A stretch of DNA of 64,000 nt, taken from the NCBI RefSeq assembly GCF_963677065.1, contig NZ_OY781872.1, forward strand, positions 677,419-741,418, given 5' to 3'. The translations under genes and the position numbers were made by a program. The stretch comes from an uncultured Methanoregula sp. (lineage in GTDB: Archaea; Halobacteriota; Methanomicrobia; Methanomicrobiales; Methanospirillaceae). This document shows positions 1 through 64,000 of this stretch, in pieces. Each line of letters begins with the position of its first letter. The first letter of the stretch is position 1. The notes under the pieces were generated by a model. It made no database searches. It was given only the letters and a program-made list of their open reading frames with translations, and was not told where the DNA came from.

Positions 1-699
1 TTCACTCCCGAAATCTTCGAATATATTAATAAAGTCCAACCTTCTCCACGGGGTGAACTCGAGCTGACAGATGCTCTCTCGGTTCTTATTGGAGAGAAGA
101 GACTGCAGGCACATGCTCTCTCGTACTGGATGGATGTCGGGTATCCCTGGGATATGCTGGATGCCAATGCTACTCTCATGGAAACGCTATCTAGTGATAA
201 CAAAGGGACAATAGAAGACGGTGTTTCTCTCAACGGTGCAGTAAAGATCGGCGAAGGAAGCGTCATAAAAACGGGAACCTATATCGAAGGACCCTGTATC
301 ATTGGAGAAAACTGCCGGATCGGTCCCCATGCATATATCAGGGGTGCAACCAGTATCGGGAATAACTGCCACATCGGCCACTGTTCCGAGATCAAGAACA
401 CCATTGTCATGAGTGAGACGAAGATCCCCCATTTTAATTATATCGGAGATTCTATAATAGGAACGGGATGCAATTTCGGTGCGGGTACCAAAATTGCCAA
501 CCTGAGGCACGATCATGCCTCGGTCAAAATATGTGGCAAAGATACCCGGAGGAAAAAATTCGGTGCAGTTATCGGGGATAACGTCCAGTTTGGGATCAAC
601 TGCTCCATAAATGTCGGTACGATGATAGGGAGCAACGCTCTGTTCGCGCCCGGATCCTATATCGAAGGATGCATAGGGGAGAAAGGTATTATCAGGTAG
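1..699 (+). CDS. Sugar-phosphate nucleotidyltransferase, C-terminal part (5' truncated by window)
   Basis: The reading frame is open from base 1, so the gene starts upstream and 232 residues are visible. The first part carries RGELELTDALS and YWMDVGYPWDML, which are late motifs of the nucleotidyltransferase domain of glucose-1-phosphate thymidylyltransferase/GlmU-like enzymes. From about visible residue 75 onward the protein is a left-handed beta-helix of hexapeptide repeats (IGEGSVI, IGENCRI, IGNNCHI), typical of the acyltransferase half. It probably activates a sugar phosphate or makes UDP-GlcNAc in the cytoplasm. Its stop lies 8 bases before a second nucleotidyltransferase with the same architecture, and glmS follows, so an amino-sugar nucleotide role is likely. 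The exact sugar cannot be read from the sequence. Confidence 0.85.
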   Translation, partial: FTPEIFEYINKVQPSPRGELELTDALSVLIGEKRLQAHALSYWMDVGYPWDMLDANATLMETLSSDNKGTIEDGVSLNGAVKIGEGSVIKTGTYIEGPCIIGENCRIGPHAYIRGATSIGNNCHIGHCSEIKNTIVMSETKIPHFNYIGDSIIGTGCNFGAGTKIANLRHDHASVKICGKDTRRKKFGAVIGDNVQFGINCSINVGTMIGSNALFAPGSYIEGCIGEKGIIR

Positions 700-707
700 G
701 TTCAACA

Positions 708-1862
708 ATGCAGGCAGTTATTCTGGCAGCAGGAGAGGGAAAGCGGGTCAGGCCACTGACAAGGAGCAGGCCCAAGGCAATGATACCGGTTGCGAACCAC
801 CCCATCATAGAATATGTCATTGATGCCCTGGTAAAGAATGGTATCCGGGATATCATCGTTGTCGTAGGATACCGGAAAGAGCAGGTGACCCGGTTCTTAA
901 ACCAGCTTGAGCTCCCCATTGAAGTTGTTGTCCAGAACAAGCAACTGGGAACTGCACATGCCCTTCAGTCTGCAGAATCAAAAATTCGCGGTGATTTCCT
1001 GCTCCTCCCGGGAGATAACTACATTGATCCACATTCCATTGCACGGATTAAAGATATTCACAATGCCATGCTGGTCAAAGAACACCCAAGTCCCTCCAAT
1101 TTCGGGGTGGTCCTGCTAAAAGAAGGTGTTGTATCCCACATCATGGAAAAACCCGAGCATGCTCCCAGTTTCATGGTCAGCACGGGAATTTATTCCCTGA
1201 ACCGAGATATTTTCCCGTATCTAACAGGAAATGATCTTACTGATGCGATATCTGCCATGATAGAAGACGGACACCAGGTACGGGGAATACCCGCCGATGA
1301 CTGGCAGGATGCAATCTTTGCCTGGGATCTTCTCAAAATGAACAGGCGGCTTTTAGGCACACTCTCCCCTGCGCGTGAAGGCATGGCGAGCCGGCAGACC
1401 GTAATACAAGGAGCGGTCAGAATTGGAAAAGGTACGACAATCGGGCCGGGCACGGTGATTACCGGCCCTGTTGTCATCGGAAACGACTGCACGATCGGGC
1501 CGAACTGTTGTATCCTGCCCAATACGAGCATCGGTTCAAGGGTTGCGCTGGAGCCGTTTTCACTCATCGGGGACAGCCTGATCATGGACGATTCTTCAAT
1601 CGGGTCGCATTCACGGATAACTGATACCGTAGTCGGTGAGCGCTGCATACTGTCAGATCATACCTCAATAACGACAGGGACCGGCCTGATGGAGATCGAA
1701 GACACTGCAATACGATCGGAATTTGGAGCTATTTTCGGAGACGGTGTGCGGAGCGGTTCCTTTGCCCGTTACAAGAATTCCCTTGTTGGAAATAATACAA
1801 CCATCGAGGGAAGCACTTCCCTGACTACCCGCTGCATCCCCGACGAAAGTCTGGTGATATGA
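708..1862 (+). CDS. glmU: Bifunctional sugar-1-phosphate nucleotidyltransferase/acetyltransferase (archaeal GlmU-like)
   Basis: The 384-residue protein begins MQAVILAAGEGKR with the nucleotide-binding signature, then RPKAMIPVANHP, the sugar-phosphate binding stretch. Residues 1 to about 225 form the nucleotidyltransferase and about 240-384 a hexapeptide left-handed beta-helix. This matches archaeal GlmU-like enzymes that convert glucosamine-1-P to GlcNAc-1-P and then UDP-GlcNAc. The ATG at 708 is chosen over an upstream in-frame ATG at 669 because it starts directly at the conserved beta-strand and does not overlap the preceding gene. It ends one base before the GTG of glmS, so the two are probably co-translated. 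Specificity for GlcN rather than Glc is inferred from glmS next door. Confidence 0.85.
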   Translation: MQAVILAAGEGKRVRPLTRSRPKAMIPVANHPIIEYVIDALVKNGIRDIIVVVGYRKEQVTRFLNQLELPIEVVVQNKQLGTAHALQSAESKIRGDFLLLPGDNYIDPHSIARIKDIHNAMLVKEHPSPSNFGVVLLKEGVVSHIMEKPEHAPSFMVSTGIYSLNRDIFPYLTGNDLTDAISAMIEDGHQVRGIPADDWQDAIFAWDLLKMNRRLLGTLSPAREGMASRQTVIQGAVRIGKGTTIGPGTVITGPVVIGNDCTIGPNCCILPNTSIGSRVALEPFSLIGDSLIMDDSSIGSHSRITDTVVGERCILSDHTSITTGTGLMEIEDTAIRSEFGAIFGDGVRSGSFARYKNSLVGNNTTIEGSTSLTTRCIPDESLVI

Positions 1863-1863
1863 C

Positions 1864-3612
1864 GTGTGCGGCATTGTCGGATACGTTGGCAGAAAAGAAG
1901 CTGCTCCGATTATTGTTGAGGGACTTAAAAAACTCGAGTACCGCGGCTACGATTCATTCGGCGTTGCCACACTTGGCAATGGTATTGAACTGGCAAAACA
2001 CCGGGGCAGGATATCAGAAAATGCCAGTTCTGCCTTCAAACTGACGGGAAAAACAGGCATCGGACATACGCGGTGGGCTACACACGGAGCTCCCAATGAT
2101 GTCAATGCTCACCCCCATATGGATTGTTCCTGTAGCATTGCTGTCGTTCACAATGGTATTATTGAGAACTATGCTGAGCTGAAACGACAGCTCGTTTCAA
2201 GGGGTCATACATTCCAATCCGAGACCGATACGGAAGTTGTCGCCCATTTGATTGAAGAGCAATATACAGGACCCAATAGCCTGCTTGCTGCAGTGCAGGA
2301 GATTCTTCCCCTGCTGGAAGGATCCTATGCTCTGCTGGTCATCTCATCACGGGAGGATTGCATGATTGCCGCAAGAAACGCAAGTCCGCTGGTGCTCGGG
2401 ATAGGTGACGGGGAGACATTTGCTGCTTCTGACATGACCCCGGTTCTGGAACATACGGAGCGGGCGATATTTCTAGAAGAGGGAGATGTTGCACTCATTA
2501 CTCGGGGAAAATATGAGATTTTCAATCAGGGCCAATCCATGACCCGCCCGGTCGAACTGATAGACTGGTCACTTGAAGATGTCAAGAAAGGTGGATTTGC
2601 CCATTATATGCTCAAAGAGATCTACGAGCAACCTCAGGCATTTTATAACACTATCCGCGCAGTCAACCAGGATACGGTTTCAAGTCTCATCAACTGCCAT
2701 CCGAATGCCGTAACGATCGTAGCATGTGGATCCTCATATCATGCCGGTCTTATCTTCAAATATCTCCTGGAAGGATCCTGCGGCATTCCCGCACGTCTAG
2801 AATTTGCCTCCGAGTTCAGGTATTTTCCACCACCGGTGGAGGGGTTGGTCATAGGAATCACCCAGTCCGGGGAGACTGCGGATACACTCACCGCCATCAG
2901 GCTGGCAAAAACTCATAACTGCCGGACGCTTGCGATCACCAATGTTCTGGGCAGCACAATAAGCCGTGTTGCGGATATGACGCTATTCATGCGGGCCGGG
3001 CCTGAGATGAGCGTAGCCGCAACAAAGTCATTCACCGCCCAGCTTGCTGTGATGATGCAGATGGCAAATCTGGTCTGCGATAGAAAATATGATGATAGTC
3101 TCCTGAAGGCTCACCAGGCGATCGAAGAGGTACTCCTGATGGACATTTCTGAAGCGGTTGCGCTGTGTGTAAAAGCCCACAGTATCTTTTATGTCGGAAG
3201 GGGGCCGTTTTATCCGGTCTCGCTGGAAGGCGCCCTGAAGATGAAGGAGATCTCGTACATCCATGCCGAAGGATATGCAGCAGGAGAACTCAAACACGGG
3301 CCGTTTGCCCTGCTCTCAACTGAAACCCCGGTGGTCGCAATCTGCATGCCGGGAGAGACGTACGGGGTTATGATCTCCAATATCAAGGAGATGAAAGCAC
3401 GGGGGGCACCCGTTATCGCGATTGGTTGTACAGGAGACAGCGAAGTGTCGGAGATTGTCGACATCTTTATCGGAATTCCACCGGCTTCAGTTTTTGTACA
3501 GGTGCTCACCAGTCTTGTGATACTCCAGCTGCTTGCCTACTATACGGCAGTGGCATTGAACCGCGATGTTGACAAACCCAGAAACCTTGCAAAGAGCGTG
3601 ACGGTAGAATGA
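1864..3612 (+). CDS. glmS: Glutamine--fructose-6-phosphate aminotransferase (isomerizing)
   Basis: The protein (582 residues) makes glucosamine-6-phosphate from fructose-6-P and glutamine, the entry to hexosamine synthesis. The GTG start puts the catalytic nucleophile at Cys2 (MCGIVGYVG), as needed for N-terminal nucleophile glutaminases. The glutaminase domain (about 1-220) shows [15 protein letters not shown] and [11 protein letters not shown]. Two SIS domains follow (CGSSYHAG and SQSGETADT in the first; [16 protein letters not shown] in the second), ending [11 protein letters not shown] as is usual. The following acyltransferase overlaps it by 4 bases (ATGA). Length is slightly below the common 600 or so residues. 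Confidence 0.96.
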
Positions 3613-4202
3613 TAGAATACGGACTGAACAAAGTCGGAGAAAAGGCCAGGATATTCGAACCCGTCACGCTTGGTTTTCCATCCCGCGAGAACATGGATAA
3701 AACGGGGTTTGCAGGTTCAATAATAGGGAAAAATGCAACCCTGCGATCCGGCACGATAATCTACTGCGATGTGATTATCGGTGACGATTTCCAGACAGGG
3801 CATAATGTGATGATCCGGGAAAAGACACGGATTGGAAACCATGTTGCCATTGGCACGTCAACGGTAATAGATGGGAAAGTCACTATCGGGAACAACGTGA
3901 GCATTCAGAGTATGGTCTACATCCCCACCGACACCCGGATCGGGAACAATGTATTTATCGGGCCCAATACCGTTTTAACTAACGATCGATATCCGCCCTC
4001 CTATGGGCAGATGGAGGGGCCGGTGATCAAAGACCGGGCTGCTATCGGTGCCAATGCCACGATCCTCCCGGGAGTCTGTATCGGGGAAGGTGCGCTTGTC
4101 GCTGCCGGATCCGTCGTGACAAGAGATGTTCCGGACAGGATGCTTGCTATCGGATCTCCAGCGAAAATGCGGGATCTTCCAACACCAGTGGCAGAACGCT
4201 GA
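3609..4202 (+). CDS. Hexapeptide-repeat acyltransferase (WbbJ/LpxA-like)
   Basis: This 197-residue protein is almost entirely left-handed beta-helix repeats ([40 protein letters not shown]), with TNDRYPPS and a C-terminal [23 protein letters not shown] typical of sugar O- or N-acetyltransferases. It overlaps glmS by 4 bases and belongs to the same glycan cluster. A likely job is acetylating a nucleotide-activated amino sugar for surface glycans or N-glycans. The acyl donor and substrate cannot be read from the sequence. Confidence 0.85.
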
Positions 4203-4264
4203 GATGACAATAAAACCGATCAGAACTGCTTGTCTATCAAACATAATACCAAGGATAACGGACC

Positions 4265-5398
4265 ATGAAGATCCTCCTCGTATCAACTCAGGATTACATC
4301 CATCACCCGGTCCTGTCACGGCACCATAACATCTTCGAGATCCTGGCACAACGACACGATGTTCACGTTGCACATTTTCATGTCAGCAGATGTCCACCCC
4401 GGCCTACCCGGCTGACGGTGGATGAAGCCACCCTGATCCCCATCCAGAGCCCCCTGTTACATTATACGCTCAACACACCCTATCATTACTACGCCTTTAA
4501 CCGGCTCTTAAAAAAAGAGAAGTTCGATGTAATCGTTGCTGCACATGTCCTCGCAGGCTCGGCCATTATTCATGCAGCAAAAAAACAAAACATCCCTGTT
4601 ATATTCGATCTTAAAGACTGGTTTCCCGACTCTGCCGCAGCGTATTTTAAAAACCGGTTCCTTAAGAATGCGGTACGGAAGAGTGTCTGGGCGATTACCA
4701 GACATAATCTCGAGAACTGTGATATAATCACAACAGTCTCCCCCTCACTCGTAGAGAAACTCAGGCAGCTGGGTTTTTCAGCAGAGTTGATTACGAACGG
4801 GGTGGATACAGAATTCTTCAAACCTTCTGACGGGAGCCCTGTTCGGAAAGAGCTGGGGATAGCAAACGGAGATTTTGTCATCGGATTCTGCGGGAGCATC
4901 GAGCGATGGTATGCACTTGACGAGATGATCCGTGCTCTGCCAAGCCTTATCCGGTACCGTCCGGATACACGGCTTCTCATTGTCGGAGGATCCCTGTTTA
5001 CCAATTATGAGCAGGAACTGAAGGATCTGGTTGAAACACTTCAAGTATCAGACAATGTAATTTTTACCGGACTCAAACCCTATACGGAACTCCCCCGCTA
5101 TATCGCATCCATGGATGCCTGCACGATTCCTCTTGCTCCGCCACAATGGGGCGATATTGCCCTCCCCAACAAATACTTCGAATATTCCGCCTGCGGCAAA
5201 CCGATTGTTATGCGGCCGATGCCCGATGTGGAGAAGATTGGCGGACCAAACCTGTTTGTATACAGGACTCAAGTGGAATATACCGCCCACATCAGGGCTC
5301 TTATGGATCACCCATCCACATTTTCAATAAATACGGAGAAAAACAGCTGGAACGAGAAAGCAAGGCAGTTTGAGGAAATATTTGCCCGCATTGTGTAG
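4265..5398 (+). CDS. Glycosyltransferase family 4 protein
   Basis: A 377-residue GT-B fold glycosyltransferase. The N-terminal half contains the acceptor-domain pattern DVIVAAHVLAGSA and SPSLVEKLRQLGF. The C-terminal half has ITNGVDTEFFKP, GFCGSIERWYALDEM and VIFTGLKPYTELPRYIASMD. The motif LPNKYFEYSACGKPIV holds the donor-binding glutamate of the E-x7-E type region. Start at 4265 follows AAGGATAACGG, a plausible ribosome binding site. It lies between sugar-nucleotide genes and the oligosaccharyltransferase aglB, so it probably extends a lipid-linked glycan on the cytoplasmic face of the membrane. Confidence 0.88.
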   Translation: MKILLVSTQDYIHHPVLSRHHNIFEILAQRHDVHVAHFHVSRCPPRPTRLTVDEATLIPIQSPLLHYTLNTPYHYYAFNRLLKKEKFDVIVAAHVLAGSAIIHAAKKQNIPVIFDLKDWFPDSAAAYFKNRFLKNAVRKSVWAITRHNLENCDIITTVSPSLVEKLRQLGFSAELITNGVDTEFFKPSDGSPVRKELGIANGDFVIGFCGSIERWYALDEMIRALPSLIRYRPDTRLLIVGGSLFTNYEQELKDLVETLQVSDNVIFTGLKPYTELPRYIASMDACTIPLAPPQWGDIALPNKYFEYSACGKPIVMRPMPDVEKIGGPNLFVYRTQVEYTAHIRALMDHPSTFSINTEKNSWNEKARQFEEIFARIV

Positions 5399-5461
5399 AG
5401 GGGTTATCCAAATTTATTAATGATTCCCGATGAAACCTTATACCCAAGTAAGGATGGTTTC

Positions 5462-8056
5462 ATGGTATTTCTTGATCTTCAAAAACACCGAAAGTACCTG
5501 ATTTTCGGTCTTGTCGCAATCTTTTCATTTTTTGCTCTCTGGCTTCGCCTGATTCCCATGTTTTTCATGGGGAACACGGATGTCCTGATGATGGTGGCAA
5601 GCGACGATCCGCTCTACAACCTCCGCCAGGTGGAGTTGATCATGGCGAATTTCCCCAATTATGCCTGGTTTGATCCCATGAGCCTCTATCCTGGCGGGTC
5701 AGCTATCTACTGGGGTCCGCTCTTTCCCACGATCATTGCCGCATGCTGTATCCTGACCGGGGCCTCAACCCGCCCTGAGATCATCAGTCTCGGGCTCATT
5801 ATTCCGCCCCTCATGGGTGCCGCTACCGTTGCCATCATGTATTATATCGGCAAGTGCTGCGGGGACTGGAAAACAGGGCTTCTCGCCTCAGGTTTCACAG
5901 CGATTGTAACAGGACAGTTCTATTACCGGTCCCTTTACGGGTACATGGATCACCATATCGCAGAGGTCCTTTTTTCCACGATCTTCTGCCTTATCTACCT
6001 GTATGCAATCCTATCCGAGAAAGATAATAAAATTGACTTAAAAAATATTCACACCTACAAAAAAACCCTCCTCTTATCGGGCCTTGCCGGGATAACTTAC
6101 ATTCTCGGGCTGCTGGTCATGCCAACAATGATTCTCTTCGCGATGATTGTTGGGGCATTTACATTGATACAGTTTGTTATCGACCATTTCCGCGGCCGGA
6201 CAAGCGAATATCTCCTCATCATCAACAGCGTGATTTTCCTTGTAGCAATTGCAGGCCTGCTCCTCTTCGGATTCAAATCAACAGGCATGGACCTGTCAAC
6301 CTATTCGATCGGTCATGTTTATGCATACATCAGCCTTATTGCAGGAACGATCTTTTTATACATCCTTTCAGGAGCGCTAAAAACAAAAGAGCGGTTTTTT
6401 TTCCCTGCGGTTATTATCGGCTGTGCAGCAATTTGTACACTTCTGCTCTATGTTTTCATCCCGCAGCTCTATACTCTCCTGGTCTATGATATTTTTGCAT
6501 TCTTCGGACAGGCGCCAATAACCGAAACGGTTCAGGAAGCACGGGGATGGTCGACAGCACTCGCATGGAATACATTTAACTTCGGCATTCTCCTGATGCT
6601 GGGCGGGATCATCGTCATGGCCTATAACAACTTCCGTGACGAGCACCCGGAACAGGTATTTGTACTGGTCTGGTCACTCATCATACTCTTCTCCACATGG
6701 CAGCATGTCCGGTACGAGTACTATCTTGCGATCAATGTAGCCCTCCTGTCAGCAGCATGCATGAGTTTTGTGATTTCCCGCGGAGAGGGTGAGTTCCACC
6801 GCATGGTGAAGAATCTGCCGCAGGAGACCGCTGCATCAGACAGCAAGGATTCGGATAAGGAAAGTCCGGCCCGGGGTAAAAAGAAGAAAAATCTCGCGAA
6901 AAAAGAGATGTCATCCCACCAGACAAATTATCCGGCTGTCTGCCTGTTCATTGTCGGAGTGCTCGTAAGCCTGCTCTTTGTATATTCATCAGTCTCCCTC
7001 AGTTACGTGAGCGCTTCCCAGGATCCAATGCGGATGAATTCGGACTGGCGCGAATCCCTTGACTGGATGGCTAACAATACACCAGGTACCGGAGTAGACT
7101 ACCTCAAGATATACGATTCGAAAACTTTCAAGTACCCAAGCCAGGCATATGGCGTAATGTCCTGGTGGGACTACGGTCACCTGATTACATATATTGCCAA
7201 ACGGATTCCCAATTCGAACCCCTTCCAGCAGGGAGTTGCCGGGTCTAATGGATCAGCGGCATTTTTCATGTCAACTTCGGAAGACACTGCAAATACTATC
7301 CTGGATCAGGATGGCACCCGGTATGTCATTACGGATGCAGAAATGGACACAGGTAAGTTCTGGGCAATGGCCACATGGTATAACTCTACAGAGGGAAGCA
7401 GGCCCTACCAGATTACCCTCCTGACGCCAAACAGTGCAAATCCTGATAGCTACGATTCGTTCATGCTCAATGAAAAGCCGTACTACCATACCATGGTCTC
7501 GAAACTGCACAACTTAGATGGATCCCTCACAAAACCCTCGACCGTGTATTATGTTGAGTACGCAAACCCGACGATCAGCGGCTCGTCACTGCCGGTCATG
7601 ACCAAAGCCGATTCAACAAATTCAACCGACGCAATTTTCAGGGCTGAGCAGTATAACCTCAAAGCACCGGCAGGATATCAGGCACAGGCACTGAACCCGT
7701 CGCTTACCAATCCTATCGATGAAGTTCCGGCTCTCCGCCACTATCGCCTTGTCCATGAATCCCCGACAAACGTCCTCAATTCAAAGGTTGCCGATGTGAA
7801 GTACGTCAAGGTCTTCGAGTATGTCAAAGGAGCCCATATCAAAGGCGAGGGGATCATCGAGGTCCCGGTTGTTACCAATACTGGCCGGAATTTTACCTAT
7901 CGCCAGGCAAGTATCAACGGTGAGTTCGTTGTCCCGTATTCGACTACAGGTAGCTCCTATGACGTGAAAACAACCGGAAAATACCAGATTTCAGGATCCA
8001 ACCGCCAGTATGATGTGCCGGAAGCTGCTGTCATGCAGGGCTTGACAATCCAGTAA
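5462..8056 (+). CDS. aglB: Dolichyl-phosphooligosaccharide-protein glycotransferase (AglB/STT3)
   Basis: Membrane oligosaccharyltransferase that moves a lipid-linked glycan to Asn of N-X-S/T sequons outside the cell. The N-terminal part (residues about 1-465) has a dozen or so hydrophobic segments. It contains SDDPLYNLR (about 47-55) as the first external-loop acidic motif and GYMDHHIAEV as the second. A charged cytoplasmic linker (KKKKNLAKKE) precedes the C-terminal globular domain with WWDYG at about 568-572 and a DK-type motif (DAEMDTGKF). An in-frame ATG lies at 5420, but the ATG at 5462 has AAGGATGG in front and starts immediately before the first membrane helix, so 864 residues is preferred. 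Upstream genes supply the glycan precursors. Confidence 0.95.
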   Translation: MVFLDLQKHRKYLIFGLVAIFSFFALWLRLIPMFFMGNTDVLMMVASDDPLYNLRQVELIMANFPNYAWFDPMSLYPGGSAIYWGPLFPTIIAACCILTGASTRPEIISLGLIIPPLMGAATVAIMYYIGKCCGDWKTGLLASGFTAIVTGQFYYRSLYGYMDHHIAEVLFSTIFCLIYLYAILSEKDNKIDLKNIHTYKKTLLLSGLAGITYILGLLVMPTMILFAMIVGAFTLIQFVIDHFRGRTSEYLLIINSVIFLVAIAGLLLFGFKSTGMDLSTYSIGHVYAYISLIAGTIFLYILSGALKTKERFFFPAVIIGCAAICTLLLYVFIPQLYTLLVYDIFAFFGQAPITETVQEARGWSTALAWNTFNFGILLMLGGIIVMAYNNFRDEHPEQVFVLVWSLIILFSTWQHVRYEYYLAINVALLSAACMSFVISRGEGEFHRMVKNLPQETAASDSKDSDKESPARGKKKKNLAKKEMSSHQTNYPAVCLFIVGVLVSLLFVYSSVSLSYVSASQDPMRMNSDWRESLDWMANNTPGTGVDYLKIYDSKTFKYPSQAYGVMSWWDYGHLITYIAKRIPNSNPFQQGVAGSNGSAAFFMSTSEDTANTILDQDGTRYVITDAEMDTGKFWAMATWYNSTEGSRPYQITLLTPNSANPDSYDSFMLNEKPYYHTMVSKLHNLDGSLTKPSTVYYVEYANPTISGSSLPVMTKADSTNSTDAIFRAEQYNLKAPAGYQAQALNPSLTNPIDEVPALRHYRLVHESPTNVLNSKVADVKYVKVFEYVKGAHIKGEGIIEVPVVTNTGRNFTYRQASINGEFVVPYSTTGSSYDVKTTGKYQISGSNRQYDVPEAAVMQGLTIQ

Positions 8057-8155
8057 TTTTATCACATTCATTTTACAAGAAAATCCTCAGGTCTCCTGAT
8101 GTACGAGATTGCAGAGTACTGACTGAAACCCAGGCTACCTGGGAAAAGGTAAAAA

Positions 8156-8166
8156 ATGCTTATATG
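8156..8166 (+). promoter_or_regulatory. TATA-box promoter of the DUF2098 gene
   Basis: AATGCTTATAT lies about 25-30 bases before the ATG at 8190. Transcription would therefore begin at or very near the start codon, giving a nearly leaderless message. Confidence 0.55.
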
Positions 8167-8189
8167 GGGGGATATGCTCATACTCCGGT

Positions 8190-8483
8190 ATGTTAGCTGA
8201 AGAGATTACCCTCGGGATGAAAGTCCGCTACCCCCGCACCGGGACAACCGGTAAGGTTCTGCATCTGGAACAGGTCCGGGGTGTGACGTTTGCTGAACTG
8301 GACAGCACAAATCTCCTCTACCGGGTCGATCAGCTCATTCCCGCAACCGGGACTGAAAAGAGAACAGCATCGATTCAGGTGGATGCAAAAAAAATTATTG
8401 AAAATGAAAGGGAGTTCGCTGCCGGGAGCGGACTTCAGGAAGCCCTCAAAAATATCGACCAGAGCTGTGAAGGCGGGGGATAA
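8190..8483 (+). CDS. DUF2098 family protein
   Basis: A 97-residue protein with the pattern LGMKVRYPRTGTTGKV near the N-terminus and FAELDSTNLLYRVDQL, as in the archaeal DUF2098 family found mainly in methanogens. The N-terminal half looks like a small beta-barrel of SH3 type; the C-terminal third is charged and helical. No catalytic motif is visible and the function is unknown. It stands alone, with its own TATA box and about 130 bases after aglB. Confidence 0.75.
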   Translation: MLAEEITLGMKVRYPRTGTTGKVLHLEQVRGVTFAELDSTNLLYRVDQLIPATGTEKRTASIQVDAKKIIENEREFAAGSGLQEALKNIDQSCEGGG

Positions 8484-8804
8484 CTGTTTAGTTTGTTTTT
8501 CCCTGTTCTGTCCGGTACCATGCATCTCAATCGCAAAACATGGAAAAAACAAACCAATACGATCTTGTCTTGAAAGAAATGGGTTCGGTTTGGATCCTTA
8601 TGCGAAAAACCATAAATGGCGCGGGTATTTTTATCAACCCAAACCGCAATATGATTATCACTTGTACGATTGAACTCGTCCCGGTCTCTTGGCAGGGCAC
8701 CGGGTCCGGCAGGCGCGATATCTGATGTGCGTCGGTCCTGATAAGAATAAATCATACAATGGTTGATTCAACCAGAAGTGAAGGGTAAGGAGGTTCGATT
8801 TCAT

Positions 8805-10040
8805 TTGCATGATGTGACAGTTCCCAGTGTCAATATCGGGGTCGTAGGTCATGTCGACCATGGCAAGACCACGCTCGTCAACGCACTCACCGGGACATGG
8901 ACTGACCGGCACAGTGAGGAAGTGAAGCGGGGCATTTCCATCCGGCTCGGATATGCGGACGCAACGTTTTACCGGTGCGATTCCTGCGAAGGAACCGAGG
9001 CGTTTTCAACAAACCAGACCTGTCCGAAATGCAGCAGCAGCGGAACACCGTTCCGTTCCATATCATTTGTTGATGCACCGGGGCATGAGACGCTGATGGC
9101 AACGATGTTATCAGGTTCAGCCCTGATGGACGGGGCAATGCTGGTGATTGCCGCAAGCGAGAAATGCCCGCAGCCGCAGACAAAAGAGCACCTGATGGCG
9201 CTCGAGCTCGTGGGTATAAAGAACATCGTGATCGTCCAGAGCAAGATCGATGTTGTCAGCCAGAAAGAAGCCGTGGACAATTACCACGAGATCAAGGCGT
9301 TTGTAAAAGGCACGATAGCCGAGAACGCCCCCATCATTCCCGTCTCATCGCAGAAGGGGATCAATATGGGGGCACTTGTCCAGGCACTGGATCAGGTTAT
9401 TCCTGAACCGAAACGGGATCCTGATGCCGAGCCGGTAATGCTTATCGCCCGCTCGTTCGATGTCAATAAGCCGGGCTGTAACTGGAAGGATGTCAAAGGC
9501 GGCGTTGTCGGGGGATCTCTTATCCGGGGCATCCTCCGCGCAGACGACAAGATCGAGATCCGCCCGGGCAGGCAGACCCAGGTGGAGAACCGTATCAAGT
9601 GGGTTCCCATCAAGACTACGATCACCACCATCAACGCCGGGTCAAAAGTTGTTGAAACGGCAACTCCCGGGGGGCTTTTGGGCGTAGGGACCAAACTCGA
9701 CCCCGCACTCACGAAAAGCGATGCTCTTGCCGGCCAGGTGCTGGGCCACGAGGGGAAACTCCCCCCGGTCTGGGACAAGATCCGGTGCAGCGTCACCCTG
9801 ATGGAACGCGTTGTCGGAGCAACAAGCGAGCTTGTCATCGAGCCGCTGAAACATTCCGAACCGCTGATGCTCTCTGTCGGGACTGCAGTGACCGTGGGCG
9901 TCGTGACGAATACCAAGAAAGATTACGTGGAAATCGCTCTGAAGCGACCCGTATGTGCAGAGGTGGGTTCACGGATAGCCATGAGCCGGCAGGTGGGAGC
10001 ACGCTGGCGGTTAATCGGGATGGGTGTGCTGGGCGAGTGA
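8805..10040 (+). CDS. eif2g: Translation initiation factor 2 subunit gamma
   Basis: GTPase subunit of archaeal IF2 that brings initiator tRNA to the small ribosomal subunit. The G domain shows GHVDHGKTTL (P loop), a switch I region, a zinc knuckle (CDSCEG and CPKC), DAPGHE (G3) and the QSKIDVV (NKxD-like) motif, followed by two beta-barrel domains. The frame extends up to a TTG at 8763. A strong Shine-Dalgarno AAGGAGGT (8787-8794) sits 10 bases before a TTG at 8805, which gives the family's usual N-terminus (MHDVTVPSVNIG) and 411 residues. I therefore place the start at 8805. The stop overlaps the next gene by 4 bases (GTGA). Confidence 0.95.
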   Translation: MHDVTVPSVNIGVVGHVDHGKTTLVNALTGTWTDRHSEEVKRGISIRLGYADATFYRCDSCEGTEAFSTNQTCPKCSSSGTPFRSISFVDAPGHETLMATMLSGSALMDGAMLVIAASEKCPQPQTKEHLMALELVGIKNIVIVQSKIDVVSQKEAVDNYHEIKAFVKGTIAENAPIIPVSSQKGINMGALVQALDQVIPEPKRDPDAEPVMLIARSFDVNKPGCNWKDVKGGVVGGSLIRGILRADDKIEIRPGRQTQVENRIKWVPIKTTITTINAGSKVVETATPGGLLGVGTKLDPALTKSDALAGQVLGHEGKLPPVWDKIRCSVTLMERVVGATSELVIEPLKHSEPLMLSVGTAVTVGVVTNTKKDYVEIALKRPVCAEVGSRIAMSRQVGARWRLIGMGVLGE

Positions 10041-10420
10041 AGGTCCTGCTGGATGCAAATGCGCTGATGATGCCGGCGCAGTTCCAGATAGATCTTTTCG
10101 ACGAGCTCCGTATGCTTCTGGGTTCCTTTGAACCAGTTGTTCTCTCCGGGGTCCTGCGGGAGCTTTCAGGTCTCTCGCGGGCAAAGGGGAGAGACGGGGC
10201 AGCAGCACGCCTTGGCCTGACCATAGGTGAGAAATGCACCATTGCAGAGAGCAATGAGATGGAATCGGTATCGATCGATGCACAGGTAATCGAATACGCG
10301 ACCCGGAATTCCTGTCTGGTGGTTACCAACGACCGGCGCGTAAGAGAAGCGCTCTTTACCCGGGGCATTGGCGTAGTTTCATTAAGAAAACAGAAAAAAC
10401 TGGAGATATTGCGGAGGTAA
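10037..10420 (+). CDS. PIN domain protein (FCF1/VapC9-like)
   Basis: A 127-residue PIN-domain protein starting at the GTG that overlaps the eIF2-gamma stop (GTGA). Acidic residues expected for the Mg-dependent nuclease site are visible: LLDANAL near the N-terminus, SVSIDAQVIEYA, and VTNDRRVREAL near the end. This combination is the archaeal FCF1/UTP24-like group rather than a toxin of a VapBC pair, since no antitoxin is adjacent. Its position between eIF2-gamma and rpoE1 is a conserved archaeal arrangement. That suggests a housekeeping RNA-processing job, perhaps in rRNA maturation, which is inference. Confidence 0.85.
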   Translation: MKVLLDANALMMPAQFQIDLFDELRMLLGSFEPVVLSGVLRELSGLSRAKGRDGAAARLGLTIGEKCTIAESNEMESVSIDAQVIEYATRNSCLVVTNDRRVREALFTRGIGVVSLRKQKKLEILRR

Positions 10421-10422
10421 AT

Positions 10423-11058
10423 ATGTATCATAAACTACTTCTTGAGGATAAGGTGCGGGTTCCCCCCCAGCGTCTTGGGGAGAAACTCGAAAAAGTGATT
10501 CTTGAGGTCCTGCAGGAGCAGCTCGAGGGCAGCATTGATAAGGAGATTGGGATCTTCATCTGCGTGACAAAAGTGCTCGATGTCGGCGAGGGCGAACTCG
10601 TTCCCGGCGACGGGGGCGTGTATTACGATGTCCGGTTTGAGGCAATGGCGCTCAGGCTTGCCCTCCAGGAGGTCATCGAGGGTCTGGTTGTCGAAACCAC
10701 CAGCTTTGGCGCATTCGTCAGCCTCGGACCGATAGATGCAATGTTGCACGTCAGCCAGATCTCCGATGAGTACATCAACTACGACGAGAAGAATGCCCGC
10801 CTCATCTGCCAGGAGTCCAAACGCTACATCGGTGTCGGGGACGTTGTCCGGGTCCGTGTGGTCACTCTCTCGCTGAACGAGCGCGAACCACGGGACAGCA
10901 AGATCGGCCTCACCATGCGCCAGGCGGGTCTTGGCACGGCGCTCTGGCTTGAGGAAGAGATCGCAAAGGAGAAAGAGAAAGGCAGCCAGCCTGCCACTGC
11001 CGTAAAGGAACGGCCAGCAGGAAAGGGAAAGAGGAAGGAGAATGCCTCCGGCGAATAA
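10423..11058 (+). CDS. rpoE1: DNA-directed RNA polymerase subunit E' (Rpo7)
   Basis: A 211-residue subunit of the archaeal RNA polymerase stalk, homologous to eukaryotic Rpb7. It has the N-terminal tip domain (KLLLEDKVRVPPQRLGEKL) and a C-terminal S1 RNA-binding domain (VVETTSFGAFVSLGPIDAMLHVSQI). The C-terminal tail is Lys/Glu rich. The start has GGAGGTAA in front of the ATG. Its last 17 bases overlap rpoE2 and it directly follows the PIN gene, forming a translation/transcription operon. Confidence 0.95.
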   Translation: MYHKLLLEDKVRVPPQRLGEKLEKVILEVLQEQLEGSIDKEIGIFICVTKVLDVGEGELVPGDGGVYYDVRFEAMALRLALQEVIEGLVVETTSFGAFVSLGPIDAMLHVSQISDEYINYDEKNARLICQESKRYIGVGDVVRVRVVTLSLNEREPRDSKIGLTMRQAGLGTALWLEEEIAKEKEKGSQPATAVKERPAGKGKRKENASGE

Positions 11059-11248
11059 GAAGAAACAGGGAAAAGTCTGCCGCGACTGCCACCGGGTAGT
11101 TGACGGTGAGAACTGTGTAGTCTGTGGTACAACAAATTTAAGCGAGGACTGGTCCGGATACCTCGTTATCATCGATCCGGAAAACTCGGAAGTTGCCAAA
11201 CGGATGAACATCAAGCTTCCGGGCCGTTATGCGCTGAAGGTCCGCTGA
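11042..11248 (+). CDS. rpoE2: DNA-directed RNA polymerase subunit E'' (Spt4-like)
   Basis: A 68-residue zinc-binding protein (CRDCHRVV then CVVCGTTNL) with SEDWSGYLVIIDP and an AKRMNIKLPGRYALKVR ending. It is the archaeal Spt4 homologue, which pairs with Spt5 and supports transcript elongation. It overlaps rpoE1 by 17 bases, and its stop shares one base with the next ATG (TGATG). Confidence 0.95.
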   Translation: MPPANKKKQGKVCRDCHRVVDGENCVVCGTTNLSEDWSGYLVIIDPENSEVAKRMNIKLPGRYALKVR

Positions 11249-11733
11249 TGCTCACTCTTCCCGAAGAGCACCGCCGGCTCTTCAAGGAACCGTTTGGCGA
11301 GCTCCATCGTGAGATCGAGGAGCTCCTCCCCCGTCTTTCCGGCCATATGGTCTGTGCAGTCGGGGATGTTGTCACGTACAATCTCCAGAAGCACGGGATC
11401 GTTCCCGATGTGGCAGTTGTCGATGGCTACACGATGCGGACGCCCTGCAGCAGGATACCGGAAGTCACCAGTACCTGTACCATGGTCAAGAACCCGGCAG
11501 GAACGCTGACCGACGAACTGATCGAGGCTCTCGACCGGGCAGTCGCACATCCTCCCACGACCCTCGTTGTCGATGGGGAGGAAGACCTGGCAGTCATCCC
11601 CATGGTGATCGCAGCCCCGCTTGGGGCTATCGTTCTCTACGGCCAGCCGGGGGAAGGGGTTGTATTCAGGACCGTGACCCCGGAAGCTAAGGAAACGGCG
11701 AGAATCTTCCTCAGCCACTTCATCCGTTCATAA
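11248..11733 (+). CDS. GTP-dependent dephospho-CoA kinase (DUF359 family)
   Basis: A 161-residue protein of the archaeal DUF359 family, whose characterised member phosphorylates dephospho-CoA with GTP in the last step of coenzyme A synthesis. The conserved blocks are VCAVGDVVTYNL, VAVVDGYTMR, VKNPAGTLTDEL and VVDGEEDLAVIP, with APLGAIVLYGQPGEGVV near the end. The fold is thiamine pyrophosphokinase-like. It starts on the overlap with rpoE2 and ends about 110 bases before the ribosomal S24e promoter. Confidence 0.88.
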   Translation: MLTLPEEHRRLFKEPFGELHREIEELLPRLSGHMVCAVGDVVTYNLQKHGIVPDVAVVDGYTMRTPCSRIPEVTSTCTMVKNPAGTLTDELIEALDRAVAHPPTTLVVDGEEDLAVIPMVIAAPLGAIVLYGQPGEGVVFRTVTPEAKETARIFLSHFIRS

Positions 11734-11804
11734 GCCTGGGGATTCCGGCAAGACCCGATAATACCGGATCCTGTTTTTGTATTTCCTCTCAGGACGGGGT
11801 CACA

Positions 11805-11815
11805 TTTTAAATAAA
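11805..11815 (+). promoter_or_regulatory. TATA-box promoter of the S24e-S27ae-Kae1/Bud32 unit
   Basis: TTTTAAATAAA lies about 30 bases upstream of the ATG at 11843 in a 109-base gap. It probably drives rps24e and the closely packed genes after it. Confidence 0.55.
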
Positions 11816-11842
11816 CCGGTTCCCAATAATTACAGGATATCG

Positions 11843-12142
11843 ATGGACTTTGAGATCACCAGCGATAAAAGGAATGAGCTTTTATCCAGAAGAGAGGTTC
11901 AGTTTAACCTCAAATACGACGGTGCAACCCCCTCCCGCATGCAGATCATCGGGAAACTCTGCGCACTCCTGAACGTGAAGGAGCACCAGGTTACCCTTGA
12001 CACCCTGAACAGCAGCTTCGGCAAGACCGAGCTTACCGGCGCGGCACGCATCTACGACTCTGAAGAGACCAGGAACAAGACCGAGCGCCCGCATCTCGCT
12101 GCGCGCGGTATGCCCAAGCCCAAGGAAGAGGGAGCTGCATAA
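11843..12142 (+). CDS. rps24e: 30S ribosomal protein S24e
   Basis: The protein has 99 residues: [19 protein letters not shown], then a conserved [17 protein letters not shown] and [20 protein letters not shown]. This is the typical S24e core, in which the small subunit protein binds 16S rRNA. In-frame codons exist back to 11777, but the ATG at 11843 gives the family's normal N-terminus and lies about 30 bases after a TATA box. Two bases separate it from rps27ae. Confidence 0.96.
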
Positions 12143-12144
12143 TC

Positions 12145-12327
12145 ATGGCAGCCAAGAAGGCAGCAGCTTCCAAGGGAACCGTGAGGGGCGCCTACTTCAA
12201 GGTTGAAGGCGCAAAGGTTACCACTGCAAAGAAATACTGCCCGCGCTGCGGACCCGGTGTCATGATGGCAGACCACAAGGACCGGGCCACCTGCGGCAAA
12301 TGCGGATACACCGAATTCAGAAAATAA
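12145..12327 (+). CDS. rps27ae: 30S ribosomal protein S27ae
   Basis: A 60-residue basic zinc-ribbon protein with CPRCGPGV and CGKCGYTEF metal-binding pairs, preceded by a Lys/Ala-rich N-terminus. It is the archaeal counterpart of the ribosomal part of eukaryotic ubiquitin-S27a. It sits directly between rps24e and the Kae1-Bud32 fusion, a widespread archaeal order. Confidence 0.96.
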
Positions 12328-12333
12328 GCACCA

Positions 12334-13920
12334 ATGCCTGTTTTTGGGCAGATACTCGGGATTGAGGGCACTGCCTGGAATCTCAGTGCCGCTCTTTTTG
12401 ATCACGATCTTCTTGCTCTTGCATCGCGTCCGTACCGCCCTGCACAGGGGGGAATTCACCCCCGGGAAGCAGCGCAGCACCACGCGTCAGTGATGAACGA
12501 ACTCATCGGCTCGGTCCTCTCAGAGCCGGAGAAGGTCAGCGGGATAGCATTTTCCCAGGGACCGGGTCTTGGTCCCTGCCTTCGCACGGTAGCCACGGCA
12601 GCCCGCTCCCTTGCGCTTGCGCTCGATGTCCCGCTTGTCGGGGTCAACCACTGCGTTGCCCACGTGGAGATCGGGTGTTTTGCCACCGGGTGCAAAGACC
12701 CCATAGTCCTCTATGCAAGCGGGGCAAACACCCAGGTGATCGGGTACCTGAACGGGCGGTATCGTATCTTTGGAGAGACGCTCGATATCGGGATCGGCAA
12801 TGCCCTGGACAAATTCGCCCGGGCAAAGAACTTCCCTCACCCAGGGGGCCCCCTTATCGAAACACATGCAACGGGCGGCCGGTATATCGAACTCCCCTAT
12901 ACGGTAAAAGGGATGGATCTTGCCTTCTCGGGCCTCATCTCGGCTGCAAAAGAGAGCCGGGCACCGCTTGCAGATGTCTGTTACAGCCTTCAGGAGACAG
13001 CGTTTGCCATGTGCGTGGAAGTGACGGAGCGGGCACTCTCCCTGTCCGGTAAAGATGAAGTGCTCCTGGTCGGGGGTGTGGGGGCGAACCGGCGCCTCCA
13101 GGAGATGCTCAGGATCATGTGCGAGGAGCGCGGGGCACGGTTCTTTGTGCCCGAACAGAAATATCTCGGAGATAACGGGGCCATGATTGCCTACACGGGT
13201 AAACTGATGCTGGAGAGCGGAACATCGCTCCCGATCGAGGCCTCGCAGGTCAACCCCTCGTTCCGTTCGGACGAGGTCGAAGTGACCTGGAAGCGGGATC
13301 CGGCGAAGCCTGTGCCGGGCGCCACCGGCAGGCAGAAAGACGCACCAAGACAGGGTGCGGAAGCGGTGATCACCTTTGGACCGGCCGTGGTTGAAAAATA
13401 CCGGGTTGCAAAAAAATACCGGGTTCCTGCCCTGGACCGGCGCCTGGTAACCGAGCGGACCCGGGCAGAGGCGCGGCTCATCCATGCAGCCCGGAAAGGC
13501 GGCGTACCAACCCCTGTCCTGCACGACATCACTGCCGATACCATCGTGATGGAGCGGATTCCAGGCACCCTGCTCACCGACGACCTGAACGAGAAGAACC
13601 TCATAAATGCGGGCAGTACCATTGGAAAACTGCATTCAGCAGGGCTCATGCACGGGGATCTCACCACGAGCAACCTTGTCCTGCGCGATGGGGACGGGAC
13701 TTGTGTCCTGATCGATTTCGGACTTGCGCAGGTGACCCAGGAGATCGAACAGCGGGGCGTTGACATCCACGTCCTCTACCAGACCCTGGAGAGTACGGCT
13801 CCCGACCGGTGTGCTATCCTCAAGGCGGCATTCGAATCGGGGTACAGGGAGACATTTGCCGGGGCCGATGAGATCCTTGCACGGGAACACGAGATCGAAC
13901 TCCGGGGGAGATACCTGTGA
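12334..13920 (+). CDS. kae1: Bifunctional tRNA threonylcarbamoyladenosine synthase Kae1 / Bud32 kinase
   Basis: A 528-residue fusion of two KEOPS subunits that make t6A at position 37 of ANN-decoding tRNAs. The Kae1 half (about 1-325) shows the metal-binding HCVAH (His106, His110), FSQGPGLGPCLR, ASGANTQVI and GGVGANRRLQ. The Bud32 half (about 345-528) is a small atypical kinase with MHGDLTTSN and LIDFGLAQ and no long activation segment. The fused form is common in euryarchaea. The ITPase gene overlaps its stop by 4 bases (GTGA). Confidence 0.96.
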   Translation: MPVFGQILGIEGTAWNLSAALFDHDLLALASRPYRPAQGGIHPREAAQHHASVMNELIGSVLSEPEKVSGIAFSQGPGLGPCLRTVATAARSLALALDVPLVGVNHCVAHVEIGCFATGCKDPIVLYASGANTQVIGYLNGRYRIFGETLDIGIGNALDKFARAKNFPHPGGPLIETHATGGRYIELPYTVKGMDLAFSGLISAAKESRAPLADVCYSLQETAFAMCVEVTERALSLSGKDEVLLVGGVGANRRLQEMLRIMCEERGARFFVPEQKYLGDNGAMIAYTGKLMLESGTSLPIEASQVNPSFRSDEVEVTWKRDPAKPVPGATGRQKDAPRQGAEAVITFGPAVVEKYRVAKKYRVPALDRRLVTERTRAEARLIHAARKGGVPTPVLHDITADTIVMERIPGTLLTDDLNEKNLINAGSTIGKLHSAGLMHGDLTTSNLVLRDGDGTCVLIDFGLAQVTQEIEQRGVDIHVLYQTLESTAPDRCAILKAAFESGYRETFAGADEILAREHEIELRGRYL

Positions 13921-14495
13921 AGATCACGATGGTGACCGGCAATGCTAACAAAGCCCGGGAAGTTGCAGCCTTCTTCGGGGGGATGCTCGAAGTATCCCAC
14001 GTCACCCTGGACCTCCCCGAACACCGTTCGGAGGATGTCGGGGAGATTGCCGAAGGCAAAGCCCGGTTTGCGTACGCGCAGCTCAAAACCCCGCTTATCG
14101 TGGACGATACGGGCTTTTCCATCCGCGCACTCAACGGATTCCCTGGCCCTTATGCCGCCTATGTCCAGCAATCCATCGGCAATACCGGTATCCTGAAACT
14201 GATGGAAGGCCGGACGGACCGGGCTGCACACTTCACAACGGCGATTGCCTATGCGGACGCGAGGGGAGTGCGGGTTTTTCCGGGAATCCTCGACGGGCAG
14301 ATCACCCACACTCCCCGGGGGGATGGCGGGTTTGGTTACGATCCCATCTTCGAGATCGGGGGAAAAACGCTCGCCGAGATCCCCATGGAAGAGAAGAGCA
14401 AAATGTCCCACCGGGCCCGGGCGCTTGCCGGGTTCCATGACTGGTTTGTAACAGATACACGGCAGACCGGAGAACCCCGTAACACAAACGGTTAA
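13917..14495 (+). CDS. XTP/dITP diphosphatase (Ham1/RdgB family)
   Basis: A 192-residue house-cleaning pyrophosphatase that hydrolyses ITP, dITP and XTP to monophosphates. Start GTG overlaps the preceding stop. Diagnostic blocks are TGNANKAREV, VDDTGFSIRALNGFPGPYAAY and GDGGFGYDPIFEIGGKTLAEI. Length and motifs are complete. It is translationally linked to Kae1-Bud32. Confidence 0.95.
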   Translation: MKITMVTGNANKAREVAAFFGGMLEVSHVTLDLPEHRSEDVGEIAEGKARFAYAQLKTPLIVDDTGFSIRALNGFPGPYAAYVQQSIGNTGILKLMEGRTDRAAHFTTAIAYADARGVRVFPGILDGQITHTPRGDGGFGYDPIFEIGGKTLAEIPMEEKSKMSHRARALAGFHDWFVTDTRQTGEPRNTNG

Positions 14496-14540
14496 GAAGT
14501 CTTACAGCTTTGTTATAAGGGCAGACAGGAGTGTTTCTTA

Positions 14541-14687
14541 ATGGCAAAGTTTCCAGAAGCCGAAGCCCGGTTACTCAACGTGAAAATATGCATGCACTGT
14601 AATGCACGCAATGCAATTCGTGCAACCAGCTGCCGCAAGTGCGGTTACCAGAACCTGCGGCCCAAGAACAAGGAACGGAAAGCGTAA
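14541..14687 (+). CDS. rpl40e: 50S ribosomal protein L40e
   Basis: A short gene of 48 codons: [20 protein letters not shown], then [15 protein letters not shown] and [11 protein letters not shown]. It has one zinc ribbon (CMHC and CRKC). The sequence is characteristic of archaeal L40e, the ribosomal part of eukaryotic ubiquitin-L40. It lies 45 bases after the ITPase gene, and a T-run follows at 14711. Confidence 0.95.
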
Positions 14688-14710
14688 TCAAAATTAAAAT
14701 ATCCAGATTC

Positions 14711-14716
14711 TTTTTT
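14711..14716 (+). terminator. T-run terminator after rpl40e
   Basis: A run of six T on the coding strand 23 bases after the L40e stop fits an archaeal intrinsic terminator for the S24e-L40e unit. Confidence 0.4.
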
Positions 14717-14913
14717 CCGGTCCTGCCGGTTTTTACAACAGATGCAGTGCAGTATCACATGCACAGCCGGTGGCACCATGGCCCCGGGCAGTACAAAACG
14801 CAAGGATTCCCGCAGGGCCTTGGAATTTTAAAAAAGAACTTTTAGAATACCGGAGGGTTTCCTGTTCTGACCGGTCTCATCCGGAACAGAGTACGCAGAA
14901 TTTTTGTGCGGGA

Positions 14914-15564
14914 TTATGCCGTATAATACGTTACCCGCTTGCCTTTCTTGGCATATTCACCGGCAAAGGTCTCGATATTGCGCTTGTACCCGATACGGTC
15001 GACAAACCCGAGTGAGCGGAGTTTTTCCCGGACCCGCATGACATCCGCCTCGTCCGCCCAGTCTTTCGTGTACACGTAGATCACCTTGCGGTTGTCCCGG
15101 GAATCGGGATTGGGTTTGGCCGTACTCACTTTTGCCGAGATACCCAGTTCGAGTGCAACCGTCGCATCCCGGACCTTCTTCCACGCAGCATCGGCGAGAT
15201 CCGGCTCCTGGAAGATCAGCCATTTGCCGGCATTCTCGTCTTCGATGGCTTCGGGAGCGCTGCCGGGAGCGTCAAGAACAATCCAGTACATCTGGGTGGT
15301 CTTTGAGGGAAGAGTCCCTTCCCCTTCGCAGAGCATCCGGTAGATCGTATCGATACCGGAGAACCGGTTGATCATAGCTTCTGCCAGCTGGGGGTATTCT
15401 TCCCGGAATGCATCGAAGATAGCGGAGAGCTCCGCTTTGAAGTCGATACCTTCCTCAACGTACATGTACAGGTACCTGCCCTGTTCCCGCAACCTGCGGT
15501 TCAGGAGATGCTCGAAGATGCCGTATGCCACATCAGCCAGCGCTTCGGGATCGACTTCAGCCAT
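14914..15564 (-). CDS. Conserved protein (putative phosphothreonine-lyase/DUF1917-like)
   Basis: A 216-residue cytoplasmic protein with no signal peptide. The frame is open for another 84 codons upstream, but homology-like character begins at MAEVDPEALADVAYGIFEHLL, so the ATG at 15564 is chosen. Conserved-looking blocks are KWLIFQEPDLADAAWKKVRD, LGISAKVST, VIYVYTKDWADEADV and a basic C-terminus. The block from KWLIF onward resembles proteins annotated as putative phosphothreonine lyase or DUF1917, where a ligand-binding Lys/Arg pocket is supposed. I do not assign a reaction. It is transcribed away from htpX. Confidence 0.6.
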   Translation of the reverse strand: MAEVDPEALADVAYGIFEHLLNRRLREQGRYLYMYVEEGIDFKAELSAIFDAFREEYPQLAEAMINRFSGIDTIYRMLCEGEGTLPSKTTQMYWIVLDAPGSAPEAIEDENAGKWLIFQEPDLADAAWKKVRDATVALELGISAKVSTAKPNPDSRDNRKVIYVYTKDWADEADVMRVREKLRSLGFVDRIGYKRNIETFAGEYAKKGKRVTYYTA

Positions 15565-15732
15565 AAGTACCAGTCGGCTGTTGGCAAAAAAATAGTTTCC
15601 TGTATTGATCCAAAAAACCCGGAGCAGGACCCGGAACAGATACTGATTCTGCCATTGCCTGCGGCGCTGGAGAAGGTGTGCACTCACCCAGAAAATCCGC
15701 CCATTCTGAACCCGGATTATTGGGATAATCGA

Positions 15733-15744
15733 ATAATTTAAAAG
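15733..15744 (+). promoter_or_regulatory. TATA-box promoter of htpX
   Basis: ATAATTTAAAAG lies about 27-30 bases before the htpX ATG at 15770, predicting an almost leaderless transcript. Confidence 0.5.
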
Positions 15745-15769
15745 ACACGGATGAGAACATGTACTAATT

Positions 15770-16654
15770 ATGGAATGGAAACGTGACTGGGGCCTTACGG
15801 CCAGGGTCTGGTTCACCGGGTTGCTGTTATTACTGCTCTACCTGGTGTTCATGACCATCCTCCTGGCATTCGGTGTGAGTTACTGGTTCATCATTGTCAT
15901 TGCCGTAGGCATGGGATTTGTTCAGTATTTCTTCTCGGACAGGATGGTGCTCTGGTCAACCGGAGCCCGGGTTGTCGAAGCCGACGAATACCCTGATCTC
16001 CACCTGACGGTGCAAAAACTCTGCAAAGAAGCAGGTCTTCCCATGCCGAGGATCGCCATCATGCCGAGCCCGGTGCCCAATGCATTTGCTACCGGTAGGA
16101 GCCCGAAACACGCGGTTGTCGCCTGCACAGACTCTATCATGCGGCTCCTGAACAAAGATGAACTCGAGGCGGTACTGGCCCACGAGCTGGCCCATGTGAA
16201 GAACCGCGATATCCTGACCATGACGCTTGCCAGCTTCATTGCCATGATCGCTTCGATGATCATGCAGAGCTTCTTCTTCTCGGCACTGTTCGGCGGGAAC
16301 AACCGGGAGAATGGCGGTGCATGGATCGTTATCTGGATTGTATCTATCATAGTGTACGCGATCAGCACCCTGCTCATCCTGGCACTCTCGCGATACCGGG
16401 AATTTGCCGCAGACCGGGGCAGCGCCATGATCACCAGGAATCCCAGGGCACTCATATCAGCCCTCAACAAGATCAGCGGACGGATGGATGTGATCCCACC
16501 CCAGGCCAAGGCAAAGGTTGAGGGAGCAAATGCCTTCTTCATCATTCCGGCACTATCGGGAAATTCCATCATGGAGCTCTTCTCAACCCACCCGGCGCTC
16601 GAGAAGCGGATAGCAAACCTCCAGAAAGTCGAGGCCGAACTCCGGGGCTACTAA
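15770..16654 (+). CDS. htpX: Zinc metalloprotease HtpX homolog
   Basis: A 294-residue M48-family membrane protease involved in quality control of membrane proteins. Two N-terminal membrane helices (about 15-55) precede the catalytic domain. That domain has the zinc motif HELAH at residues 138-142, a further ligand in EFAAD near residue 211, and two more hydrophobic segments between (about 150-172 and 185-206). ATPNAF-like substrate-strand residues appear as PVPNAFATG. Length is normal for the family. A T-run follows the stop. Confidence 0.93.
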   Translation: MEWKRDWGLTARVWFTGLLLLLLYLVFMTILLAFGVSYWFIIVIAVGMGFVQYFFSDRMVLWSTGARVVEADEYPDLHLTVQKLCKEAGLPMPRIAIMPSPVPNAFATGRSPKHAVVACTDSIMRLLNKDELEAVLAHELAHVKNRDILTMTLASFIAMIASMIMQSFFFSALFGGNNRENGGAWIVIWIVSIIVYAISTLLILALSRYREFAADRGSAMITRNPRALISALNKISGRMDVIPPQAKAKVEGANAFFIIPALSGNSIMELFSTHPALEKRIANLQKVEAELRGY

Positions 16655-16662
16655 CTTTTTTA
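16655..16662 (+). terminator. T-run terminator after htpX
   Basis: CTTTTTTA immediately after the htpX stop codon. This is an oligo-T terminator candidate separating htpX from the tRNA genes. Confidence 0.4.
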
Positions 16663-16706
16663 AAAATTCCTTCCGGCAAGCGAAAAAGTACGGGAAACCA
16701 GAGACA

Positions 16707-16716
16707 ATTATTAATA
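16707..16716 (+). promoter_or_regulatory. TATA-box promoter of the tRNA pair
   Basis: ATTATTAATA lies about 30 bases upstream of the first base of tRNA-Gly, the expected archaeal spacing for a tRNA promoter. The four-base gap to tRNA-Val means one promoter probably serves both. Confidence 0.6.
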
Positions 16717-16745
16717 CACTGCCACACCAAAATTGTAGAGCACGT

Positions 16746-16816
16746 GCATCGATGGTCTAGAGGTATGACTTAGGCCTTCCAAGCCTATAGCCCGGGTTCG
16801 ATTCCCGGTCGATGCA
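16746..16816 (+). tRNA. tRNA-Gly (anticodon TCC)
   Basis: A 71-base cloverleaf. The acceptor GCATCGA pairs with TCGATGC, discriminator A. The anticodon stem TAGGC/GCCTA encloses the loop CTTCCAA with TCC at 16778-16780. The T arm has GGTTCGATTCC. CCA is not encoded. No intron is present. Confidence 0.95.
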
Positions 16817-16820
16817 TTCA

Positions 16821-16894
16821 GGGCTCGTGGTCTAGTTGGCTATGACGTCGCCTTCACACGGCGAAGATCTCGAGTTCGAATCTCGACGGGCCCA
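16821..16894 (+). tRNA. tRNA-Val (anticodon CAC)
   Basis: A 74-base cloverleaf four bases after tRNA-Gly. The acceptor GGGCTCG pairs with CGGGCCC (one G-T pair), discriminator A. The anticodon stem TCGCC/GGCGA holds the loop TTCACAC with CAC at 16855-16857. The T arm has AGTTCGAATCT. CCA is not encoded. Confidence 0.95.
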
Positions 16895-16960
16895 CTGATT
16901 CTGGATGTTTTTTGTCCGGACCGCTCTTTTTTTATCGCCTTTGCCGAATAGATCCTGTAC

Positions 16961-18052
16961 ATGAGACCGGTCTTTGTCAGCGGAGTTTCAAGGGATTGCG
17001 GGGATAATGTTCTTGCCGCAACTATCCGCGAGACCCTTGTTGATGCAACGGACGATTTTACCTGGCTGAAGGATGGCGACACAGTTCTTTTAAAGCCGGC
17101 GCTGAATTCCGGGAACCCCTATCCCTCCACAACCCACCCGCTCGCACTTTCGGTCACGGCGGGCATCCTGGAGGAGCAGGGAGCACGGGTCTTGATCGGC
17201 GACCAGTCCGGGATCGAGCATGTCCTCCACCATCCCAGCGGGGTAATCCGGGGCGGCAGCCGGGAGAACTTTATCAGTTCCGGAATGGGAGCAGGACTGA
17301 AGAGCCGGTTTGTCAGTTTCGAAGACGAAGGATGGGACTCCGGATTTTACCATCATGAGTCAGATCGCACCCGTTCCTGGGCCCGTGGCTTTTTCATCTC
17401 CCGTTGGGCAGCAAAAGCAGACCATATCATCTGCCTGCCCCGCCTCAGTACCCACAGCCAGGCAGGCGCCACCCTCGGGCTGAAATGTATGGTGGGCATG
17501 CTCCGGGAAGACAGCAGGATGGAGTTCCATGCCAACGGGCCGTACAATTCATTCATTCTGGGCGCTGCAAAAGGGAGCTCGCTGGTTTCCCATAATGATG
17601 GGTCCGGCACGTTCTTTGAGAAGATTGTCGAGATCAGCGATGCCATACGGGAGAAGCTGCGCCTCACCCTTGTTGTTGCGACAAAGGCACAGGCAACCTT
17701 CGGGCCGGACCGGTACAGTCTCCGGCTGGGACCTGTGGGTCTTGGAAAAGCGTACGTCACCAGCCCGGACCCGGGGCTGGTATTTGCAAGCGCTGATCCG
17801 GTTGCCGCAGAGGCCTTTGCCCTTGCGCTGCTCAGGGGTCTCAAATCCAAAATCCCATTCTGGCAAGAATTCTCTGAACGCAGTATCCTGTTCTCCAACC
17901 CGAATGTCCGGAATCTTCTTAAAATTCCGGTAAAGGATCACCCGTACATCCGGCACGCAATGAAGATCGGTCTGGGTGAGATGCCCGGCCGGATCGTTTA
18001 CCGGAATGTTCCGGATGTTGTTACAGAGCAGCTGGACCGCGAACTGCGGTGA
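16961..18052 (+). CDS. DUF362 domain-containing protein
   Basis: A 363-residue DUF362 protein. The N-terminal region shows VLLKPALNSGNPYPSTTHPLAL and VLIGDQSGIEHV, the middle has DHIICLPRLSTHSQAGATLGLKCMVG and the C-terminal third PVAAEAFALALL. These fit the domain found in several iron-sulfur and uncharacterised archaeal proteins. No ferredoxin cysteine cluster is fused to it here. No membrane segment is seen and the reaction is unknown. Confidence 0.8.
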   Translation: MRPVFVSGVSRDCGDNVLAATIRETLVDATDDFTWLKDGDTVLLKPALNSGNPYPSTTHPLALSVTAGILEEQGARVLIGDQSGIEHVLHHPSGVIRGGSRENFISSGMGAGLKSRFVSFEDEGWDSGFYHHESDRTRSWARGFFISRWAAKADHIICLPRLSTHSQAGATLGLKCMVGMLREDSRMEFHANGPYNSFILGAAKGSSLVSHNDGSGTFFEKIVEISDAIREKLRLTLVVATKAQATFGPDRYSLRLGPVGLGKAYVTSPDPGLVFASADPVAAEAFALALLRGLKSKIPFWQEFSERSILFSNPNVRNLLKIPVKDHPYIRHAMKIGLGEMPGRIVYRNVPDVVTEQLDRELR

Positions 18053-18208
18053 TTGTCGCGCTTTCCGCCATATTTCCACTGGAAACAAAGGGGTATCTAT
18101 ATGCTTGTAATGCGGCTCTATAGATCGCCTGTGCATTGCATAACCGCGTACGGCAATGCCGGTTATCCATAAGGATCAGCATTGGGGGTCAACAGCTGAC
18201 ATCCCCGC

Positions 18209-18841
18209 TCAGGAAGATCCTTCCGGTATCCCGGGGGGATGGCGGAAGAAGATGGCGATGATGACGAACGGGAAGAAATAAATGATGTCATAGTAGGGGA
18301 AACCGGAGAGGAGGACCGCGATCCCGAATAGGGAAACCCCTACAGGCACAAGGTACTTTTTCTGCAGGAAGATTGCTTCAGCACGGGTAAGTTCCGGAAC
18401 AAGCAGGGACGGGCGGGCCCGGCAGGCATAGTACCAGGCACCGGCCAGCAGGAGTGCAAGAACCAGATAATTGAGCTGGAAGACTATGTCCGATATCGGG
18501 ATTTCAGAGCCGTCTGAAGTGAATGACTGGGTGAACGGGACGAAGACGACCACCATGAGGGAGAGGAGATGAATATAGAGGAAACGGGAATCGTATGTTT
18601 TCATCCGGTGGAACATCTGGAAGTAGAAGAGCCAGAACATGCCGAGGATGAGGAACGCCCCGATAAAATCCAGAACCGAAAGGAGCGTGGTATCGATGAA
18701 CCGGAAGAAGGCGGTAGTTTCAGTCAGCGTTCCGGCCGGGGGAAACTGGAGGTTGCGGATCATCAGGGTCATGGTGAAGGCATAGATGCCGTTTGTAAGG
18801 CGCTCAAGGTTGACTTTGTTGATCGGTTCTGAAACAACCAT
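18209..18841 (-). CDS. TMEM175/DUF1211-type integral membrane protein
   Basis: A 210-residue protein with six hydrophobic segments. The N-terminal NLERLTNGIYAFTMTLMIRNL corresponds to the FSDGVFA-type first helix of the TMEM175 (DUF1211) potassium-channel family. FYFQMFHRMKTYDSRFLYIHLLSLMVVVFVPFTQSF fits the family's third helix region. The Asp of the usual FSD motif is Asn here. A cation channel role is inferred from the family only. The gene is alone between convergent and divergent neighbours. Confidence 0.75.
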   Translation of the reverse strand: MVVSEPINKVNLERLTNGIYAFTMTLMIRNLQFPPAGTLTETTAFFRFIDTTLLSVLDFIGAFLILGMFWLFYFQMFHRMKTYDSRFLYIHLLSLMVVVFVPFTQSFTSDGSEIPISDIVFQLNYLVLALLLAGAWYYACRARPSLLVPELTRAEAIFLQKKYLVPVGVSLFGIAVLLSGFPYYDIIYFFPFVIIAIFFRHPPGIPEGSS

Positions 18842-18929
18842 ACCGTTATCCCCTGTAGTACCATTGAATTGTTTTTTTTGGGTATTCTTTTTTTACATCC
18901 GATCGCAGGGCACGGGTCCGGCAAACAAA

Positions 18930-19022
18930 GGGGGGGTGGGGGGTATACCCCCCCTGCCAAAATTTTCCGGGCAGGGGTGACCCCCCCACCCTGTTTAACG
19001 TGACGGGGGGTCAATCCCCCCA
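18930..19022. repeat. G-rich palindromic repeat, copy 1
   Basis: Begins with seven G, T, six G, then TATA and seven C, giving a perfect GGGGGGTATACCCCCC palindrome. A shared middle AAAATTTTCCGG follows. A second inverted pair then has TGACCCCCC against GGGGGGTCA (18978-19013) around CCTGTTTAACGTGAC. It matches copy 2 along about 90 bases with scattered substitutions. Confidence 0.85.
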
Positions 19023-19150
19023 CGCATCTGAAAAATCCCGGGTACCTACTCATTTCTGCTAATCATGCACTGATGACATGTCACGCCGGATATCCCACGT
19101 AAAATTCCCGCATGAAATGGTAAAAACCATGCGTTACTCATAATTGAGAT

Positions 19151-19242
19151 GGGGGGGTGGGGGGTATACCCCCTTGCTGAAAATTTTCCGGACGGGGATA
19201 ACCCCCCCTCCCTGTTTAACATGACGGGGGGTCCCACCCCCA
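19151..19242. repeat. G-rich palindromic repeat, copy 2
   Basis: Direct repeat of 18930-19022: seven G, T, six G, TATA, five C, then GAAAATTTTCCGG, a C-run, CCTGTTTAACATGAC and a G-run. Unlike copy 1 it ends GTCCCACCCCCAC. It sits 46 bases before the MBL-fold gene start. Confidence 0.85.
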
Positions 19243-19287
19243 CCAATATACTCTTCCCCGCCCCATATTCCGGCACAGGAGATCCAG

Positions 19288-20160
19288 ATGCAGATCACCC
19301 CCGCAATCCATGCACTCCGGCACCCGTTCCAGGTTCCGGTTGCACCCGGCACAGCTCTCGACCGCTTCGTGTACTCGTATCTCATTGCAGGAGAAACTAT
19401 CACCCTCATCGACAGCGGTGTAGCAGGATGCGAGAGGAGGATCTTCGATTATATCCGGACCATCGGGCGCGATCCAAACGAGATCTCGCTCCTCATCCTG
19501 ACCCACTCCCATCCCGATCATATCGGGGCGGCCCGGGCGATCCGGGACGCAACAGGGTGCACCGTTGCAGCACACGCGGCCGAGCGGACCTGGATCGAGG
19601 ATATCGGCCGGCAGAATCGTGAGCGCCCGGTGCCGGGGTTTGACACCCTTGTCGGCGGGCCGGTACCGCTCGATTTCGAGCTCGAAGACGGCTGCACCAT
19701 TGATACCGACGGAACCGCTGAATACGAAGTCCAGGTGATACATACGCCGGGACATTCCGCCGGTTCGATTGCCCTGTTCATGCCCGGGGAGGGGGCTCTT
19801 TTTTCCGGGGATGCCATCCCGGTTGCGGGCGATCTCCCGGTCTATGACGATGCCGCAGGATCCGTGCGATCGATCCGGCTCCTCCGTTCGGTCCAGGGGA
19901 TCCGGCATCTCCTTTCCGCCTGGGACGAGCCCCGGAGCGGGGATGCAGTCTACCTGCAGATGGACCGGGCACTCGCTCACCTCCAAAGAATTCACACGGC
20001 TGTGCTGGCAGCCGCAGGTGAACGCGATCCCGGGATGATGGAAGTTACAAGAAAAACCGCAGAAGCGCTGGGGCTCCCCCAGCAGGCGATAAACCCGCTG
20101 CTCGCCCGCACGTTTGCAGCAAACCTCAAGGCACGGGACTCCGCGATCTTCGTCGACTGA
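19288..20160 (+). CDS. MBL-fold metallohydrolase
   Basis: A 290-residue metallo-beta-lactamase fold protein. The di-metal site motif THSHPDHIG is at residues 72-80, followed by VIHTPGHSAGS (third His) and LFSGDAIP (bridging Asp). A C-terminal helical region (about 210-290) is typical of glyoxalase II/lactonase-like members. Substrate is unknown; a thioester or lactone hydrolase is possible. The start at 19288 follows AGGAGATCC. Confidence 0.88.
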   Translation: MQITPAIHALRHPFQVPVAPGTALDRFVYSYLIAGETITLIDSGVAGCERRIFDYIRTIGRDPNEISLLILTHSHPDHIGAARAIRDATGCTVAAHAAERTWIEDIGRQNRERPVPGFDTLVGGPVPLDFELEDGCTIDTDGTAEYEVQVIHTPGHSAGSIALFMPGEGALFSGDAIPVAGDLPVYDDAAGSVRSIRLLRSVQGIRHLLSAWDEPRSGDAVYLQMDRALAHLQRIHTAVLAAAGERDPGMMEVTRKTAEALGLPQQAINPLLARTFAANLKARDSAIFVD

Positions 20161-20164
20161 TCAT

Positions 20165-20884
20165 TCAGGGGGCCGTTTGCTGCAGGGAGCCGTTCTCATG
20201 GCGCACCAGTTCAAGCCATGCATCGAACTCCTGAAAGAAACGGGCGATGCGTTCGCGCTCATCGGGGGTCCGTACCGAGATTTTATTATGGTAATACCGG
20301 GACTGGTCTTTTGCATCCCAGTGATCCTTCTCGCCATCAACCGGGGATAATTCTGCTTCATCTCCGGTCCGGCATGGTTCATTTTTCAGGGTGCGGCAGA
20401 AGGCGGTCCGGACCGGTGACCGGAGGGGTTTTACCGCGCACCTTGTATCCGACCGGCCATCCCAGTGCTCGTTGACCGGGAAGCCGGCCCGGGCAAGGGG
20501 CCGGTCCCACGTGGCATCCACAAAAACCCACCGGCACCCGATCTGTACCCGGCAGGCAAGGTGATGGGAGACAGGAACAATGGCAGCCAGTTCCCGGAGC
20601 CCGGGCGGGTAACGGATATCCGGATCATTCCAGGAGAAGGCAATCGTGGCATACACAACGTTCAGGTTCAGCCTCCGGTACATATCCGCGAGCAGGTAGT
20701 GCTTCGGGCCGCAATATCCCCTGCCGATCCGGAGCATCTCTTCCGGTCCCGACAGGAGATCGCCCCGGGGGACCGCAAGCGAGTACGGGATATCGCGGAT
20801 GTGCTCAAAGATCGAGATCATGCTCTGGTGCGTATCCAGACCATGAGTCCATTCTTTAAAAGCACTGGCAACCAGCGAGGGCAT
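20165..20884 (-). CDS. Transglutaminase-like domain protein
   Basis: A 239-residue protein. A Cys-His-Asp triad of the transglutaminase/protease-like superfamily is visible: RGYCGPKHYLLADMYRRLNL (Cys58), VSHHLACRV (His107/108) and WVFVDATWD (Asp123). The C-terminal 90 residues are charged and unassigned. No signal peptide is seen, so it is probably cytoplasmic. It converges with the MBL gene, the stops being 4 bases apart. Substrate unknown. Confidence 0.8.
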   Translation of the reverse strand: MPSLVASAFKEWTHGLDTHQSMISIFEHIRDIPYSLAVPRGDLLSGPEEMLRIGRGYCGPKHYLLADMYRRLNLNVVYATIAFSWNDPDIRYPPGLRELAAIVPVSHHLACRVQIGCRWVFVDATWDRPLARAGFPVNEHWDGRSDTRCAVKPLRSPVRTAFCRTLKNEPCRTGDEAELSPVDGEKDHWDAKDQSRYYHNKISVRTPDERERIARFFQEFDAWLELVRHENGSLQQTAP

Positions 20885-21078
20885 GGGCGATCCTCTCTAT
20901 ACCAGACTGGAGGGCCGTAACGATAAAACCCCCGCCTCACGATAACGGGAATGAATTCCCAAAGGCAGGTACCGGTAAAAATCGAGAAACTACCCCGTCG
21001 GGGGAAAACTATTGAGCGGTGCCGCCGCCCGGACTCTCCCGGCCGGCGGCTGACCGCGTGCAAAAGGAAAAAGTAAGA

Positions 21079-21294
21079 TTATGCGTTCTTCATCTTGGCT
21101 TTTGCGACGAATCCGTCTTTGCCAATGTAGTACATGAAGCCCTTTTCCTTGGCAATCTTCTCAGTACCGACTTTCTTCTTCTTGCCGGTCTTGTTGTGCT
21201 TCATCGGGGCTGCCCAGACGTATCCATCCTTGCCGATAAAGTAGAGGTAGCCCTTTTCGCGCTGGATCTTTTCTTTTCCAATTTTGGTTCCCAT
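21079..21294 (-). CDS. Small basic protein with duplicated GY-x-Y-x-GKDGYV motif
   Basis: A 71-residue, Lys-rich protein built from two similar units of about 30 residues. One has EKIQREKGYLYFIGKDGYV followed by WAAPMK; the other has EKIAKEKGFMYYIGKDGFV followed by AKAKMK. A GAGGTG ribosome binding site precedes the ATG and a TATA box lies about 55 bases upstream, so expression is likely. I recall similar small proteins in related methanogens, but no function is known to me. The beta-strand-like aromatic pattern could suit nucleic-acid binding; that is a guess. Confidence 0.75.
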   Translation of the reverse strand: MGTKIGKEKIQREKGYLYFIGKDGYVWAAPMKHNKTGKKKKVGTEKIAKEKGFMYYIGKDGFVAKAKMKNA

Positions 21295-21603
21295 TTAAAC
21301 ACCTCAAAACCACTATTGGGTTTTGATAATGAATGGTGACGCCTGATAATATAAAAGGTTTCCGTCGAAAGCCCGTCGATGCCTCAATTTTTACCAAAAT
21401 TCTGGGGGTATTTTGGTCATTGTGGCGCACTATTCCCTCCGATTAAAAACCTTCCAAAAACGCTCCTTTTTTCGTTTAACAGGCTATTTATGGCTTAAAT
21501 GGAGGTTGGTGCAGTCAGGGGGACCGGATGTCAAAGCGCATTCTGTGCAGGGGTTTTCATGAGGGGGAAACGGGGGTGCCGCAGGCCCTCATCCCGGTTC
21601 TCA
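21295..21603. other. Intergenic region between small basic protein and archaellin-like genes
   Basis: 309 bases. It contains the TATA box and leader of the small protein on the minus strand and a T-rich patch (CTCCTTTTTTCG). A plus-strand open frame beginning at 21499 runs antisense into the archaellin-like gene and is not supported. I see nothing else. Confidence 0.5.
21347..21357 (-). promoter_or_regulatory. TATA-box promoter of the small basic protein
   Basis: On the minus strand the element reads CTTTTATATTA, about 53-63 bases before the ATG at 21294. This predicts a 5' leader of roughly 25-30 bases that includes the GAGGTG ribosome site. Confidence 0.5.
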
Positions 21604-22242
21604 TCAAAGCTTCATGACCGGCCGGATCCGTTCGGGAACAACGCGGGTGAGAGTGAGCGGCATCGCGGTTCCCTCCGGGCTCAGGGTAACGGCAAATGTC
21701 CCGGACGGCCGGGCGCCCGAGGAAGAGCATATCAGGAGTTCGAACTCTTCATCGGGTTCCATCCAGTTGTCCGCATCGGCAACATGGCCGGGGAGCATAT
21801 TATACTTCCCGGTAATCGTCCAGTTGGGACAGACCAGGGGCAGGGTGTTTGTCCGGGGAATTTGCTCGGTAACACCTTCCCCTTTCCAGCTCACCCGTAC
21901 CTGGTCCATATCGATGGCCCCAGTATGCCCGAGGAAAAGGGAGACCATCACCTGGACCGCCCCGAGCCGCTTGGGATCCGGCCGGGGGACAATATAGAGG
22001 GGCTTGTTGCCAACCCGGCTGACCGCAGGGAACCCGAACACGGATCCGACTGGCTGTATGTGATCGCCGGATACGTAGATGCTGTCTGCCACCATCCCTC
22101 CCGGAAACGTCCTGACCCATCCCGGGGTCTCCCCCGGGTTGGTGAAAACGATAATTGCGACAACTCCTGCCAGGAGAACCAGAATCAGGATCACGAGCTC
22201 AAGACCCGTGAATGCATCGTCATGTTTCCTGTTATACACCAC
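21604..22242 (-). CDS. Archaellin/type IV pilin-like protein (class III signal peptide)
   Basis: A 212-residue secreted protein. A short basic leader (YNRKHDDA) precedes FTGLELVILILVLLAGVVAIIVF, a class III signal peptide and hydrophobic assembly helix as in archaellins and archaeal pilins. The rest is beta-rich with VQVMVSLFLGHTGAIDMDQV and LVCPNWTITGKYN, as in archaellin-type domains. The frame reaches a TTG at 22260, but a GTG at 22242 preceded by GGAG at a 7-base distance avoids overlap with the upstream gene and is preferred. It follows a paralogue with only 4 bases between. Confidence 0.8.
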   Translation of the reverse strand: MVYNRKHDDAFTGLELVILILVLLAGVVAIIVFTNPGETPGWVRTFPGGMVADSIYVSGDHIQPVGSVFGFPAVSRVGNKPLYIVPRPDPKRLGAVQVMVSLFLGHTGAIDMDQVRVSWKGEGVTEQIPRTNTLPLVCPNWTITGKYNMLPGHVADADNWMEPDEEFELLICSSSGARPSGTFAVTLSPEGTAMPLTLTRVVPERIRPVMKL

Positions 22243-22246
22243 GGTA

Positions 22247-22954
22247 TCACTCCGAACCAAGGGACATGACAGGCTGGGTCATGGGGGGTACGGTGATCAG
22301 TGCAACCGGCGGCTGGGAACTCCCGGGGGGGTTCACCGTTATGGCGAACTGCTGGTAAGGGGGAGTAGTACTCGCCGGGCAGACCACGATCTCGAACTGT
22401 TCACCGGGATAGAGGATGTCCGTTCCCGTCAGGGATGAGACGGCAGGTTTGCTTCCAGCACCTCCGGCCGTGGGAATATTCTTTGGAAGGTTTGCGGCAT
22501 TCACCTGCGCCGGTTGGGGCACGTCAAACCGGTTGGTGATCATCCAGCCCGGGCAGACGAGTGGTTGTGCAGTCTTCCGGGGGATCGTTTCCACACCGCC
22601 GGCCTTTGTGACAGAGAGGTTCACGTTGTCGAAATCAACTCCCCCCATATCACCCATAAAGAGTTCCACGGTCATCTGAACAGCCCCGAGATTTGCGGCA
22701 TCCTGCTGCGGGTACTGGATCATGACATCCGAACGGTTGCCATTCACGGCCGAAAAGCCGGTGACCGGTCCCACATGCCGCAATGTATACCCGGATTCCC
22801 CGGCAAAGGTTCCTGCCATTCCTTCCGAGGGATTTTTGAACATGCCAGAAAGGGTGACAAGAGCAACGTGGCCGATCACGACAAGGACAAGGATAATCAC
22901 GATCAGTTCCAGGATGGTGAGGCCGTTCTCGCCCTTATGATTATGTGGCATCAT
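22247..22954 (-). CDS. Archaellin/type IV pilin-like protein (class III signal peptide)
   Basis: A 235-residue paralogue of the next gene. The leader MMPHNHKGENG is followed by LTILELIVIILVLVVIGHVALVTL, with the conserved Glu at position 5 of the mature hydrophobic helix, as expected for processing by an archaellin/prepilin peptidase. Shared blocks with the neighbour are LGAVQMTVELFMGDMGGVDFDNV and PLVCPGWMITNRFD. The C-terminal third has Pro/Gly-rich linkers. No archaellum motor genes are in the window, so these may be minor archaellins or adhesion pilins. Confidence 0.8.
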   Translation of the reverse strand: MMPHNHKGENGLTILELIVIILVLVVIGHVALVTLSGMFKNPSEGMAGTFAGESGYTLRHVGPVTGFSAVNGNRSDVMIQYPQQDAANLGAVQMTVELFMGDMGGVDFDNVNLSVTKAGGVETIPRKTAQPLVCPGWMITNRFDVPQPAQVNAANLPKNIPTAGGAGSKPAVSSLTGTDILYPGEQFEIVVCPASTTPPYQQFAITVNPPGSSQPPVALITVPPMTQPVMSLGSE

Positions 22955-22955
22955 A

Positions 22956-24368
22956 TCAGTGCAATCTCCGGTCGATCAGGCGTTTCGGCCGCCCTTTTTG
23001 TTTGTGCAGTTCGAGCCCCCCGGCCCGGGTGAAATTCACGATAATCCGTAAGTCCCCGTCGTGATAATGCCGGGCGAGCCCGGGTTTGTACTTCAGGAAA
23101 CGGTTTAAAATTGTATCCTGAATGGTTTTTTTATCGCAATGATCCGGATCGATACATTCCACACCAACCGACAGTACCGTTTCATCCGGGCGTTCCCCGT
23201 CACTGATGAAAGCCTCATATTCCCCATTCAGGTACTCCAGGTTTTCCGGCTGGAAGACCGCCGCCTCTATATCCACGCGGTTTAAGGAATTTCGGAAGAT
23301 CCATGCAGTCTCGGCTTCCCGCTGGGGGTTGTGGATCCGCATGTGCGTCCTGCCGCAGGTGCACCGGTTGCGGGAGAGGACAACGGTCGTATCTTCGGTA
23401 TCGTAGTTGAGGAGAAGCATCCCCGCCTTTGCTCCTACGGGAAGCAGGGTGGTGAGGACGCCCCTGCCGCAGGCGCCGTCATGGACAAACGATTCCATCC
23501 GGGGATCATAGACATCCAGGTGAACGAGATCCTCAGGTACATGAAGTCCGGCAATCTCTGTGCATTCCCCGCACATAGTACCCTCAGTACTGCCATAGGT
23601 ATTGTACACCGGGCACTCCCAGAGTTCAGCAAGGTACTTCCGGGATTCGTCGGCAAAGCTCTCGCCACCCGCAACCAGCTTGTCGATCGATGTTTCAGAG
23701 GGCGCGAGACCTTCTGCCCTGAGCCTCCTGTAGAGACGCAGGAGCTTGAAGACGCTTCCGATGATCGCGGTAGGCCGGTAGCTTTTGAGAATCCGCGATT
23801 CAAACGAACATTTGCCGATGGGAATGATCCCCATGCCGATTTTCTGTGCGGCAATGGTCATGGTGTTGGCCCCCACGTTCATCCCATAAGAAGCGCAGAC
23901 CACGATCCGGTCCCGGCTTGAGAATCCCTGCGATACAAAACTCCGGGCATACTTCTCGGCATACCGCTTCCAGTCTTCCCAGGTGAGAAAGAAGCCTTTT
24001 GGCGTCCCGCTCGTACCGCTGGTCTCCTGGATGGAGAAGACATTGCTCCAGTCCGTGGACTTGAACTCGAACTCCGGAGTAACAGGGGGTTGGTGTTCCC
24101 GGATCGTTTTACCGGAGATGATCGGAAGATCCAGGAGATCCTCGTGAACGCGGACCTTTGCCGGATCGATACCATTCTCCCGGAACCAGTGCCGGTAAAA
24201 CGGGGAATGATCCGCCGCATACCTGACGGTATATCTCACCCGTTCGTCGATCAGGGCATCGAGGCTGCCCCGATCCAGGGTCTCAATTTCCGGTGAGAAG
24301 TACGATCCCCCGGGCATGAGAGAGGATTGAGAGAGAGATGGTTTATACATTACGGCAAGTTCTGTCAT
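22956..24368 (-). CDS. Coenzyme F390 synthetase-like adenylate-forming ligase
   Basis: A 470-residue member of the phenylacetate-CoA ligase/F390 synthetase branch of AMP-forming enzymes. The P-loop-like QETSGTSGTPKG, NTYGSTEGTMCGE and a Cys-bearing RCTCGRTHMRI are visible, and a C-terminal domain ends in KQKGRPKRLIDRRL. F390 synthetase adenylylates coenzyme F420, a redox-signalling reaction in methanogens, and the family assignment is good. The reaction itself is inference. In-frame ATGs at 24347 and 24317 are alternative starts. It ends one codon before the first archaellin-like gene and is divergent from a radical SAM gene. Confidence 0.75.
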   Translation of the reverse strand: MTELAVMYKPSLSQSSLMPGGSYFSPEIETLDRGSLDALIDERVRYTVRYAADHSPFYRHWFRENGIDPAKVRVHEDLLDLPIISGKTIREHQPPVTPEFEFKSTDWSNVFSIQETSGTSGTPKGFFLTWEDWKRYAEKYARSFVSQGFSSRDRIVVCASYGMNVGANTMTIAAQKIGMGIIPIGKCSFESRILKSYRPTAIIGSVFKLLRLYRRLRAEGLAPSETSIDKLVAGGESFADESRKYLAELWECPVYNTYGSTEGTMCGECTEIAGLHVPEDLVHLDVYDPRMESFVHDGACGRGVLTTLLPVGAKAGMLLLNYDTEDTTVVLSRNRCTCGRTHMRIHNPQREAETAWIFRNSLNRVDIEAAVFQPENLEYLNGEYEAFISDGERPDETVLSVGVECIDPDHCDKKTIQDTILNRFLKYKPGLARHYHDGDLRIIVNFTRAGGLELHKQKGRPKRLIDRRLH

Positions 24369-24406
24369 GGAGGCAGGCCCTCATTTTATTGTCCGGACGG
24401 TCGAAA

Positions 24407-25549
24407 ATGTACAGACTTCCCATGTACTTCCACCTCATCCTGACCGATGACTGCAATCTCTGCTGCAGTTATTGCCGGGCAAAGGCATTTGAGGAACTTG
24501 AAGAGGGTTCCGGTGAGGGAGAGCAGGTTGAGATCGATCCGGATCTTCCTGCGGAGCTGGACTACGATCTCCGGCTTCTCTATGAATTCCTCAGTAAGGA
24601 TCCTTCTGCCACGCTGACATTCTATGGGGGCGAGCCGCTTCTCAGGGCAGATCTTATCACCCGGATCATACGGGAGGCGCCGGTACAGCGGTTCATGATG
24701 CAGACCAACGGCCTGCTTCTCGGACGGCTTGAACCGGCGATCGTGAACCGGTTTTCCACGATCCTTGTCTCACTGGACGGGAGAGAGGCACTCACGGACA
24801 AAAACCGGGGTGAAGGTGTATACCGCAAGGTGATCTCGCAGGTAAAAAACCTCCGTAAAAACGGGTATGCCGGCGAGCTGATTGCCCGCATGACCGTTAC
24901 TGAAGATACCGACATCGCAGATGCCGTCAGCTGGCTTTCTTGCAATCCGGATTATTCTTTTTCCTCTATCCACTGGCAGCTGGATGCTGATTTTGCCAGT
25001 GACTTCTCCCGGCGCCGGTTTGCTGAATGGGTAAAGAACAGTTACAACCCGGGTATCCGGACCCTCGTCAGCTCATGGGTTGATCGGATGGAAACCACCG
25101 AAGAAGTCCTCCGCTGGTACCCGTTCCTCGATCCCATGGACGATCTCCTGCACGAGAGGGCAAGCCGGCTCCGGTGCGGTTCGGGATATGCCAACTACAG
25201 CATCATGACCGACGGCCACATCGCCCCCTGCCCCGTGATGATCGGCATGAGATCCTATTATGTGGGACATATCGCAGACGCAGACCCCGGTGCCCTTGAC
25301 CGGATCGAGATCGGGGGGGATTGTATAACCTGCCGGATCCGGGATTTCTGCGGGGGACGGTGCCTCTATTCCAACATCACCCGGCCGTGGAATGCAGCAG
25401 AGCGGCAGCTGGTCTGCGGGACCGTTGAAAACCTGCACGATGCCCTCGTATCAGCCCTCCCGCGGGTGCGGGATCTGATCGCACGCGACACGATCACACG
25501 GGAAGATTTTACCCATGAAAAATTCAACGGGTGCGAGATAATTCCCTGA
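24407..25549 (+). CDS. Radical SAM/SPASM enzyme (AF0577-like, putative peptide modification)
   Basis: A 380-residue radical SAM protein. CNLCCSYC (Cys16, 20, 23) is the CX3CX2C motif for the SAM-cleaving cluster; FYGGEP follows as the GGE motif. The C-terminal domain holds extra cysteines (RCGSGYANYSI, APCPVMIG, CITCRIRDFCGGRC), the SPASM arrangement for auxiliary clusters. I recall the archaeal AF0577-like family as putative peptide-modifying enzymes. The frame extends up to 24338; the ATG at 24407 gives the usual start just before FHLILTDDCN. It is divergent from the F390 synthetase-like gene. No obvious Cys-rich precursor peptide is adjacent. Confidence 0.85.
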   Translation: MYRLPMYFHLILTDDCNLCCSYCRAKAFEELEEGSGEGEQVEIDPDLPAELDYDLRLLYEFLSKDPSATLTFYGGEPLLRADLITRIIREAPVQRFMMQTNGLLLGRLEPAIVNRFSTILVSLDGREALTDKNRGEGVYRKVISQVKNLRKNGYAGELIARMTVTEDTDIADAVSWLSCNPDYSFSSIHWQLDADFASDFSRRRFAEWVKNSYNPGIRTLVSSWVDRMETTEEVLRWYPFLDPMDDLLHERASRLRCGSGYANYSIMTDGHIAPCPVMIGMRSYYVGHIADADPGALDRIEIGGDCITCRIRDFCGGRCLYSNITRPWNAAERQLVCGTVENLHDALVSALPRVRDLIARDTITREDFTHEKFNGCEIIP

Positions 25550-25603
25550 TCTCCCGCGATTTATTCCTACAAATGTATAAAACAGATCCGGATACTGCAA
25601 ATG

Positions 25604-25613
25604 TTTTTTATAC
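25604..25613 (+). promoter_or_regulatory. TATA-box promoter of the CxxC-x17-CxxC gene
   Basis: TTTTTTATAC lies about 50 bases before the ATG at 25663, leaving a leader of roughly 25 bases. Confidence 0.5.
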
Positions 25614-25662
25614 AGAATCGGTAGATGTTTAGCTGCAGCTCAAAACTGCATGAGTAAGAGCA

Positions 25663-25830
25663 ATGGAAAGAAAGAGTTTTGGCGGCCCGAGAAATTTCGG
25701 TCCCAGAGAAATGACAAAGACAGTCTGCTCAGACTGCGGAAAAGAGTGCGAAGTTCCCTTCAAGCCTACTGAAGGAAGGCCGGTCTACTGCAGGGACTGC
25801 CTGCCCAAGCACCGGAAACCCCGGTTCTGA
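25663..25830 (+). CDS. CxxC-x17-CxxC zinc-ribbon protein
   Basis: A 55-residue gene, too short for most gene callers. It has CSDCGKECEVPFKPTEGRP followed by VYCRDC: two CxxC pairs exactly 17 residues apart, the defining spacing of a small archaeal zinc-binding domain. The N-terminus is Gly/Arg/Phe rich and the C-terminus basic, suggesting nucleic acid contact. It has its own TATA box and a T-run terminator directly after the stop. Function unknown. Confidence 0.85.
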   Translation: MERKSFGGPRNFGPREMTKTVCSDCGKECEVPFKPTEGRPVYCRDCLPKHRKPRF

Positions 25831-25839
25831 TCTCATCAC

Positions 25840-25851
25840 TTTTTTCTTTTT
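25840..25851 (+). terminator. T-run terminator after CxxC-x17-CxxC gene
   Basis: Six T, C, five T starting ten bases after the stop codon at 25830. Confidence 0.45.
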
Positions 25852-25916
25852 CCCGCGTTTTTATACGTGTTACCTGAAAAAAACAACACTTCCCCTTCCC
25901 GAAACGCTCATTGAGC

Positions 25917-26171
25917 ATGATCTCACATACCATCAGTATGAGCGGTTCATGGCATGAGGCAAAGGAGGAAGCTAAAAAAGGAGAGCTACCGCAGGTCTAT
26001 CATGACTGCGATACCGGAACATACGGGGCGTGCAGACCAGGTGAGGAGCAGGGAACCTTCCAGGCCGGTGTATTTGTCCCTCACCGCTGCATCTGCATGC
26101 CGGCGCACCTGAGTGCAGAAGAGCTCGAGGCCAAAGAAAGAAAATTCCGCGAGGAAAACCCGGACTGGTAA
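25917..26171 (+). CDS. Hypothetical small protein with Cys motif
   Basis: An 84-residue protein not assigned to a family. Cysteines fall in YHDCDTGTYGAC and PHRCICMPAHLS, which could bind a metal or form disulfides. The C-terminal end is an acidic/basic helix (SAEELEAKERKFREE). No signal peptide or membrane segment. The start is uncertain: TTG at 25911, ATG at 25917 or ATG at 25938. Codon use and the ordered Cys/His pattern favour a real gene. Confidence 0.55.
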   Translation: MISHTISMSGSWHEAKEEAKKGELPQVYHDCDTGTYGACRPGEEQGTFQAGVFVPHRCICMPAHLSAEELEAKERKFREENPDW

Positions 26172-26190
26172 CGTTCCTCATCGGACAAAA

Positions 26191-26784
26191 CTATTTTCTC
26201 CGGATCTCGTCGCGGAACCGGTGGACAAGATCGTAGAGCATCAGGCGGAACTCGTCACCGATCTCTTCCCAGGACTTGACATCCGATGCTTTACCCGGTT
26301 CTCCCGAAGGCGCAGGATCATGCACAATAGCGGCCTCTCCTTCGGGATGGGGCGTCCACCAGAGGTTCCGCATGATCTCGAAGTAGCCGGTCACAAGGAC
26401 GAGGATGAAGACGAGCGGTACTATCACAAACGAGAGCAGCCAGAAGTAATGGTAAAGGTTGTTTGCCGTGATCATGTCAACCCATTCAAAAATCCGGAGC
26501 ACGAATGCAACGATGAAGACGCTGCCTACCGCCTTGATGACCGGGAATGGAAGGTTGAGCGGGAACGGGAATGCCGCAAAGATATCCGCGACAAAGATGA
26601 TGATGCCGATGACCAGCAGGAGCCAGAAATTGGTATTTAAGAACTCGATGCCCGAGAGAAGGGTCGGGTTCCGGATAAATTCCTTGAGGATGTTGGCGAG
26701 CACAACCACGATCAGGAAACAGATGATCCCGGTCATCCGCGATACAAAAACCCAGCTCAATGACTTATCGCGACACGGCCACAT
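26191..26784 (-). CDS. Conserved membrane protein with four hydrophobic segments
   Basis: A 197-residue protein with membrane segments at about 18-35, 52-72, 80-98 and 115-135, then a soluble acidic/basic C-terminus of about 60 residues (SWEEIGDEFRLMLYDLVHRFRDEIRRK). No family motif recognised. An alternative start at the internal ATG (26736) would remove the basic N-terminus. GGTGG lies just before the longer start. Convergent with the preceding small gene. Confidence 0.65.
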   Translation of the reverse strand: MWPCRDKSLSWVFVSRMTGIICFLIVVVLANILKEFIRNPTLLSGIEFLNTNFWLLLVIGIIIFVADIFAAFPFPLNLPFPVIKAVGSVFIVAFVLRIFEWVDMITANNLYHYFWLLSFVIVPLVFILVLVTGYFEIMRNLWWTPHPEGEAAIVHDPAPSGEPGKASDVKSWEEIGDEFRLMLYDLVHRFRDEIRRK

Positions 26785-27224
26785 GATGTTGCCACCAAAA
26801 ATGCAGTACAGGATTTGTGCGGAACGGTAAATAGGTTGCCGTACCGCAGTTCCCGCAACGGGGGAATCCTTCGCACCGGGGTTCTTCGGGCAGGATCGGC
26901 CACAGGATTATCCGCCTTTTTCACTACAAGGAATATGCCCGGAGACCCGGCGTGGTCGCGATCCACCGTTGCAATCAAATCCCCGCAGCCGGACAGCAGT
27001 TTTTTCCCGAGTTGGTCGGCCGTTTTCCGGATACTTATATTGCAATAATTCCTGCATCAATGCTCAAAAAATTACAATAATGTATAAATATGTACAAAAG
27101 CCACCTTTTAATCAGATTATGTGCCGGGACACCGGGTTCACCTGCAGGACAGGACCGTTCCCCTGAAACCCGGCATACAGGGTACGCAAGCAAACCGCCG
27201 ATACGTGGATTACAGGAATAATTT
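26785..27224. other. Divergent intergenic region upstream of the trp operon
   Basis: 440 bases between the membrane protein and trpE. It is GC-rich to about 27030, then AT-rich through 27110 with the trp promoter elements. The leader of about 120 bases contains a 15-codon open frame at 27119-27166 that has no Trp codon. Longer open frames on either strand look like chance. I see no RNA gene. Confidence 0.5.
27078..27097 (+). promoter_or_regulatory. trp operon promoter with TGTATA/TGTACA boxes
   Basis: TGTATAAATA (27081-27090), a good TATA box, is followed directly by TGTACA (27091-27096). The half-sites TGTATA and TGTACA are 10 bases apart, one helical turn. TGTACA is the TRP-box sequence bound by TrpY in Methanothermobacter. 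No trpY gene is visible in this window, so control by a TrpY-like protein is inference. Confidence 0.5.
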
Positions 27225-28748
27225 ATGAAAAACGATCTTACCATCAACCTGAGTGAAGAGGAGTTCATCACCGCGGTGAAAAACCAGCCAAAACCGCTCA
27301 TTATCCCGCTCTGTGCGGAACTGCCGCTTGAAGATCTCTGCCCGCTGGACATCTTCCTTGGCACGCGGACCGGGTGCGGGTTTTTGCTCGAGTCCATGGA
27401 AGGCAGCGAGAAACTCGCCCGCTATTCGTTCATCGGCCTCGACCCGGTTTTCGTAGTATCGGTAGGATCGTCCGTGGAACTTGAAGGTGACGAGCTGTTC
27501 ACTTCCATTGCACGGGATCCTGAAGGCCGGGATCCTGTTGATCGTATCAAATCGATCCTTTCCCGGTTCCAGTATGTGAACGTGAAAGCTCCCAGGTTCT
27601 TTGGCGGGATGGTCGGATACTTTGCCTATGACTGTGTCTATTCCCTCTTCGAAAAAGTCAGAGAAGGTACTTCCAAGACGATGGCCGGGAGCGGGCCGGA
27701 TGCACGGTTCATGCTCACTAAGGACTGCATCGTCCTGGACCACCGGGACCGGATCCTCTACATCTTCTCAAGCCCGTTCCTCACGTATGAGTCGGATCTT
27801 TCCCGGGAGTATCACCGGAGTATCGATCGCATCCGGGCCCTTGCGGACCGTATCGCAACGCTTGCTGCAATCACCACGCCTGCATCAGAAACCGCTGCCG
27901 GGACCGCCAATGCCATACCTGCAATCCCTATGGGAGCACAGGAGGAGTACGAGCGGGCGGTAGAGAATATACGGGAGCACATCGCAGCCGGCGATATCTT
28001 CCAGGCCGTGCTCTCGCGAAGGATGGAATGCGAACTTTCCGGGGATCCGTTCAGGTTGTATGCGGCACTCCGGAAGATCAACCCGAGCCCGTACATGTAT
28101 TACCTGGATTTCGGCAACGAGCAGGTGATAGGGGCTAGTCCCGAGATGCTCGTCCGGGTCGAGAACCGGAGGGTGACCACCGTCCCCATTGCCGGCACAC
28201 GGCCCCGGGGCCGGACCCCAGCGGAAGATCAGGCACTGGCAGACGAGCTCCTCCGGGACGAGAAGGAGCGGGCCGAGCACACAATGCTCGTGGATCTTGC
28301 ACGAAACGATCTTGGGCGTGTCTGCCGGTTCGGGTCGGTGGACGTGACCGAGTTCATGAACATCGAGAAGTTCTCGCATGTCCAGCACATCGTCTCCACG
28401 GTTTCAGGAGTGCTCCGCGACAACCTCGACTGCTATGATGCATTCCGGTCCTGTTTCCCGGCCGGGACTGTCTCGGGGGCGCCCAAGATCCGGGCAATGC
28501 AGATCATTGGTGAGCAGGAGCAGGGACCACGGGGAATTTATGCCGGCGCCGTCGGGTACATCGGGTTTGACCGGAACCTTGATTTCGCCATCGCGATCCG
28601 GACCGTGCTTGTCAAGAACGGCCGGGCATCAGTTCAGGTCGGGGCCGGGATTGTTGCCGACTCGGTGCCGTCTTTGGAGTGGAAAGAGACCGAAAGCAAG
28701 GCAACGGCTATGATGAAGGCGTTCGAACAATCGGGGGTCTGCCCATGA
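27225..28748 (+). CDS. trpE: Anthranilate synthase component I
   Basis: The 507-residue protein converts chorismate and ammonia to anthranilate, the first step of tryptophan synthesis. The N-terminal LLES (54-57) is the conserved element of the Trp feedback site. The C-terminal chorismate-binding domain shows IKNPSPYM-like INPSPYMYYLDFG, IAGTRPRGRT, EHTMLVDLARNDLGRV and FPAGTVSGAPKIRAMQII. It is first in a seven-gene trp operon; trpG overlaps its stop by 4 bases. The GTRPRG and PAGTVSGAPK blocks favour TrpE over PabB, as does context. Confidence 0.97.
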   Translation: MKNDLTINLSEEEFITAVKNQPKPLIIPLCAELPLEDLCPLDIFLGTRTGCGFLLESMEGSEKLARYSFIGLDPVFVVSVGSSVELEGDELFTSIARDPEGRDPVDRIKSILSRFQYVNVKAPRFFGGMVGYFAYDCVYSLFEKVREGTSKTMAGSGPDARFMLTKDCIVLDHRDRILYIFSSPFLTYESDLSREYHRSIDRIRALADRIATLAAITTPASETAAGTANAIPAIPMGAQEEYERAVENIREHIAAGDIFQAVLSRRMECELSGDPFRLYAALRKINPSPYMYYLDFGNEQVIGASPEMLVRVENRRVTTVPIAGTRPRGRTPAEDQALADELLRDEKERAEHTMLVDLARNDLGRVCRFGSVDVTEFMNIEKFSHVQHIVSTVSGVLRDNLDCYDAFRSCFPAGTVSGAPKIRAMQIIGEQEQGPRGIYAGAVGYIGFDRNLDFAIAIRTVLVKNGRASVQVGAGIVADSVPSLEWKETESKATAMMKAFEQSGVCP

Positions 28749-29326
28749 AAGTACTGATAGTTGACTGCTATGACAGCTTCACCTTCAACCTGTACCAGCA
28801 GGTGGGAAAACTCGGGGGAGACCCCCGGGTACTCACCTGCGACACCCCGCTCAGCCATCTGAAGAAAGTCGCCTGCGACCGGATCATCCTCTCGCCGGGC
28901 CCCGGGACACCGGAGGATGCCGGGGTCTGCCAGGAAGTCCTGAGCACCATGAGCAGAACCATCCCGACGCTCGGGGTCTGTCTCGGCCACCAGGCCATCT
29001 GCACCGCGTTCGGGGGAGAAGTCGGGAGGGCCGGGCGCCTTATGCATGGCAAGACCTCGAAGATCCAACACGACGGGAGGGGCATCTTCTCGGGGATTGA
29101 AGACCCGTTCGTTGCAACCCGGTATCACTCCCTTGTTGCACGGGAGGATTCACTCCCGGAAGAACTGGCCGTCACTGCGAAAAGTCTCGATGACGGTTTC
29201 GTAATGGGAGTGCGGCATAAGCACTACCCCATAGAGGGCGTGCAGTTCCACCCGGAGAGTATCCTCTCCCCAGCCGGGGATCGGATTATAGCGAATTTCC
29301 TCGCAGGGCCGGGGGTTGCACGATGA
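28745..29326 (+). CDS. trpG: Anthranilate synthase component II (glutamine amidotransferase)
   Basis: A 193-residue class I glutaminase that feeds ammonia to TrpE. The triad is visible: Cys79 in GVCLGHQ, His169 and Glu171 in [16 protein letters not shown] and [12 protein letters not shown] are family blocks. Start ATG at 28745 overlaps trpE (ATGA); the frame is open further upstream inside trpE but that extension is not homologous. Confidence 0.97.
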
Positions 29327-30342
29327 TGCTGAAAAACGCCATAGGAAAACTCGTGGACCGGGAAGATCTCACGGGAACAGAGGCAGGCGAGATCATGGGA
29401 ACCATCATGGAGGGGAACGCCTCGCAGGCCCAGATAGGGGCATTCCTTACGGCACTCAGGCTCAAGGGCGAGACACCGGAAGAGATCGCCGCATTCGCAA
29501 CCGTCATGCGGAGATATGCAGTAACCATAAAACCGGTGACCCGGCATATGCTGGTGGATACCTGCGGGACCGGTGGCGACAGGGCCGGGACGTTCAACAT
29601 CAGTACAACTGCAGCATTTGTTGCAGCAGGAGCCGGAGTCCCTGTGGTCAAGCACGGGAACCGGAGCGTGTCGAGCAGGTGCGGTTCCGCCGACGTCCTG
29701 GCTGCGCTCGGCGTCAATCTCTCGGTAGATCCAAAGGAGCAGGCCCGTATCGTGGAACAGGCAGGAATAGCATTCCTGTTTGCCCCGCAGCATCACCCGG
29801 CCATGCGCCATGTGATGGCTGCCCGGCAGGAGATCGGGTGCCGGACGGTCTTCAACATCCTCGGGCCCCTCACGAACCCCGGCTGCGCGGAGGCGCAGGT
29901 TCTCGGGGTCTATGACGAGTCCCTGACCAGGACCATGGCAGAGGTGCTCCGGCTCCTCGGGCTCTCCCGCGCCATGGTGGTTCACGGGAGCGGACTCGAT
30001 GAGATCACGACAACCGGTGAAACCACCGTGTCGGAGCTGTATCGCGGGATTATCCGCAGTTACACGATCAACCCGGACACCTACGGGATAGCCAGGGCAG
30101 GACTTGCAGATCTCGCCGGTGGAGATGCAGAGACCAATGCACGGATCACCCGCGAGATCCTCAGCGGGGAGAAAGGGGCCGGGCGCGATATCGTCCTGAT
30201 GAATGCCGGAGCTGCCATCTACGTTGGCGGCGGGGCCGGAGATCTTCGCGAGGGAATCATCCGGGCTGCCGGGTCCATTGACTCCGGCAATGCCCGGGCA
30301 CGGCTCGATGCACTGATTGAAGCAACCCGGGAGGCAGCATGA
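29323..30342 (+). CDS. trpD: Anthranilate phosphoribosyltransferase
   Basis: A 339-residue enzyme that joins anthranilate to PRPP. Signature blocks are [18 protein letters not shown] (PRPP-binding glycine loop), [17 protein letters not shown] and a [12 protein letters not shown] stretch. Start ATG overlaps trpG by 4 bases and its stop overlaps trpC by 4 bases. Full length and intact. Confidence 0.97.
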
Positions 30343-31094
30343 TCCTCGACGAGATTGTCCGGCGAACGGAAAAGCGCATTGCACATCTCCCGGAAACGTT
30401 TCCGGAGCCTTCGGCACGCCCGAAATCAAGCCTGGCCGGTGCCATCCGGGGCAGGAACGGGAAGAACGCCGTGATTGCCGAGATCAAATGCGCCTCCCCG
30501 AGCAACGGGGTCATCCGGCGGAACATTGACATGGCGATGATGGCGGGGGTTTTAAAAGACGGTGGATGCACGGCTATCTCCGTCCTGACCGAACCCTACT
30601 TCTTCGGGGGGACCGGGGGGGATATCGCCCGCGTGAAGAGTGCCGTCAGCGTGCCGGTGTTGAGGAAGGACTTCATCATCGACGAGCGGCAGATCGCCGA
30701 ATCGCGGGCGCTCGGGGCCGACGCAGTCCTCCTCATCGCGGCAGTGCTCGGGAACCGGCTCCCGGCGTTTGTCGATCTCGCACGGGAATACGGCCTTGAA
30801 CCGCTCGTGGAAACCCATACCATGGAAGAAGTGGATGCTGCACTTTCAACGGAAGCGGAGCTTATCGGGATCAACAATCGCAATCTTGCAACGATGACCA
30901 TAGACCGGTCCACGACACGGCTCCTCTCGGGACAGGTCCGGGACGAGGGCAGGCTCGTTATCTCCGAGAGCGGGATGCGGTCCGCGGACGATGTGCGCGA
31001 ACTCAAGACGTACTGCGACGCATTCCTGATCGGTTCGTCCATCATGGCAAGCGAGTACCCGAGAAAGAAACTGGAGGAGTTTGTATGCGCATAA
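30339..31094 (+). CDS. trpC: Indole-3-glycerol-phosphate synthase
   Basis: A 251-residue TIM barrel that closes the indole ring. [12 protein letters not shown] carries the catalytic Glu-Lys pair, [13 protein letters not shown] the second Lys region, and [21 protein letters not shown] and VISESGM the C-terminal phosphate-binding motifs. It overlaps trpD by 4 bases and trpF by 10 bases. Confidence 0.97.
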
Positions 31095-31666
31095 AGATCT
31101 GCGGGATCACCCGCCCGGAGGATGCAAAGCTTGCCGAAGAATTCGGGGCCGACGCCATCGGCGTTGTGCTCTGCTCGGACTCCCCCCGGTCGGTCTCACC
31201 CGAACGGGCGCAGGAGATATTCGGGGCAGTAGGCCCGTTTGTGGCAACAGTGGCCGTCACCCATACCCGGTCCCGGGAAGATCTGGACACAATCTTCGCC
31301 ATCCACCCGCATGCAGTCCAACTCTTCCACCCGTTCGTGTTCGGGACAAAACCCGGCCCCCGCATCATCCGGGCGATCGGACCATCCGATCCATTGCCCG
31401 AAGACTGCAGCGCCATAATCGTGGACGAGAGTCACGGGAAGGGAAGAACGGTGGATCTCTCCCACGCCCGGGGCGTTGTGGAGCGCGCGAAGGTTCCGGT
31501 CATCCTCGCCGGGGGGCTGACACCGGAGAACGTGGGCCGGGCCATTGCTGAGGTCCGGCCATATGCCGTGGACGTGGCAACCGGCGTGGAATCGTCGATC
31601 GGGATAAAGGACAAACAGAAGATGCAGGCATTCATCAGGGAGAGCAGGAGGATACAACATGACTAG
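31085..31666 (+). CDS. trpF: Phosphoribosylanthranilate isomerase
   Basis: The 193-residue TIM-barrel isomerase begins [23 protein letters not shown], with the catalytic Cys in KICG and the general acid in [16 protein letters not shown] and [15 protein letters not shown] are the phosphate-binding end motifs. It overlaps both neighbours (10 bases with trpC, 8 with trpB). Confidence 0.96.
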
Positions 31667-32837
31667 TTCAAAGAAGGGACGGTTCGGGATCTACGGCGGC
31701 CAGTACGTGCCGGAGACGATGATGAACGCACTGCAGGAACTGGAAACTGCGTACGAGAAGATCCGCACTGATCCGGCATTTGTCCGGAACCTTGCGGCAT
31801 ACCAGAAGGAATACGCCGGGCGGGAGACGCCGCTGACGTTCTGCGCCAATATCTCGCAGGAGCTCGGGTGCAAGGTGTACCTGAAACGCGAGGATCTCGT
31901 ACACGGGGGTTCCCATAAGCTCAACAACACCCTCGGCCAGGCACTGCTTGCAAAGCACATGGGAAAGAAGAGGCTGATCGCTGAGACCGGCGCCGGCCAG
32001 CACGGGGTTGCAACCGCTATCGTCGGGGCAGCGCTCGGCCTGCCGGTGGAAGTGTACATGGGCGAGATCGACACAAAGAGGCAGGCTCTCAACGTCTTCC
32101 GGATGGAGCTGATGGGTGCAAAAGTCATTCCGGTGAAGTCCGGCTCCCGCACGCTCAAGGATGCAACGAGCGAGGCCTTCCGGGACTGGGTGGCAAACGT
32201 GCGGGACACGTATTACCTGATAGGTTCCGTCGTGGGACCGCACCCGTATCCCGGCATGGTGCGGGATTTCCAGTCGGTGATCGGAAAGGAAACCCGCGAA
32301 CAGGTGATGAAAAAGGAAGGCCGCCTGCCGGACTGCATCGTTGCCTGCGTTGGCGGAGGCTCGAATGCAATCGGCATCTTCCACCCGTTCCTTGACGACG
32401 ACGTTGAACTGGTAGGCGTAGAAGCAGGGGGGAAGGGGATCGAGACCGGTGAACACAGCGCAACGCTCTGCGCCGGCGAGGCCGGCGTCCTGCACGGGGC
32501 TTTCTCGTACCTGCTCCAGGACAGGGACGGCCAGGTTCTGCCCACGCACAGCATCTCCGCCGGCCTCGATTACCCGGGAGTCGGGCCCGAGCATGCAATG
32601 CTCAGGGATGAACAGCGGGTAACCTATGCCGCGGTGAACGATGCAGACGTGATCGATGCCTTCCGGTTCCTCTCGAAAAAGGAGGGTATCATCCCGGCGC
32701 TCGAATCCGCTCATGCGGTCGCTTATGTCATGAAACAGAAGGACCGTTTCGACCGGGACGACATCGTCATAATCAACCTCTCGGGACGCGGGGACAAGGA
32801 TGTGGCGGAGATCGCAAAACTGCAGGAGGCCTGCTGA
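31659..32837 (+). CDS. trpB: Tryptophan synthase beta chain
   Basis: A 392-residue PLP enzyme that condenses indole with serine. HGGSHKLNN carries the PLP lysine (Lys87); GAGQHGVA and [10 protein letters not shown] bind the cofactor phosphate. [12 protein letters not shown] at the N-terminus and the length identify the TrpB1 type that partners TrpA, not the stand-alone TrpB2. Its stop shares a base with the trpA start (TGATG). Confidence 0.97.
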
Positions 32838-33643
32838 TGGGAAGAATCGCCGACACATTCCGGAACCGTGATTCGCCGGCATTCATCGGGTTCACCGTTG
32901 CAGGCGATCCTGACCGGGAGACCTGCATCCGGGCGGCCCGGGCCCTGATTGACGGGGGTACGGATATCCTCGAACTCGGGGTCCCGTTCTCGGACCCGGT
33001 GGCCGACGGTCCGACCATCCAGAAGGCCGACGAGCGGGCCCTTGCATCGGGAACTACGCCCGATACGGTCTTCTCGATCGTCCGGGAGCTGCGCAAAACC
33101 TCCGAGGTCCCGATCGTCTTCCTGACCTATTACAATACGGTTTACCGGAGAGGAATCCGGGAGTTCTACCGCGAAGCCCGGGAGGCAGGAGTTGACGGTA
33201 TCCTGATCGCTGATATGCCCTACGAGGAGTCGGACGAAGTCACTGAGGCTGCAACCGAATATGGTATCGATCCCATCATGCTCATCACACAGACTACGAC
33301 GGATGCACGGATCAAAAAGATCGTATCGCGGGCCCGGGGGTATCTCTACCTTGTGGCAGTTCTCGGGGTGACCGGGGCGAGGGCAACGGTGTCCGATGAG
33401 GCACTCGATCTCCTGCGCCGCGTGCGCCGGCATACGGATCTCCCCCTCGCTCTGGGTTTTGGGATCTCCCAGCCGGACCATGCGAAGACCTGTGCAGAAC
33501 AGGGTGCCGACGGGGTTATTGTCGGCAGCGCCATCGTCGATATCGTGGGAAGCCGGAAGGATAATCCGTCCGGGATGGAAGAGGCGCTCAGGGAATATGT
33601 AGCCCGCATGAAAACGGCAATGATTTCCGCCGGCCGGAAATAA
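32837..33643 (+). CDS. trpA: Tryptophan synthase alpha chain
   Basis: A 268-residue TIM barrel that cleaves indole-3-glycerol phosphate. ELGVPFSDPVADGPTIQKA carries both catalytic acids (Glu46 and Asp57). LITQTTTDARI, GVTGARATVSD and LGFGISQPDHA are standard. It is the last gene of trpEGDCFBA and a T-run follows 17 bases after its stop. Confidence 0.97.
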   Translation: MGRIADTFRNRDSPAFIGFTVAGDPDRETCIRAARALIDGGTDILELGVPFSDPVADGPTIQKADERALASGTTPDTVFSIVRELRKTSEVPIVFLTYYNTVYRRGIREFYREAREAGVDGILIADMPYEESDEVTEAATEYGIDPIMLITQTTTDARIKKIVSRARGYLYLVAVLGVTGARATVSDEALDLLRRVRRHTDLPLALGFGISQPDHAKTCAEQGADGVIVGSAIVDIVGSRKDNPSGMEEALREYVARMKTAMISAGRK

Positions 33644-33659
33644 AGTCAATCCCGCTCCC

Positions 33660-33665
33660 TTTTTT
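33660..33665 (+). terminator. T-run terminator after trp operon
   Basis: Six T preceded by CCGCTCCC, shortly after the trpA stop. Confidence 0.4.
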
Positions 33666-33699
33666 ATGAAAGACTGCCCAATCGTATCCTGATACGATC

Positions 33700-34281
33700 A
33701 TGATGTCAAAACAGAGTATCATCATTCTCCTGGCAGCCTGCGTTGTTGCAGCCCTGCTCATATCCGGATGTACCCAGTCAGCCACGCCAGCACCTGCCGC
33801 AACGGCAGCTCCCACCGCTGCACCAACAGCGGTTGCAGCAGCAACAACCGCGGCTGCAGCGCCCGGTGCAGCCGGCATGGCAAACCCCGCATCGGTCAAC
33901 TGCGGAAAGGTCGGAGGACAGACCGAGATCAAGACTGCCGCTGATGGCGGCCAGTACGGCATGTGCACCTTCACCAACGGGACTTCCTGCGAGGAATGGG
34001 CACTCTACCGTGGCGAAGGCTGCAAGGCGAACGTATCGGTAGCAGCAACAACCGCTGCAGCAACTCCCGTTTCCGGTTCAGTCGGCATGGCAAACCCCGC
34101 ATCCGTCAACTGCGGAACGGTTGGCGGCAAGACCGAGATCAAGACTGCCGCCGATGGCAGCCAGTACGGCATGTGCACCTTCACAAACGGGACTTCCTGC
34201 GAGGAGTGGGCACTCTTCCGCGGTGAAGGCTGCAAGGCAAACGTCTCGGTAGCAACAACAACCGCTGCCCCGGCAAAGTAA
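33700..34281 (+). CDS. Lipoprotein-like protein with two DUF333 domains
   Basis: A 193-residue exported protein. A hydrophobic signal ends in the lipobox LLISGC (Cys24), followed by an Ala/Thr/Pro linker and two near-identical DUF333 units: GMANPASVNCG at residue 59 and again at residue 129, each with CTFTNGTSCEEWAL and GEGCKAN. Each unit has four Cys that could form disulfides. The two units arise from a 210-base direct repeat. DUF333 occurs in extracytoplasmic proteins of unknown role. Confidence 0.85.
   Translation: MMSKQSIIILLAACVVAALLISGCTQSATPAPAATAAPTAAPTAVAAATTAAAAPGAAGMANPASVNCGKVGGQTEIKTAADGGQYGMCTFTNGTSCEEWALYRGEGCKANVSVAATTAAATPVSGSVGMANPASVNCGTVGGKTEIKTAADGSQYGMCTFTNGTSCEEWALFRGEGCKANVSVATTTAAPAK
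33874..34270 (+). repeat. Tandem 210-base coding repeat
   Basis: Two direct copies beginning at 33874 and 34084, nearly identical over about 180 bases each, including the Ala/Thr linker. They encode the two DUF333 domains. The low divergence, including at third positions, points to a recent duplication or gene conversion. Confidence 0.85.
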
Positions 34282-34291
34282 ATCTCATTCC

Positions 34292-34297
34292 TTTTTT
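34292..34297 (+). terminator. T-run terminator after the DUF333 gene
   Basis: Six T following CTCATTCC, eleven bases after the stop codon and before the convergent arsR gene. Confidence 0.4.
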
Positions 34298-34332
34298 GAT
34301 CCGTACGGATCATCAGTCCCGTTCCCACAGGT

Positions 34333-34716
34333 TCAGAGATATTTCCTTCCAGCGGGCGTGATGCTGTAGATGATCCAGTTGCCCTGGTATTCGCCCTCAA
34401 TGAGACCGCTCTCCTTGAGGATCGTAAGATGATAGGATAGCCGGGAATCCGCAATGCGCATGAAACGGTTGATGATACAGACGCAGAGCGGCTGGTCTTT
34501 TACCAGGTGCAGGATCGTGAGCCGGAGGGGATCGGAAAGGGCATGGAAGACCCTGCTTTGAGCATCAAGATCCCCTCCTGAGGGAATGCCGGAGGACAGT
34601 GCTTCAAAGCCTCCGAGGCGTTCCAGCTCTTTTCGGACCTGCTCCGGGACAGCAGCCTCGCGTTTCCCGCCTTTCAAAAGAGTGTCTCCGCAACATGAGG
34701 TCCTGGCACGAGTCAT
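34333..34716 (-). CDS. arsR: ArsR/SmtB-family metalloregulator
   Basis: A 127-residue winged-helix repressor. FHALSDPLRLTILHLV starts the fold, and CVC within DQPLCVCIINRF (Cys78, Cys80) is the arsenite/antimonite-sensing motif at the start of the DNA-binding region. SRLSYHLTILKESGLI is the recognition helix. Cys8 and Cys9 near the N-terminus could add a third thiol ligand. The frame is open far upstream, but the ATG at 34716 begins a normal-length ArsR. It is divergent from cupin-hgcA-hgcB-arsC, and an inverted repeat covers its start codon, predicting autoregulation and control of the mercury-methylation genes. Confidence 0.92.
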   Translation of the reverse strand: MTRARTSCCGDTLLKGGKREAAVPEQVRKELERLGGFEALSSGIPSGGDLDAQSRVFHALSDPLRLTILHLVKDQPLCVCIINRFMRIADSRLSYHLTILKESGLIEGEYQGNWIIYSITPAGRKYL

Positions 34717-34735
34717 TTCAAAATTATATGAAATG
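34714..34735. promoter_or_regulatory. Candidate ArsR operator 1
   Basis: CATTTCA, eight AT-rich bases, TGAAATG: a perfect inverted repeat with 7-base arms. It covers the arsR start codon, so binding would repress arsR itself. Confidence 0.65.
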
Positions 34736-34740
34736 CAAAG

Positions 34741-34750
34741 GTATATAATC
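34741..34750 (+). promoter_or_regulatory. TATA box of the cupin-hgcAB-arsC unit
   Basis: GTATATAATC lies between the two inverted repeats. Transcription should start near 34770, within operator 2, and the cupin ATG is at 34793. Confidence 0.55.
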
Positions 34751-34767
34751 ATCGCACGCACAGGTTG

Positions 34768-34785
34768 TTTCAATAAAATTTGAAA
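34768..34785. promoter_or_regulatory. Candidate ArsR operator 2
   Basis: TTTCA, eight bases, TGAAA: the same half-sites and spacing as operator 1. It overlaps the predicted transcription start of the cupin-hgc unit, the position expected for repression. Confidence 0.65.
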
Positions 34786-34792
34786 TGATGAG

Positions 34793-35164
34793 ATGACCAT
34801 GACCCACCAGACAGTAACCCTCATGAACCAGGTTCGCAACACCGACACGCTGGCCTGGAACCCGCACCCGAAATTTCCCGGTGTTGCCCTCAGGCATCTG
34901 GTCACCGGCAGCGACACCGGGGGCCGTCTCTCCCTGCACCACGTCAAAATCGAGCCCGGCTGCGAGATCGGCGACCACACCCATGCAGGGATGGTGGAGA
35001 TCCATGATGTGATCGCAGGAAACGGAACCTGCGTTCTTGAAGGAAAGGAGATCCGGTATGCCCCGGGCTCGATGGGGGTCATGCCGGCCGATCTGGTGCA
35101 CCGGGTCACTGCCGGGAGCGCGGGGCTCCTGCTGCTTGCCACATTCTCACCACCGCTCGTATAA
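34793..35164 (+). CDS. Cupin-domain protein linked to hgcAB
   Basis: A 123-residue single cupin. Metal-binding residues of the first motif are in GDHTHAGMVEIHDV (His62, His64, Glu69), and the second motif supplies His103 in ADLVHRV. The start at 34793 is 43 bases after a TATA box controlled by candidate ArsR operators. Only 12 bases separate it from hgcA. Small cupins of this type often bind metals, act on small molecules or sense ligands. A link to mercury or arsenic chemistry is inferred from context only. Confidence 0.85.
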   Translation: MTMTHQTVTLMNQVRNTDTLAWNPHPKFPGVALRHLVTGSDTGGRLSLHHVKIEPGCEIGDHTHAGMVEIHDVIAGNGTCVLEGKEIRYAPGSMGVMPADLVHRVTAGSAGLLLLATFSPPLV

Positions 35165-35176
35165 AAGAGAGATACC

Positions 35177-36244
35177 ATGGATGCAAAAAAACAACAGACT
35201 GCCTGCGGCGGTTCAGCGGGCACTTCATCACCGGTTTGCGCCTGTACGGGGAATACAACCCCGTCCCGGGAGATCCGCCCGGCAACCAGCACCATAACAT
35301 TTGCCGACAGGTTCGATCACTTCCTCGCCCGCTGGGCAATCAGGAGAGGGAACCACCGGGTGGAACCCGGCCTGTACCGGCTTGGCAACCCGACAACGGA
35401 TTCACCGGTCTTTGCCTCGGCAAACTATACCCTGAGTTTCGATGCCCTGAGATCCGCACTCAGCGGTGTGGATGGTTATATTCTCGTTCTCGATACAAAG
35501 GGGATCAATGTCTGGTGCGCTGCAGGCAAAGGCACCTTTGGCACCGAAGAGCTCGTGCGGCAGATTGCCGGCACCGGTCTTGCAGATATCGTCAGTCATA
35601 AGAAGATCATTCTTCCCCAGCTGGGGGCACCCGGGGTATCCTGGCCGGAAGTCATGAAAAGGACAGGTTTCCGGGTTGAGTACGGCCCGGTCCGGGCATG
35701 CGATCTTCCGGAGTACCTGAAATCGCATACGGCAACACCGGCAATGCGCCGGGTAACGTTCCCTCTTTGGGATCGCATGGTGTTGATCCCCGTGGAACTC
35801 ACCCACGTTGCCCTCCCGACAATTGTAGCAGCACTTGCACTCTGGTTCCTTGCAGGACCCGTGGCGGGGCTTGCCGCCGTAGCCGCGGTTATTGCAGGAA
35901 CGGTCCTCTTCCCCATCCTGCTCCCCGTCCTGCCCACGCATGACTTCTCCACCAAAGGCCTCCTCCTCGGGCTCCTTGCCGCGCTCCCGTTTGCGTTCCT
36001 CTGGGGCGGGGCGGTTGCTCTTCCCGTATGGGCACGGGCAGCCGGGGCGATAACCCCGCTCCTCATCGTGCCGGCCGTTACCGCGTACCTTGCACTCAAC
36101 TTCACGGGATCGACAACGTTCACATCCAGGACAGGGGTGAAAAAAGAGATATTCCGGTATATCCCGGTCATGGTATGCATGGCGGTTGCAGGTGTTGCTC
36201 TCGGGATCCTGCTGGGCGCAGGCCGGCTGCTGGGGTGGATCTGA
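35177..36244 (+). CDS. hgcA: Mercury methylation corrinoid protein HgcA
   Basis: A 355-residue protein with the defining cap-helix motif NVWCAAGKGTFGT; Cys114 is the expected lower-axial ligand of the corrinoid cobalt. Residues about 65-200 form the CFeSP-like corrinoid domain (ANYTLSFDALRSAL, GVDGYILVLDTKGI, IILPQLGAPGVSWPEV, YGPVRACDLPEYL). Residues about 213-350 hold five hydrophobic membrane segments, the known HgcA layout. HgcA transfers a methyl group to Hg(II). The N-terminus has four extra Cys/Thr-rich residues runs (TACGG, VCACTG) of unknown use. hgcB starts on its stop codon (ATGA-like TGATG overlap). Confidence 0.96.
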   Translation: MDAKKQQTACGGSAGTSSPVCACTGNTTPSREIRPATSTITFADRFDHFLARWAIRRGNHRVEPGLYRLGNPTTDSPVFASANYTLSFDALRSALSGVDGYILVLDTKGINVWCAAGKGTFGTEELVRQIAGTGLADIVSHKKIILPQLGAPGVSWPEVMKRTGFRVEYGPVRACDLPEYLKSHTATPAMRRVTFPLWDRMVLIPVELTHVALPTIVAALALWFLAGPVAGLAAVAAVIAGTVLFPILLPVLPTHDFSTKGLLLGLLAALPFAFLWGGAVALPVWARAAGAITPLLIVPAVTAYLALNFTGSTTFTSRTGVKKEIFRYIPVMVCMAVAGVALGILLGAGRLLGWI

Positions 36245-36576
36245 TGTTCGATTCCTACACTGATACAACGCTTGTGCTCCATCCTGATCGCTGCATCAAC
36301 TGCAGGCGCTGCATGGAGGTCTGCCCCCACGGGGTCTTTGCTCTAGGCAAGGATACCGTCAGTATTGCACAGCCTTCAGCCTGCATGGAATGCGGGGCGT
36401 GCCAGAAGAACTGTCCCGTTCAGGCAATCGAAGTGCAGAGCGGAGTGGGCTGCGCCTGGGCGATGATCGGGGCTGCACTGAAAGGAAAGGACATGGACAG
36501 CGGGGAGTGCAGCTGTGGCGGGGAGGACAGCACCTGCTGCGGAAGCGAGAAGCCTCCCTGCGGGGATCCCAAATGA
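36244..36576 (+). CDS. hgcB: Mercury methylation ferredoxin HgcB
   Basis: A 110-residue 2[4Fe-4S] ferredoxin. Cluster cysteines are 17, 20, 23, 27 (CINCRRCMEVCPHG) and 47, 50, 53, 57 (CMECGACQKNCP), followed by VQSGVGCAW (Cys70), a conserved HgcB feature. The tail carries five more cysteines (GECSCGG, TCC, PPC; residues 89, 91, 98, 99, 106), likely mercury ligands that deliver Hg(II) to HgcA. It reduces the HgcA corrinoid. Start ATG overlaps the hgcA stop by one base, and arsC overlaps its stop by 4 bases. Confidence 0.96.
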   Translation: MFDSYTDTTLVLHPDRCINCRRCMEVCPHGVFALGKDTVSIAQPSACMECGACQKNCPVQAIEVQSGVGCAWAMIGAALKGKDMDSGECSCGGEDSTCCGSEKPPCGDPK

Positions 36577-37004
36577 AAAAAACCCGGGTCATCTTTGTCT
36601 GCACGGCCAATGCAGCACGCTCGCAGATGGCAGAAGGGTTGCTCCGGGCACGGTACGGCGACCGGTACGAGGTGTTCAGCGCCGGAACACGGCAATCGAG
36701 CGTGAGCCCGCAGGCAATTGCAGCAATGCGGGAGATAGGCATTGACATTGCGCACCACCACTCCAAGACGATTGACGCGTTTGCCGGGCAGACATTCGAC
36801 ATCGCGGTAACGGTCTGCGACCGGGCCCATCAGGTCTGCCCGGTCGTTCCCGGCGCCGGAAAAACGATCCATTACGCATTCCTCGATCCCCATACAGTAC
36901 AGGGATCCTCGGACGACATTGCCGGAGCCTACCGATCGGTCCGGGATGCAATGGCGGCCTGGATCGACCGGGAGTTCGGTACTGGCGCTGCTACTCCGCC
37001 GTAA
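36573..37004 (+). CDS. arsC: Arsenate reductase, thioredoxin-coupled (low-MW phosphatase fold)
   Basis: A 143-residue protein with the phosphatase loop VCTANAARSQMAEG (Cys10, Arg16) and the redox pair VCDRAHQVCP (Cys82, Cys89). These three cysteines have the same numbering as the well-studied Staphylococcus ArsC, so arsenate reduction to arsenite is well supported. It overlaps hgcB by 4 bases (ATGA), so it is translated from the cupin-hgcAB transcript under the divergent ArsR. No arsenite efflux gene is in the window. Confidence 0.93.
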   Translation: MKKTRVIFVCTANAARSQMAEGLLRARYGDRYEVFSAGTRQSSVSPQAIAAMREIGIDIAHHHSKTIDAFAGQTFDIAVTVCDRAHQVCPVVPGAGKTIHYAFLDPHTVQGSSDDIAGAYRSVRDAMAAWIDREFGTGAATPP

Positions 37005-37122
37005 CCCGGTTATGGGCGGAGTCAGTCCCGGCTGTTTTTGTTTTATAAATTCCCTTTCCCATACCCCCCACAAGAACATTGATGGTATTCAACCACCATC
37101 ATTCAAAAAGGGAGTACCGGCA

Positions 37123-38337
37123 ATGGCAGGGGCAAAAAGAAAAGATATCTACGAGGAATCGCTCGCTCTTCATGAGAAGTACCAGGGAAAGATCGAAGTA
37201 CACTCAAAAGTCCCCCTAGCCGACCGGCGGGATCTCTCCCTTGCCTATACCCCGGGCGTTGCCGCGGTCTGCCGGGAGATCGCGAAGGACAAAAACCTGG
37301 CGTATAAGTACACGCTCAAAGCCAACACGATCGCGATCGTGAGTGACGGCTCCCGCGTCCTTTCCCAGGGAAACATCGGGGGATACGCAGCAATTCCGGT
37401 TATGGAAGGAAAAGCCCTCCTCTTCAAGAAACTGGCCGGGATCGATGCGTTCCCCATCTGTTTTGAGAATTACCACACGCAGTTTGCCGACCAGATAAAG
37501 AACATCGCACCGGTCTTCGGGGGGATCGCCCTCGAGGACATCGCGGCTCCCAAATGTTTCGAGCTCGAGGAATCCCTGCAGGGCATCGGCATTCCCGTGA
37601 TGCACGATGACCAGCACGGCACGGCGGTCGTGGTGCTTGCGGCACTCCTGAATGCGTGCCGGGTCACAAAAAAGCGGTTCGAGAACCTGAACGTTGTGGT
37701 CTGCGGGGCGGGGGCTGCCGGGTTTGCAGTAATCAGGATGCTGAAATGTATCGGGTACAATCCCGATCTCTGCAGGACGGTGAAGGATATCATCGTCTGC
37801 GACCACGAGGGGATCATTTACCGCCACCGGCCGGGGCTCTATGCGAACAAATACAAGTTCATCATCGGGGATGAGACCAACCGCACCGGGCGGACCGGGA
37901 CGCTTGCCGATGCCCTGGAGGGGGCAGATGTCTGTATCGGGGTTTCGGTCCCGGGAATCATCACCCATCAGATGATCCGTTCCATGAACGAGGATCCCAT
38001 CATCTTTGCTCTCGCCCACCCGATGCCGGAGATCCTCCCCCACGATGCCATCCAGGCCGGGGCGGCGATTGTCGGCACCGGGCGCGGGGAGTATCCCAAC
38101 CAGATCAATTATGCCCTGGCATTCCCGGGAATCTTCCGGGGGGCACTGGATGTCTGTGCATCCCGGATATCGGATGAGATGAAAGTTGCAGCAGCACATG
38201 CTCTTGCGGGATATATCAGAAATCCAAGAAAAGACCGGATCCTGCCCAGGATTCTCAACAGGAATGTCGTGACCACGGTCGCAAAAGCAGTAAGCGAAGC
38301 TGCCATTGCAAGCGGTTGTGCACGCACCATTGAATGA
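37123..38337 (+). CDS. NAD(P)-dependent malic enzyme
   Basis: A 404-residue enzyme that decarboxylates malate to pyruvate. LSLAYTPGVAAVCREIAKD, VSDGSRVLSQGNIGGYAAIPVMEGK, LEDIAAPKCFELEESL and VMHDDQHGTAVVVLAALLNA are the catalytic and metal-binding blocks. VVVCGAGAAGFAVIRML is the nucleotide-binding loop. The frame is open upstream to 36919 inside arsC, but the ATG at 37123 gives the normal N-terminus (MAGAKRKDIYEESLALHEKY). Length is typical of the short bacterial/archaeal form without a phosphotransacetylase domain. Confidence 0.93.
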   Translation: MAGAKRKDIYEESLALHEKYQGKIEVHSKVPLADRRDLSLAYTPGVAAVCREIAKDKNLAYKYTLKANTIAIVSDGSRVLSQGNIGGYAAIPVMEGKALLFKKLAGIDAFPICFENYHTQFADQIKNIAPVFGGIALEDIAAPKCFELEESLQGIGIPVMHDDQHGTAVVVLAALLNACRVTKKRFENLNVVVCGAGAAGFAVIRMLKCIGYNPDLCRTVKDIIVCDHEGIIYRHRPGLYANKYKFIIGDETNRTGRTGTLADALEGADVCIGVSVPGIITHQMIRSMNEDPIIFALAHPMPEILPHDAIQAGAAIVGTGRGEYPNQINYALAFPGIFRGALDVCASRISDEMKVAAAHALAGYIRNPRKDRILPRILNRNVVTTVAKAVSEAAIASGCARTIE

Positions 38338-38356
38338 AGGGTAAAAAAAGGTTGAA

Positions 38357-38635
38357 TTATACGAGCTCGACCTGGATGCCGCCAATCTTGCTCGCGAAGA
38401 TATTGTACAGGAATGCCATGATAGCCCCGCAGATAAAACCAAGGATGGCAAAGACGATCGGGAAGATGATGATACTCATCAGACCGAACGCCTCAAGGCC
38501 GGCCATGCCCTTGTTGTACCCGATTGCAACTCCCATCATTGCGAAGAGCACGCCGTAAACAAGTCCCATTACAATACCGAAAAGGGCCTGGATCTTTGCC
38601 CAGGACATAATATCAATGCTTTTAATGACTGCCAT
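38357..38635 (-). CDS. Small membrane protein, function unknown
   Basis: A 92-residue protein with two long hydrophobic segments (about 15-42 and 50-80) joined by a short loop, rich in Gly, Ile and Met. No charged catalytic motif is seen. The N-terminus MAVIKSIDIMSWAKIQALFG looks amphipathic. It resembles small membrane proteins found in many archaea, but I cannot name a family with confidence. Convergent with the malic enzyme. Confidence 0.7.
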   Translation of the reverse strand: MAVIKSIDIMSWAKIQALFGIVMGLVYGVLFAMMGVAIGYNKGMAGLEAFGLMSIIIFPIVFAILGFICGAIMAFLYNIFASKIGGIQVELV

Positions 38636-38697
38636 TAGTGCACCTACGTATGATTATAAAAAACACCTCTAAAAAGGCTTGCGTATTGCATCCGGTT

Positions 38698-39522
38698 TCA
38701 GGGTTTCATTATCCGGCAGACCGTCTCCATAAGAGCATGGTGGCGGCAGAGGTGCTCCATGAACTCCCTGCTGCGTTCCCCTTCGGGAAGCGGCTGCCAG
38801 TCAATCCTGCAGTCCGTATCCCAGAGAATGAGACCTTCGGCGGGAGCGGGTTGCAGGGGCCGGTCTGTTTCTGACAGGAGAAGACGGGATATCAGGTCTT
38901 CGTCCTCGCCATTCCCGATCCGGAGCAGTGCCGAGGCCATGCACCGGACCTGGTGCCAGAGGAAACTTTCAGCAGTGACTTCGAGGAAGGCAAAATTATT
39001 CTCCATCCTGACCCGGGCAGAGTGGATGGTCCGCAGCGGGTTCTTGTCCTGCACTCTTGCAAAATTCGAGAAATTATGCGTTCCAAGAAATTGTCCTGCA
39101 GCCCGGTCCATGGCAGCGATATCTGCCGGCATGCCGGCAAAATAATACCGGTATGTCCGTGACCGGGCATCGAACCGGGGATGGAACTGCGGGGATACTT
39201 CCGAATACCCGGTACACCAGCAGTCGGGGGGAAGCTGGGTGTTGATGACGGAAACCGCCCGGGCCGGTTCCCGGGTTGTGAACGCAGCAACCTGCCCGAT
39301 AGCATGAACCCCGCGGTCGGTCCGGCCTGCAAACAGGAAACCCGCTTTCCTCCAGTCGTCAAAAAGAGAGATACGCTGGCAGGCTGCCACGAATTCTCCT
39401 TCAACGGTCCGCTCGGACGCCTGCATCTGGGAGCCAAAGAACCTGCTCCCCAGGTACGAGACCCGGAACGCAAGCCTTACCGGAGCTGCACGTGACGCGT
39501 GATCCTCTTTATCTTCTTCCAT
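38698..39522 (-). CDS. truA: tRNA pseudouridine synthase A
   Basis: A 274-residue enzyme that makes pseudouridine at positions 38-40 of tRNA. LAFRVSYLGSRFFGSQ, FAGRTDRGVHAIGQVAAF (catalytic Asp69), FHPRFDARSRTYRYYF and SFLWHQVRCMASALLRIG are the family blocks. The ATG at 39522 lies inside the end of the PHP gene, so the two overlap by 46 bases. Confidence 0.94.
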   Translation of the reverse strand: MEEDKEDHASRAAPVRLAFRVSYLGSRFFGSQMQASERTVEGEFVAACQRISLFDDWRKAGFLFAGRTDRGVHAIGQVAAFTTREPARAVSVINTQLPPDCWCTGYSEVSPQFHPRFDARSRTYRYYFAGMPADIAAMDRAAGQFLGTHNFSNFARVQDKNPLRTIHSARVRMENNFAFLEVTAESFLWHQVRCMASALLRIGNGEDEDLISRLLLSETDRPLQPAPAEGLILWDTDCRIDWQPLPEGERSREFMEHLCRHHALMETVCRIMKP

Positions 39523-40154
39523 GTGTTGTTGATCGACTGGCGGGTATAGGTACGCAGCGGCGTCTTCTTTCCGCCGCAGGAGACGTTTCCGGCCCGGATC
39601 GCTTCCAGGATGGACGGGACATTCTTTTCAGCATCGACAAACGTCCTTCCGAACCCGACAAACCGGGCATTGTGGGCATCGCTCCCGCCCACGCAGGGTT
39701 TACCCATCCTCTTTGCTATACGGGCGGCCTTCTTGTTGGCCGAGCCGACGATATACCGGCTGTTGAACGATTCCACGGCATCGACAACGGCCATGCCGGC
39801 TTTCTTGCGCCGGGCCACGCCGTGCCTCCAGATATGGTAAGGGTGGGGGAGGATCAGGAGCGCGCCCATCCTCCGGGCAATCTCGACAGTAGCTTCCACA
39901 TCGAGGCCTGCAGGAATTATCTCGGTAACGCCCAGCACAAGGAGATGGCCCTGCCGGGTCGAGACCTCGATACCCGGGATAACGAGTACCGTTGAGGGGA
40001 TGGAAAGCGCTATCTTTGCACCATCAACGGTGTCGTGATCGGTGATGGCTATGGCGTCCAGCCCGACCTCCTCGGCCTTTTTGAGGATCTCCTCGACACT
40101 GCTTTCGCCGTCTTTGGAATATCTGGTATGCACATGCAGGTCGCAGGTCAGCAT
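39477..40154 (-). CDS. PHP-domain phosphoesterase
   Basis: A 225-residue PHP protein. CDLHVHTRYSKDG (His7, His9), AIAITDHDTVDG and LILPHPYH supply the metal ligands, and VGGSDAHN the last ones. These are all four motifs of the polymerase/histidinol phosphatase superfamily. The substrate is unknown; small members of this type are often nucleoside or RNA 5'-phosphatases. It precedes truA on the same strand and is divergent from the DHPS-like gene. Confidence 0.85.
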   Translation of the reverse strand: MLTCDLHVHTRYSKDGESSVEEILKKAEEVGLDAIAITDHDTVDGAKIALSIPSTVLVIPGIEVSTRQGHLLVLGVTEIIPAGLDVEATVEIARRMGALLILPHPYHIWRHGVARRKKAGMAVVDAVESFNSRYIVGSANKKAARIAKRMGKPCVGGSDAHNARFVGFGRTFVDAEKNVPSILEAIRAGNVSCGGKKTPLRTYTRQSINNTWKKIKRITRHVQLR

Positions 40155-40195
40155 CTGATCATAGTGTTTTTATCTCTCTGGTATTAAGGGAACTT

Positions 40196-41608
40196 ATGCG
40201 CATCCTGCTCCCCACCGGCGCTGCCACCGAAGAGATCGTAAAGCGGGCAGCAGCCGGCTCCGACGCCAGGGTTGTTGTCACCGGGGAGATCGCATCGTTC
40301 CTGACCCCGCACCGGCTCAAAAAACTCCTTTCGGAGGAGCGGTTTGATCTGGTGCTCGTGCCCGGCATGTGCACCGCCTCGTTCGAACAGGTAGAGCGCG
40401 AGACCGGTGTGCCGGTCTTTCGCGGACCCCGCCATGCAGCGGATCTCTCGCTGATCCTGCCACTTATCGGCACCATCCCCCTGTCCCGGACCGTTCCCGC
40501 GGATGAACTCCTGTCCGCAAAAAGAGCGGGGGAAGCAATGGAGCGGGTAGAGCACGCCGAATCCGCTGCAGAATACGATTTCATCATCCGGGGCGTGAAG
40601 ATCGGGGGGAACTCGAGGATGAAAGTCCTTGCCGAGATCATGGATGCCCACCGGCGCAAGGAGATCCGCGAGCTGGTTGGGAGATACTTTTCTGCGGGAG
40701 CGGATATCGTGGATCTCGGGTTCGGGTTCGATGCCGGGCCGGCGGACGTTCTCAGGGTCTTTTCCGAACTCGAAGGGATCGATCAGCCCCTTGCCGTGGA
40801 TACCCAGGACCCGGAACTGATCCGTGCAGCGCTCGGGCGGGCGGACCTCGTGCTCAGCCTGCAGGAAGAGAATATCCCGATGGTCGGAAAAGAGGTTGCC
40901 CGCACCGGTGTTGCGGCAGTTGTTGTCCCCGGCAGGAGCACGCCTGGAAAGAACATCGCCCTTGCAAAGCAGGCCGGAATCCGGTGTATCATCGCCGATC
41001 CGCTCCTCCAGCCGGCCGGTTCCGGGCTGGTGGACTCGCTCAGGAACTTCAGACGTATCCGGTATCCCGTATTCTTCGGGGCGGGGAATGTCGTCGAGCT
41101 CCTGGACGCCGACTCGCCCGGGGCAAACGCCCTGCTCGCGGCAATGGCTATGGAAACGGGAGCCGCAGTCATCTTCACAAGCGAGCATTCCGACAAGACC
41201 CGGGGCTCCGTGAGAGAGATGCGGCGGGCAACGGAGATGATGATGCTGGCCCATAACCGTCCCTATCCCAAGGATCTCGGGATCGATCTTCTCATCCTCA
41301 AGGAGAAGCGCCGGCGCCGCGAACCCCCGCTCGAATACGATACCGTCATTGCCGCAAAAGAGATGCCGGACGATCTTGCATACGATCCCAGAGGAAATTT
41401 CCGGATAGGTATCGAGGGGGAGAATATCGTTGCGGTCATTTCCGGAAGAGCAATCTGTGGAAAACGATGGCAGGACGTCCTGCATACCATACTCATCCAG
41501 GGCGATGTCTCCCTGCTGGATCATGCCGGCTATCTCGGGCGCGAGCTTTACAAAGCGGAACTTGCCATCAGGTACGGGAGAAGCTTCGAACAGGACGGCG
41601 AATTCTGA
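40196..41608 (+). CDS. Dihydropteroate synthase-like protein
   Basis: A 470-residue archaeal protein. An N-terminal domain (about 1-125) is followed by a DHPS-like TIM barrel beginning at IRGVKIGGNSRMKVLAEIMDA, with SAGADIVDLGFGFDAGPADV and PLAVDTQDPELIRAAL. A C-terminal domain starts near residue 365 (LGIDLLILKEKRRRREPP). This is the DHPS-related family conserved in methanogens that lacks classical bacterial DHPS length. A role in methanopterin biosynthesis has been supposed, but is not shown by the sequence. Confidence 0.85.
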   Translation: MRILLPTGAATEEIVKRAAAGSDARVVVTGEIASFLTPHRLKKLLSEERFDLVLVPGMCTASFEQVERETGVPVFRGPRHAADLSLILPLIGTIPLSRTVPADELLSAKRAGEAMERVEHAESAAEYDFIIRGVKIGGNSRMKVLAEIMDAHRRKEIRELVGRYFSAGADIVDLGFGFDAGPADVLRVFSELEGIDQPLAVDTQDPELIRAALGRADLVLSLQEENIPMVGKEVARTGVAAVVVPGRSTPGKNIALAKQAGIRCIIADPLLQPAGSGLVDSLRNFRRIRYPVFFGAGNVVELLDADSPGANALLAAMAMETGAAVIFTSEHSDKTRGSVREMRRATEMMMLAHNRPYPKDLGIDLLILKEKRRRREPPLEYDTVIAAKEMPDDLAYDPRGNFRIGIEGENIVAVISGRAICGKRWQDVLHTILIQGDVSLLDHAGYLGRELYKAELAIRYGRSFEQDGEF

Positions 41609-41654
41609 TACCTTCAACCAATCTTTTATTTCTCCAGAAAAGCACCTGTACAGC

Positions 41655-41936
41655 ATGACAAAAAAGGCACGTGCATCCCATATCCTGGTAAAGACCGAAC
41701 AGCAGGCAGCCCAGGTCATGAAGCGCATTGCTGACGGCGAGGACTTTGCAGCGGTTGCAAAGCGGTTCTCCGGATGCCCGTCAGGGAAAAACGGCGGCGA
41801 CCTCGGCTGGTTCACGAAAGGCCAGATGGTCCCGGAGTTCGAGAAGGTTGCTTTTGAAGAGGAAGTCGGCAAGGTTGTAGGACCGATCAAGACCCAGTTC
41901 GGGTACCATGTCATCAAAGTGACCGGAAAAGACTGA
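41655..41936 (+). CDS. Parvulin-type peptidylprolyl isomerase
   Basis: A 93-residue single-domain parvulin. MTKKARASHILVKTEQQA, FSGCPSGKNGGDLGWFTKGQMVPEFEKVAF and KTQFGYHVIKV cover the full PpiC fold with the two His residues of the active site. No signal peptide, so it acts in the cytoplasm on prolyl bonds. The start at 41655 is chosen because the upstream frame overlaps the DHPS-like gene without homology. A T-run follows. Confidence 0.93.
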   Translation: MTKKARASHILVKTEQQAAQVMKRIADGEDFAAVAKRFSGCPSGKNGGDLGWFTKGQMVPEFEKVAFEEEVGKVVGPIKTQFGYHVIKVTGKD

Positions 41937-41947
41937 ATAACCCTTCC

Positions 41948-41953
41948 TTTTTT
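41948..41953 (+). terminator. T-run terminator after parvulin gene
   Basis: TTTTTT after AACCCTTCC, about 12 bases after the stop. Confidence 0.35.
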
Positions 41954-41964
41954 AGGAATTTTCC

Positions 41965-42783
41965 ATGGATACGCTGAAATTGATTCTTGGCATAGGCCTT
42001 GCCGTTGTTCTTGTCTTTTGCGGGACGGCCGTCCATGCCCAGATTGCAAAGGTCTCACCGGTGCAGGCAGAACCGGATCGCGAGACGCTGTACCAGGTCT
42101 CGACCATCGATGCCCTGCTCCAGGGCGTCTTCGGGGGAGTCCAGACCGTCGGGGAACTGAAACATCACGGTGACTTCGGCATCGGCACGTTCGATGCCCT
42201 GGATGGCGAGATGACAGTGCTGGACGGTGTCGTGTACCAGGCAAAAGCCGATGGGAAGATCTATACGGTTTCTGACAGCCAGACAACCCCGTTTGCCACG
42301 GTGACATACTTTTCAAAGGACCATTCTGCCACGACACGTGCACCGATGAATATGACAATCTTCACATCGGAGATGGAAAAAGAACTCCCCACCGGGAACA
42401 TGATCTATGCCGTGCGCATGCACGGGACATTCCCTTCAGTGAAAGTCCGGGCAATTCCGGCTCAGAAGAAGCCGTATCCCACGCTGGCCGAAGCAAGCAG
42501 GAACCAGTCGGTCTACACCTATGCGGATACGACGGGGACAATTGTCGGGTTCTATACCCCGGTCTTTGTCAAGGGCATCAATGTCCCGGGCTACCACCTC
42601 CACTATATCAGTGACGATCATACTCAGGGCGGCCACATCCTCGATCTCACCGTACCGGCGGGAACTGCCGTTGAGTATGACGTTACCCCGGGTTTTAGCA
42701 TGGCACTCCCGACGAGCGGCGATTTTACCGGTGTCGATCTCTCACAGGACAAAAGCAAAGAACTTGCAATGGTTGAGAAATAA
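41965..42783 (+). CDS. Acetolactate decarboxylase with N-terminal signal/anchor
   Basis: A 272-residue protein of the alpha-acetolactate decarboxylase family (acetolactate to acetoin). LYQVSTIDALLQGVF, GELKHHGDFGIGTFDALDGEMTVLDGVVYQ and GYHLHYISDDHTQGGHILD are family blocks. The zinc ligands His211, His213 and His224 have the same spacing as His194/196/207 of the Bacillus enzyme. An N-terminal hydrophobic stretch (about 5-22) ending in AVHAQ looks like a signal peptide, so the enzyme may be exported or membrane-tethered. No acetoin pathway genes are adjacent. Confidence 0.9.
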   Translation: MDTLKLILGIGLAVVLVFCGTAVHAQIAKVSPVQAEPDRETLYQVSTIDALLQGVFGGVQTVGELKHHGDFGIGTFDALDGEMTVLDGVVYQAKADGKIYTVSDSQTTPFATVTYFSKDHSATTRAPMNMTIFTSEMEKELPTGNMIYAVRMHGTFPSVKVRAIPAQKKPYPTLAEASRNQSVYTYADTTGTIVGFYTPVFVKGINVPGYHLHYISDDHTQGGHILDLTVPAGTAVEYDVTPGFSMALPTSGDFTGVDLSQDKSKELAMVEK

Positions 42784-42849
42784 CAATTTTTCCCGACGTT
42801 TTTTCTAGAGTGACAACCTAATCCAGTACAACACGACAGGCAGACCATC

Positions 42850-43221
42850 ATGAAGATCCGCGGTATCAGGCAGGAACTCCTTTCACTTCTTCTGGAGATG
42901 GGGCGGGAGAGCCACCCGAACGAGTTCGTCGGGGTGCTCCGGGAACGGGACGGGATCCTGGATGAGATCAACCTGCTCCCCGGCACCATCGGCCGCGAGG
43001 ATTCTGCATTCCTGATGTACGATATGATGCCGCTCGATACCCATGTTGCCGGGAGCGCCCACAGCCATCCCAACGGTGTGCTCCGCCCGTCCCTCGCGGA
43101 TGTGAATTTTTTCCCCCGGACCGGCCGGTACCACCTGATCATCGGTTTCCCCTATGAGAAGGACAACTGGCGGTGTTTTACTGCCGATGGCGAACCCTGC
43201 AGCCTGGACGTGATCGCATGA
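42850..43221 (+). CDS. JAMM/MPN-domain metalloprotease-like protein
   Basis: A 123-residue MPN+ protein. The JAMM motif is complete: Glu25 in SHPNEFVGVL, and His71, His73, Ser81 and Asp84 in HSHPNGVLRPSLAD. Such archaeal proteins cleave isopeptide bonds of small ubiquitin-like modifiers (SAMPs) or precursors; activity here is inferred. It overlaps the RibL-like gene by 4 bases (ATGA). Confidence 0.92.
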   Translation: MKIRGIRQELLSLLLEMGRESHPNEFVGVLRERDGILDEINLLPGTIGREDSAFLMYDMMPLDTHVAGSAHSHPNGVLRPSLADVNFFPRTGRYHLIIGFPYEKDNWRCFTADGEPCSLDVIA

Positions 43222-43661
43222 CGGCACGCCGCATTGTTGCAACCGGCACCTTCGATATTCTCCACCCCGGACACCTCTACTACCTGGAAGAATCGAAAAA
43301 ACTCGGCGACGAGCTTTTCGTGATTGTTGCCCGGGATGCCAACGTGAAGCACAAGCCGCACCCGATCATCCCCGAGGAGCACCGGCTCCGGATGGTGGCA
43401 GCGTTAAAACCGGTCGACCATGCGATCCTGGGGGACAAAACCGACATGTTCCGGCCGATCGAGGAGATCAGTCCCGAGATCATCACCATCGGGTTCAACC
43501 AGATGTTCAACGAGACAAACCTGGAAGAGCAGCTCAGGGCCCGCAATCTTGCCCCCCGGGTTGTCCGCATCGGGAAATTTGCAGACGGGGACCTCTGCAG
43601 TTCCCGACGGGTCGTCCAGCGTATCCTTGACAAGCGGTGCGAGGTCAGGGAGAGCAAATAA
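43218..43661 (+). CDS. ribL: FAD synthase-like cytidylyltransferase (RibL)
   Basis: A 147-residue nucleotidyltransferase. GTFDILHPGHLYYLEESKKLGD holds the HxGH active-site motif (His16, His19). CSSRRVVQRI near the C-terminus replaces the ISSSRIR-type second motif, and a conserved IGFNQMFNE stretch is present. Archaeal RibL makes FAD from FMN using ATP or CTP. Start ATG overlaps the JAMM gene. Confidence 0.85.
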   Translation: MTARRIVATGTFDILHPGHLYYLEESKKLGDELFVIVARDANVKHKPHPIIPEEHRLRMVAALKPVDHAILGDKTDMFRPIEEISPEIITIGFNQMFNETNLEEQLRARNLAPRVVRIGKFADGDLCSSRRVVQRILDKRCEVRESK

Positions 43662-43828
43662 TCTCTCACCGTTCTCGATCCTCGGCATTCAAGGGCGGAT
43701 GAACAAGATCACAGAAGGAATTGCAGGACCAAAGGGGAGAGAAAATCGGGTGTAGTTCTCCCGAAACCTGATGTTACAAAAAGAAAGAATAGTTCCGCCA
43801 GGGTTCGCTCCCCCGGTCGGACATACCG

Positions 43829-44971
43829 CTACCTGCTCGTATGGGGCCGGTGCATCAGAGCTTTTTTCCGGCTCCTCCTGACAAGCCCCTCTCTCATCCG
43901 GGTACTGAATTTCGACGTGAAGGCACCAATAAGTGTCGTTACAATAACCAGCGCAGCGATAACCGTGCCCACAACCGGTGATCCGTACAGGACGGCAAGG
44001 GCAATGGAAAATTCACCCCTGCTGATGGTATTTGCCCAGATCTCGAGCCCGGACATGGCCGAACCGTGAATGACAAGCCCGATGATCATACCGGATATAA
44101 ATTTGCTGACAACCGCAAGACCGCACAGGATAGCAACCGTGAACATGTTCACACCGCTTGCAAAATCGATGGTAACACCGAAGAAAACAAAGAACATGAC
44201 CAGGAAGACATCCTTGAACGGCCGGGCATGCTGCTCGAATGCTTCAGGATCGGTTGTTGCAAGGGCGGCTCCCAGGGCGATCACCATCATCGTTTCCGGA
44301 ATACCAACAAAAAGGGCCATCGATGCCGTCGTGAGTACAGCTGCGAACGTGAAAAGTATCGGGGTTTCATCATCGCGGTCAAGGATGGAAACAAGGAACT
44401 CCTTGCCATAATGGGCGATAGCGTACATGACACCCAGTGCCAGCACTACTTTGATGAAGAAGAAGAACAGGTCCTTGTTTCCTGAGGATAACAGCGCGAT
44501 GATAACAATGAGAACCAGATCTTCGAAGACCTCGATCCAGATGATCGTTTCAGCTTCCTTGCACATCAGTTTGCGATTTTCGATGAGCGATGTCATGACA
44601 ATCGCGGTGCTGGTAATGTAGAATGCGGTGCCGATGATAAACGCTTCTATCAGCGAGAATCCCAAAAAGTACGCTGCGGTGAACCCGATTCCCATATCCA
44701 CGACGAGGCCTATGAGTCCGCTGATAAGAATTTTTGAGGGATCGGCAATTATCCGGTCCATCTTGAGCTCAAGGCCCATGAAGAACAGCAGGAACAGCAG
44801 TCCCATCTCGGAGAAGAAATGGCTGATCTCATCCGACTGGACAATGCCAAGACCGGCCTTTCCGAGGATTATACCGGCAAGGATGTAGAAGGGGATTGCA
44901 GGTATAGAAAGGTGTTTTGAGATAAGGGCGAGCACCAGACATACGAAGAGCGCAATTATGAAGCCTTCCAT
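43829..44971 (-). CDS. Cation:proton antiporter, CPA2 family (KhtU-like)
   Basis: A 380-residue membrane protein with about 12 hydrophobic segments. LSIPAIPFYILAGIILGKAGLG and MGLLFLLFFMGLELKMD are typical CPA2 blocks. It lacks the NAD-binding domain of KefC and ends with a short basic tail. The KhtT-like regulatory gene directly upstream shares one base with its start (TAATG), so the pair forms a KhtTU-type K+/H+ antiporter in the cytoplasmic membrane. Confidence 0.9.
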   Translation of the reverse strand: MEGFIIALFVCLVLALISKHLSIPAIPFYILAGIILGKAGLGIVQSDEISHFFSEMGLLFLLFFMGLELKMDRIIADPSKILISGLIGLVVDMGIGFTAAYFLGFSLIEAFIIGTAFYITSTAIVMTSLIENRKLMCKEAETIIWIEVFEDLVLIVIIALLSSGNKDLFFFFIKVVLALGVMYAIAHYGKEFLVSILDRDDETPILFTFAAVLTTASMALFVGIPETMMVIALGAALATTDPEAFEQHARPFKDVFLVMFFVFFGVTIDFASGVNMFTVAILCGLAVVSKFISGMIIGLVIHGSAMSGLEIWANTISRGEFSIALAVLYGSPVVGTVIAALVIVTTLIGAFTSKFSTRMREGLVRRSRKKALMHRPHTSR

Positions 44972-45465
44972 TAATCCACCATAATTTCGCGCTCGAATTG
45001 CCTGATCTGGTCGCTCTCCCCGATGAGCAGCGCCGCATCCCCGACCTCAAAAACAAATGATGGAGGCGGATTGATGATGTTCTTGTCCTGGCGGCAGACC
45101 GCGATCACGGTTGCCCCGGTCTTGGCCCGGATCTGGAGATCCTCTATTGTCCTGCCGGCAATGGTTTTGGGAATGTAAAAGGTATGTATCGTGACCCGCA
45201 GGTCGGCAAGTGCCGAGAAGGCTATCTCCACGCTCTCCTGGTCCGCCTCAATGATTGCCCCGGTCAGGATATTTCCCAGCCTCCGTGCCTCAACCGGGGT
45301 CATCTCCGCAGCACTCGGCGTGCGGCAGCCTTTCTGGAGGGTGTACATCTGGATAACACCGGTCTTGGTAAAGAAGATCGCAACCGTATCGCCCTTATCG
45401 GTCTCGAATTCGTATTTTGTTCCAATACCAGGAAGATTGAGGGAGCGCAGAGCCATAGATGACAT
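44971..45465 (-). CDS. Antiporter regulatory subunit (KhtT/TrkA-C type)
   Basis: A 164-residue protein with two parts. LNLPGIGTKYEFETDKGDTVAIFF is the N-terminal KhtT-type domain. The C-terminal RCK-C/TrkA-C domain (about 85-164) has AGRTIEDLQIRAKTGATVIAVCRQ and PSFVFEVGDAALLIGESDQIRQFE. It likely gates the adjacent antiporter in response to pH or a nucleotide ligand. It starts a two-gene operon divergent from the CARF-like regulator. Confidence 0.88.
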   Translation of the reverse strand: MSSMALRSLNLPGIGTKYEFETDKGDTVAIFFTKTGVIQMYTLQKGCRTPSAAEMTPVEARRLGNILTGAIIEADQESVEIAFSALADLRVTIHTFYIPKTIAGRTIEDLQIRAKTGATVIAVCRQDKNIINPPPSFVFEVGDAALLIGESDQIRQFEREIMVD

Positions 45466-45504
45466 TAGATTAACGACGTAAAAATATATTATGATTGTGA
45501 GAGA

Positions 45505-45663
45505 GGGTTTACCCCCGGTTTATGAGGGTAAAAAGAAAAGAGGGTTTTTTGGGTCTTGAGAGGTCGGGAGGGGCGATGCATAAACATCAAACTGGCATCT
45601 GACTCTTGAGGGGTTTAATCGTCCTCCCCACATACTCTGTTAAAACAGAGAGGGTTTAAACCC
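45505..45663. promoter_or_regulatory. Motif-rich divergent region between khtT-like and CARF-like genes
   Basis: Three GGGTTTA boxes occur (45505 GGGTTTACCC, 45611 GGGTTTAAT, 45652 GGGTTTAAACCC). The last is a perfect 12-base palindrome. Just before it is CTCTGTTAAAACAGAG (45635-45650), with 7-base arms. The palindromes sit about 90-118 bases upstream of the CARF-like start. These are candidate operators. Confidence 0.4.
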
Positions 45664-45752
45664 GGAGCCGGGCAGGGTGAAAGTGATTCTCCGCTCCACA
45701 ACGGGTGCGTCCGACAAACAACCATTTAACCCCCGGTGCCTGAATTGGATCT

Positions 45753-46652
45753 ATGGATCGGAGAGCGCACGTCCATATCATCAGCGCCGGCGAGAAGATC
45801 GCGATTGCGTACCCGGCCATGTTCCGCGAACTCCCGACCATCTCGCGGACCATGGTGTTTACCGACAGCTCCGTCCATGAAGGATCACCGGATACCGTGA
45901 CAGAGAGACACCGGTCTGCAGTCCGGAATGCAGTCTCGGCCGTGCAGGAGATCTCCGCATCGCTCTCGATACCCTTCACCCGGGTGATGATCTTTCCGCC
46001 GGCCTATGGTTCGGTCCGTTCAGCGCTGGCGAAATGCCGGCGGGAGTACCCGGATGCCCGGTTCACATTCGATCTCTCGGGCGGGTCGAAAGAACTCTGC
46101 CTCGCACTCTTTGCCTTTGCTCCCTGGCTCGGCGGGGAGGTCTATGCATCCTTTGACGAGAAGACCGCCCGCCGGGTCCCGCTGCCGGACCGCACCGCCG
46201 GTTCGCTGCTTGCCAATACCAACCACCAGACGATCCTCGCGATCCTCCTCAACCGGCGGGATAGGAAAACGGAGGCCGCAAAGGGAGCCGCCAGAGAAGT
46301 GGTCTCAACCGATCCAACAACCCCGTTGTTATGGGTGCCCCGGCAGTACCTGTACCAGCAGCTCCGGCCGTTCTATGTCCCCTCCCGGACAAAGAAGGAA
46401 AAACCCGGGGATCCAAAAAAGCCGGTCATACCCTCCAAAAAGGGTGAGAAGCCGGCAGCAGAACTGTCCCATCAGACCTTCTCCGGGTTTATGGGTAACC
46501 TCCGCGATGCCGGACTTATTGAAGAGGAAAATCCAGAGGGCAACCGGAAAGAGAAGACTTACCGGATTACAAAAGCCGGAGAGATTGCCTTCCGGTTCTT
46601 TTCCGATCCGGCCACCAACTCGCTGGTCAGGAGCATGTTGGAGCGATCCTGA
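45753..46652 (+). CDS. CARF-like domain/winged-helix transcriptional regulator
   Basis: A 299-residue protein. The N-terminal half (about 1-145) has a Rossmann-type pattern ending in RFTFDLSGGSKELCLALFAFAP. The DLSGGSK loop matches the ligand-binding motif of CARF domains, which sense cyclic oligoadenylates in CRISPR defence. The C-terminal half (about 210-299) is a winged helix (QTFSGFMGNLRDAGLIEEE, KTYRITKAGEIAFRFF). The closest known class is CARF-HTH proteins such as Csa3 and the haloarchaeal HFX_2341 (DUF6293) type. No cas gene or CRISPR array is in the window. Domain call moderate; ligand unknown. Confidence 0.65.
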   Translation: MDRRAHVHIISAGEKIAIAYPAMFRELPTISRTMVFTDSSVHEGSPDTVTERHRSAVRNAVSAVQEISASLSIPFTRVMIFPPAYGSVRSALAKCRREYPDARFTFDLSGGSKELCLALFAFAPWLGGEVYASFDEKTARRVPLPDRTAGSLLANTNHQTILAILLNRRDRKTEAAKGAAREVVSTDPTTPLLWVPRQYLYQQLRPFYVPSRTKKEKPGDPKKPVIPSKKGEKPAAELSHQTFSGFMGNLRDAGLIEEENPEGNRKEKTYRITKAGEIAFRFFSDPATNSLVRSMLERS

Positions 46653-46740
46653 GGCAGGATCCGGGATCACGGTTTTGTGCATTTTTGGTACACAATTTTC
46701 TGCCAAAATTTTCTTTTTTTCAGAATTTTTTTTGGCCAGA

Positions 46741-46929
46741 CCCTGCTGAAAAATTTTCAATCGCGATCATGGGGTGTCAGTTGATGAGGCGATTATCGGA
46801 TAATTATCCGATAAAATGCATGTACAAGCGACAAAAATTTTCGTTCTCCGGCGTGAAGGTCCGGAACATGCAATCAGGGTCCGGTTGAAAAATTTTAAGC
46901 AGGGGGTGAGGGGTCGATTGAAAATTTTT
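46741..46929. repeat. Imperfect inverted repeat around AAAATTTT cores
   Basis: CCCTGCTGAAAAATTTTCAA at 46741 is matched in inverted orientation at 46882-46904 with about four mismatches. AAAAATTTTCAATCG (46749-46763) is matched exactly by CGATTGAAAATTTTT (46915-46929). The enclosed segment is about 120 bases. Confidence 0.7.
46793..46814. repeat. Perfect 22-base palindrome
   Basis: TTATCGGATAA followed directly by its reverse complement TTATCCGATAA. There is no spacer, so this looks like a dimeric protein binding site rather than an RNA hairpin. Confidence 0.8.
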
Positions 46930-47095
46930 TGGCGCAAGAGCGATCGCGATTTTTTTGTAAAATTAGTGGCGGACCGGCTTCGGAACAACAGCTGGAAGAA
47001 CTAGCTACTCGCCTTGTAAGGAAAAGTCGGGCGGAAGATGTGGCTTGCAAATATTGAGATTTCGCCGGGTTCTATGAACCCGGGAATCCCGGAAT

Positions 47096-47428
47096 TTAAA
47101 TTGACCAGTGGCGCTCTTTTGCAATAAGCGCAATTTCCAGTAAAAAAACGATAAATGCCACAAATACCGACCAGCCGCCAATGTACGGCTGTAATATAAA
47201 ATTGATCATTGACGCGATGGCTATCGTTAATGCAATACCTGGCAGTATTGAAATATCTGCGAGACCTCGTGTCTCTAAAATACAGATCAGTGCTACCAGG
47301 AAGAAGTAGACTGCGATATACGTTCCCCAGGTCCCAATAATGGGATACAAATAGGACCCACCGATCCAGGCAATCGCAGTTATCACGAAAAACAGAACCA
47401 CAGTGATGATTGCTTCAGAAATATCCAT
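47096..47428 (-). CDS. Small membrane protein with four hydrophobic segments
   Basis: A 110-residue very hydrophobic protein. Segments lie at about 5-30, 35-52, 60-80 and 85-103, with a short charged end (AKERHWSI). No family recognised. The gene is AT-richer than the surrounding chromosome and lies in a gene-poor stretch beside another small membrane protein on the same strand, suggesting acquired DNA. An ATG start at 47428 has no strong ribosome site. Confidence 0.6.
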   Translation of the reverse strand: MDISEAIITVVLFFVITAIAWIGGSYLYPIIGTWGTYIAVYFFLVALICILETRGLADISILPGIALTIAIASMINFILQPYIGGWSVFVAFIVFLLEIALIAKERHWSI

Positions 47429-47449
47429 GTATTTTCGCTCCAGAAAAAA

Positions 47450-47680
47450 TTAGGGGGATTTTAATCTGATGTACACGACTGCGCCCACGAGAGTAACTAC
47501 GCAGATACCTGCGAGAGTGTTTTGAACAGTGTGTACGAGATCATTGCCCCATGCCTCCAGGGCGATTCCTGAGTTTTCGATAAACGTTCCGTTTGCTGCG
47601 ACCTTGATGGCATGCCCTGCAGTGGAGCTTGATGCTCCAACAATGAACATAATCAACAATGTCGCTCCGATAAGGGTCAA
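47450..47680 (-). CDS. Small membrane protein (start uncertain)
   Basis: A 76-residue protein with two hydrophobic segments: TLIGATLLIMFIVGA at the N-terminus and TLAGICVVTLVGAVVYI near the C-terminus. A polar loop (KVAANGTFIENSGIALEAWGNDLVHT) lies between. The only usable in-frame start is TTG at 47680. Upstream in the same frame (to 47719) the codons read GNVHIDWKLWA without a start, while an ATG lies in another frame at 47723. A frameshift or unusual start is therefore possible. It precedes the 110-residue membrane gene by 21 bases. Confidence 0.45.
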   Translation of the reverse strand: MTLIGATLLIMFIVGASSSTAGHAIKVAANGTFIENSGIALEAWGNDLVHTVQNTLAGICVVTLVGAVVYIRLKSP

Positions 47681-48184
47681 GGCCCAAAGTTTCCAATCGA
47701 TGTGAACATTTCCTTGTCATTATGTTGAAGAAACAGCACAATATTTATCTATACTCAATGGGAACATAGTTGTGTAAGTTTGGTGCTTACTAGTTCCGCT
47801 GCCTTTACAAGAGGCTGCGCCTTTCTTTTTCAATCATACTGACTAGTTTAATTGTTTGTGTGATCCGTTTATATATTTGTGGGTTAGTGCATCAAACCAC
47901 GGCCAATCCTGGTGATATAGGACGATTCGGCTAAATATTAACGATTTAGGATTATTTTGCGAAAATGACAGTTATGTGAAGTATTTATAATGAAAAAAAC
48001 GGCACTATATTAAACATCCCTTACCTGCAAATAGCCTACAACTGCAAAACTTCGCGCACATTCCCGGAGAGGGAGACCCCACCCCCATGACAAGAATGAT
48101 ACTTTTTTCACCAGCCGTGATGATAAATAATGATAGAACCGCGCACTTCCCGCCGGTCAACCGCTTCCTCACTTACAACAGGAG
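47681..48184. other. AT-rich intergenic region upstream of porB
   Basis: 504 bases. It includes TATA-like elements GTATTTATAA (47981) and ACTATATTAAA (48005) on the plus strand that could serve porB, leaving a leader of about 150 bases. CTAGTT occurs twice (47788 and 47842 areas). A plus-strand frame starting at 48130 overlaps porB in another frame and is not supported. No gene or RNA is recognised. Confidence 0.45.
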
Positions 48185-49072
48185 TTGGATACTATCGCCG
48201 AAATTCCCAAAGAAGAATACATCCTGAAATGTACTTCGGCCTGTGCCGGGTGCAGCGACTCCCTCGCTCTCCGGTACGTGCTGAAGGCTGCCGGGCCCGA
48301 TACGGTCCTTGTCGTTCCCGCGTGCTGTACCAGCGTTATCCAGGGCATCTACCCGAACACCGCATTCAATGTGCCGGTGTATAACATCGCCTTCGGTGCA
48401 GCGGCAGCCTGTGCTTCGGGCATGAGCAATGCCTTCCGCGCTGCCGGAAAACCAACGAACGTGATCGTGTATGCAGGGGATGGCGGGACGCTCGATATCG
48501 GGATCCAGGCCATGTCCGGGGCATTCGAGCGGGGCACGGATTTCCTCTATATCTGTTACGACAACGAGGCATACGGCAACACCGGCATGCAGCGGTCCAG
48601 CGGGACGCCGCTTGGCGCGAAGACCACGACAACCCCGACAGGGAAGACCGATGCCAAGAAAGACATCGATGCCATCATCGCCGCCCACAACCCCCCGTAC
48701 CAGGCAACGGCCTGCGCAGCCTACCCGCAGGATCTCTTCAAGAAAGTCCAGAAGGCTCTGACATTCCGGGGGCCGACCTTCATCCACATCCTCGCGCCCT
48801 GCCCTCCGGGCTGGCGCTACTCAACAGAGAAGAGCGTGGAGATGGGCAAACTTGCCGTCAAGTCCGGGACATGGGTGCTTTACGAACGGGAATACGGAAA
48901 ACTCACGATCAGTCCGCAGTCAAAAGCAGCAATGAGAAAGCCCCTGCCGCTCGAGGATTATCTCTCCCCGCAGGGCCGGTTCAAGGGAATTGACGCAAAG
49001 ACCGTGGAGATACTCCGGCAGCGCCTGCAGAAAAACCTTGAAAAACTTGCAAAAGAGGAGGCGGAGCCATGA
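48185..49072 (+). CDS. porB: Pyruvate:ferredoxin oxidoreductase beta subunit
   Basis: A 295-residue thiamine-diphosphate-binding subunit. Cys16, Cys20 and Cys23 (CTSACAGC) near the N-terminus are cluster ligands. YAGDGGTLDIGIQAMSGAFERG and DNEAYGNTGMQRS form the TPP/Mg binding region, and PTFIHILAPCPPGWRY is near the cluster. Start TTG at 48185 is the only candidate giving a full N-terminus. The ribosome-site-like AGGAG directly abuts it, which is unusually close. The stop overlaps porA by 4 bases. In methanogens the enzyme makes pyruvate from acetyl-CoA and CO2. Confidence 0.92.
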   Translation: MDTIAEIPKEEYILKCTSACAGCSDSLALRYVLKAAGPDTVLVVPACCTSVIQGIYPNTAFNVPVYNIAFGAAAACASGMSNAFRAAGKPTNVIVYAGDGGTLDIGIQAMSGAFERGTDFLYICYDNEAYGNTGMQRSSGTPLGAKTTTTPTGKTDAKKDIDAIIAAHNPPYQATACAAYPQDLFKKVQKALTFRGPTFIHILAPCPPGWRYSTEKSVEMGKLAVKSGTWVLYEREYGKLTISPQSKAAMRKPLPLEDYLSPQGRFKGIDAKTVEILRQRLQKNLEKLAKEEAEP

Positions 49073-50181
49073 AGAAGATCGCAACCGGGAACAAGGCCGT
49101 GGCAGAGGCGGTAAAACAGGTTATGCCCGGCGTTGTTGCTGCCTACCCGATCACGCCCCAGACCGAGATCGTGGAGCAGATCGCAGAGTTCGTCTCCGGC
49201 GGGGAACTGAAAAGCAGGTATATCGCAGTCGAGAGCGAGCATTCGGCAATGGCCGCCTGTATCGGGGCGAGTATTACCGGAACCCGCACGTTCACGGCAA
49301 CGAGCTCGCACGGGCTTCTGTACATGCACGAGATGACCAACTGGGCGGTGGGTGCCCGGCTTCCCATTGTGATGGCAAATGTGAACCGCTCCCTCGGGCC
49401 CGGCTGGAACATCTGGGCAGAGCACACCGATGCCCTGCAGGAGCGCGACACCGGCTGGCTCCAGGTCTATGTCAGCTCTGTCCAGGAAGCCTACGATGCA
49501 ACCCTCATGGCATTCCGCATCGCCGAACACAGCGATGTGCTCCTGCCGGTAATGGTGAACCTGGACGGGTTTGTCCTCTCCCACATCATGCAGCCCCTTG
49601 AGACCGTGGATCTGAAAGACTTCATCCCCCCAACCAACCTCCCCCATGCGATCGATGTCAAAAATCCCGCGGGGTACGGCGGGCTGACCGGTCCCGATCA
49701 GCAGTTCCGGTTCCGCTGGGATATCGAGCGCTCGATCCGGGACTCGGTAAACGTTATCGAGGCAACCGAGAAGGAATTCGCAAAAAGGTTTGGCAGGAAA
49801 TACGGGTTCACCGAGGATTACTGCTGCGATGATGCCGAGGTTATCATTGTCGCGATGGGGACGCTCGGGAAGGAAGCCGAAGTTGCAGTCGATCTCCTCC
49901 GCAAAGAGGGGATCAAAGCAGGTTCGATGCGCCTGCGCTGGTTCCGGCCGTTCCCAAAACTCGATCTCAAAGGGAAGCAGGTCGTTGTCATCGATCGCGA
50001 CTACTCGTTTGGCAGGGGTGGAATCCTCGCAACCGAGATCATGGCCCAGACAAAGGAAGAAGTCTTCAGCGTCATCGCCGGTCTCGGCGGGCAGGAAGTC
50101 ACGTACGACGACATCGCCGGTTTCGTGCGGAGCCGTCGCATCGGGGAAGAGTTCTGGTTCGGGGTGAACAACCATGTTTGA
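49069..50181 (+). CDS. porA: Pyruvate:ferredoxin oxidoreductase alpha subunit
   Basis: A 370-residue subunit. MKKIATGNKAVAEAVKQVMPGVVAAYPITPQTEIVEQI opens the pyrimidine-binding domain, ESEHSAMAACIGASITGTRTFTATSSHGL holds the catalytic Glu region, and GWNIWAEHTDALQERDTGWLQ is the PorA-type block. A C-terminal domain starts about residue 250. The NIW-x-D-x-RDTGW pattern favours pyruvate over 2-oxoglutarate as substrate. It overlaps porB by 4 and porG by 8 bases. Confidence 0.92.
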   Translation: MKKIATGNKAVAEAVKQVMPGVVAAYPITPQTEIVEQIAEFVSGGELKSRYIAVESEHSAMAACIGASITGTRTFTATSSHGLLYMHEMTNWAVGARLPIVMANVNRSLGPGWNIWAEHTDALQERDTGWLQVYVSSVQEAYDATLMAFRIAEHSDVLLPVMVNLDGFVLSHIMQPLETVDLKDFIPPTNLPHAIDVKNPAGYGGLTGPDQQFRFRWDIERSIRDSVNVIEATEKEFAKRFGRKYGFTEDYCCDDAEVIIVAMGTLGKEAEVAVDLLRKEGIKAGSMRLRWFRPFPKLDLKGKQVVVIDRDYSFGRGGILATEIMAQTKEEVFSVIAGLGGQEVTYDDIAGFVRSRRIGEEFWFGVNNHV

Positions 50182-50701
50182 GATCCGCATCCACTCCCGG
50201 GGCGGGCAGGGGGGCGTTACCGCTGCCCGGCTTCTCGCCCTTGCTGCAATTCATGACGGCAAGTATGCTACCGCGTGCCCGTTTTACGGGGCAGAGCGCC
50301 GGGGTGCCCCGATAGTCTCGTTTGTCCGGATCGATGACAAACCGATCAAGATCTACAGCCAGATCAAGAAGCCGGATATGGTCATTGTCCTGGACGCAAG
50401 CGTCATGGACGTGGTCGATGTCCTCCAGGGACTGAAAAAAGGCGGAAACGTTCTCATCAACAGCGCCCATGCCCGGGAGTTTGCCGGGTTCAGATCCGGC
50501 CATGTCGATCTCACGGGCATCGCCCTCAAGGAGACCCTTGTTGTTGCGGGAAGCCCGATCCTGAACACGCCGGTCCTCGGAGCCCTTGCAAAGATGGGGA
50601 TCGTCTCGGCAGAGTCGGCAAAGACCGCGATCCGCGAGATGTTTTCCGATGAGCGCAATGTCAAGGCAGCAGAGGCTGCATACAAGGAGATGAGCATATG
50701 A
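50174..50701 (+). CDS. porG: Pyruvate:ferredoxin oxidoreductase gamma subunit
   Basis: A 175-residue subunit. MFEIRIHSRGGQGGVTAARLLALAA is the family opener, then CPFYGAERRGAPIVSFVRID and NTPVLGALAKMG. It contributes the CoA-binding domain of the complex. It overlaps porA by 8 bases and porD by 4 bases. Confidence 0.94.
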   Translation: MFEIRIHSRGGQGGVTAARLLALAAIHDGKYATACPFYGAERRGAPIVSFVRIDDKPIKIYSQIKKPDMVIVLDASVMDVVDVLQGLKKGGNVLINSAHAREFAGFRSGHVDLTGIALKETLVVAGSPILNTPVLGALAKMGIVSAESAKTAIREMFSDERNVKAAEAAYKEMSI

Positions 50702-50955
50702 GCAGCACAGAGCGGGAACGACTGGCGATCAGCCGGCCGACAGAAGGCGCCGCAGGAAAGACCGGAACCTGGCGGGTATTCCGGCCTGTCGTGGACAAGG
50801 AAAAATGCAATGCCTGCGGGCTCTGCCAGACCTACTGCCCCGATGGGACAATCGACGAGGATCTCAACATCGATCTGGCATTCTGCAAAGGCTGCGGCAT
50901 CTGTGCCAATGAATGCCCGAAAAAAGCAATAACGATGATCCGCGAAGAGAAATAA
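50698..50955 (+). CDS. porD: Pyruvate:ferredoxin oxidoreductase delta subunit (2[4Fe-4S])
   Basis: An 85-residue ferredoxin-like subunit with CNACGLCQTYCPDG and CKGCGICANECPKKA cluster motifs after a 35-residue leader (TGTWRVFRPVVDKEK). It passes electrons from the TPP centre to ferredoxin. Last gene of porBAGD; a 88-base gap with inverted repeats follows. Confidence 0.94.
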   Translation: MSSTERERLAISRPTEGAAGKTGTWRVFRPVVDKEKCNACGLCQTYCPDGTIDEDLNIDLAFCKGCGICANECPKKAITMIREEK

Positions 50956-50970
50956 CACCGGGCACCGTAT

Positions 50971-50998
50971 TTTCATATTATGTGAAAAATATTTCACA
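50971..50998. promoter_or_regulatory. Inverted-repeat operator candidate upstream of the gene at 51044
   Basis: TTTCA, seven bases, TGAAA (50971-50987) overlaps a second, perfect inverted repeat TGTGAAA-AATA-TTTCACA (50981-50998). A TATA-like TTTTTATAAC follows at 51003. The half-sites resemble the ArsR-type repeats at 34714-34785 but the spacing differs. Confidence 0.5.
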
Positions 50999-51043
50999 AC
51001 CTTTTTTTATAACATCCTTGAATATCTCCACAAAGATGATCCG

Positions 51044-51769
51044 ATGAACCGAACGTATTTTGGCGATACCCGGGACCTTTTCAAGTTCGATCTCGTGCGC
51101 CATATCATGAAAGCCGTCCCGGCCTTTGATAGTTTTACTTTTATCCCCATGCTGACCGGAACGGCCGGGGGATCGGTCGGAAAAAAAGGATCGAAAAAAG
51201 ACCTTGCAAAAGCCAAGAAGGCCGGAAAAGCCGGAAGCCAGAACCTGGATCTGGTTGCCCGGATGGAATGCCTGCAGGAGATGGCAGATGATCTCGATTA
51301 TTTCCAGCAGATCCAGGATTATTTCCGGAGGGAACGCATTCCCGCCCGGATCTTTTCCGAACAGGAATTTTCCCACCAGGAACGCAGCCGGTATTTCGAG
51401 CAGATCCTCCCCCGCCTCCCGCGTAAGGCGCTTATCGTTCTCGATCCCGATACGGGGCTCGAGGAGAACAGACCTACAGAAAAAAACCTGTTGTTTTCCG
51501 AGGTAAAGCGGATCGCTGACCGGATGGACTCCCGCTCAGCCCTGCTGATCTACCAGCACTTCCCCCGGACAAAACAGGACATATACGTGCACAACCGCTG
51601 TTCCCGGCTGAGCGATCTCACCGGGACAGAGCCCCTGACAATCGCAGACAACGAGGCGCTCTTCTTCCTGCTGGTGAAAAACCCGCAGCTCAGATCAGCT
51701 ATGGAAGAGGTTCTGGAGCGATACGCCAACAGCTACCCGGCCCTCACCTCCCGGACCAGCGCTTCCTGA
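51044..51769 (+). CDS. Conserved protein of unknown function
   Basis: A 241-residue soluble protein. The N-terminus MNRTYFGDTRDLFKFDLVRHIMK and the middle ALIVLDPDTGLEENRPTEKNLLF look like conserved motifs of uncharacterised, often phage- or defence-associated proteins sharing a GD-x-x-D-L-x-K opening. A Lys/Gly/Ala-rich insert (KKGSKKDLAKAKKAGKAG, about 46-68) interrupts the first domain. I do not assign a function. It has its own promoter with inverted repeats and stands alone. Confidence 0.7.
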   Translation: MNRTYFGDTRDLFKFDLVRHIMKAVPAFDSFTFIPMLTGTAGGSVGKKGSKKDLAKAKKAGKAGSQNLDLVARMECLQEMADDLDYFQQIQDYFRRERIPARIFSEQEFSHQERSRYFEQILPRLPRKALIVLDPDTGLEENRPTEKNLLFSEVKRIADRMDSRSALLIYQHFPRTKQDIYVHNRCSRLSDLTGTEPLTIADNEALFFLLVKNPQLRSAMEEVLERYANSYPALTSRTSAS

Positions 51770-51777
51770 CCGGATGA

Positions 51778-52143
51778 CTACTCTGTGTTCAGTGGATCTT
51801 TGGCGATATATTCCAGGTCGAATTTATAGAAATGCGTGAAACTGCAGTTCCTGCACCGCACGGTCAGGTGACGGGAGCTGACAACGATATCGTGGGGGCC
51901 GTTCACCCGGCAGTTCCTGCAGACCGCCTCCTGTACCAGTTCCCAGACCGGGTATTTCCCGATCTTCGTCAGAGTCCCTGCGGTATCCACATCCTCGGCC
52001 CTTGGTATGAAGACCCGGGTTGCCCCGCAGGCTTCGCACGCAACCTGGGCCTGGTACGGCACGGCCTTGATTATCTGGTCTGCATTTTTTTTGCAGTGGT
52101 AGCAGTCCGTGCGGTACCGGGTAAAGATGAACCTGTCGCTCAT
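51778..52143 (-). CDS. Zinc-ribbon protein with four CxxC pairs
   Basis: A 121-residue protein with cysteine pairs at 14/17 (CYHC), 36/39 (CEAC), 75/78 (CRNC) and 97/100 (CRNC). They form two four-Cys sites separated by a basic helix (GKYPVWELVQEAV). This suggests two zinc ribbons that bind nucleic acid or protein. No family recognised. Its stop is 8 bases from the convergent gene's stop. Confidence 0.75.
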   Translation of the reverse strand: MSDRFIFTRYRTDCYHCKKNADQIIKAVPYQAQVACEACGATRVFIPRAEDVDTAGTLTKIGKYPVWELVQEAVCRNCRVNGPHDIVVSSRHLTVRCRNCSFTHFYKFDLEYIAKDPLNTE

Positions 52144-52369
52144 GAGAGATAGTGGATGCGTCCGTACACATTAAACTGATGCAGCGGAGGCCGGAAGAGA
52201 ACTACAATTCCCATGGAATAATACACGGTTCAGAAATATTCCCGGTGACTCCGGATAAGGCAGGTTTTCGCGTGATCCCCTCAATCCTCCAATATTTGGC
52301 GCCCTGCTGCAAAAATACCGGCAAAGATAGCAGTAAATTTAATTATACGACGAATACAACCTACAGTAC

Positions 52370-52960
52370 ATGAAGAAACTGTTCGGATTTTGTATCCTGG
52401 TGATCCTGCTGGTTGCTATCAGCGGATGTACCCAGCAGGCACAGCCGGCCAAGGTGACGCCCACCCCGACCGCGGTTGAAACAACCATTGCAACACCGGA
52501 ACCAACCCCGGTTCCCACGACCGCGGTCGCAACCATTGCAACACCCGTTGCAACACCAACGGCTGAGGCAGTAGCAACCGTTGCCACTACAGCTGCCGTT
52601 GCAGCCAATGTCACCTCAGAGGCACCAGGTCTCGTCTCGACACCCAAGGTAAGCCTGACACCCTCGATCAAGGTCACGACTATCAGCATAACCAACAACA
52701 CCTTCACCCCCAAGGAACTCACGGTCCTCCCGGGCACCGGGATCACCTGGAGGAATGACGATACCATCAATCATGCTGTTAAAGGAACAACAGAAACGGG
52801 ATCAACCATGTTCAATTCGGGCGACATCATCCCGACCTCCACCTGGTCCTACACGTTCGGTGACCGGATCGGGACATTCACCATCGTCGACCCCGGCTAC
52901 CCCCAGATGAAGTGCGTCATCATTGTCAAAGAAGGGCAGAATTTCGCAGGTTCCCTGTAA
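52370..52960 (+). CDS. Cupredoxin-like lipoprotein
   Basis: A 196-residue exported protein. The signal ends in a lipobox (LLVAISGC, Cys20). A Thr/Ala/Pro-rich stalk of about 75 residues follows, then a plastocyanin-type domain (about 105-190): VTTISITNNTFTPKELTVLPGTGITWRNDDTINHAVKG. The copper site looks incomplete. The first His is present (NHAV), but where C-x2-H-x4-M is expected the sequence reads IVDPGYPQMKCVIIV. Copper binding is therefore doubtful. Likely surface-anchored. Confidence 0.82.
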   Translation: MKKLFGFCILVILLVAISGCTQQAQPAKVTPTPTAVETTIATPEPTPVPTTAVATIATPVATPTAEAVATVATTAAVAANVTSEAPGLVSTPKVSLTPSIKVTTISITNNTFTPKELTVLPGTGITWRNDDTINHAVKGTTETGSTMFNSGDIIPTSTWSYTFGDRIGTFTIVDPGYPQMKCVIIVKEGQNFAGSL

Positions 52961-52981
52961 GCACGCATATTCATCCAGCAC

Positions 52982-52997
52982 TTTTTTTTATTTTTTT
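52982..52997 (+). terminator. T-run terminator after cupredoxin-like gene
   Basis: Eight T, A, seven T beginning 22 bases after the stop codon. Confidence 0.5.
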
Positions 52998-53285
52998 GCG
53001 GGAACATGGTTCAGAATCGTTGTTCCGCACCAGATGGTATTGCCAATCCCGGTTTTTTCACCGGTGCACGGGAGATCCATAGAGATGCCGCAAAACAGGA
53101 GACCGGAAAGCGGGATATCTTCCGGGATTTACAACACCCCCGTGGCCTAGCAGAGAAAATACTCACCTGGCACTTTCGACAATCGCATGCCCAGGGAACG
53201 AACGGGTAAACTGCACAGGGCGGGCAGGATCACTGCCAACAGATTTGGCTTAAACAACAAACAGCAGGAACAGGATCCCGGAAAC

Positions 53286-53302
53286 CAAAAAAATAAAAAA
53301 AA
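53286..53302 (-). terminator. T-run terminator of the thermosome gene
   Basis: On the minus strand this reads as two T-rich runs (T8 then T7 around an A) directly after the thermosome stop at 53310. Confidence 0.45.
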
Positions 53303-53309
53303 TTCAGGG

Positions 53310-54971
53310 TTAGAAGTCGCCCATGCCCGGAGGCATGCCGCCCATTCCACCCATACCGCCCATGCCACCCGGAGGCATACCGCCTTCGGGCATCGGGCTC
53401 TTGGAGGAGGCGATGACATCGTCAATCCTGAGGATCATGACCGCTGCTTCTGCAGCAGAGGAGATGGCCTGGGTCTTGACGCGGAGGGGCTCGACAACGC
53501 CGGCCGCCTTCATGTCAACAGCTTTACCTTCGAACACATTGAGGCCGTGGGTCTTCTTGCCCTTCTCGTGGGCTGCACGGATCTCGACAAGCATGTCGAT
53601 GGGGTCGAGACCTGCATTCTCGGCAAGGGTGCGCGGAATGACTTCGAGTGCTGATGCGAAAGCCTCGATAGCGAGCTGGGCCCGGCCACCGACGGTTGCT
53701 GCATATTCGCGGAGACGGAGCGAGAGCTCGGTCTCGATTGCACCGCCACCGGCGACGACTTTCTTGTCCTCGACAACGACACCGACAACGCGGAGTGCGT
53801 CGTGGATTGCCCGCTCGAGTTCGTCGACAACGTGGTCAGTGCCACCCTTGACGATGATGGAGACCGCTTTGGGGTTCTTGCACTGCTCGACAAAGGTCAT
53901 CTCTTCGCCGCCGACCTTGCGCTCTTCGACAAGGCCTGCCTTTCCGAGCTCTTCCTTGCTGATCGCGTCGATCGAGGAGACGAGGGTTGCACCGGTTGCC
54001 CGGGCGAGTTTCTCCATGTCGCTCTTCTTGACACGGCGGGTTGCAAAGATGCCTGCCTTTGCAAGGTAGTGCTGGGCAATGTCGTCGATACCCTTCTGGC
54101 AGAAGAGGACGTTTGCACCGCTCTTGACGATCTTGTCAACGATACCCTTGACCATGCGCTCCTCTTCATCGAGGAATGCCTGGAGCTGGTCGGGGGAGGT
54201 GATGTTGATCTCGGCGTCGACTTCGGTCTTCTTGAACTCGACTGCTGCGTTCAGGAGCAGGATCTTGGCGCCGGTGACCTTCTTGGGCATCGAGGGGTGG
54301 ACGCGTTCCTTGTCGATGAGTACGCCTTCTACAATCTCGGAGTCCTCGATCGAGCCACCGGTCTTCTTCTCGACCTTGATGTTCTCGATATCGACCTTGC
54401 CGTCGTTGTCGGTGACCATGGTGACAGCCCGGACAACGAGGTCGCAGAGCTTGTCCTTGGATGCTTCTGCACCCTTGCCGGTCATTGCGGTTCCTGCAAT
54501 GTTCACGAGAAGTGCCTTGTCGGTCGCCTTCACGTCAAAGGCCAGGTCCTTCAAGAGTGCCTGTGCCTTCTCTGCAGCCTGGCGGTAGCCGGCTGCGATG
54601 ATCGTCGGGTGGACATCCTGTTCGAGAAGGTCTTCTGCCTTCTTGAGGAGTTCTCCGGCAATGACGACTGCGGTGGTGGTACCATCGCCGACTTCATCGT
54701 CCTGGGTCTTTGCAACCTCGACCATCATCTTTGCGGCCGGGTGCTCGATGTCCATTTCCTTTAAGATGGTGACACCGTCGTTCGTGATCACGACATCGCC
54801 GATTGTGTCGACGAGCATCTTGTCCATACCCTTGGGACCGAGCGTGGTCCTGACTGCACTTGCAACTGCCTTTGCGGCGGTTATGTTCATACCCTGGGCG
54901 TCGCGGCCGCGGGTACGGGTGCTGCCTTCTTTGAGAATAAGTATCTGCTGTCCTCCAAGTTGCTGTGACAT
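53310..54971 (-). CDS. thsA: Thermosome subunit (group II chaperonin)
   Basis: A 553-residue ATP-dependent chaperonin subunit. [64 protein letters not shown] and [19 protein letters not shown] (ATP site) are standard, and the C-terminus has the GGM-rich flexible tail ([19 protein letters not shown]). The frame extends upstream to a possible start at 54992; the ATG at 54971 matches the family start. A TATA box and an inverted repeat lie in its promoter. The suffix A is arbitrary; other subunits may exist elsewhere. Confidence 0.96.
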
Positions 54972-54983
54972 AAAAATCACCAC

Positions 54984-54997
54984 TTTTAGCACTAAAA
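54984..54997. promoter_or_regulatory. Inverted repeat in the thermosome leader
   Basis: TTTTAG-CA-CTAAAA, 6-base arms, located between the TATA box and the start codon of the thermosome gene. This is the position of a repressor site such as those used by heat-shock regulators; no regulator is assigned. Confidence 0.45.
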
Positions 54998-55010
54998 TTG
55001 GTTTGTGGTT

Positions 55011-55020
55011 CTATATAAAA
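55011..55020 (-). promoter_or_regulatory. TATA-box promoter of the thermosome gene
   Basis: On the minus strand TTTTATATAG, 40-50 bases before the ATG at 54971. Confidence 0.6.
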
Positions 55021-55035
55021 GTTGTTGAAAAAGAT

Positions 55036-55959
55036 TCAGTCGCCGATAAGGTCGATGAGTTCGAACCCGTCTTCGATGCGGCGGAGACGCTGTTCGCTTA
55101 TCACGAGCGTCTTTCCGATCTTCTTCTCTTTGGTTGAGTCGGTGATGATGCATATCGCGTGCTTTTTGGCAATCTGGGAGAGGTTCCCGATGAGAGCTGC
55201 GCGTTTGACCACTTTCTGGGCCGGCCCATAGCCGGTCAGGATGGTGTGTTTGTCAAACGTGAGGAGCGCCTGGAACGGTGCCCCGTGAAGCTCGTGCATA
55301 CGCACCCCGATCTGTTCCAGGAACTCCATGGGGCTTCTGAGCCCGGCACTGGCAGCACTGTTCGGTTCCATTGCTTTTGGCGGCTCATGCCGGATCAGGT
55401 CGATGGATTCGACCACGCCGGTATCGAAGAACTCCTCGATCCGGATGGCGACTTCAAGGGTTGTTCCCATGCCGCTCTCGTACTTGCTGATCGTCCGGCG
55501 CGAGACGCCGAGTACATTCCCAAGATCGCCAAGCGACATATTCCGCTTCTCGCGGAGATCCTTGAGTTCGTCGCCATTGATGTTGACATACAGGCCTCCG
55601 GGAGATGCGTACACCAGGGGGGGAATCTTCTCAACGAAATAATCGTAAAGAGTCGACGGGCTGATCGCGTAGATACCATAACGGACATACACTGCCCCCC
55701 GTTCAAGCTCAGCGTCCCGGGCCCGCTCGCCCACGATCAACGGAACCCCGCCCAGGTGCCGGGATATGACCTCCAGATCGAAAGCTACCTCTTCACTCAC
55801 GGAGTCGATGTGGGCAACCACCTTGATCACGAGCAGCGTGCCGTTGTTCCGGGCAATGAGGTCGAAACTCCGGGGGCGGAGGCTGAACCGCTCGGAGACA
55901 TCGAACCCGGCCGTGATCATAACACTCGTGACCAGCTGGAGCTGGCGATCCTGGGACAT
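55036..55959 (-). CDS. Putative HTH-type transcriptional regulator (archaeal Cro/C1 type)
   Basis: A 307-residue protein of a conserved archaeal regulator family. The N-terminal domain (about 1-125) resembles a nuclease-like fold ([17 protein letters not shown]). A Cro/C1 helix-turn-helix follows at about 131-165 ([32 protein letters not shown]). The C-terminal domain (about 205-307) has [30 protein letters not shown]. Targets unknown. Its stop is 15 bases upstream of the thermosome TATA box, and it is divergent from tiaS. Confidence 0.88.
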
Positions 55960-56003
55960 GTGGATACAAATGGATTAAGCGCTCCCATAATATTAATATA
56001 GAC

Positions 56004-57224
56004 ATGCTGATCGGGATTGATGACACGGACTCGCCAGCGGGTATGTGCACTACCTACCTCGGGGCAGTGCTTGCCCGCAGGCTGATCCGGGACCATATGC
56101 GTGTGCGCGAGGCCCGGCTCGTCCGGCTCAACCCGAACGTGACCTTCAAGACCCGGGGGAACGCGGCGATAATGCTCGACGTTGACGGCGATCCGGACCG
56201 GGCGTTTGTCCTTGCGTGCGATCTCGTGGAGGAGCTTGCAGACCAGTCCTGCGAGAACACAAACCCGGGAGTTGTTGTTGTGACGCAAAAATGCGATCCG
56301 GCCTTTTACCGGAAAGCGGTCACGGACTTCTGCTCGATTGAGGAGGCAGTTGCCCTTCTTGAGCGATCCGGCGCCCGGTACCGGGGCTGGAAGAACCGGC
56401 GCGGACTCATCGGGGCAACAGCCGCAGTTGCGAGCGATCTTGCCGACCGGACCTCAGAGATCCTCGTGTACCGGCAGCCGGAGCGCTTTGGCACGCCCCG
56501 CGAGGTTGACCGGGCAAGCCTGTTTGCTGCGGAAGAGGCCACCTTTCCGCATACCTGGGACACGGTGGATGTGACAAACGATGTGGTGGTCTGTGTCCCG
56601 CACACACCCGACCCGGTCCTTTTTGGGATCCGGGGCGAAAGCCCGCAGTGGGTGATGACAGCCCGGCAGATGATCATCTCAGAGAAGCCGGCACTTGAAC
56701 AGATCTGGGTCACCAACCAGGGAACCGATGCACACTTGCTCAAAGCTGCAATCGGGGAGCTGCGGGAAGGACTTTCGTACCGCATCAATGGGATCGTGAG
56801 TGATACACCGAAGACAGGCACCGGGGGGCATGTCTCATTCACTATCCGCGATGGCGATCACTCCGTGCGGTGCATGGCGTATGAACCGACAAAAAATTTC
56901 CGGCAGATCGTGCGGCAGCTGATACCGGGCGACGCCGTCATCGCTTGCGGGAGTTTCAAAAAGGAGAGCATCAACCTGGAGAAGCTCCTTTTGGTCTCGC
57001 CTGCCAGAGCCAAAACCATCAGACCCCCCCTCTGCACAGCCTGCAACAAACGGATGACAAGCGATGGAAAAGGCAAAGGCTACAAGTGCAAACGGTGCAG
57101 CGCCCGGGCGGCGGAACCGGAGATTGTGGAAATTTCCCGTACGCTGAAGGCCGGCTGGTACGAAGTGCCACCAACGGCCCGAAGGCACCTGGCAAAACCC
57201 CTGTGCCGGGGTATGCCGGAATAA
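56004..57224 (+). CDS. tiaS: tRNA(Ile2) 2-agmatinylcytidine synthetase TiaS
   Basis: A 406-residue enzyme that attaches agmatine to C34 of tRNA-Ile (CAU anticodon) so it reads AUA. MLIGIDDTDSPAGMCTTYLG opens the catalytic part, RLNPNVTFKTRGNAAI follows, and the ATP-dependent domain has RGWKNRRGLIGATAAVA. An OB-fold (about 270-335) and a C-terminal zinc ribbon (CTACNKRM and CKRC) complete the family layout. Full length. Confidence 0.95.
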   Translation: MLIGIDDTDSPAGMCTTYLGAVLARRLIRDHMRVREARLVRLNPNVTFKTRGNAAIMLDVDGDPDRAFVLACDLVEELADQSCENTNPGVVVVTQKCDPAFYRKAVTDFCSIEEAVALLERSGARYRGWKNRRGLIGATAAVASDLADRTSEILVYRQPERFGTPREVDRASLFAAEEATFPHTWDTVDVTNDVVVCVPHTPDPVLFGIRGESPQWVMTARQMIISEKPALEQIWVTNQGTDAHLLKAAIGELREGLSYRINGIVSDTPKTGTGGHVSFTIRDGDHSVRCMAYEPTKNFRQIVRQLIPGDAVIACGSFKKESINLEKLLLVSPARAKTIRPPLCTACNKRMTSDGKGKGYKCKRCSARAAEPEIVEISRTLKAGWYEVPPTARRHLAKPLCRGMPE

Positions 57225-57364
57225 ACCGGCAACCGGATACCCCGGTGTTGAACACCGTGCATCGCAGGGCAGATACGATCCGGAGAAAGACTGACGGATC
57301 GCTGCATCAGGGCAATCTATTTCTATCATCGTAATCTTCTGTAGATTATCGATCCGAACCTGCC

Positions 57365-60300
57365 ATGACAATGATATCAGTCCTCTATGTTGACGACGAA
57401 AAGGACCTCCTTGATATTGCACAGATCTTCTTAGAAAATACCGGGGAGATTCATGTCGGGACGATGACTTCTGCAAAGGATGCGCTGACCTCGCCGGAAC
57501 TCCGGAAGTATGACGCCATCGTCTCGGATTACCAGATGCCGGGCATGAACGGGATCGCGTTCTTAAAAGCAATCCGTCAGCAGCTCGGGGACATCCCGTT
57601 CATCCTTTTCACCGGCAAAGGGCGCGAAGAAGTGGTGATCGATGCGATCAACAACGGGGCAGATTTCTATCTCCAGAAAGGCGGCGACCCTACAGCCCAG
57701 TTCGCCGAGCTGACGCACAAGATCCACCAGGCAGTCAAGAGAAAACAGGCCGAGCTGTTGCTCCAGGATTCCGAGAAGCGCCTTGAGGATATCATCAACT
57801 TTCTTCCCGATGCCACGTTTGCGATCGACCGATCCGGCCATGTCATTGCATGGAACCGGGCGATCGAAGAGATGAGCGGGGTTGCTGCAGCGGATATGCT
57901 CGGGAAGGGGGAGAACGAGTACGCCATCCCGTTCTATGGCACGCGGCGCCCGATCCTTATCGACCTGATCTTCGAACCGGACAATGTCATCCGGAAGAGC
58001 TATGGTCACATCATTCACGAGAAGGGGATCCTGATTGGGGAGACCACGCTCCCGCGGCCACGGGGGAGGGATGTTATCCTCATGGGAAAAGCCAGCCCCC
58101 TGTATAACCGGGAGGGAGAACTTGTCGGGGCGATCGAATCCATCCGGGATATCACGGAGCTGAAAAAGGCCGAGAAGGACTTGAAAAAGAGCGAAGAGTG
58201 GTTCAGAAACATAATCCAGAGCTCGTCCGACATGATCCGCATCATCGGCAGGAGCGGGCGCATCACCTACTGCTCCCCGTCCACCGAAAGGATCCTGGGA
58301 TATCCCGTATCGGAACTGATAGGGAAAGACCCCTTCGATTATATTCATCCGGATGACCTGAACGGGGCCAAAAAGGCATTGGGAGAGGTGCTGGGAAGCA
58401 CCAACCCCCATACGCCGACAGAGTACCGCATACGCCACGCAGACGGGCATTACGTGGATGTTGAGGCGGTGGCAAACAACCTGCTCGATGTGCCGGAGAT
58501 CGACGGAGTGGTTGTAACCGCCCGGCCGGTCACCGAGCGCAAGAGGGCGGTGAATGCCCTTGCGGAGAGCGAGGCCAAGTACCGCGAGCTTGCCGAATCC
58601 CTCCCGCAGGGAATTTTCGAGCTGGATCCGGATCTGCGGATCACGTACGCGAACCGGCACATCCAGGAAATATTCGGGTTCACCGAAGAAGAGATACAAC
58701 GGGGGATCGATGCCCTCTCGTTTTTTGAGCCGTCAGAGCACGGGAAGATCCGGGAGAATGTAAAGCGGATTATTCAGGGCTCATCCGTTGATCCGGACGA
58801 ATACATGGCCATAAGCAGGAACGGCACTGCGTTGCCGGTCCTCATCTATACAACTCCCGTGTACAGGGAAAAGAGACTCACCGGGTTGCGGGGAGTTGTT
58901 GTGGATATATCCGCCCGGAAAAAACTGGAGGAGGAACTCCGGCAGAAGAACGAGGAACTGCACGCAGCCTTTGAACAGATCACGGCAACAGAGGAGGAAC
59001 TCCGGCAGAATTACGATGAACTCCGCAGGCATGAGGCCGTGCTCCGCGAGAGCGAGGAGAAGTTCCGCACCCTTTCCGAGCATGCCCTGGACGGTATCCT
59101 GATTATGGACTTTTCAGGAGCCATCCGCTTTGCGAACCATGCGGCAAAACGGATCATCGATATCCCCGAGAACGGGACCCTTGACGGGCGGAACCTGCAG
59201 GAGTTCATTGCAGCAGAATCCCGGGATGCAGCTCTCTACGAATTCGGTATGATTGCCGAGGGACGGGGGGATACCTGCCTTTTGTCGTGCAGGCTTGTGA
59301 CGGAGAAGAAGCGGGAGATCTGGGCCGAAGTTGCGGGCAAGAAGATCTCGTTCTGGGGACACGAGTCCCTGCTCGTGTCCATGCGGGACATTACCGGGCG
59401 GAGAGCGGCGGAAGAAGATCTGCGGAGATCGGAGAGCAAGTTTGCCACGGTTTTTAAGAATAACCCGGTCTCGCTCACGCTGGTATCGGCAAGGGACGGG
59501 AGATTTGCCGATGTCAACCATGCGTTTCTGCGGAATACCGGTTATACCAGGGAGGAAGTCATCGGCAGGACCGCAGAAGAGCTCGGTATATTTTCCGATA
59601 AGAACGAAGCTGCCCGGTTTGTTTCTGCACTTCGGGAAACAAAGTACGTGCAGGGTATGGAACTGCAATGCCGTAAAAAGGGCGGTGAGATCCGGACCTG
59701 CCGCTTCTCGTCAAGCCTCATCGTGATGGAGAATGCACCGGTCATCCTCTCAACGATCGAAGATATCACGGAACAGAAGCTGGCAGAGGCAGCTCAACGG
59801 GAGACCGAGAGCAAATTCCGCCGGCTTGCGGATAATGCCCAGGACATCATTTACCGCATGTCGCTTCCGGATATGAAGTTCGAATATGTCAGTCCTGCCT
59901 CTGTTGCATTGACAGGATACGCACCGGAAGACTTCTACGCGGATCCTGAACTTGTCAGGAGACTGATCCACCCGGCATGGCGGGAATATTTCCAGACGCA
60001 ACGGGAGGCCATACTGGAGAAGAGAATTCCTCCGGTGTATGAGTACCAGATCATCGATAAGGCCGGGAAGGTCCGCTGGTTCAACCAGAGGAACATGTTT
60101 GTTGAAGACGGGCAGGGCAATCCCCTTGCATTCGAGGGGATCGTTACCGACATCACCCGGCAGAAAACGATTGAGAGCGAACTCCGGAAGAGCGAACTCC
60201 GGTCCCTTGCCGTGAGCGAGAATGCCGGCTCCTGGATCTGGGAAGTTGATCCCGAGGGGGTCTATCGCTACTCAAGTCCTGCAATTGGAAAAATCCTCGG

Positions 60301-62458
60301 GTACCAGCCCGACGAGATCGTGGGAAAGATGCATTTCTACGATCTGTTCGACCCGGCGGGGCGCGAGGAACTAAAGAATGCCACGCTTGACGCGTTTCGC
60401 CGGCAGGAGCCGTTCCGCGACTTTTCCAACCTCAACCGGCACCGGAACGGGACGCCCGTTCTGTTAAAAACCAGCGGGACACCGGTATTCGATGAGAACG
60501 GGATATTTACCGGCTACTGCGGTGTTGACGAGGATATCACGGAACAGGCAGCAACGCAGTCGGCCATACAGGCAATTGTCAGGAGCATTGTCGGGACAAC
60601 CGGTCTCACCTCACTCCGGCAGATAACCGAGAATGTCAGTTCCTGGCTGGGAGCCGAATGTGTCATGATCGGAGAGATCCAGCCCGACAACCAGACTGTT
60701 AAAGTCCTCTCCATGCTTCTTGACGGGAAGGAGGTCCAGGGTTTCACTTACATGCTCAAGGGGACACCCTGCGACAATGTGGCGGAGAAAGGGTTCTGTA
60801 TCTATCCCGATAACGTCTCAAAGATCTTTCCCGAGAGCAAGGATCTTACTCAGCTCAATATCCGTGGATACCTCGGGACGCCGCTGAGGAATTCATCGGG
60901 GAAGGTATTTGGGATCCTCTGTGCCCTTTCCCGGAATCCGCTCCGCTCGCTTCCACCGGTACAGGAGATCATGGAGATCATTGCCGTGAAAGCCGCTGCC
61001 GAGATCGAGCGCAGCCAGATCGAGCGCACGCTCGATAAAAACCAGCACCTGCTCGGGGAGGCAATGGATCTTGCCAACCTGGTCAACTGGGAGTACGATG
61101 TCGCATCGACCACGTTCACGTTCGATGACCGGTTCTACACCCTGTACGGTACGACCGCGGAACGGGAGGGCGGCAACCTGATGCCGGCAGAAGTCTATGC
61201 CCGGGAATTCGTCCACCCGGACGACCGCCGGTTCGTATGGGAAGAAGTCGAGCGGGCGCTGACAGCCGCCGATCCCGGCTACATGGCGCAGATGGAGCAC
61301 CGCATCATCCGGCGGGACGGGGAGATCCGGCACATCGTTGTGCGGATCAGGATCGAGAAGGACAGTAAGGGCAGGACCGTAAAAACCCACGGGGCAAACC
61401 AGGATATCACCGATATCAGGAAAGCCGAGGTGGCACTCAGCGAGAGCGAGGAGAAGTACCGCTCGCTTGTGGAGACTTCCCCGGGCATGATCTGGGAGAT
61501 TGATTCAGGGGGGATATTCCGGTACATCAGTCCCATGATGAGAACGATCATGGGATATGAGCCCGAAGAACTCACCGGAAAACCGATAACCGATCTCATA
61601 ATCGAGCAGGGGCGACCTTTCGTGATGAAGGAACTCTCCCGGCACGTGACAACGGACGGACCCATCCCGCCGTTCGAAGTCCCGGCCCGTCACCGGAACG
61701 GCCGGTTCATGGTGATCGAGATCCGCCCGTCCAGGATAACCGGGGCCGATGGCAAACTGGCGGGGCTCCGGGGAGTGGCTTACGATGTCACCGAGCGCAA
61801 GAAAGCCGAAGAGGCACTCCACCGGGCCAACCGCCAGCTCACCCTCCTGGGGAGTATCACAAGGCATGATCTCCTCAACAAGATCACCGTTATTGTCGGG
61901 TATCTCAAGATCGCAAAGAAGAGATCCCAGGATCCCGCCATAACCGAATACCTGGACAAGATGCATGCAGCCACAAATGCGATCACAGCGCAGATCGAGT
62001 TCACGCGCATCTACCAGAAACTCGGTACGCACGAGCCGCAGTGGATAGATCTCGAAGAGATCATGCCCTTTTCCCACCTGCCGGCCGCAGTCTCCCTGGA
62101 GGCAGAAGTCCGGGGGATTTCGGTTCTTGCCGACCCGATGCTGGAGAGGGTCTTTTTCAATCTTCTCGACAACTCGATCCGGCACGGGGAACGGGTGACC
62201 AGGATCCGGGTATCCTGCACATATTCCGGAGAAGACCTCATCATCGTCTGGGAAGATAACGGAACGGGAATCCCGGGTGAGGACAAACCGCACATCTTCG
62301 AGCGGGATTTCGGGAGCAACACCGGCCTGGGCCTGTTCCTGGTCAGGGAGATCCTCTCGCTCACGGGAATCACGATCCGGGAGACCGGGGTACAGGGGGA
62401 AGGGGCCCGGTTCGAGATCCTGGTGCCGGAGCACTTCTGGCGCAAAAGCGGGGAGTGA
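57365..62458 (+). CDS. Multi-PAS sensor histidine kinase with N-terminal receiver domain
   Basis: A 1697-residue cytoplasmic signalling protein with no membrane segment. An N-terminal receiver domain (about 1-125; acidic Asp10/Asp11, phospho-acceptor Asp55 in VSDYQMPG, Lys in TGKG) is followed by about seven PAS units to residue 1060. A GAF domain (about 1065-1215) and two more PAS units follow. The kinase core has H box SITRHDLLNKI (His1501), N box NLLDNSIRHG, DNGTGIPG and GLGLFLV. Several PAS units have HPDD/PAC ends. The receiver at the N-terminus and the H box RHDLLN are typical of methanomicrobial hybrid kinases. A related gene follows 3 bases later. Confidence 0.92.
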   Translation: MTMISVLYVDDEKDLLDIAQIFLENTGEIHVGTMTSAKDALTSPELRKYDAIVSDYQMPGMNGIAFLKAIRQQLGDIPFILFTGKGREEVVIDAINNGADFYLQKGGDPTAQFAELTHKIHQAVKRKQAELLLQDSEKRLEDIINFLPDATFAIDRSGHVIAWNRAIEEMSGVAAADMLGKGENEYAIPFYGTRRPILIDLIFEPDNVIRKSYGHIIHEKGILIGETTLPRPRGRDVILMGKASPLYNREGELVGAIESIRDITELKKAEKDLKKSEEWFRNIIQSSSDMIRIIGRSGRITYCSPSTERILGYPVSELIGKDPFDYIHPDDLNGAKKALGEVLGSTNPHTPTEYRIRHADGHYVDVEAVANNLLDVPEIDGVVVTARPVTERKRAVNALAESEAKYRELAESLPQGIFELDPDLRITYANRHIQEIFGFTEEEIQRGIDALSFFEPSEHGKIRENVKRIIQGSSVDPDEYMAISRNGTALPVLIYTTPVYREKRLTGLRGVVVDISARKKLEEELRQKNEELHAAFEQITATEEELRQNYDELRRHEAVLRESEEKFRTLSEHALDGILIMDFSGAIRFANHAAKRIIDIPENGTLDGRNLQEFIAAESRDAALYEFGMIAEGRGDTCLLSCRLVTEKKREIWAEVAGKKISFWGHESLLVSMRDITGRRAAEEDLRRSESKFATVFKNNPVSLTLVSARDGRFADVNHAFLRNTGYTREEVIGRTAEELGIFSDKNEAARFVSALRETKYVQGMELQCRKKGGEIRTCRFSSSLIVMENAPVILSTIEDITEQKLAEAAQRETESKFRRLADNAQDIIYRMSLPDMKFEYVSPASVALTGYAPEDFYADPELVRRLIHPAWREYFQTQREAILEKRIPPVYEYQIIDKAGKVRWFNQRNMFVEDGQGNPLAFEGIVTDITRQKTIESELRKSELRSLAVSENAGSWIWEVDPEGVYRYSSPAIGKILGYQPDEIVGKMHFYDLFDPAGREELKNATLDAFRRQEPFRDFSNLNRHRNGTPVLLKTSGTPVFDENGIFTGYCGVDEDITEQAATQSAIQAIVRSIVGTTGLTSLRQITENVSSWLGAECVMIGEIQPDNQTVKVLSMLLDGKEVQGFTYMLKGTPCDNVAEKGFCIYPDNVSKIFPESKDLTQLNIRGYLGTPLRNSSGKVFGILCALSRNPLRSLPPVQEIMEIIAVKAAAEIERSQIERTLDKNQHLLGEAMDLANLVNWEYDVASTTFTFDDRFYTLYGTTAEREGGNLMPAEVYAREFVHPDDRRFVWEEVERALTAADPGYMAQMEHRIIRRDGEIRHIVVRIRIEKDSKGRTVKTHGANQDITDIRKAEVALSESEEKYRSLVETSPGMIWEIDSGGIFRYISPMMRTIMGYEPEELTGKPITDLIIEQGRPFVMKELSRHVTTDGPIPPFEVPARHRNGRFMVIEIRPSRITGADGKLAGLRGVAYDVTERKKAEEALHRANRQLTLLGSITRHDLLNKITVIVGYLKIAKKRSQDPAITEYLDKMHAATNAITAQIEFTRIYQKLGTHEPQWIDLEEIMPFSHLPAAVSLEAEVRGISVLADPMLERVFFNLLDNSIRHGERVTRIRVSCTYSGEDLIIVWEDNGTGIPGEDKPHIFERDFGSNTGLGLFLVREILSLTGITIRETGVQGEGARFEILVPEHFWRKSGE

Positions 62459-62461
62459 CAC

Positions 62462-64000
62462 GTGATTTCCAACACCATACAAATTCTCTATGTCGATGAC
62501 GAATCCGAACTCCTGGAGATCGGCAAGCTCTACCTGGAGGATGAACTGGACTTTTCCGTTGATTGCGTAACCTCGGGAGGGGATGCCCTCGAACGGATCT
62601 CGTCCGGCACGTACGATGTCATTGTCTCAGATTACCAGATGCCCCGGATGAACGGCATTTCCCTCCTGAAGACCGTGCGCTCAGCGGGAAGGGATATCCC
62701 GTTCATCCTCTTCACCGGCAAAGGGCGGGAGGATGTGGTGATCGATGCCTTCAACCACGGGGCGGACTTCTATCTCCAGAAGGGCGGGGAGCCGGATGCC
62801 CAGTTTGCAGAACTGGCCCACAAGATCAGGAAATCCGTGGAGCGCAAGCGGGGGGATAGTGCGCTCCAGGAGAGCGAACGCAAATACCGCAACCTGTACC
62901 AGTATGCCCTGGTCGGCCTCTTTGAGACGCGCCTTACGGACGGGACCATTGTGGCATGCAACCAGCGGTACTGCGATCTCTTCGGGTTTTTTTCCGTTGA
63001 GGATGCCATCGGGGAGAGCGTTGTCCATCTCTACGAGCAGCCCGGGGATCGTCCTGAAGTGAGCCACATTCTTCGCGAGCAGGGACAGATCAGCAATCAC
63101 GAAGTCCGGTTCATCAACCAGCTGACCGGTCACCGGTTCTGGGCACAGTTTTCTGCACGGTACAATAAAGAAAAAGACGTGGCGGAAGGCACCATCATCG
63201 ACATCACCGACAGAAAAAATGCCGAAGAGTTGCTGAGGGAGAGCCAGCGGGCCCTTGCAACGCTCCTGATAAACCTGCCCGGGATGGCCTACCGGTGCAG
63301 CTACAACCGGAAATGGACTATGGAATTCGTGAGCAACGGATGCAGGGATCTCACGGGATTCGAGCCCTCCGATCTTATCGAGGACGGGACAGTTGCTTTT
63401 TTTGATCTCATTCACCCGGATGACCAGGAGCCGGTCCGGGATCAGATCCGGCGGGCCGTGAGGAAGCATGAGAAGTTCCAGATCTTTTACCGGATTCTCA
63501 CCGCGGACGGATCGGAAAAAAATGTCTGGGAGCAGGGTCTCGGAGTCTTCTCGCCCCAGGGAGAGTTGCAGGCAATCGAGGGATTCATCATCGATATCAC
63601 CGACAGGAAACTCCTGGAGGCGGACCTGGAGAGGGAGCAGCGCGAGCTGAAGATGTCCTGCGACCGGCTTTTAGAGCGCGATCGGATACTTCGGATCAAC
63701 GAAGAGAGGCTGCGCATGGCGCAGAGGATCGGCCGCACTGGCAGCTGGGAGTACGAGATAGGGGCGGAGACTGTATGGGGATCGGAGGAGGGGCTCGCTA
63801 TTCTCGGTTACCCGCCCGCCGCAGGATCCCTTCCGCTTGCGGAGATCGAAGATCTCATCCCGGATCGGGAGCGGGTCCGCCAGGCACTTGAGGATCTGAT
63901 CGAGAAAGGGACGGCGTACGATATTGAATATCTCATTCATCCTGCGGATGGATCCGAGCCGAAAGTTATCCATTCCATGGCCCTGCTCGAGCGCGAGGAC
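62462..64000 (+). CDS. Receiver/multi-PAS signalling protein, N-terminal part (3' truncated by window)
   Basis: A paralogue of the preceding kinase; the frame is open to the last base (513 codons seen). Start GTG at 62462 is 3 bases after the previous stop. The receiver (about 1-120) has YVDDESELLEIG, VSDYQMPRMNG (phospho-Asp) and ILFTGKGRED. PAS units begin near residues 140, 260 and 420; two end in the same IDITDRK. The C-terminal kinase domain is expected beyond the window but not seen. The receiver domains of both proteins share several identical blocks (FILFTGKGRE, GADFYLQKGG), showing duplication. Confidence 0.9.
   Translation, partial: MISNTIQILYVDDESELLEIGKLYLEDELDFSVDCVTSGGDALERISSGTYDVIVSDYQMPRMNGISLLKTVRSAGRDIPFILFTGKGREDVVIDAFNHGADFYLQKGGEPDAQFAELAHKIRKSVERKRGDSALQESERKYRNLYQYALVGLFETRLTDGTIVACNQRYCDLFGFFSVEDAIGESVVHLYEQPGDRPEVSHILREQGQISNHEVRFINQLTGHRFWAQFSARYNKEKDVAEGTIIDITDRKNAEELLRESQRALATLLINLPGMAYRCSYNRKWTMEFVSNGCRDLTGFEPSDLIEDGTVAFFDLIHPDDQEPVRDQIRRAVRKHEKFQIFYRILTADGSEKNVWEQGLGVFSPQGELQAIEGFIIDITDRKLLEADLEREQRELKMSCDRLLERDRILRINEERLRMAQRIGRTGSWEYEIGAETVWGSEEGLAILGYPPAAGSLPLAEIEDLIPDRERVRQALEDLIEKGTAYDIEYLIHPADGSEPKVIHSMALLERED

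What the first reader, a model, noticed from the sequence alone, without database searches (positions are those of the whole stretch)
35177..36576. Mercury methylation genes hgcA and hgcB in a methanogen
The 355-residue protein carries NVWCAAGK followed by a five-segment membrane domain. The next gene is a 2[4Fe-4S] ferredoxin with VQSGVGC and a Cys-rich tail. This pair is the established genetic marker for methylmercury production. It predicts that this organism methylates Hg(II).
Basis: partly seen in the sequence, partly recalled or inferred. Interest (0 to 1): 0.9.

Follow-up and report, generated by a model that had tools for sequence, protein, structure and literature searches.

The report
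Mercury-methylation genes behind arsenic-type switch
This methane-making archaeon carries the known gene pair for making toxic methylmercury, which is ordinary for its genus, but here the pair sits behind a paired DNA control site of the kind found at arsenic-resistance genes, which suggests that arsenic-type stress may control it.

Summary
The 355-aa protein is HgcA (443 bits, curated cut-off 275) and the overlapping gene is HgcB (115 bits, cut-off 99). The cap-helix Cys, five-helix membrane domain, two cluster motifs and VQSGVGC are present. The pair is ordinary for the genus, Methanoregula: 30 of 39 genomes pass the HgcA cut-off, and both cultured species are published carriers (PMC5893877). 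In 20 of 30 genus loci the AbrB-like gene HgcC precedes hgcA; this genome shows none. A divergent ArsR gene and a cupin gene stand there instead. Between them lie two palindromes, TTTCA-N8-TGAAA, 52 bp apart. That twin occurs at 34 places in 27 of 39 genus genomes (reversed-pattern control 0), 31 of them beside an ArsR gene. One fronts this genome's own acr3 operon. Eleven hgcAB loci in three genera carry it. Best reading: hgcAB here belongs to an ArsR regulon. Published work assigned arsR control mainly to bacteria and a toxin-antitoxin-like gene to archaea (PMC10349881). Binding, inducer and methylation are untested.

The parts
34333..34716 (-). ArsR/SmtB-type metalloregulator gene, 127 aa from the start codon I infer (ATG at 34716-34714, inside the first palindrome); PLCVC and N-terminal CC
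   Evidence: NF033788 73.1 bits, cut-off 55, on 34336-34722; PF01022 41.7 bits, cut-off 22; Cys conservation
34716..34733 (.). palindrome 1, TTTCA-N8-TGAAA (predicted ArsR operator, overlaps arsR start codon)
34742..34749 (+). TATATAAT, TATA-box-like, between the palindromes
   Evidence: read from sequence; TATATA in 24 of 29 unique genus twins but 4 of 29 from the order sample
34768..34785 (.). palindrome 2, TTTCA-N8-TGAAA, 52 bp from palindrome 1, 7 bp before the cupin ATG
34793..35164 (+). small cupin-domain protein, 123 aa, first gene of the predicted cupin-hgcA-hgcB transcript
   Evidence: PF07883 36.4 bits, cut-off 27.2; absent from some ArsR-type loci, e.g. G001 and G017
35177..36244 (+). 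hgcA, 355 aa, corrinoid protein with cap Cys114 and five-helix membrane domain
   Evidence: NF040863 443.3 bits, cut-off 275; structure model
36244..36576 (+). hgcB, 110 aa, 2[4Fe-4S] ferredoxin with Cys70 and Cys-rich tail
   Evidence: NF040864 114.6 bits, cut-off 99; motifs
36573..37004 (+). ArsC-like low-molecular-weight phosphatase-fold protein, 143 aa, overlaps the hgcB stop; a resident gene of the locus rather than an hgcAB partner
   Evidence: TIGR02691 116 bits, below its cut-off 174; PF01451 67 bits, cut-off 23; Cys10/82/89; present at the locus without hgcAB in relatives

Best explanation
35177-36576 is an intact hgcAB pair. By published work on other HgcAB (not tested here), HgcA carries a methylcorrinoid bound by the cap Cys and passes the methyl group to Hg(II), while HgcB supplies electrons and Cys ligands. 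In this organism the pair is most likely read from a divergent promoter, as cupin-hgcA-hgcB and probably on into the overlapping arsC, opposite an ArsR-type regulator gene. Two ArsR dimers are predicted to bind the twin palindromes, 52 bp (about five helical turns) apart, flanking a TATA-like box and lying over the arsR start codon and just before the cupin start codon. They would keep both directions off until a thiophilic metal(loid), most likely As(III), binds the ArsR cysteines. This arrangement stands in place of HgcC, the AbrB-like gene found in the same slot in most relatives. Shown here: gene identity, the conserved twin, its association with ArsR and ars genes, no HgcC match in this genome. 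Inferred: binding, repression, inducer, co-transcription, MeHg production.
For: Profiles and structure model for HgcA/HgcB. Twin: 2 single sites in the window against 0.04 expected; 34 twins in 27 of 39 genus genomes with reversed-pattern control 0 in every genome; 31 of 34 within 200 bp of an ArsR homologue; in the order sample 52 of 199 genomes (genus included), control 0, and of the 30 of these loci held outside the genus 18 have ArsR within 300 bp and 24 within 1 kb. The twin lies in the roughly 1.5-kb flanks of hgcA in exactly the 8 ArsR/cupin-type loci of L007-L036 and in none of the other 22, and in three more hgcAB loci outside the genus. In G036 and G038 it precedes cupin-hgcAB although no ArsR gene is adjacent. 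The same genome has a twin before its ArsP-Acr3-ArsC operon. HgcC and ArsR/cupin never share the slot in the 29 usable loci.
Against: No binding, expression or methylation data. Of 39 ArsR homologues found, 8 have no twin within 200 bp, some of them partial or near contig ends. One twin (G028) is 4.3 kb from the nearest ArsR homologue found. 12 of 39 genus genomes have no twin. The own genome has 10 single palindromes, 2 of them here; I did not examine the other 8. The TATATA spacer is not kept across the order (4 of 29). Two HgcC-type loci (G024, G025) and G007 have a twin 4-6 kb upstream of hgcA within or near ars genes, so the two kinds of neighbour are not fully separate. The slot exclusivity partly follows from competition for one place and from kinship.
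Confidence: 0.7

Rival explanations
1. Plain hgcAB with an incidental neighbour: ArsR and the twin control only arsR and the cupin gene, and hgcAB has its own promoter or a different regulator.
For: The cupin gene, not hgcA, is next to the second palindrome in the window; the cupin-ArsR pair with the twin also occurs away from hgcAB, e.g. G010, G030, G035.
Against: Only 12 bp separate the cupin stop (35164) from the hgcA ATG. In G001, G017 and G202 no cupin gene is found and the twin stands directly before hgcA. G036 and G038 keep the twin before cupin-hgcAB without an adjacent arsR.
Confidence: 0.22
2. hgcA-hgcB-arsC is a functional three-gene unit in which ArsC works with HgcAB.
For: Overlapping stop and start codons; in 19 of 39 genus genomes an ArsC match lies just after hgcB.
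Against: The same arsC sits in the trp - arsC - truA backbone without hgcAB in relatives (15 loci L154-L168, with gaps in three of them), and 11 of the 30 hgcA genomes over the cut-off have hgcAB without arsC beside it within the stretch searched.
Confidence: 0.06
3. The protein is a CFeSP-type corrinoid protein of the acetyl-CoA pathway, not HgcA.
For: PF03599 match and CFeSP structures among the hits.
Against: 443 bits to HgcA against 73 bits to the CFeSP gamma-subunit model (cut-off 306); cap Cys and membrane domain present; the genome has other, full-length CdhD-family genes.
Confidence: 0.01

Closest known systems
hgcAB of Methanoregula and other Methanomicrobiales
   Same: Same gene pair, same order and features; 65-75% identity of this HgcA core to most order relatives tested; the genus is a published hgcAB carrier (PMC5893877).
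   Different: Most relatives have HgcC upstream; here ArsR plus cupin.
ArsR-like regulator of hgcAB in Pseudodesulfovibrio mercurii ND132 (bacterium)
   Same: An ArsR-family gene next to hgcAB, there shown to control it and to respond to arsenic (known to me only through passages of PMC10349881, PMC7438021 and PMC12953829; the paper itself is not held).
   Different: Archaeal, divergent, with a twin operator shared with ars operons; no experiment. I did not compare the two ArsR sequences.
HgcC / near_HgcAB (NF040962), very probably the PrlF/MazE-like TA gene of PMC10349881
   Same: Occupies the slot just upstream of hgcA in 20 of 30 genus loci; two examples score 114 and 129 bits, cut-off 70.
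   Different: No match in this genome at E 0.001.
HgcAB-like fusion protein (NF043039)
   Same: Related domains: 209.8 bits for HgcA, 53.9 for HgcB.
   Different: Below the cut-off of 285; here two separate genes.

Membership tests
HgcA | Score above the curated HgcA cut-off | tested here: met
   443.3 bits, cut-off 275
HgcA | Cap-helix Cys in N(V/I)WCA(A/G)GK, absent from CFeSP | tested here: met
   Cys114; NVWCAAGK invariant in 32 aligned archaeal and bacterial rows; feature as given in PMC7305189 passages
HgcA | C-terminal membrane domain of five helices | tested here: met
   five long helices in the model; hydropathy consistent
HgcB | Score above the cut-off and two CxxCxxCxxxCP motifs | tested here: met
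   114.6 bits, cut-off 99; Cys 17-27 and 47-57
HgcB | Conserved Cys after the second motif (Cys73 of ND132) and C-terminal Cys | tested here: met
   Cys70 in VQSGVGC; tail Cys 89, 91, 98, 99, 106
HgcAB | Formation of methylmercury | not testable with these tools
   needs culture or enzyme assay
ArsR/SmtB metalloregulator | winged-helix ArsR domain over cut-off | tested here: met
   NF033788 73.1 bits, cut-off 55
ArsR/SmtB metalloregulator | Cys metal site (CxC in the recognition region) | tested here: met
   PLCVC in 26 of 27 aligned rows, the other lacks the region; that CxC binds As(III) is recalled
ArsR/SmtB metalloregulator | Operator binding released by metal | not testable with these tools
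   inferred from the conserved twin only
HgcC-type hgcAB locus | HgcC gene just upstream of hgcA | tested here: not met
   no HgcC match in this genome at E 0.001
thioredoxin-type ArsC (TIGR02691) | score above the curated cut-off; Cys10, 82, 89 | tested here: inconclusive
   116 bits, below the cut-off 174.3, but the three Cys are present

The most novel reading that the evidence does not exclude
In part of the Methanomicrobiales, hgcAB is a member of the ArsR (arsenic or thiophilic-metal) regulon, controlled by a twin operator with 52-bp spacing that is shared with Acr3/ArsP efflux operons, and has been switched several times between this control and HgcC. Methylmercury production in these methanogens would then be induced by arsenic or similar metals, and the native role of HgcAB would lie in metal(loid) stress.
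Probability: 0.5. Interest if true: 0.7.

Novelty: new variant of a known kind. Interest (0 to 1): 0.5.

Why it matters
What turns hgcAB on in methanogens is an open question with bearing on methylmercury in wetlands and paddies. [quoted passage not shown] Here the two kinds alternate within one archaeal genus, and the ArsR kind comes with a precise operator shared with arsenic-efflux genes. That makes arsenic control of archaeal methylmercury production directly testable.

Tried and rejected
CFeSP identity: rejected on scores. ArsC as a functional partner of HgcAB: judged unlikely, because arsC is resident at the locus without hgcAB in relatives. One clade for all hgcA at the trp-arsC place: rejected (AU p 0.00014); one clade for all ArsR/cupin-type hgcA: rejected (p 0.0003). 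These groups were defined before the tree was built, but the tree holds one very long outgroup row (og_L037). MerB in the own genome: no match, but the controls rang nowhere either, so absence is not shown. Cys-rich N-terminal tail of HgcA: at least 2 Cys in 30 of 30 genus rows, 16 of 16 further order rows, and 42 of the 75 usable rows of the 80 from genome contigs, a set that also holds members of this order; the tail limits are rough because start codons are uncertain.

Literature: the searches (open-licence papers only) showed me no report of this operator or of ArsR control of archaeal hgcAB beyond the one Methanosphaerula genome with an arsR-like gene in PMC10349881; most hits were seen as listings only. 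What I saw: PMC10349881, PMC7438021, PMC5893877, PMC7305189, PMC12953829: passages found by term; PMC11588087: outline, abstract and the start of the introduction.

My errors: the query labelled DGC was an out-of-frame piece of acr3; I ignore its rows and repeated the test with correct queries. My first list of HgcC-type stretches without the site included L146 (G024), whose stretch merely begins after the twin; G024 has the twin about 6 kb upstream of hgcA, and the count now rests.

Full report
WHAT IS THERE. The window lies in a 3,173,737-bp genome held as one contig. I place it in Methanoregula because same-genus handles have contigs of exactly the length of named Methanoregula records: G033:C1 1,949,073 bp = CP121470.1, G026:C26 32,311 bp = JAJRBZ010000088.1, G024:C12 78,654 bp = JAJRCF010000012.1. 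hgcA (35177-36244) and hgcB (36244-36576) score 443 and 115 bits on NCBI's equivalog models (cut-offs 275 and 99). The HgcA model has a corrinoid domain with the cap helix and five long C-terminal helices. Its best structural match is the deposited computed HgcAB model 9a0b_A (E 1.6e-18), then CFeSP. The defining sequence features given in PMC7305189 (passages) are met. SAM was shown to be the methyl donor of a heterologously expressed HgcAB (PMC11588087, abstract).

HOW ORDINARY. HgcA passes its cut-off in 30 of 39 genus genomes and 64 of 199 sampled order genomes. PMC5893877 (abstract and passages) lists both sequenced Methanoregula species as hgcAB+ and reports MeHg from eight of nine hgcAB+ methanogens tested. 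The pair itself is already known.

WHERE IT SITS. An ArsC-like gene overlaps the end of hgcB by four bases. In relatives the trpB-trpA - arsC - (malic enzyme) - truA - PHP - DHPS-like backbone occurs without hgcAB: 15 loci, L154-L168, of which L162 and L163 show no trp gene and L166 shows only arsC in the stretch. In 19 of 39 genus genomes an ArsC match lies just after hgcB, in 18 of them the genome's best ArsC match. So hgcAB stands beside a resident arsC. HgcA proteins from this place do not form one clade (AU p 0.00014). Location, with absence as a third state, changes at least 10 times on the backbone tree of 30 genomes and at least 5 times on the HgcA tree. Repeated arrival and repeated moves away are both possible.

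THE SLOT BEFORE hgcA. Most genus loci carry an AbrB/MazE-like gene there. Two examples score 114 and 129 bits on NCBIfam's HgcC model, cut-off 70. It very probably is the TA-like gene that PMC10349881 (passages) proposed as the archaeal regulator: among 31 confirmed methylators that paper found arsR upstream of hgcA in 14, 13 of them bacterial, and the TA gene in 8, 6 of them archaeal. Among my 30 genus loci L007-L036: HgcC 20, ArsR and/or cupin 8, neither 1 (G007), cut off 1 (G031), both 0. Fisher p is 2e-6 on the 29 usable loci, but they are related and compete for one place, so this is descriptive. The eight are G000 (window), G037, G002 and G029 (ArsR and cupin), G036 and G038 (cupin), G001 and G017 (ArsR). 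The type changes at least three times on both trees, with G007 and G031 left out. Genome-wide, HgcC passes its cut-off in 25 of 39 genomes; the window genome has no match, and of the eight only G038 has one, elsewhere in its genome.

THE TWIN. Between arsR and the cupin gene lie TTTCA-N8-TGAAA at 34716-34733 and 34768-34785. The window has exactly these two; shuffles average 0.04 and none of 100 has two. The whole genome has ten such sites; I did not examine the eight elsewhere. Two of them 52 bp apart, relaxed to TTCA-N8-TGAA, occur at 34 places in 27 of 39 genus genomes, and the reversed pattern nowhere. Of the 34, 31 lie within 200 bp of an ArsR homologue; G028's is 4.3 kb away; those of G036 and G038 stand before cupin-hgcAB with no ArsR homologue adjacent, where an ArsR encoded elsewhere could act. 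Conversely 8 of 39 ArsR homologues have no twin within 200 bp. In 558,896 bases of genus loci held before the pattern search, several fetched because they hold ArsR genes, the unique site pairs within 200 bp are 52 bp (13) or 54 bp (1) apart. The spacer holds TATATA in 24 of 29 unique genus twins but in 4 of 29 from the order sample.

TWIN AND hgcAB. Among L007-L036, whose flanks are at most about 1.5 kb, the twin appears in exactly the eight ArsR/cupin-type loci and in none of the other 22. G024 and G025 (HgcC type) and G007 (neither) have a twin 4-6 kb upstream of hgcA; in G024 and G025 ArsP and Acr3 genes lie in the same cluster. In the order sample 52 of 199 genomes, the genus included, have the twin, control 0. 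Of the matches outside the genus I hold 30 loci, L210-L239. ArsR lies within 300 bp in 18 and within 1 kb in 24, and all 30 have an ArsR, Acr3, ArsP, ArsC or HgcA match within 1.5 kb; some ArsP matches are weak (20-25% identity), L227 rests on such a match alone, and L226 rests on ArsP alone at 35%. Three of the 30 are hgcAB loci: G142 and G074 (another family) and G202 (another genus); none shows an HgcC match. With the eight in the genus that makes 11 hgcAB loci. The window genome's second twin stands between an ArsR gene and a run of DGC, DGC, ArsP, Acr3 and ArsC-like genes.

ARSR. The window ArsR keeps PLCVC, present in 26 of 27 aligned rows (the other lacks the region); the N-terminal Cys pair is kept in 21 and 19 of 27. 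From memory this resembles thiolate-type ArsR/CadC sensors. The inducer is not established; As(III) is my first guess because the same twin stands by Acr3 and ArsP genes.

HOW IT WORKS (inferred). ArsR dimers on both palindromes would block the central TATA-like box and both start regions; a thiophilic metal(loid) would release them, and cupin-hgcAB would be transcribed. HgcAB would then methylate Hg(II). No step from binding on has been tested.

VERDICT. Observation confirmed; identity supported; the pair is already known in the genus. The ArsR and twin-operator context is a new variant that qualifies the published split between archaeal and bacterial hgcAB neighbours. I found no report of it in the searches named in Tried and rejected.

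Noticed in passing
35177-35280 (HgcA residues 1-35): HgcA has an unstructured Cys-containing N-terminal tail; at least two Cys occur there in all 30 genus rows and all 16 further order rows checked. A possible Hg(II)-binding arm.
   Followed up: partly
G028:C363:6793-7385 and G034:C168:1505-2094: HgcC-like genes over the HgcC cut-off lie directly beside ArsR genes away from hgcA; G028 has no HgcA over the cut-off (71% complete). HgcC may not be strictly tied to HgcAB.
   Followed up: no
L178 and L179 (G025, G024): hgcAB with HgcC lies in the same cluster as ArsR, cupin, ArsP-type permease and Acr3-type genes; the G024 Acr3-like protein is just under its cut-off (270.9 of 282.8).
   Followed up: partly
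33700-34281 (+): Lipoprotein-like protein with two DUF333 repeats between trpA and arsR.
   Followed up: no
40196-41608 (+): Dihydropteroate-synthase-like protein (TIGR00284) with a weak CdhD match, 3.6 kb from hgcB, part of the conserved backbone.
   Followed up: no
57365-62458 (+): 1697-aa multi-PAS sensor kinase with a receiver domain and HATPase domain.
   Followed up: no
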